Origin: Deltaproteobacteria bacterium
GTDB taxonomy: Bacteria > Desulfobacterota > Desulfobacteria > Desulfobacterales > SURF-15
NCBI GenBank assembly: GCA_024644775.1
Contig: JAHEHB010000223.1
Span: 1 to 8,728 of the forward strand
DNA: 8,728 nucleotides
Reading direction: 5' to 3'
Under the pieces are notes generated by a model that saw only the letters and a program-made list of their open reading frames with translations, had not been told where the DNA came from and did not search any database. How positions within the stretch are numbered: position 1 is the stretch's first letter; each line of letters opens with the position of its first letter. The position numbers and the translations under genes are program-made. Below, piece after piece: positions 1-8,728 of this stretch.

Positions 1-1044
1 TCCTCGCTGATCTCGTTCATAATATCCGGATTTAAGTCTTTCTTCTTCGTCATAAATCACTCCATAGGAGGGGTGCCATATCTTCCAAAGGATCAGTTCT
101 CCTCCACAGCGTGAACAAACAAAGGGGTCCTTTGAACTTGTCTCTATTACTCTTTGCCGATAACCTTTGCGAGTTAATGTAAATGTCTCTCGGCACTGGG
201 CTGCATCGGTCGGTAATATGGATCTCAAACGCTTACGCATCTTCTGATAAACCGCTGTTGCATGAGGTCCAAAATATCGAATCCGCTTCATCCCCTTGGG
301 TAAAATGTGTTGCACCATCCGACCCATAAAGGTAAACACATCCACCTGTTCCACCTTGCGTTTGCCGCTCTTATGGTCATTGTACCAGTACTTAACCCGC
401 TGACCATCGTAGCGGATAATACGTCGAATCGATATCGGAGGGCTCACCACATACTTTGCCAAATATTTCGCTAAATCTCTGATACCCTTGGGCACTTGCC
501 CTTTTTGAATGTTCGCCACCAAACCATTGGGATATTTGCCGTAAAGCCGATCTATTTGGGCCCGCATCTCCTTTGTTGGCAACTGGTCTTTGAACATTTT
601 AAATAAATGATATTGCCACTTTTTGTGAAGCAGTTCATAAGGCAAATATTTAAGCTTAACCCAATACCACCCCCCTTGCCGGTTCTTCGCTATACCTCCC
701 GAGATCATTATAACGTGCAAGTGGGGATTATAACTGCCCGATCTGCCATTGGTCTGCAATACAACAATATAACCACCCCATACTCTACGGCGAAGCACTG
801 TACTGAGCGTATCCTCCAGACACTTTATCCCAACCCGTGTCAACTCAGATAACAAATTGACATTTCTATAAAAATAGATCCTCAGCTCATCGGGCACTGT
901 CAACACTGTGTGCCGATAGGCTACACCCGGAAACAAAATCGCCTCTATCCGAGCGGCCCATTGATCCGTATAAACTTTGGCACAAGACAAACAAAAACAA
1001 CTCTTACAAGAAAATGGTACCTTCTTGGGAAACCTTTCAGCCAA
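1..1044 (-). pseudogene. IS91-family Y2 (HUH) transposase, 5'-truncated and running off the left edge
   Basis: Reading the minus strand from 1044 gives 348 uninterrupted codons to base 1. IS91-type enzymes are rolling-circle transposases that nick and join single DNA strands. Visible parts: the second half of an N-terminal zinc-binding domain (CxxCxCxxC at residues 13-21); the HUH metal motif HLH at 108-110 inside NPHLHVI; the paired catalytic tyrosines Y194 and Y198 in YLAKYVVSPP; a conserved GRMVQHILPKG stretch near 241; and a C-terminal CxxC zinc pair at 310-313. The frame is closed upstream by TGA at 1045-1047 and has no ATG start. Roughly the first 70-90 residues of the family, including the first zinc ligands, are missing. 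The frame begins 10 bases past the cytochrome stop codon, so the 5' end looks deleted or replaced. The C-terminus lies outside the window. Family assignment is firm; lack of activity is inferred from the missing N-terminus. Confidence 0.9.
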
Positions 1045-1054
1045 TCAATGCAAT

Positions 1055-1693
1055 TTACTGCGGGATTTTAACATCGTCATCTTCATAAATTCCTTTCTCT
1101 GCGGTCACATGGCATGCTGAACAGTTTGATAATGAGCCGATTGATTCCCGCTGGAATACATCTTGGTTGATTTTGCGGTGCTTTGCTTGGATATAGGGAA
1201 TTTCCGTAATTCGCATCGGGGTGTTGCCCCTAAGGCTTCTCATGATTTTAACCGCCCGTTTTGCCCTGGAATGTTCTGCTGAATTCGTTTTAAGAAAATC
1301 GGTAATCGTCTTTATAGACTCTTTATCAATGTCGACGGTTTCTCCAAAATGGTCTTCGAGCCCGGCAAGGATTTTGTCCCATGATCCAGAGGGCAATAAC
1401 TCCGGTTGATATGCGAAATGGCATGCTCCGCACTCGTCAATGTATTTTTGGTTGTTTACAGGGGTTAGGTATTCTTTTTCATCATGCTCGGATTCATTTC
1501 TGAATCTTTTTTGATAGCGCCTCCTTTTTCCTCCTCTTTCATGATCATCATCGTCATCATCCCAATCAAAGATTTTTTGATACCATGTCTGATTTTTATG
1601 TTCGCCATGATCAGCCAAGACGCCGTGAAATGTTCCGTTTGTCAGCAATAAAAGGACAATCGTAAAAATGATCCAATTCTTCATACCATTCAT
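1055..1693 (-). CDS. exported dihaem cytochrome c (DHC type)
   Basis: This 212-residue protein starts with a signal peptide (hydrophobic core about residues 7-26, likely cleavage near VLA-DHG) and should act in the periplasm as an electron carrier. It has two c-type haem sites, CGACH at 88-92 and CSACH at 191-195. The first is followed by FAYQPELLPSGSW, and DHFGE lies at 114-118. A central MRITEIPY (160-167) precedes the second haem site. These features fit the 'dihaem cytochrome c' (DHC) family, whose members often pair with a b561-type membrane cytochrome; none is visible here. The C-terminus (DDDVKIPQ) matches where I expect the family to end, so the gene appears complete despite the transposase fragment next to it. 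An unusual linker, six aspartates (45-50) followed by an Arg/Lys-rich stretch, separates the signal peptide from the haem domain. The ATG at 1693 has an AAAGGGAG ribosome site 4 bases upstream; a second ATG three codons in is possible. Confidence 0.88.
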   Translation of the reverse strand: MNGMKNWIIFTIVLLLLTNGTFHGVLADHGEHKNQTWYQKIFDWDDDDDDHERGGKRRRYQKRFRNESEHDEKEYLTPVNNQKYIDECGACHFAYQPELLPSGSWDKILAGLEDHFGETVDIDKESIKTITDFLKTNSAEHSRAKRAVKIMRSLRGNTPMRITEIPYIQAKHRKINQDVFQRESIGSLSNCSACHVTAEKGIYEDDDVKIPQ

Positions 1694-1838
1694 AGAACTC
1701 CCTTTCTATGTTATGTGTTTAATGAGCGAACAGTTGATCTAATTTCCCACAATCATCTTCCATCACCCATTAACGGCTGCATCCAATTCTATAGGGTATT
1801 ATTCAGACTTGAAGGGGTTAATCTTTTTTAAATAAGAT

Positions 1839-2240
1839 TTAACATAGCAGGGAGCAATTATTCAGGAAGAGCGGTATGGATAGAACTTTTTCAAAAGCAT
1901 AAATATCAGAGGCAAAGCCACAGATAATATGGTTGCCTAACTGATAAGCGGATAGGGTAAATATAAGGAGGGTTGTATCAATTAATCTTAAATTGCCGTC
2001 CGGGTTTGATGAGTTTCTCGCTTTCAGTGTCTGCCCATCTTCTAAATTACAGCTTTTACAATGATTCCCAACACAATGATTGTGAAATGGGAAATTTGCT
2101 TTTTTCTCTACATTGTCTTTAAAGTCATGGGAACAGGCTTCTCCACAGAAGCATATCTCGGCCATCACGCAATTCGCGAAAATGCCCAATAAGAGAAACA
2201 AGACAAGTAACATCTTGAATGTTTTTAGATTTCGCACCAA
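1839..2240 (-). CDS. small exported cysteine-rich protein of unknown function
   Basis: I do not recognise a named family. The 133-residue product starts with a clear signal peptide (hydrophobic residues 10-25, probable cleavage after VMA at 25-27). A cysteine-rich segment follows, CFCGEAC at 30-36 and HNHCVGNHCKSC at 53-64, with histidines between. This could bind a metal or form disulfides after export, but it has no CxxCH haem motif. A second hydrophobic stretch (about 87-100) and two C-terminal cysteines (129, 133) complete it. The layout resembles small uncharacterised exported proteins I recall from Desulfobacterales; that is memory, not a search. The start is uncertain: TTG at 2240 and GTG at 2237 have only a weak AGAG site upstream, and the first ATG (2213) has none. 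The gap to the cytochrome gene is 145 bases, so co-transcription is possible but not shown. Confidence 0.6.
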   Translation of the reverse strand: MVRNLKTFKMLLVLFLLLGIFANCVMAEICFCGEACSHDFKDNVEKKANFPFHNHCVGNHCKSCNLEDGQTLKARNSSNPDGNLRLIDTTLLIFTLSAYQLGNHIICGFASDIYAFEKVLSIPLFLNNCSLLC

Positions 2241-2472
2241 AATTCTTACTCTGTTCTTTATAATTGGGCTGATTATTCCGCTTCTTATTATTCTAAGACG
2301 AGAAATTTGACCGATTAGTTACATCATACGCTTAAATCTTAACAAGTTCAACAAAAGCCGGTCTTCGATATTTGAAACAATCCGAAAATATAAACTCCCT
2401 GCTCTATCTGCACTTATTACCATCAAAAAAGTGGTGCAGTTCAAAATCGATAATTCTCATATAAAGAAATAG
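2221..2472 (+). pseudogene. possible decayed membrane-sensor N-terminus
   Basis: On the plus strand, codons from 2227 read RFRTKILTLFFIIGLIIPLL. This closely resembles the start and first membrane segment of many sensor kinases and chemoreceptors (basic R-x-R-T-K, a hydrophobic helix, then I/L-P-L-L). A TGA at 2308-2310 interrupts it, and the same frame then stays open to 2470, including IFETIRKYK, which loosely recalls the QLxSIRxxKK segment downstream of such helices. No ribosome site or start codon is evident, and the first part overlaps the start of the minus-strand cysteine-rich gene. It could equally be a chance hydrophobic frame. Confidence 0.2.
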
Positions 2473-2643
2473 GAAGGTACTACATATTGTAGCCCACCTT
2501 TTCATCTAAAAGGTGACAACATAAATTGAGAAAATCCGTAACAATCGCTAAACTGTGATATACTATGCATATCTACTTTTTTTTATTTACGCTGATCTAA
2601 GGTGACGACACGATCAACACCGCTGAAATTCATTTTAAATGAG
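2241..2643. other. intergenic region downstream of sdhB
   Basis: About 400 bases, AT-rich, between the stop codon of sdhB and the start of the cysteine-rich gene. It holds the perfect hairpin at 2495-2515 and the possible sensor fragment described separately. A T-run at 2577-2584 reads as terminator-like only on the plus strand, where no gene precedes it. I see no good terminator directly after sdhB on the minus strand and no strong promoter for the downstream gene. Confidence 0.6.
2495..2515. repeat. perfect inverted repeat (8-bp stem, 5-base loop)
   Basis: CACCTTTT at 2495-2502 and AAAAGGTG at 2508-2515 are exact reverse complements around the loop CATCT. The hairpin lies about 130 bases past the sdhB stop codon. 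Neither strand has a T-run right after the stem, so it is not a standard intrinsic terminator. It could be an RNA 3'-end or processing structure of the sdh transcript, or a protein-binding site. The motif AAGGTGAC occurs here (2510-2517) and again at 2599-2606. Confidence 0.5.
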
Positions 2644-3489
2644 TTAATCGTTTTCTTGTAAAACCGTATACTCGGGGGGAGCCGGAATGTCATGGCTCAT
2701 CGTTTTTTCGGGCGCTTCCACGATATGGCACGGCGGTTTCTGTTTCAAAAGTTTAACGTAATCCATTACGAGTTGCCGTTTCATGTATTGGATGGCCCTT
2801 GCCGGATCGACACCTTTGGGACACACTCGGGAACATTCACCGGCGTAATGGCAGCGGAACGCACCCGAATCTTTTCCAACAATTTCTTTGCGTGCGTTGA
2901 ATCCATTATCCCGTGTATCCGAATTGTATCGATGTGCCTGAGTCAGCGGCATCGGCCCTAAATATTCAGTATCAGTTGCAACGGTGGGGCAGGCAGCCAT
3001 ACAAGCGCCACATTTTACACAGTAGGAAAATTGAAGGTATCGGACAAGTTGATCTTCAGATTGGAAGTACTCACGGGTGGGATTTTCCATTTCATCCGGA
3101 TCGGAACGGTGTATGTACGGCATCACCGATCGATGTTTTTCGAACATGGGCATGATGTCGGGCACCAGATCTTTGATGATATCAAAATTGGGTAGTGGTG
3201 CTATGACTAACATACGATCCGAAATTTCAAGAATCTGTGTATTGCACGACAGTGCCGGGCTGCCGTTGATGAGCATGGCACAGGAGCCGCAAACCCCCAT
3301 ACGGCAGGAGTAACGCATGGCCAGACTGTGATCCTGATTTTCTTTAATAGCGTGTAAGCCATCCAACACCGTCATACCGGGCTTTACGTTTACGGTGAAT
3401 TCTTGCCAGTATGGCGGATCTCCGCTATCCGGATTATACCGTCCGATTTTTAAAATAATATCTTTAGCCGTTTGTGTGTTTGCTTCCAT
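2644..3489 (-). CDS. sdhB: succinate dehydrogenase/fumarate reductase iron-sulfur subunit
   Basis: This 281-residue subunit carries electrons from the flavin in SdhA to the quinone site in the membrane anchor. All cluster ligands are present. The [2Fe-2S] cluster uses C62, C67, C70 (SCRMGVCGSC) and C82. The CxxCxxCxxxCP block at 157-168, with C213, C219 and C223 (ending CPKGVDP), supplies the [4Fe-4S] and [3Fe-4S] clusters, with ligand spacing as in the E. coli enzymes. The third [2Fe-2S] ligand is Cys, as in FrdB, not Asp as in E. coli SdhB. About 30 residues after position 250 extend past the usual family end; the tail is proline-rich and acidic and contains one more Cys (254). The ATG at 3489 has a GGAG site 5 bases upstream. 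It lies 26 bases after sdhD and is the last gene of the operon. Whether the enzyme runs as dehydrogenase or reductase cannot be read from sequence. Confidence 0.96.
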   Translation of the reverse strand: MEANTQTAKDIILKIGRYNPDSGDPPYWQEFTVNVKPGMTVLDGLHAIKENQDHSLAMRYSCRMGVCGSCAMLINGSPALSCNTQILEISDRMLVIAPLPNFDIIKDLVPDIMPMFEKHRSVMPYIHRSDPDEMENPTREYFQSEDQLVRYLQFSYCVKCGACMAACPTVATDTEYLGPMPLTQAHRYNSDTRDNGFNARKEIVGKDSGAFRCHYAGECSRVCPKGVDPARAIQYMKRQLVMDYVKLLKQKPPCHIVEAPEKTMSHDIPAPPEYTVLQEND

Positions 3490-3515
3490 ACGATCTCCGT
3501 TTAAGAGAAAAATTC

Positions 3516-3881
3516 CTACCTGATAAATTTAGCGGCAATATTGGCGACGGTTCCGATACCGAACAAAATAAGCCCTGAACACCAAAAAACGATATTAATG
3601 GCAGCTTTTAATTTTTTAGGGAGGCTTAGCTCAAACAGGATCGTTCTGAATCCATATAATCCATGGTAGAGTCCCGCACCGAGCAATAGCGTGTAGATAA
3701 CCATAAAAATAACCATTTTGCTTCTGGCGATTACATTATCCCAGGCTACCGGGCTGCCTCCTAGTGGCAAAAACCACCCCATTATCACTTCAAGATGCAT
3801 AATGGTCATGTGCAGCCCCAGTAAAAAAAAGATCAACACGCCTGCCAACATGTGCCATGTCCAAAATGCGGTTTCTCTCAT
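3516..3881 (-). CDS. sdhD: succinate dehydrogenase/fumarate reductase membrane anchor subunit D
   Basis: A 121-residue integral membrane protein with three predicted helices (about 12-34, 54-78 and 93-116), the expected layout for the second small anchor of a two-anchor complex. With SdhC it would hold the catalytic SdhAB pair on the cytoplasmic face and form the quinone site and haem pocket. Candidate haem-ligand histidines are H24 and H29 in helix 1 and H73 in helix 2. The segment HGLYGFRTILFE (73-84) repeats the H-x3-G-x-R-x4-acidic pattern of the neighbouring SdhC, which supports the assignment. The ATG at 3881 has a strong GAGGAG site 6 bases upstream, and that site overlaps the sdhC stop codon, suggesting coupled translation. 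Anchor subunits diverge quickly, so the D label rests on helix pattern and operon position more than on residue identity. It could equally be named frdD. Confidence 0.85.
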   Translation of the reverse strand: MRETAFWTWHMLAGVLIFFLLGLHMTIMHLEVIMGWFLPLGGSPVAWDNVIARSKMVIFMVIYTLLLGAGLYHGLYGFRTILFELSLPKKLKAAINIVFWCSGLILFGIGTVANIAAKFIR

Positions 3882-3891
3882 GGTCGACTCC

Positions 3892-4335
3892 TCAATGGCC
3901 AGCTAAAAATAGAATATCAACGCCTCCAAGTAGAATACACACACCTGCAGCCAGCATAACAATGATCAACAAAGGTCGCTGTGTGTTCAAAGAGGATCGA
4001 TAGGGATAAATCGGCTCTTCGGGTTTTCCTACCGCAAAACCGAATTCGATAAGAACTAGCCGTACCCCGTTTAACGCGTGAAAACAGAAGGCAATATATA
4101 CCAAAAGCTCTCCAAAGTGAAAAAGCGGATTGTTTACAACCCCCATAACAGATTCCCATACCTCTTTGCCAAAGAGACGGGAGCTGGTAACAAAAATATG
4201 GATTAGAAAATAAAAAAACAGACCCAGACCGGTGAGTCGGTGAAGCGTATAGATATAGCGCTCCATTCCCCACCGACCGCCAAATGCCCATCCAATGATT
4301 CCCAATCGATTTGCAGCCATTTTATGATTTGTCAT
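3892..4335 (-). CDS. sdhC: succinate dehydrogenase cytochrome b subunit (anchor subunit C)
   Basis: A 147-residue cytochrome b-type anchor with three membrane helices (about 33-57, 75-100, 124-146). The HRLTG motif at 32-36 is the SdhC signature near the quinone site. H86 in HALNGVRLVLIEFG aligns with the E. coli SdhC haem ligand in its H-x3-G-x-R motif, with Glu in place of the usual Asp. H46 and H73 are further candidates for a second haem. I chose the ATG at 4335 because CGGAG lies 8 bases upstream and this gives a clean 13-base gap after sdhA. A longer frame from a TTG at 4365 would overlap the end of sdhA by 17 bases and has no better ribosome site. It lies between sdhA and sdhD, with a 10-base gap to the latter. 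Confidence 0.92.
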   Translation of the reverse strand: MTNHKMAANRLGIIGWAFGGRWGMERYIYTLHRLTGLGLFFYFLIHIFVTSSRLFGKEVWESVMGVVNNPLFHFGELLVYIAFCFHALNGVRLVLIEFGFAVGKPEEPIYPYRSSLNTQRPLLIIVMLAAGVCILLGGVDILFLAGH

Positions 4336-4348
4336 TTGGATGACTCCG

Positions 4349-6070
4349 TTAATATTTCCTTTCAATCGGCTTCCACTTGGTTATGGAAACGTCTTTGTAG
4401 TCGAGCCGAGGTCCCTGATCCGAATAATAGGCAAGGGTATGTTTAAGCCATTTTTCATCGTCACGCTCGGGAAAATCTTTTCGAGCATGCGCTCCGCGAG
4501 ATTCTTCCCGCGCCAGTGCGCCGGCAAGCAAAACCTCGGCGAGCAGAAGAAGATTTTCTGTTTCCAAGGCGTTAATCAGATTGGTGTTGTAGATTTTTCC
4601 CTTATCTTCAATGCTAATATTATTAAACCGTTCCTGAAGCGATTTTACTTCTTCAAGTCCCTTTGCGAGATCACTTCCAGTCCGAAAAACACCGGTTCGT
4701 TTGTCCATAATACTCCGAAGTTCATGTCGTATCTGAAAGGGATTTTCCGTACCGTTTTTGTTCATAAAATCTTTAAAGATACGGTCTTCCTCTGCGGTGG
4801 CTTTTTCATCGGGCACTTCATGCAATGGGGGCTCTGTTTTGAGATATGTAACGATTTCATCTCCGCAGATACCTCCCCAAACCAGGCATTCAGCCGTTGA
4901 ATTGCTTCCCAGCCGATTGGCGCCGTGAAGTGACGTACATGCCACCTCTCCCGCAGCCCACATATTTGCCATAGCCGTTTTACCATAAATGTCAACCTCG
5001 ATACCTCCCATGGCGTAGTGTGCCGCGGGACGGACAGGAATGGGGGTGTGTATGGGATCAAGCCCTAAGAACTTCATACAGACCTCCCGGATTGTCGGCA
5101 ACTTGCGGTTGATGATGTCGGCGCCAAGATGGGTGAGATCAAGATGGATGTAGTTTAGTCCGGACGGCTCTTCAAACCCTCTGCCTTCCGTGATCTCTAT
5201 GATTTCCCCCCGGGATACGACATCTCGGGGCGCCTGTTCCATGAGTGTTTTTGCATAGTTTTCCATAAACCGGTCGCCTGTTTGGTTTACCAGATAACCG
5301 CCTTCGCCTCTGCATCCTTCGGTCATAAGAATACCCGACGGTACCAATCCTGTCGGATGAAATTGGATAAATTCCAGGTCTTCAAGGGCCAATCCCGCGC
5401 GATAGGCCATCGCTTGCCCGTCCCCGGTAACCGTCGGGGAATAGGTGGTAAAGCCGTGAAGGCAGCCCAAACCGCCGCTGGCTAACAGCAATGCACGGGC
5501 GCGCAGAACTTTAAATCCCCCGTCTTTGGTATCATATACGGTGAGACCGCAGAATTTGTCATCTTCTGTGATCATTGATGTGGCGAATATTTCATCGTAT
5601 CGGGTAAAGGATTGATTGTATCTCAAGAGATGATCATACAGGGTTTGCATTTCGAAAAAACCGGTTTTATCCGCGGCCATAGTGGCCCTGTCGAAGCTGT
5701 GTCCCCCAAAAGGGCGTTGTAGAATTCGACCCGCTTCATCTCTTGACCAGGGGCATCCCCAATGATCCAATCGCAGGATTTCCACGGGCGCGGCATTCAC
5801 AAAAATATCGACTGCATCCTGATCGGCCAAAAAGTCAGAGCCTTTAATGGTATCCCAGGCGTGCAGATCCAGCGAATCTCCCTGGTCCTCCCTGAGCACC
5901 GCCGCGGTTCCGCCTTCGGCACAGACCGAATGGGCTCGATTCAGCTGAACTTTGGATACGAGACCCATATTCACATTGTTTCCCAATTGCCGTGCGATCT
6001 GCACCGCTGCACGAAGACCGGCAAGACCGGTACCGAGAATTAAGACATCATGGATAATATATTCAGCCAC
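4349..6070 (-). CDS. sdhA: succinate dehydrogenase/fumarate reductase flavoprotein subunit
   Basis: This 573-residue catalytic subunit interconverts succinate and fumarate on a covalently bound FAD. The dinucleotide-binding loop GTGLAGLRAA is at 13-22. H47 in NRAHSVCAEGG is the expected FAD-linking histidine. Expected substrate and catalytic residues are H238 (FHPTG), T250 (LMTEG), R282 (PRDVVSR, the proton-shuttle arginine), H351 (AAHYAMGGI) and R386 (ANRLGSNS). The C-terminal helical domain with ESRGAHAR (523-530) is intact, and the length is normal. Residues 246-258 (GILMTEGCRGEGG) read like FrdA, while the following part reads more like SdhA, so direction is undecided; both fit an anaerobe. 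The start is GTG at 6070 with GGAGAG 5 bases upstream. It is the first gene of the operon, with sdhC 13 bases downstream. No assembly factor gene is visible nearby. Confidence 0.97.
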   Translation of the reverse strand: MAEYIIHDVLILGTGLAGLRAAVQIARQLGNNVNMGLVSKVQLNRAHSVCAEGGTAAVLREDQGDSLDLHAWDTIKGSDFLADQDAVDIFVNAAPVEILRLDHWGCPWSRDEAGRILQRPFGGHSFDRATMAADKTGFFEMQTLYDHLLRYNQSFTRYDEIFATSMITEDDKFCGLTVYDTKDGGFKVLRARALLLASGGLGCLHGFTTYSPTVTGDGQAMAYRAGLALEDLEFIQFHPTGLVPSGILMTEGCRGEGGYLVNQTGDRFMENYAKTLMEQAPRDVVSRGEIIEITEGRGFEEPSGLNYIHLDLTHLGADIINRKLPTIREVCMKFLGLDPIHTPIPVRPAAHYAMGGIEVDIYGKTAMANMWAAGEVACTSLHGANRLGSNSTAECLVWGGICGDEIVTYLKTEPPLHEVPDEKATAEEDRIFKDFMNKNGTENPFQIRHELRSIMDKRTGVFRTGSDLAKGLEEVKSLQERFNNISIEDKGKIYNTNLINALETENLLLLAEVLLAGALAREESRGAHARKDFPERDDEKWLKHTLAYYSDQGPRLDYKDVSITKWKPIERKY

Positions 6071-6532
6071 GGTTTCTCTCCGATAATAAGCGCGTTGTGT
6101 TTTTTTAACATTTTTTTTCTATATTGAAAATGAATATTACCCAAACCGGTTCCAATGAAACATTACCGAGAGAAATCCTTTCATAGAAATGGCTTCTTTT
6201 TTCAACAGTTTCAATATGATACTTAAGTTTTCGCCGACTACTACCATTCACTGTATCATTCTAATAAGACTCGCTCAATGGATTCAGGCGACCCGCATGT
6301 TAATGATGAAGACAAACAGCAAGCAATCCAAAGACTCTTATTTGAACGTGCTACGATGAATGAAGTATTCATTTATTGTCGGACTTCTTCATGCTCGCTT
6401 GTAACTCCATTCAACAGCCTAAGGCGATCTGAGTTGAGATTAGATCGGCTCCTCACATGTTTCCCATTCTGCATGGAAGCATGGCGTTACCAACGTTGCA
6501 TATTTCAATTGGAAATCTGAACCGCTGCAGGC
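6071..6532. other. upstream region of sdhA, no supported gene
   Basis: This stretch should contain the sdh promoter and leader. Directly before sdhA the minus strand is A-rich, and a palindromic AACCGGTT lies near 6143-6152. Possible -35/-10 pairs there have poor spacing, so I do not call one. Two small perfect inverted repeats are present: AATGAA/TTCATT at 6359-6373 and CGATCT/AGATCG at 6425-6447. The only longer frame, on the plus strand at 6278-6520, has no ribosome site and an unlikely composition, so I do not call a gene. Confidence 0.5.
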
Positions 6533-6658
6533 TCAGATAGCAGCGATAGTTGATAGCGTGACATTAAATATGTGAGACAGCACCTGACGCAGATAGTCCA
6601 GGTTTTCAGAAGCAGGATAAATCTGAAATAGGTTGGGGGAATCTGGATAACGTTTGAG
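6533..6658 (-). pseudogene. short reading-frame remnant beside the attC site
   Basis: Between a TAG at 6659-6661 and a TGA at 6533-6535 the minus strand has 41 open codons. They read like protein sequence (for example NLFQIYPASENLDYLRQVL) but have no start codon. The frame begins inside the attC site, so it cannot be an intact gene. It may be what remains of a cassette or of a gene interrupted by cassette insertion. I do not recognise the family. Confidence 0.25.
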
Positions 6659-6710
6659 CTAACTTGACGGCGCGTTTTATGCGACGGTCAAGTTGAGCGT
6701 TTTGTTATCC
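6645..6710 (-). other. integron-type attC recombination site
   Basis: The 66-base element has the full attC architecture. The outer boxes GGATAAC (6645-6651) and GTTATCC (6704-6710) are exactly complementary and carry the AAC...GTT core. The inner arms share AACTTGAC (6661-6668) with its complement GTCAAGTT (6687-6694), extended by GCT/AGC pairs with an offset extra base, as in the L boxes. A variable centre (CGCGTTTTATGCG) can form a small stem. On the minus strand the right arm TTAGCTCAAACGTTA matches TTAACTCAAGCGTTA of the classic aadA attC nearly base for base, and the left arm matches its counterpart similarly. The core therefore faces low coordinates, and the cassette body would lie on the high-coordinate side, towards the 425-residue gene. 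The outer boxes depart from the GTTRRRY consensus at one position but keep complementarity. No integrase, attI or second attC is present in the window. Confidence 0.75.
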
Positions 6711-6727
6711 GGCGCCGCTAATTACGA

Positions 6728-6823
6728 TTATGAATGTGGCATTTTTTCTAAAAGGCTGAAGAATTTAACTCGTTCTTGTGGCGGTAAATCCTTGGCGGTC
6801 GTGTGCAACAACTTAACCGGAAT
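6728..6823 (-). pseudogene. 31-codon reading-frame remnant just upstream of attC
   Basis: The minus strand between a TAA at 6824-6826 and the stop codon at 6728-6730 encodes 31 residues ending KDLPPQERVKFFSLLEKM followed by PHS. This has the look of the C-terminus of a small helical protein; LPP-x-ER-x-x-FF resembles helices found in some antitoxins and small regulators. It has no ATG or GTG start and the frame is closed upstream. It lies 18 bases from the attC, where the gene of a cassette normally ends, so it may be the tail of a decayed cassette gene. Confidence 0.3.
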
Positions 6824-6865
6824 TTACTGATTTATATGCACTCCAGTTAAAAAATTATCGTGGTA

Positions 6866-8143
6866 TTATTTTCGAGGAGGAAACAACTGGGACCTTGCTC
6901 CGGTATGAACTCTCCAGCCTTGTTTCTTCAATTCTGTTGTTGCCTGTTTGCTTAAGGAACCAATAACCCAAAGTTCGACGCCGCTCTCTTTTGCCTCTGA
7001 GCTTGCAGAAGTTACCGCCTCAGCAACCCGTTTGTCCCAGATGATGTAATCGGTCGGCAAGAGGACAACCCTTGTCCCGTCCTTGCGCACACCTTGGGTC
7101 AATCTGGCCATAGGTGTAACACTCTTAAGGGGAGCAATTTCTTTATGATACCCTGCCGACATGACCGTAATTTTCGTTATCGTTTTCGCCATGTCGTAAT
7201 CACCGGCCTGAAGGGCAACCTTTATAAAAAGCTCAAGATTGTCTACTCCTTTCAGAGACTCAAGAGCCGTAACCATTACAGTCGATTGAGCAGGGGAAAA
7301 GGATGGATTGTTGAGAAAGAGCTCAACGGTATCGACATTTATGCCCATTCCAACCAGTTTGTTTTTATTCTGCAGCCACAATTCCGAGGCCGGCGTGGTA
7401 TTGATAGCCTCATTCAGCAGCCGGGCGGTGCCTGATGTTGTCAAAACCAGGCCCCCGGCTCCGGGTACAATACTTGATGCCAGCCCAACTCCAAGGCCAC
7501 CTGCGTAATCAGCCCGGCCTAAGCGATCGAGTTCTTTCTGCAGTACTTCGTTCCTGGAATACACATTGACCCCATACTTGGTGGCAATCTCCCCTTTTGC
7601 TTTCGAGATACCGACCAACTGTTCAAACTTGCTGTCTTCCGCGCCGGTGGTCTCCCTCTTGCCGACGGTTTCTTTGGCCCGATTAAACAGGCTGCCTACT
7701 CCCGCGGCCGCTCCTTCAAGGGTGCCTTTCGGATCATTAAACAGATTCTTCACACCAGCGACCGTTTTTTGTCCAGACTGTTTTAATCCTTCAACCACAG
7801 TGTCATCGGTCTCCACCTGCTTCATGGCAGCAATGGCATTAATCTCATTCACGAGAATTTTGAAGTCATCGGTTGAGCCTGCCTTAAAAGTTCCGAAGCT
7901 GGTTTCAACCGTATAGTGATTAAACAGGCCGTCATTTATTACCGGGTCTTGTACCGAGTAATTCTTACCCTTAAGCAACTCAGGTTGAAGAATAGATTTC
8001 GCCTGTAGGACCGGTGGCTCTTCATATGCAGCCCAGGCAGAGAGAGTGCAGATGGTTAGATTAATAAAAGTGAGCAGGCAATAGTAAAAAATTTTTTGCC
8101 ATATTCCTGCGTATTTTTCAGATAAAATGATAAATGCAAGCAC
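6866..8143 (-). CDS. exported 425-residue protein of unknown function
   Basis: I recognise no characterised family, though the pattern recalls conserved hypothetical proteins of proteobacteria. The GTG at 8143 is the best start: AAGGAGG lies exactly 5 bases upstream (8149-8155), whereas the ATG at 8164, seven codons earlier, precedes that site. Numbered from the GTG, residues about 15-37 form a signal peptide with probable cleavage after SAWA, so the product should be periplasmic or outer-membrane associated. A mixed N-terminal region follows. Next is a helical section rich in Gly, Lys and Ala (about 95-150), then a glycine-rich hydrophobic stretch near 212-235 (LGVGLASSIVPGAGGLVL), which could insert in or cross a membrane. 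The final 90 residues look like an alpha/beta fold, with RVVLLPTDYIIWDKR and VELWVIGSLSKQAT. The gene stands alone, behind the candidate promoter at 8190-8218 and about 155 bases before the attC, so it may be cassette cargo. Confidence 0.82.
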   Translation of the reverse strand: MLAFIILSEKYAGIWQKIFYYCLLTFINLTICTLSAWAAYEEPPVLQAKSILQPELLKGKNYSVQDPVINDGLFNHYTVETSFGTFKAGSTDDFKILVNEINAIAAMKQVETDDTVVEGLKQSGQKTVAGVKNLFNDPKGTLEGAAAGVGSLFNRAKETVGKRETTGAEDSKFEQLVGISKAKGEIATKYGVNVYSRNEVLQKELDRLGRADYAGGLGVGLASSIVPGAGGLVLTTSGTARLLNEAINTTPASELWLQNKNKLVGMGINVDTVELFLNNPSFSPAQSTVMVTALESLKGVDNLELFIKVALQAGDYDMAKTITKITVMSAGYHKEIAPLKSVTPMARLTQGVRKDGTRVVLLPTDYIIWDKRVAEAVTSASSEAKESGVELWVIGSLSKQATTELKKQGWRVHTGARSQLFPPRK

Positions 8144-8167
8144 GATGCCCTCCTTATTTGACATTTA

Positions 8168-8207
8168 CACGGATTTGGAAATGATAACCTTTATAATGTT
8201 ATCCGTG
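8168..8207. repeat. nested inverted repeats around the -10 region
   Basis: Two overlapping inverted repeats share their right arm. The outer pair is CACGGAT (8168-8174) with ATCCGTG (8201-8207). The inner pair is GATAAC (8183-8188) with GTTATC (8198-8203), which flanks the proposed -10 hexamer. They could be an operator, or alternative hairpins in the transcript leader. The inner arm on the minus strand (GTTATC) also equals the core of the attC outer box, which may be coincidence or a relic of a cassette boundary. Confidence 0.55.
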
Positions 8208-8218
8208 CCAAAACGCAA
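8190..8218 (-). promoter_or_regulatory. candidate sigma-70-type promoter for the 425-residue gene
   Basis: On the minus strand TTGCGT (8213-8218) is followed after exactly 17 bases by TATAAA (8190-8195). The -10 matches the consensus at five of six positions and the -35 at three of six, with ideal spacing. Transcription would start near 8183, leaving a leader of about 40 bases before the GTG start. Both hexamers sit within palindromes. Confidence 0.5.
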
Positions 8219-8224
8219 TGCGTT
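8212..8224. promoter_or_regulatory. palindrome over the -35 hexamer, possible operator
   Basis: AACGCA (8212-8217) and TGCGTT (8219-8224) are exact reverse complements around one central base. The palindrome covers the proposed -35 hexamer (8213-8218), the kind of position where a dimeric repressor would block transcription. No regulator gene is visible nearby, so the binding protein is unknown. Confidence 0.4.
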
Positions 8225-8463
8225 GCCTGAAAACCAAATATTGGCCGATGCAGATATATAGACAGATATTTCAATGACAGGACATAACTTGGGGATTTTG
8301 CATTGAATCCACCAACCACAATCTATTGTCTCTGTTGATTTTATTGAAAGTAACCGTTTAGTCCTTGGTTGAGAGTGAAAATACCGGAAGTTGATTTCAC
8401 GGAAATTAGATGCAATAGGTCAATCCTGCATCAGTTGTTTCACTTGAAATAGTCGTCTTTTGC

Positions 8464-8706
8464 CTATTTGATCTGTACAATGCTCTCCAAAGGACTGTCG
8501 GGGGCAATGCCGCACCCGGGGCAAAGGCAATCGGTTCCGTTTTCCAGTGCCTTGATGGCCTCCCGGAACCCCTTCTTCGGAGTGCTCTGGAGCAGTGTCG
8601 TTGCCGCAGCCAGGTTTCCGGAGACCTTTACCCCTTTTTCGTGGGCTACCTTTACCGCCTCCTTCAAGTTCGCCAGTTCTTCTATGCTGATCCCAGCAAC
8701 ACCGGT
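8464..8706 (-). pseudogene. C-terminal remnant of a UroD/MtaA-like corrinoid methyltransferase
   Basis: Eighty codons encode the end of a uroporphyrinogen decarboxylase-like methyltransferase (MtaA/MtbA group), enzymes that move methyl groups from a corrinoid protein to a thiol such as coenzyme M or a related acceptor. Supporting segments are GVAGISIEEL, then KVSGNLAAATTLLQSTP, and the C-terminal signature CPGCGIAPDSPLE, whose cysteines belong to the zinc/thiol-binding region of the family. Full-length members have about 340 residues, so only the last quarter is here. The frame is closed upstream by TAA at 8707-8709, 19 bases before the window edge, so the remainder is either gone or in another frame past a frameshift. 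A TTG at 8667 could start a 67-residue product, but it falls within the conserved fold and is an unlikely true start. The remnant ends normally, in ESIVQIK. Confidence 0.7.
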
Positions 8707-8728
8707 TTAAAATGGTGATCCCATTTTT

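Follow-up and report, generated by a model that had tools for sequence, protein, structure and literature searches.

The palindrome at 6645-6710 of the window (the whole stretch of DNA analysed here, 8728 bases, with all features on the minus strand) is almost certainly a genuine attC site, as judged by covariance model, fold and geometry, and the locus around it is probably a single-cassette SALIN, in which the gene of an exported protein is the cargo and resident genes lie on either side. SALIN is the name used (PMC12690207) for a single attC without an integrase, and within the 8728-base window there is indeed one attC and no integrase. That the site is alone holds for this 8.7-kb contig only. 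The coordinates of the features are collected in Table 1.

Table 1. Features of the window discussed in the text (positions are those of the window).
Feature	Position	Strand	Remarks
Dihaem cytochrome c	1055-1693	-	
Succinate dehydrogenase / fumarate reductase operon	2644-6070	-	Resident DNA, on the R' side of the attC
attC site	6645-6710	-	R1 34.3 bits, R2 47.9 bits, fold; reads R''-L''-L'-R' on the minus strand, with R'' at 6704-6710 and R' at 6645-6651
Putative single gene cassette	6651-8187	-	1537 bp, comprising 5' end, gene and attC
Exported-protein gene	6866-8143	-	425 aa from the GTG at 8143; likely cassette gene
Palindrome GGATAAC-ATTATAAAG-GTTATCA	8182-8204	-	Same boxes as the attC; candidate upstream boundary, suggestive only
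MtaA-like methylcobamide:CoM methyltransferase, 3' fragment	8464-8667	-	Resident DNA, on the upstream side

The outer boxes of the site (GGATAAC and GTTATCC) are complementary at all seven positions and contain the AAC/GTT core, a degree of complementarity that is shared by 7 of the 42 sites used for the second of our two covariance models. When the inner arms pair, a single base is left over, a G in the right-hand arm as read on the plus strand, and the variable centre between the arms is short. Complementary outer boxes with this core, and inner boxes with an offset extra base and a variable centre, had been claimed in a preliminary description of this DNA, which gave the sequence and its coordinates correctly and called the site a cassette recombination site; the boxes, the offset extra base (seen again in the fold) and the identification as attC were all borne out.

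A covariance-model search of the kind proposed there was run with two models, from both of which the attC of the window was excluded. R1 was built from 12 attC sites (two from R388, two from R46, seven from the array of locus L046 and one from locus L052), L046 being part of genome G019, which also holds the Desulfopila locus L023, and L052 of genome G026, as is L030. R2 in turn derives from 42 attC matches obtained with R1 in 25 sources, and the two models are therefore not independent. R1 gave 34.3 bits (E = 1.1e-6 in the 8728-base window) and R2 47.9 bits (E = 1.4e-9 in a search of 384 kb, in which it was the sole match at E up to 10, and E = 3.3e-11 in the window alone), both as minus-strand matches, although the E-values are rough because calibration was short. 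For comparison, R1 gives 34.0 bits for the aadA1 site of R46, 34.5 for its oxa2 site and 40.2 for the dfrB2 site of R388, and the score of the window attC falls within the range of its own members (30.4-45.7 bits for 11 of the 12, L046 4628 being the unlisted member, which R1 misses). In a search of 47 sources (648 kb) R1 returned 22 matches at E up to 10, and the 21 others are all in integron-bearing loci (L046, L047, L052, L058, R388 and R46). With scores this high, a chance origin of the palindrome is very unlikely. It should be noted that these are scores from R1 and R2, and not from the models of IntegronFinder or HattCI.

One hand-made pattern scanner gave 6 poor matches in other loci; another recovered only 2 sites in the L046 array, where R1 lists 6 with E no higher than 0.05, and was dropped. 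When viral contigs were scanned with two exact patterns, 59 short matches and 0 matches were obtained, respectively. A 76-base BLAST query against 297 genomes found no near-identical attC, the matches listed spanning at most 40 bases. No terminator-like site is present at the palindrome, nor does any Rfam family match there at its gathering score.

Folded with DNA parameters, the plus strand forms a 7-bp outer stem, an unpaired spacer of 6 and 5 nt, and an inner stem with one bulged G and a short terminal loop. The attC of dfrB2 on R388 follows the same plan (7/7 R box, 6/5 unpaired spacer, bulged G), and the extrahelical base on the L'' side and the unpaired central spacer correspond to features described for folded attC sites, namely extrahelical bases, an unpaired central spacer and a terminal structure (PMC5371416). 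Both strands fold more stably than expected (z-scores of -4.4 for the plus and -3.0 for the minus strand), the plus strand having the lower energy (-15.4 versus -12.4 kcal/mol). Since the plus strand is the more stable one in only four of eight yardstick attC sites, this difference is not counted as proof of an attC. At least five R-box pairs appeared in the unconstrained fold of only two of the eight yardsticks (dfrB2 and orfA).

The strand assignment follows from the extra base: as it lies on the right arm of the plus strand, this arm is L'' and the minus strand is the top strand of the attC. The plus strand would thus be the bottom strand, the one that would fold and recombine, and the cut at G^TT is expected between 6651 and 6650. 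The preliminary description had named the minus strand as the one to fold, and this has to be reversed. Its further statement that the arms closely match the attC of aadA is right for the plan and the model score but not for the letters, as only about 16 of the first 26 bases agree with R46 aadA1 (compared by eye) and the inner arms differ.

The gene next to the site encodes the exported protein, with a GTG start preceded by an AAGGAGG ribosome-binding site (an alternative ATG at 8164 would give 432 aa). Read along the minus strand, the order is gene, 155 nt, R''. A gene cassette consists of a single gene with an attC behind it that points the same way, and because the attC here lies downstream on the same strand, the gene probably belongs to it as cassette gene and is not a mere bystander. 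The preliminary description had seen a lone attC beside an unknown exported-protein gene; the adjacency stands, but the relation between the two is probably a closer one.

The protein has no Pfam, NCBIfam, PADLOC or PHROG match and no PDB sequence relative at the limits used. Its family is nevertheless large, with 416 of 7996 scored proteins matching at E 0.001 or better, and homologues with 42-77% identity occur in 30 loci of named genomes, mostly of Desulfobulbaceae and relatives, with some in Gammaproteobacteria. Neither R1 nor R2 finds an attC beside any of these 30 loci, 27 of which have at least 300 nt of downstream sequence, nor is there one in ten further homologue loci (partly the same places). 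Within G019's class, 13 of 144 genomes carry homologues, at 18 places, none of which is near an attC match among the matches listed under strict filters. The best DNA match (locus L001, 81%) covers 6866-8112 and lies entirely within the coding sequence. No relatives of the gene were found in viral contigs. As far as these sequences go, the gene was not encountered in a cassette elsewhere; here it seems to be part of one. Palindromic repeats that read GTAGGGTGGATAAGCG...CGCTTATCCACCCTAC, or a related form of this in L005, are present in loci L005, L019 and L020 at about 300 nt or less from the homologous gene.

These results also feed the first of the alternatives, in which the attC is genuine and the gene next to it is not its cargo, the site being either the end of a mini-cassette without an ORF or an attC that arrived beside a resident gene. 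That homologues are not found beside attC sites elsewhere speaks for it, and two GTTRRRY motifs on the minus strand (at 6817 and 6769) could each start a short cassette. Counted against the cassette reading itself were the homologues without attC, the gap of 155 nt between gene and attC, which looks longer than usual, and the weak GTT-anchored match discussed below. As for the alternative, the two motifs match GTTATCC at only 4 of 7 positions, compared to 6 of 7 at 8188, and the order and strand of gene and attC are those expected for a cassette, which leaves this alternative unlikely, though not negligible.

If gene and attC indeed form one cassette, its 5' end should resemble GTTATCC, the complement of R''. 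In the L046 array, three successive cassettes match the complement of their R'' at 7, 7 and 5 of 7 positions. In the window the candidate is GTTATCA, with its G at 8188 and 44 nt from the GTG, which matches at 6 of 7. By itself this is weak, since shuffling the last 120 nt 2000 times gave a GTT-anchored match as good in 264 cases, and the minus strand of the window has eight 6-of-7 matches, including one (7069) within the exported-protein gene. The candidate is, however, one arm of a palindrome (GGATAAC and GTTATCA separated by 9 nt), located 39-61 nt upstream of the likely GTG start. Of 40000 shuffled versions of the 320-nt upstream region, 14 contained the pattern GATAAC-N4..16-GTTATC (a post hoc comparison), as did 14 of 2000 when the whole window was shuffled. 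The other loci, 1.33 Mb in total, contain it twice, both times inside homologues of the exported-protein gene. R2 ranks the upstream palindrome second among its matches in the window, although the 7.3 bits are not significant. Excision of 6651-8187 in silico leaves GGATAACATTATAAAGGTTATCC, a palindrome with perfect 7-bp arms. Although it was noticed post hoc, the upstream palindrome is thus a probable left junction of the cassette; it could also be an operator.

The putative cassette is flanked by ordinary genes, the succinate dehydrogenase operon on one side and the MtaA-like fragment on the other. The latter scores 51.4 bits (E = 7.2e-14), which is below the whole-protein cut-off of 400, and it is a fragment only; its frame (8420-8728, minus strand) appears to be broken near the contig end, through either sequencing error or decay. 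The sdhA product is 79-88% like four full-length proteins and has one 98% match over 77% of its length, while the other matches among the 120 listed are at 67-72%, the named ones belonging to Zixibacteria, Acidobacteria, BRC1, SM23_31, Sumerlaeia and Hydrogenedentota. In the 297 genomes of G019's phylum the best sdhA match is 68%, and the next ones listed are 64% (partial), 55% and no more than 49%. For the dihaem cytochrome, the named matches among the 120 listed are from Thermodesulfobacteriota, Nitrospina and Desulfobacteraceae (63-67%). An IS91-family (Y2) transposase gene (1-1044, minus strand) is cut by the contig end; it lies some 5.6 kb from the attC, with no evident link to it. Comparison of the window with plasmids gave 2 chance matches only.

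The flanking genes bear on a second alternative, namely that the attC closes the last cassette of a longer array or integron, the remainder of which was lost through the contig end or sequence decay. The contig does end at 8728, and in draft genomes an integron may be spread over several contigs (PMC9024848). Integron integrases are, moreover, frequent in a class in which homologues of the gene occur. On the other hand, the genes on both sides of the putative cassette are ordinary ones, and no second attC is present in the 8728-base window, the next scores being 7-8 bits with R1 and R2. The probability of this alternative therefore seems low. The earlier remark that no integrase or array is visible thus remains correct within the window, its scope being the 8.7-kb contig.

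The same remark had been coupled to the view that the site lies outside the usual gammaproteobacterial setting, but integrons are not unusual outside Gammaproteobacteria. In G019's class, 82 of the 144 genomes have an integron integrase that scores above the curated cut-off, and 63 yield attC-model matches at E 0.01 or better, although the host of the window may lie outside that class. The former share seems high outside Gammaproteobacteria. Among the genomes with homologues of the exported-protein gene 14 of 26 have such an integrase, against none of 14 control genomes. Of the first 83 attC matches listed, 58 have no other of these within 4 kb, a count that includes contig-end cases and sites beside an integrase. 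The integron array of L046 contains three nearly identical 183-nt repeats (9116-9298, 12908-13090 and 19166-19348; 100, 100 and 90%), each of which ends in an attC-like palindrome. Deltaproteobacterial attC sites have already been modelled, in a study from which singletons were removed (PMC8352920).

How a lone cassette would have come to lie between resident genes can be pictured as follows. An integron integrase acting from elsewhere would have joined the folded plus strand of a circular cassette's attC to a chromosomal G^TT target, the upstream palindrome being the likely left junction. The cassette would then have remained in the chromosome, away from any integron, and it would probably still be excisable with an integrase supplied in trans. 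Insertion of cassettes into chromosomes at attG sites is the subject of work by Loot et al. (2024), as described in PMC12901181 and PMC12444791, where a lone cassette likewise ends up outside an integron by the same reaction as proposed here. According to these descriptions, attG sites are unlike classical att sites, whereas the candidate left junction in the window resembles a pair of R boxes.

A third alternative is the birth of a cassette, in which a gene that is no cassette gene in other hosts gained an attC behind it and an R-box palindrome in front. A resident gene would in that case have turned, or be turning, into a mobile cassette where there is no integron, which we consider improbable. 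Finally, intergenic palindromes are common, and the one here might be unrelated to integrons, for instance a regulatory hairpin, a terminator or the end of an IS or REP-type element; this is extremely improbable, as both model scores, the attC spacer geometry and the absence of a terminator-like site and of an Rfam match at gathering score stand against it.

As a probable single-cassette SALIN, the site is fairly ordinary in kind, lone attC sites being known already; what is new is the gene and the possibly intact ends. Single attC sites without an integrase can be true positives according to PMC9024848, and the CALIN with one attC of IntegronFinder 2.0 described there likewise has no integrase nearby and lies amid ordinary genes. 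Within the window, there is by definition no difference between such a CALIN and the present locus, the cargo of which is an unknown exported-protein family. Compared to the attC sites of dfrB2 on R388 and of aadA1 and oxa2 on R46, that of the window has a similar model score (theirs being 34.0-40.2 bits) and the same R''-L'' spacing, but the letters of its inner arms differ and it is accompanied by neither an array nor a resistance gene.

The locus offers a clean case of a cassette that apparently resides where no integron is visible and apart from the resistance integrons, and its cargo comes from a large gene family of which no other member was found in a cassette. The process by which genes are first turned into cassettes is described as largely unknown (PMC5371416), and this locus could bear on the origin of cassettes, if relatives with and without attC can be compared.
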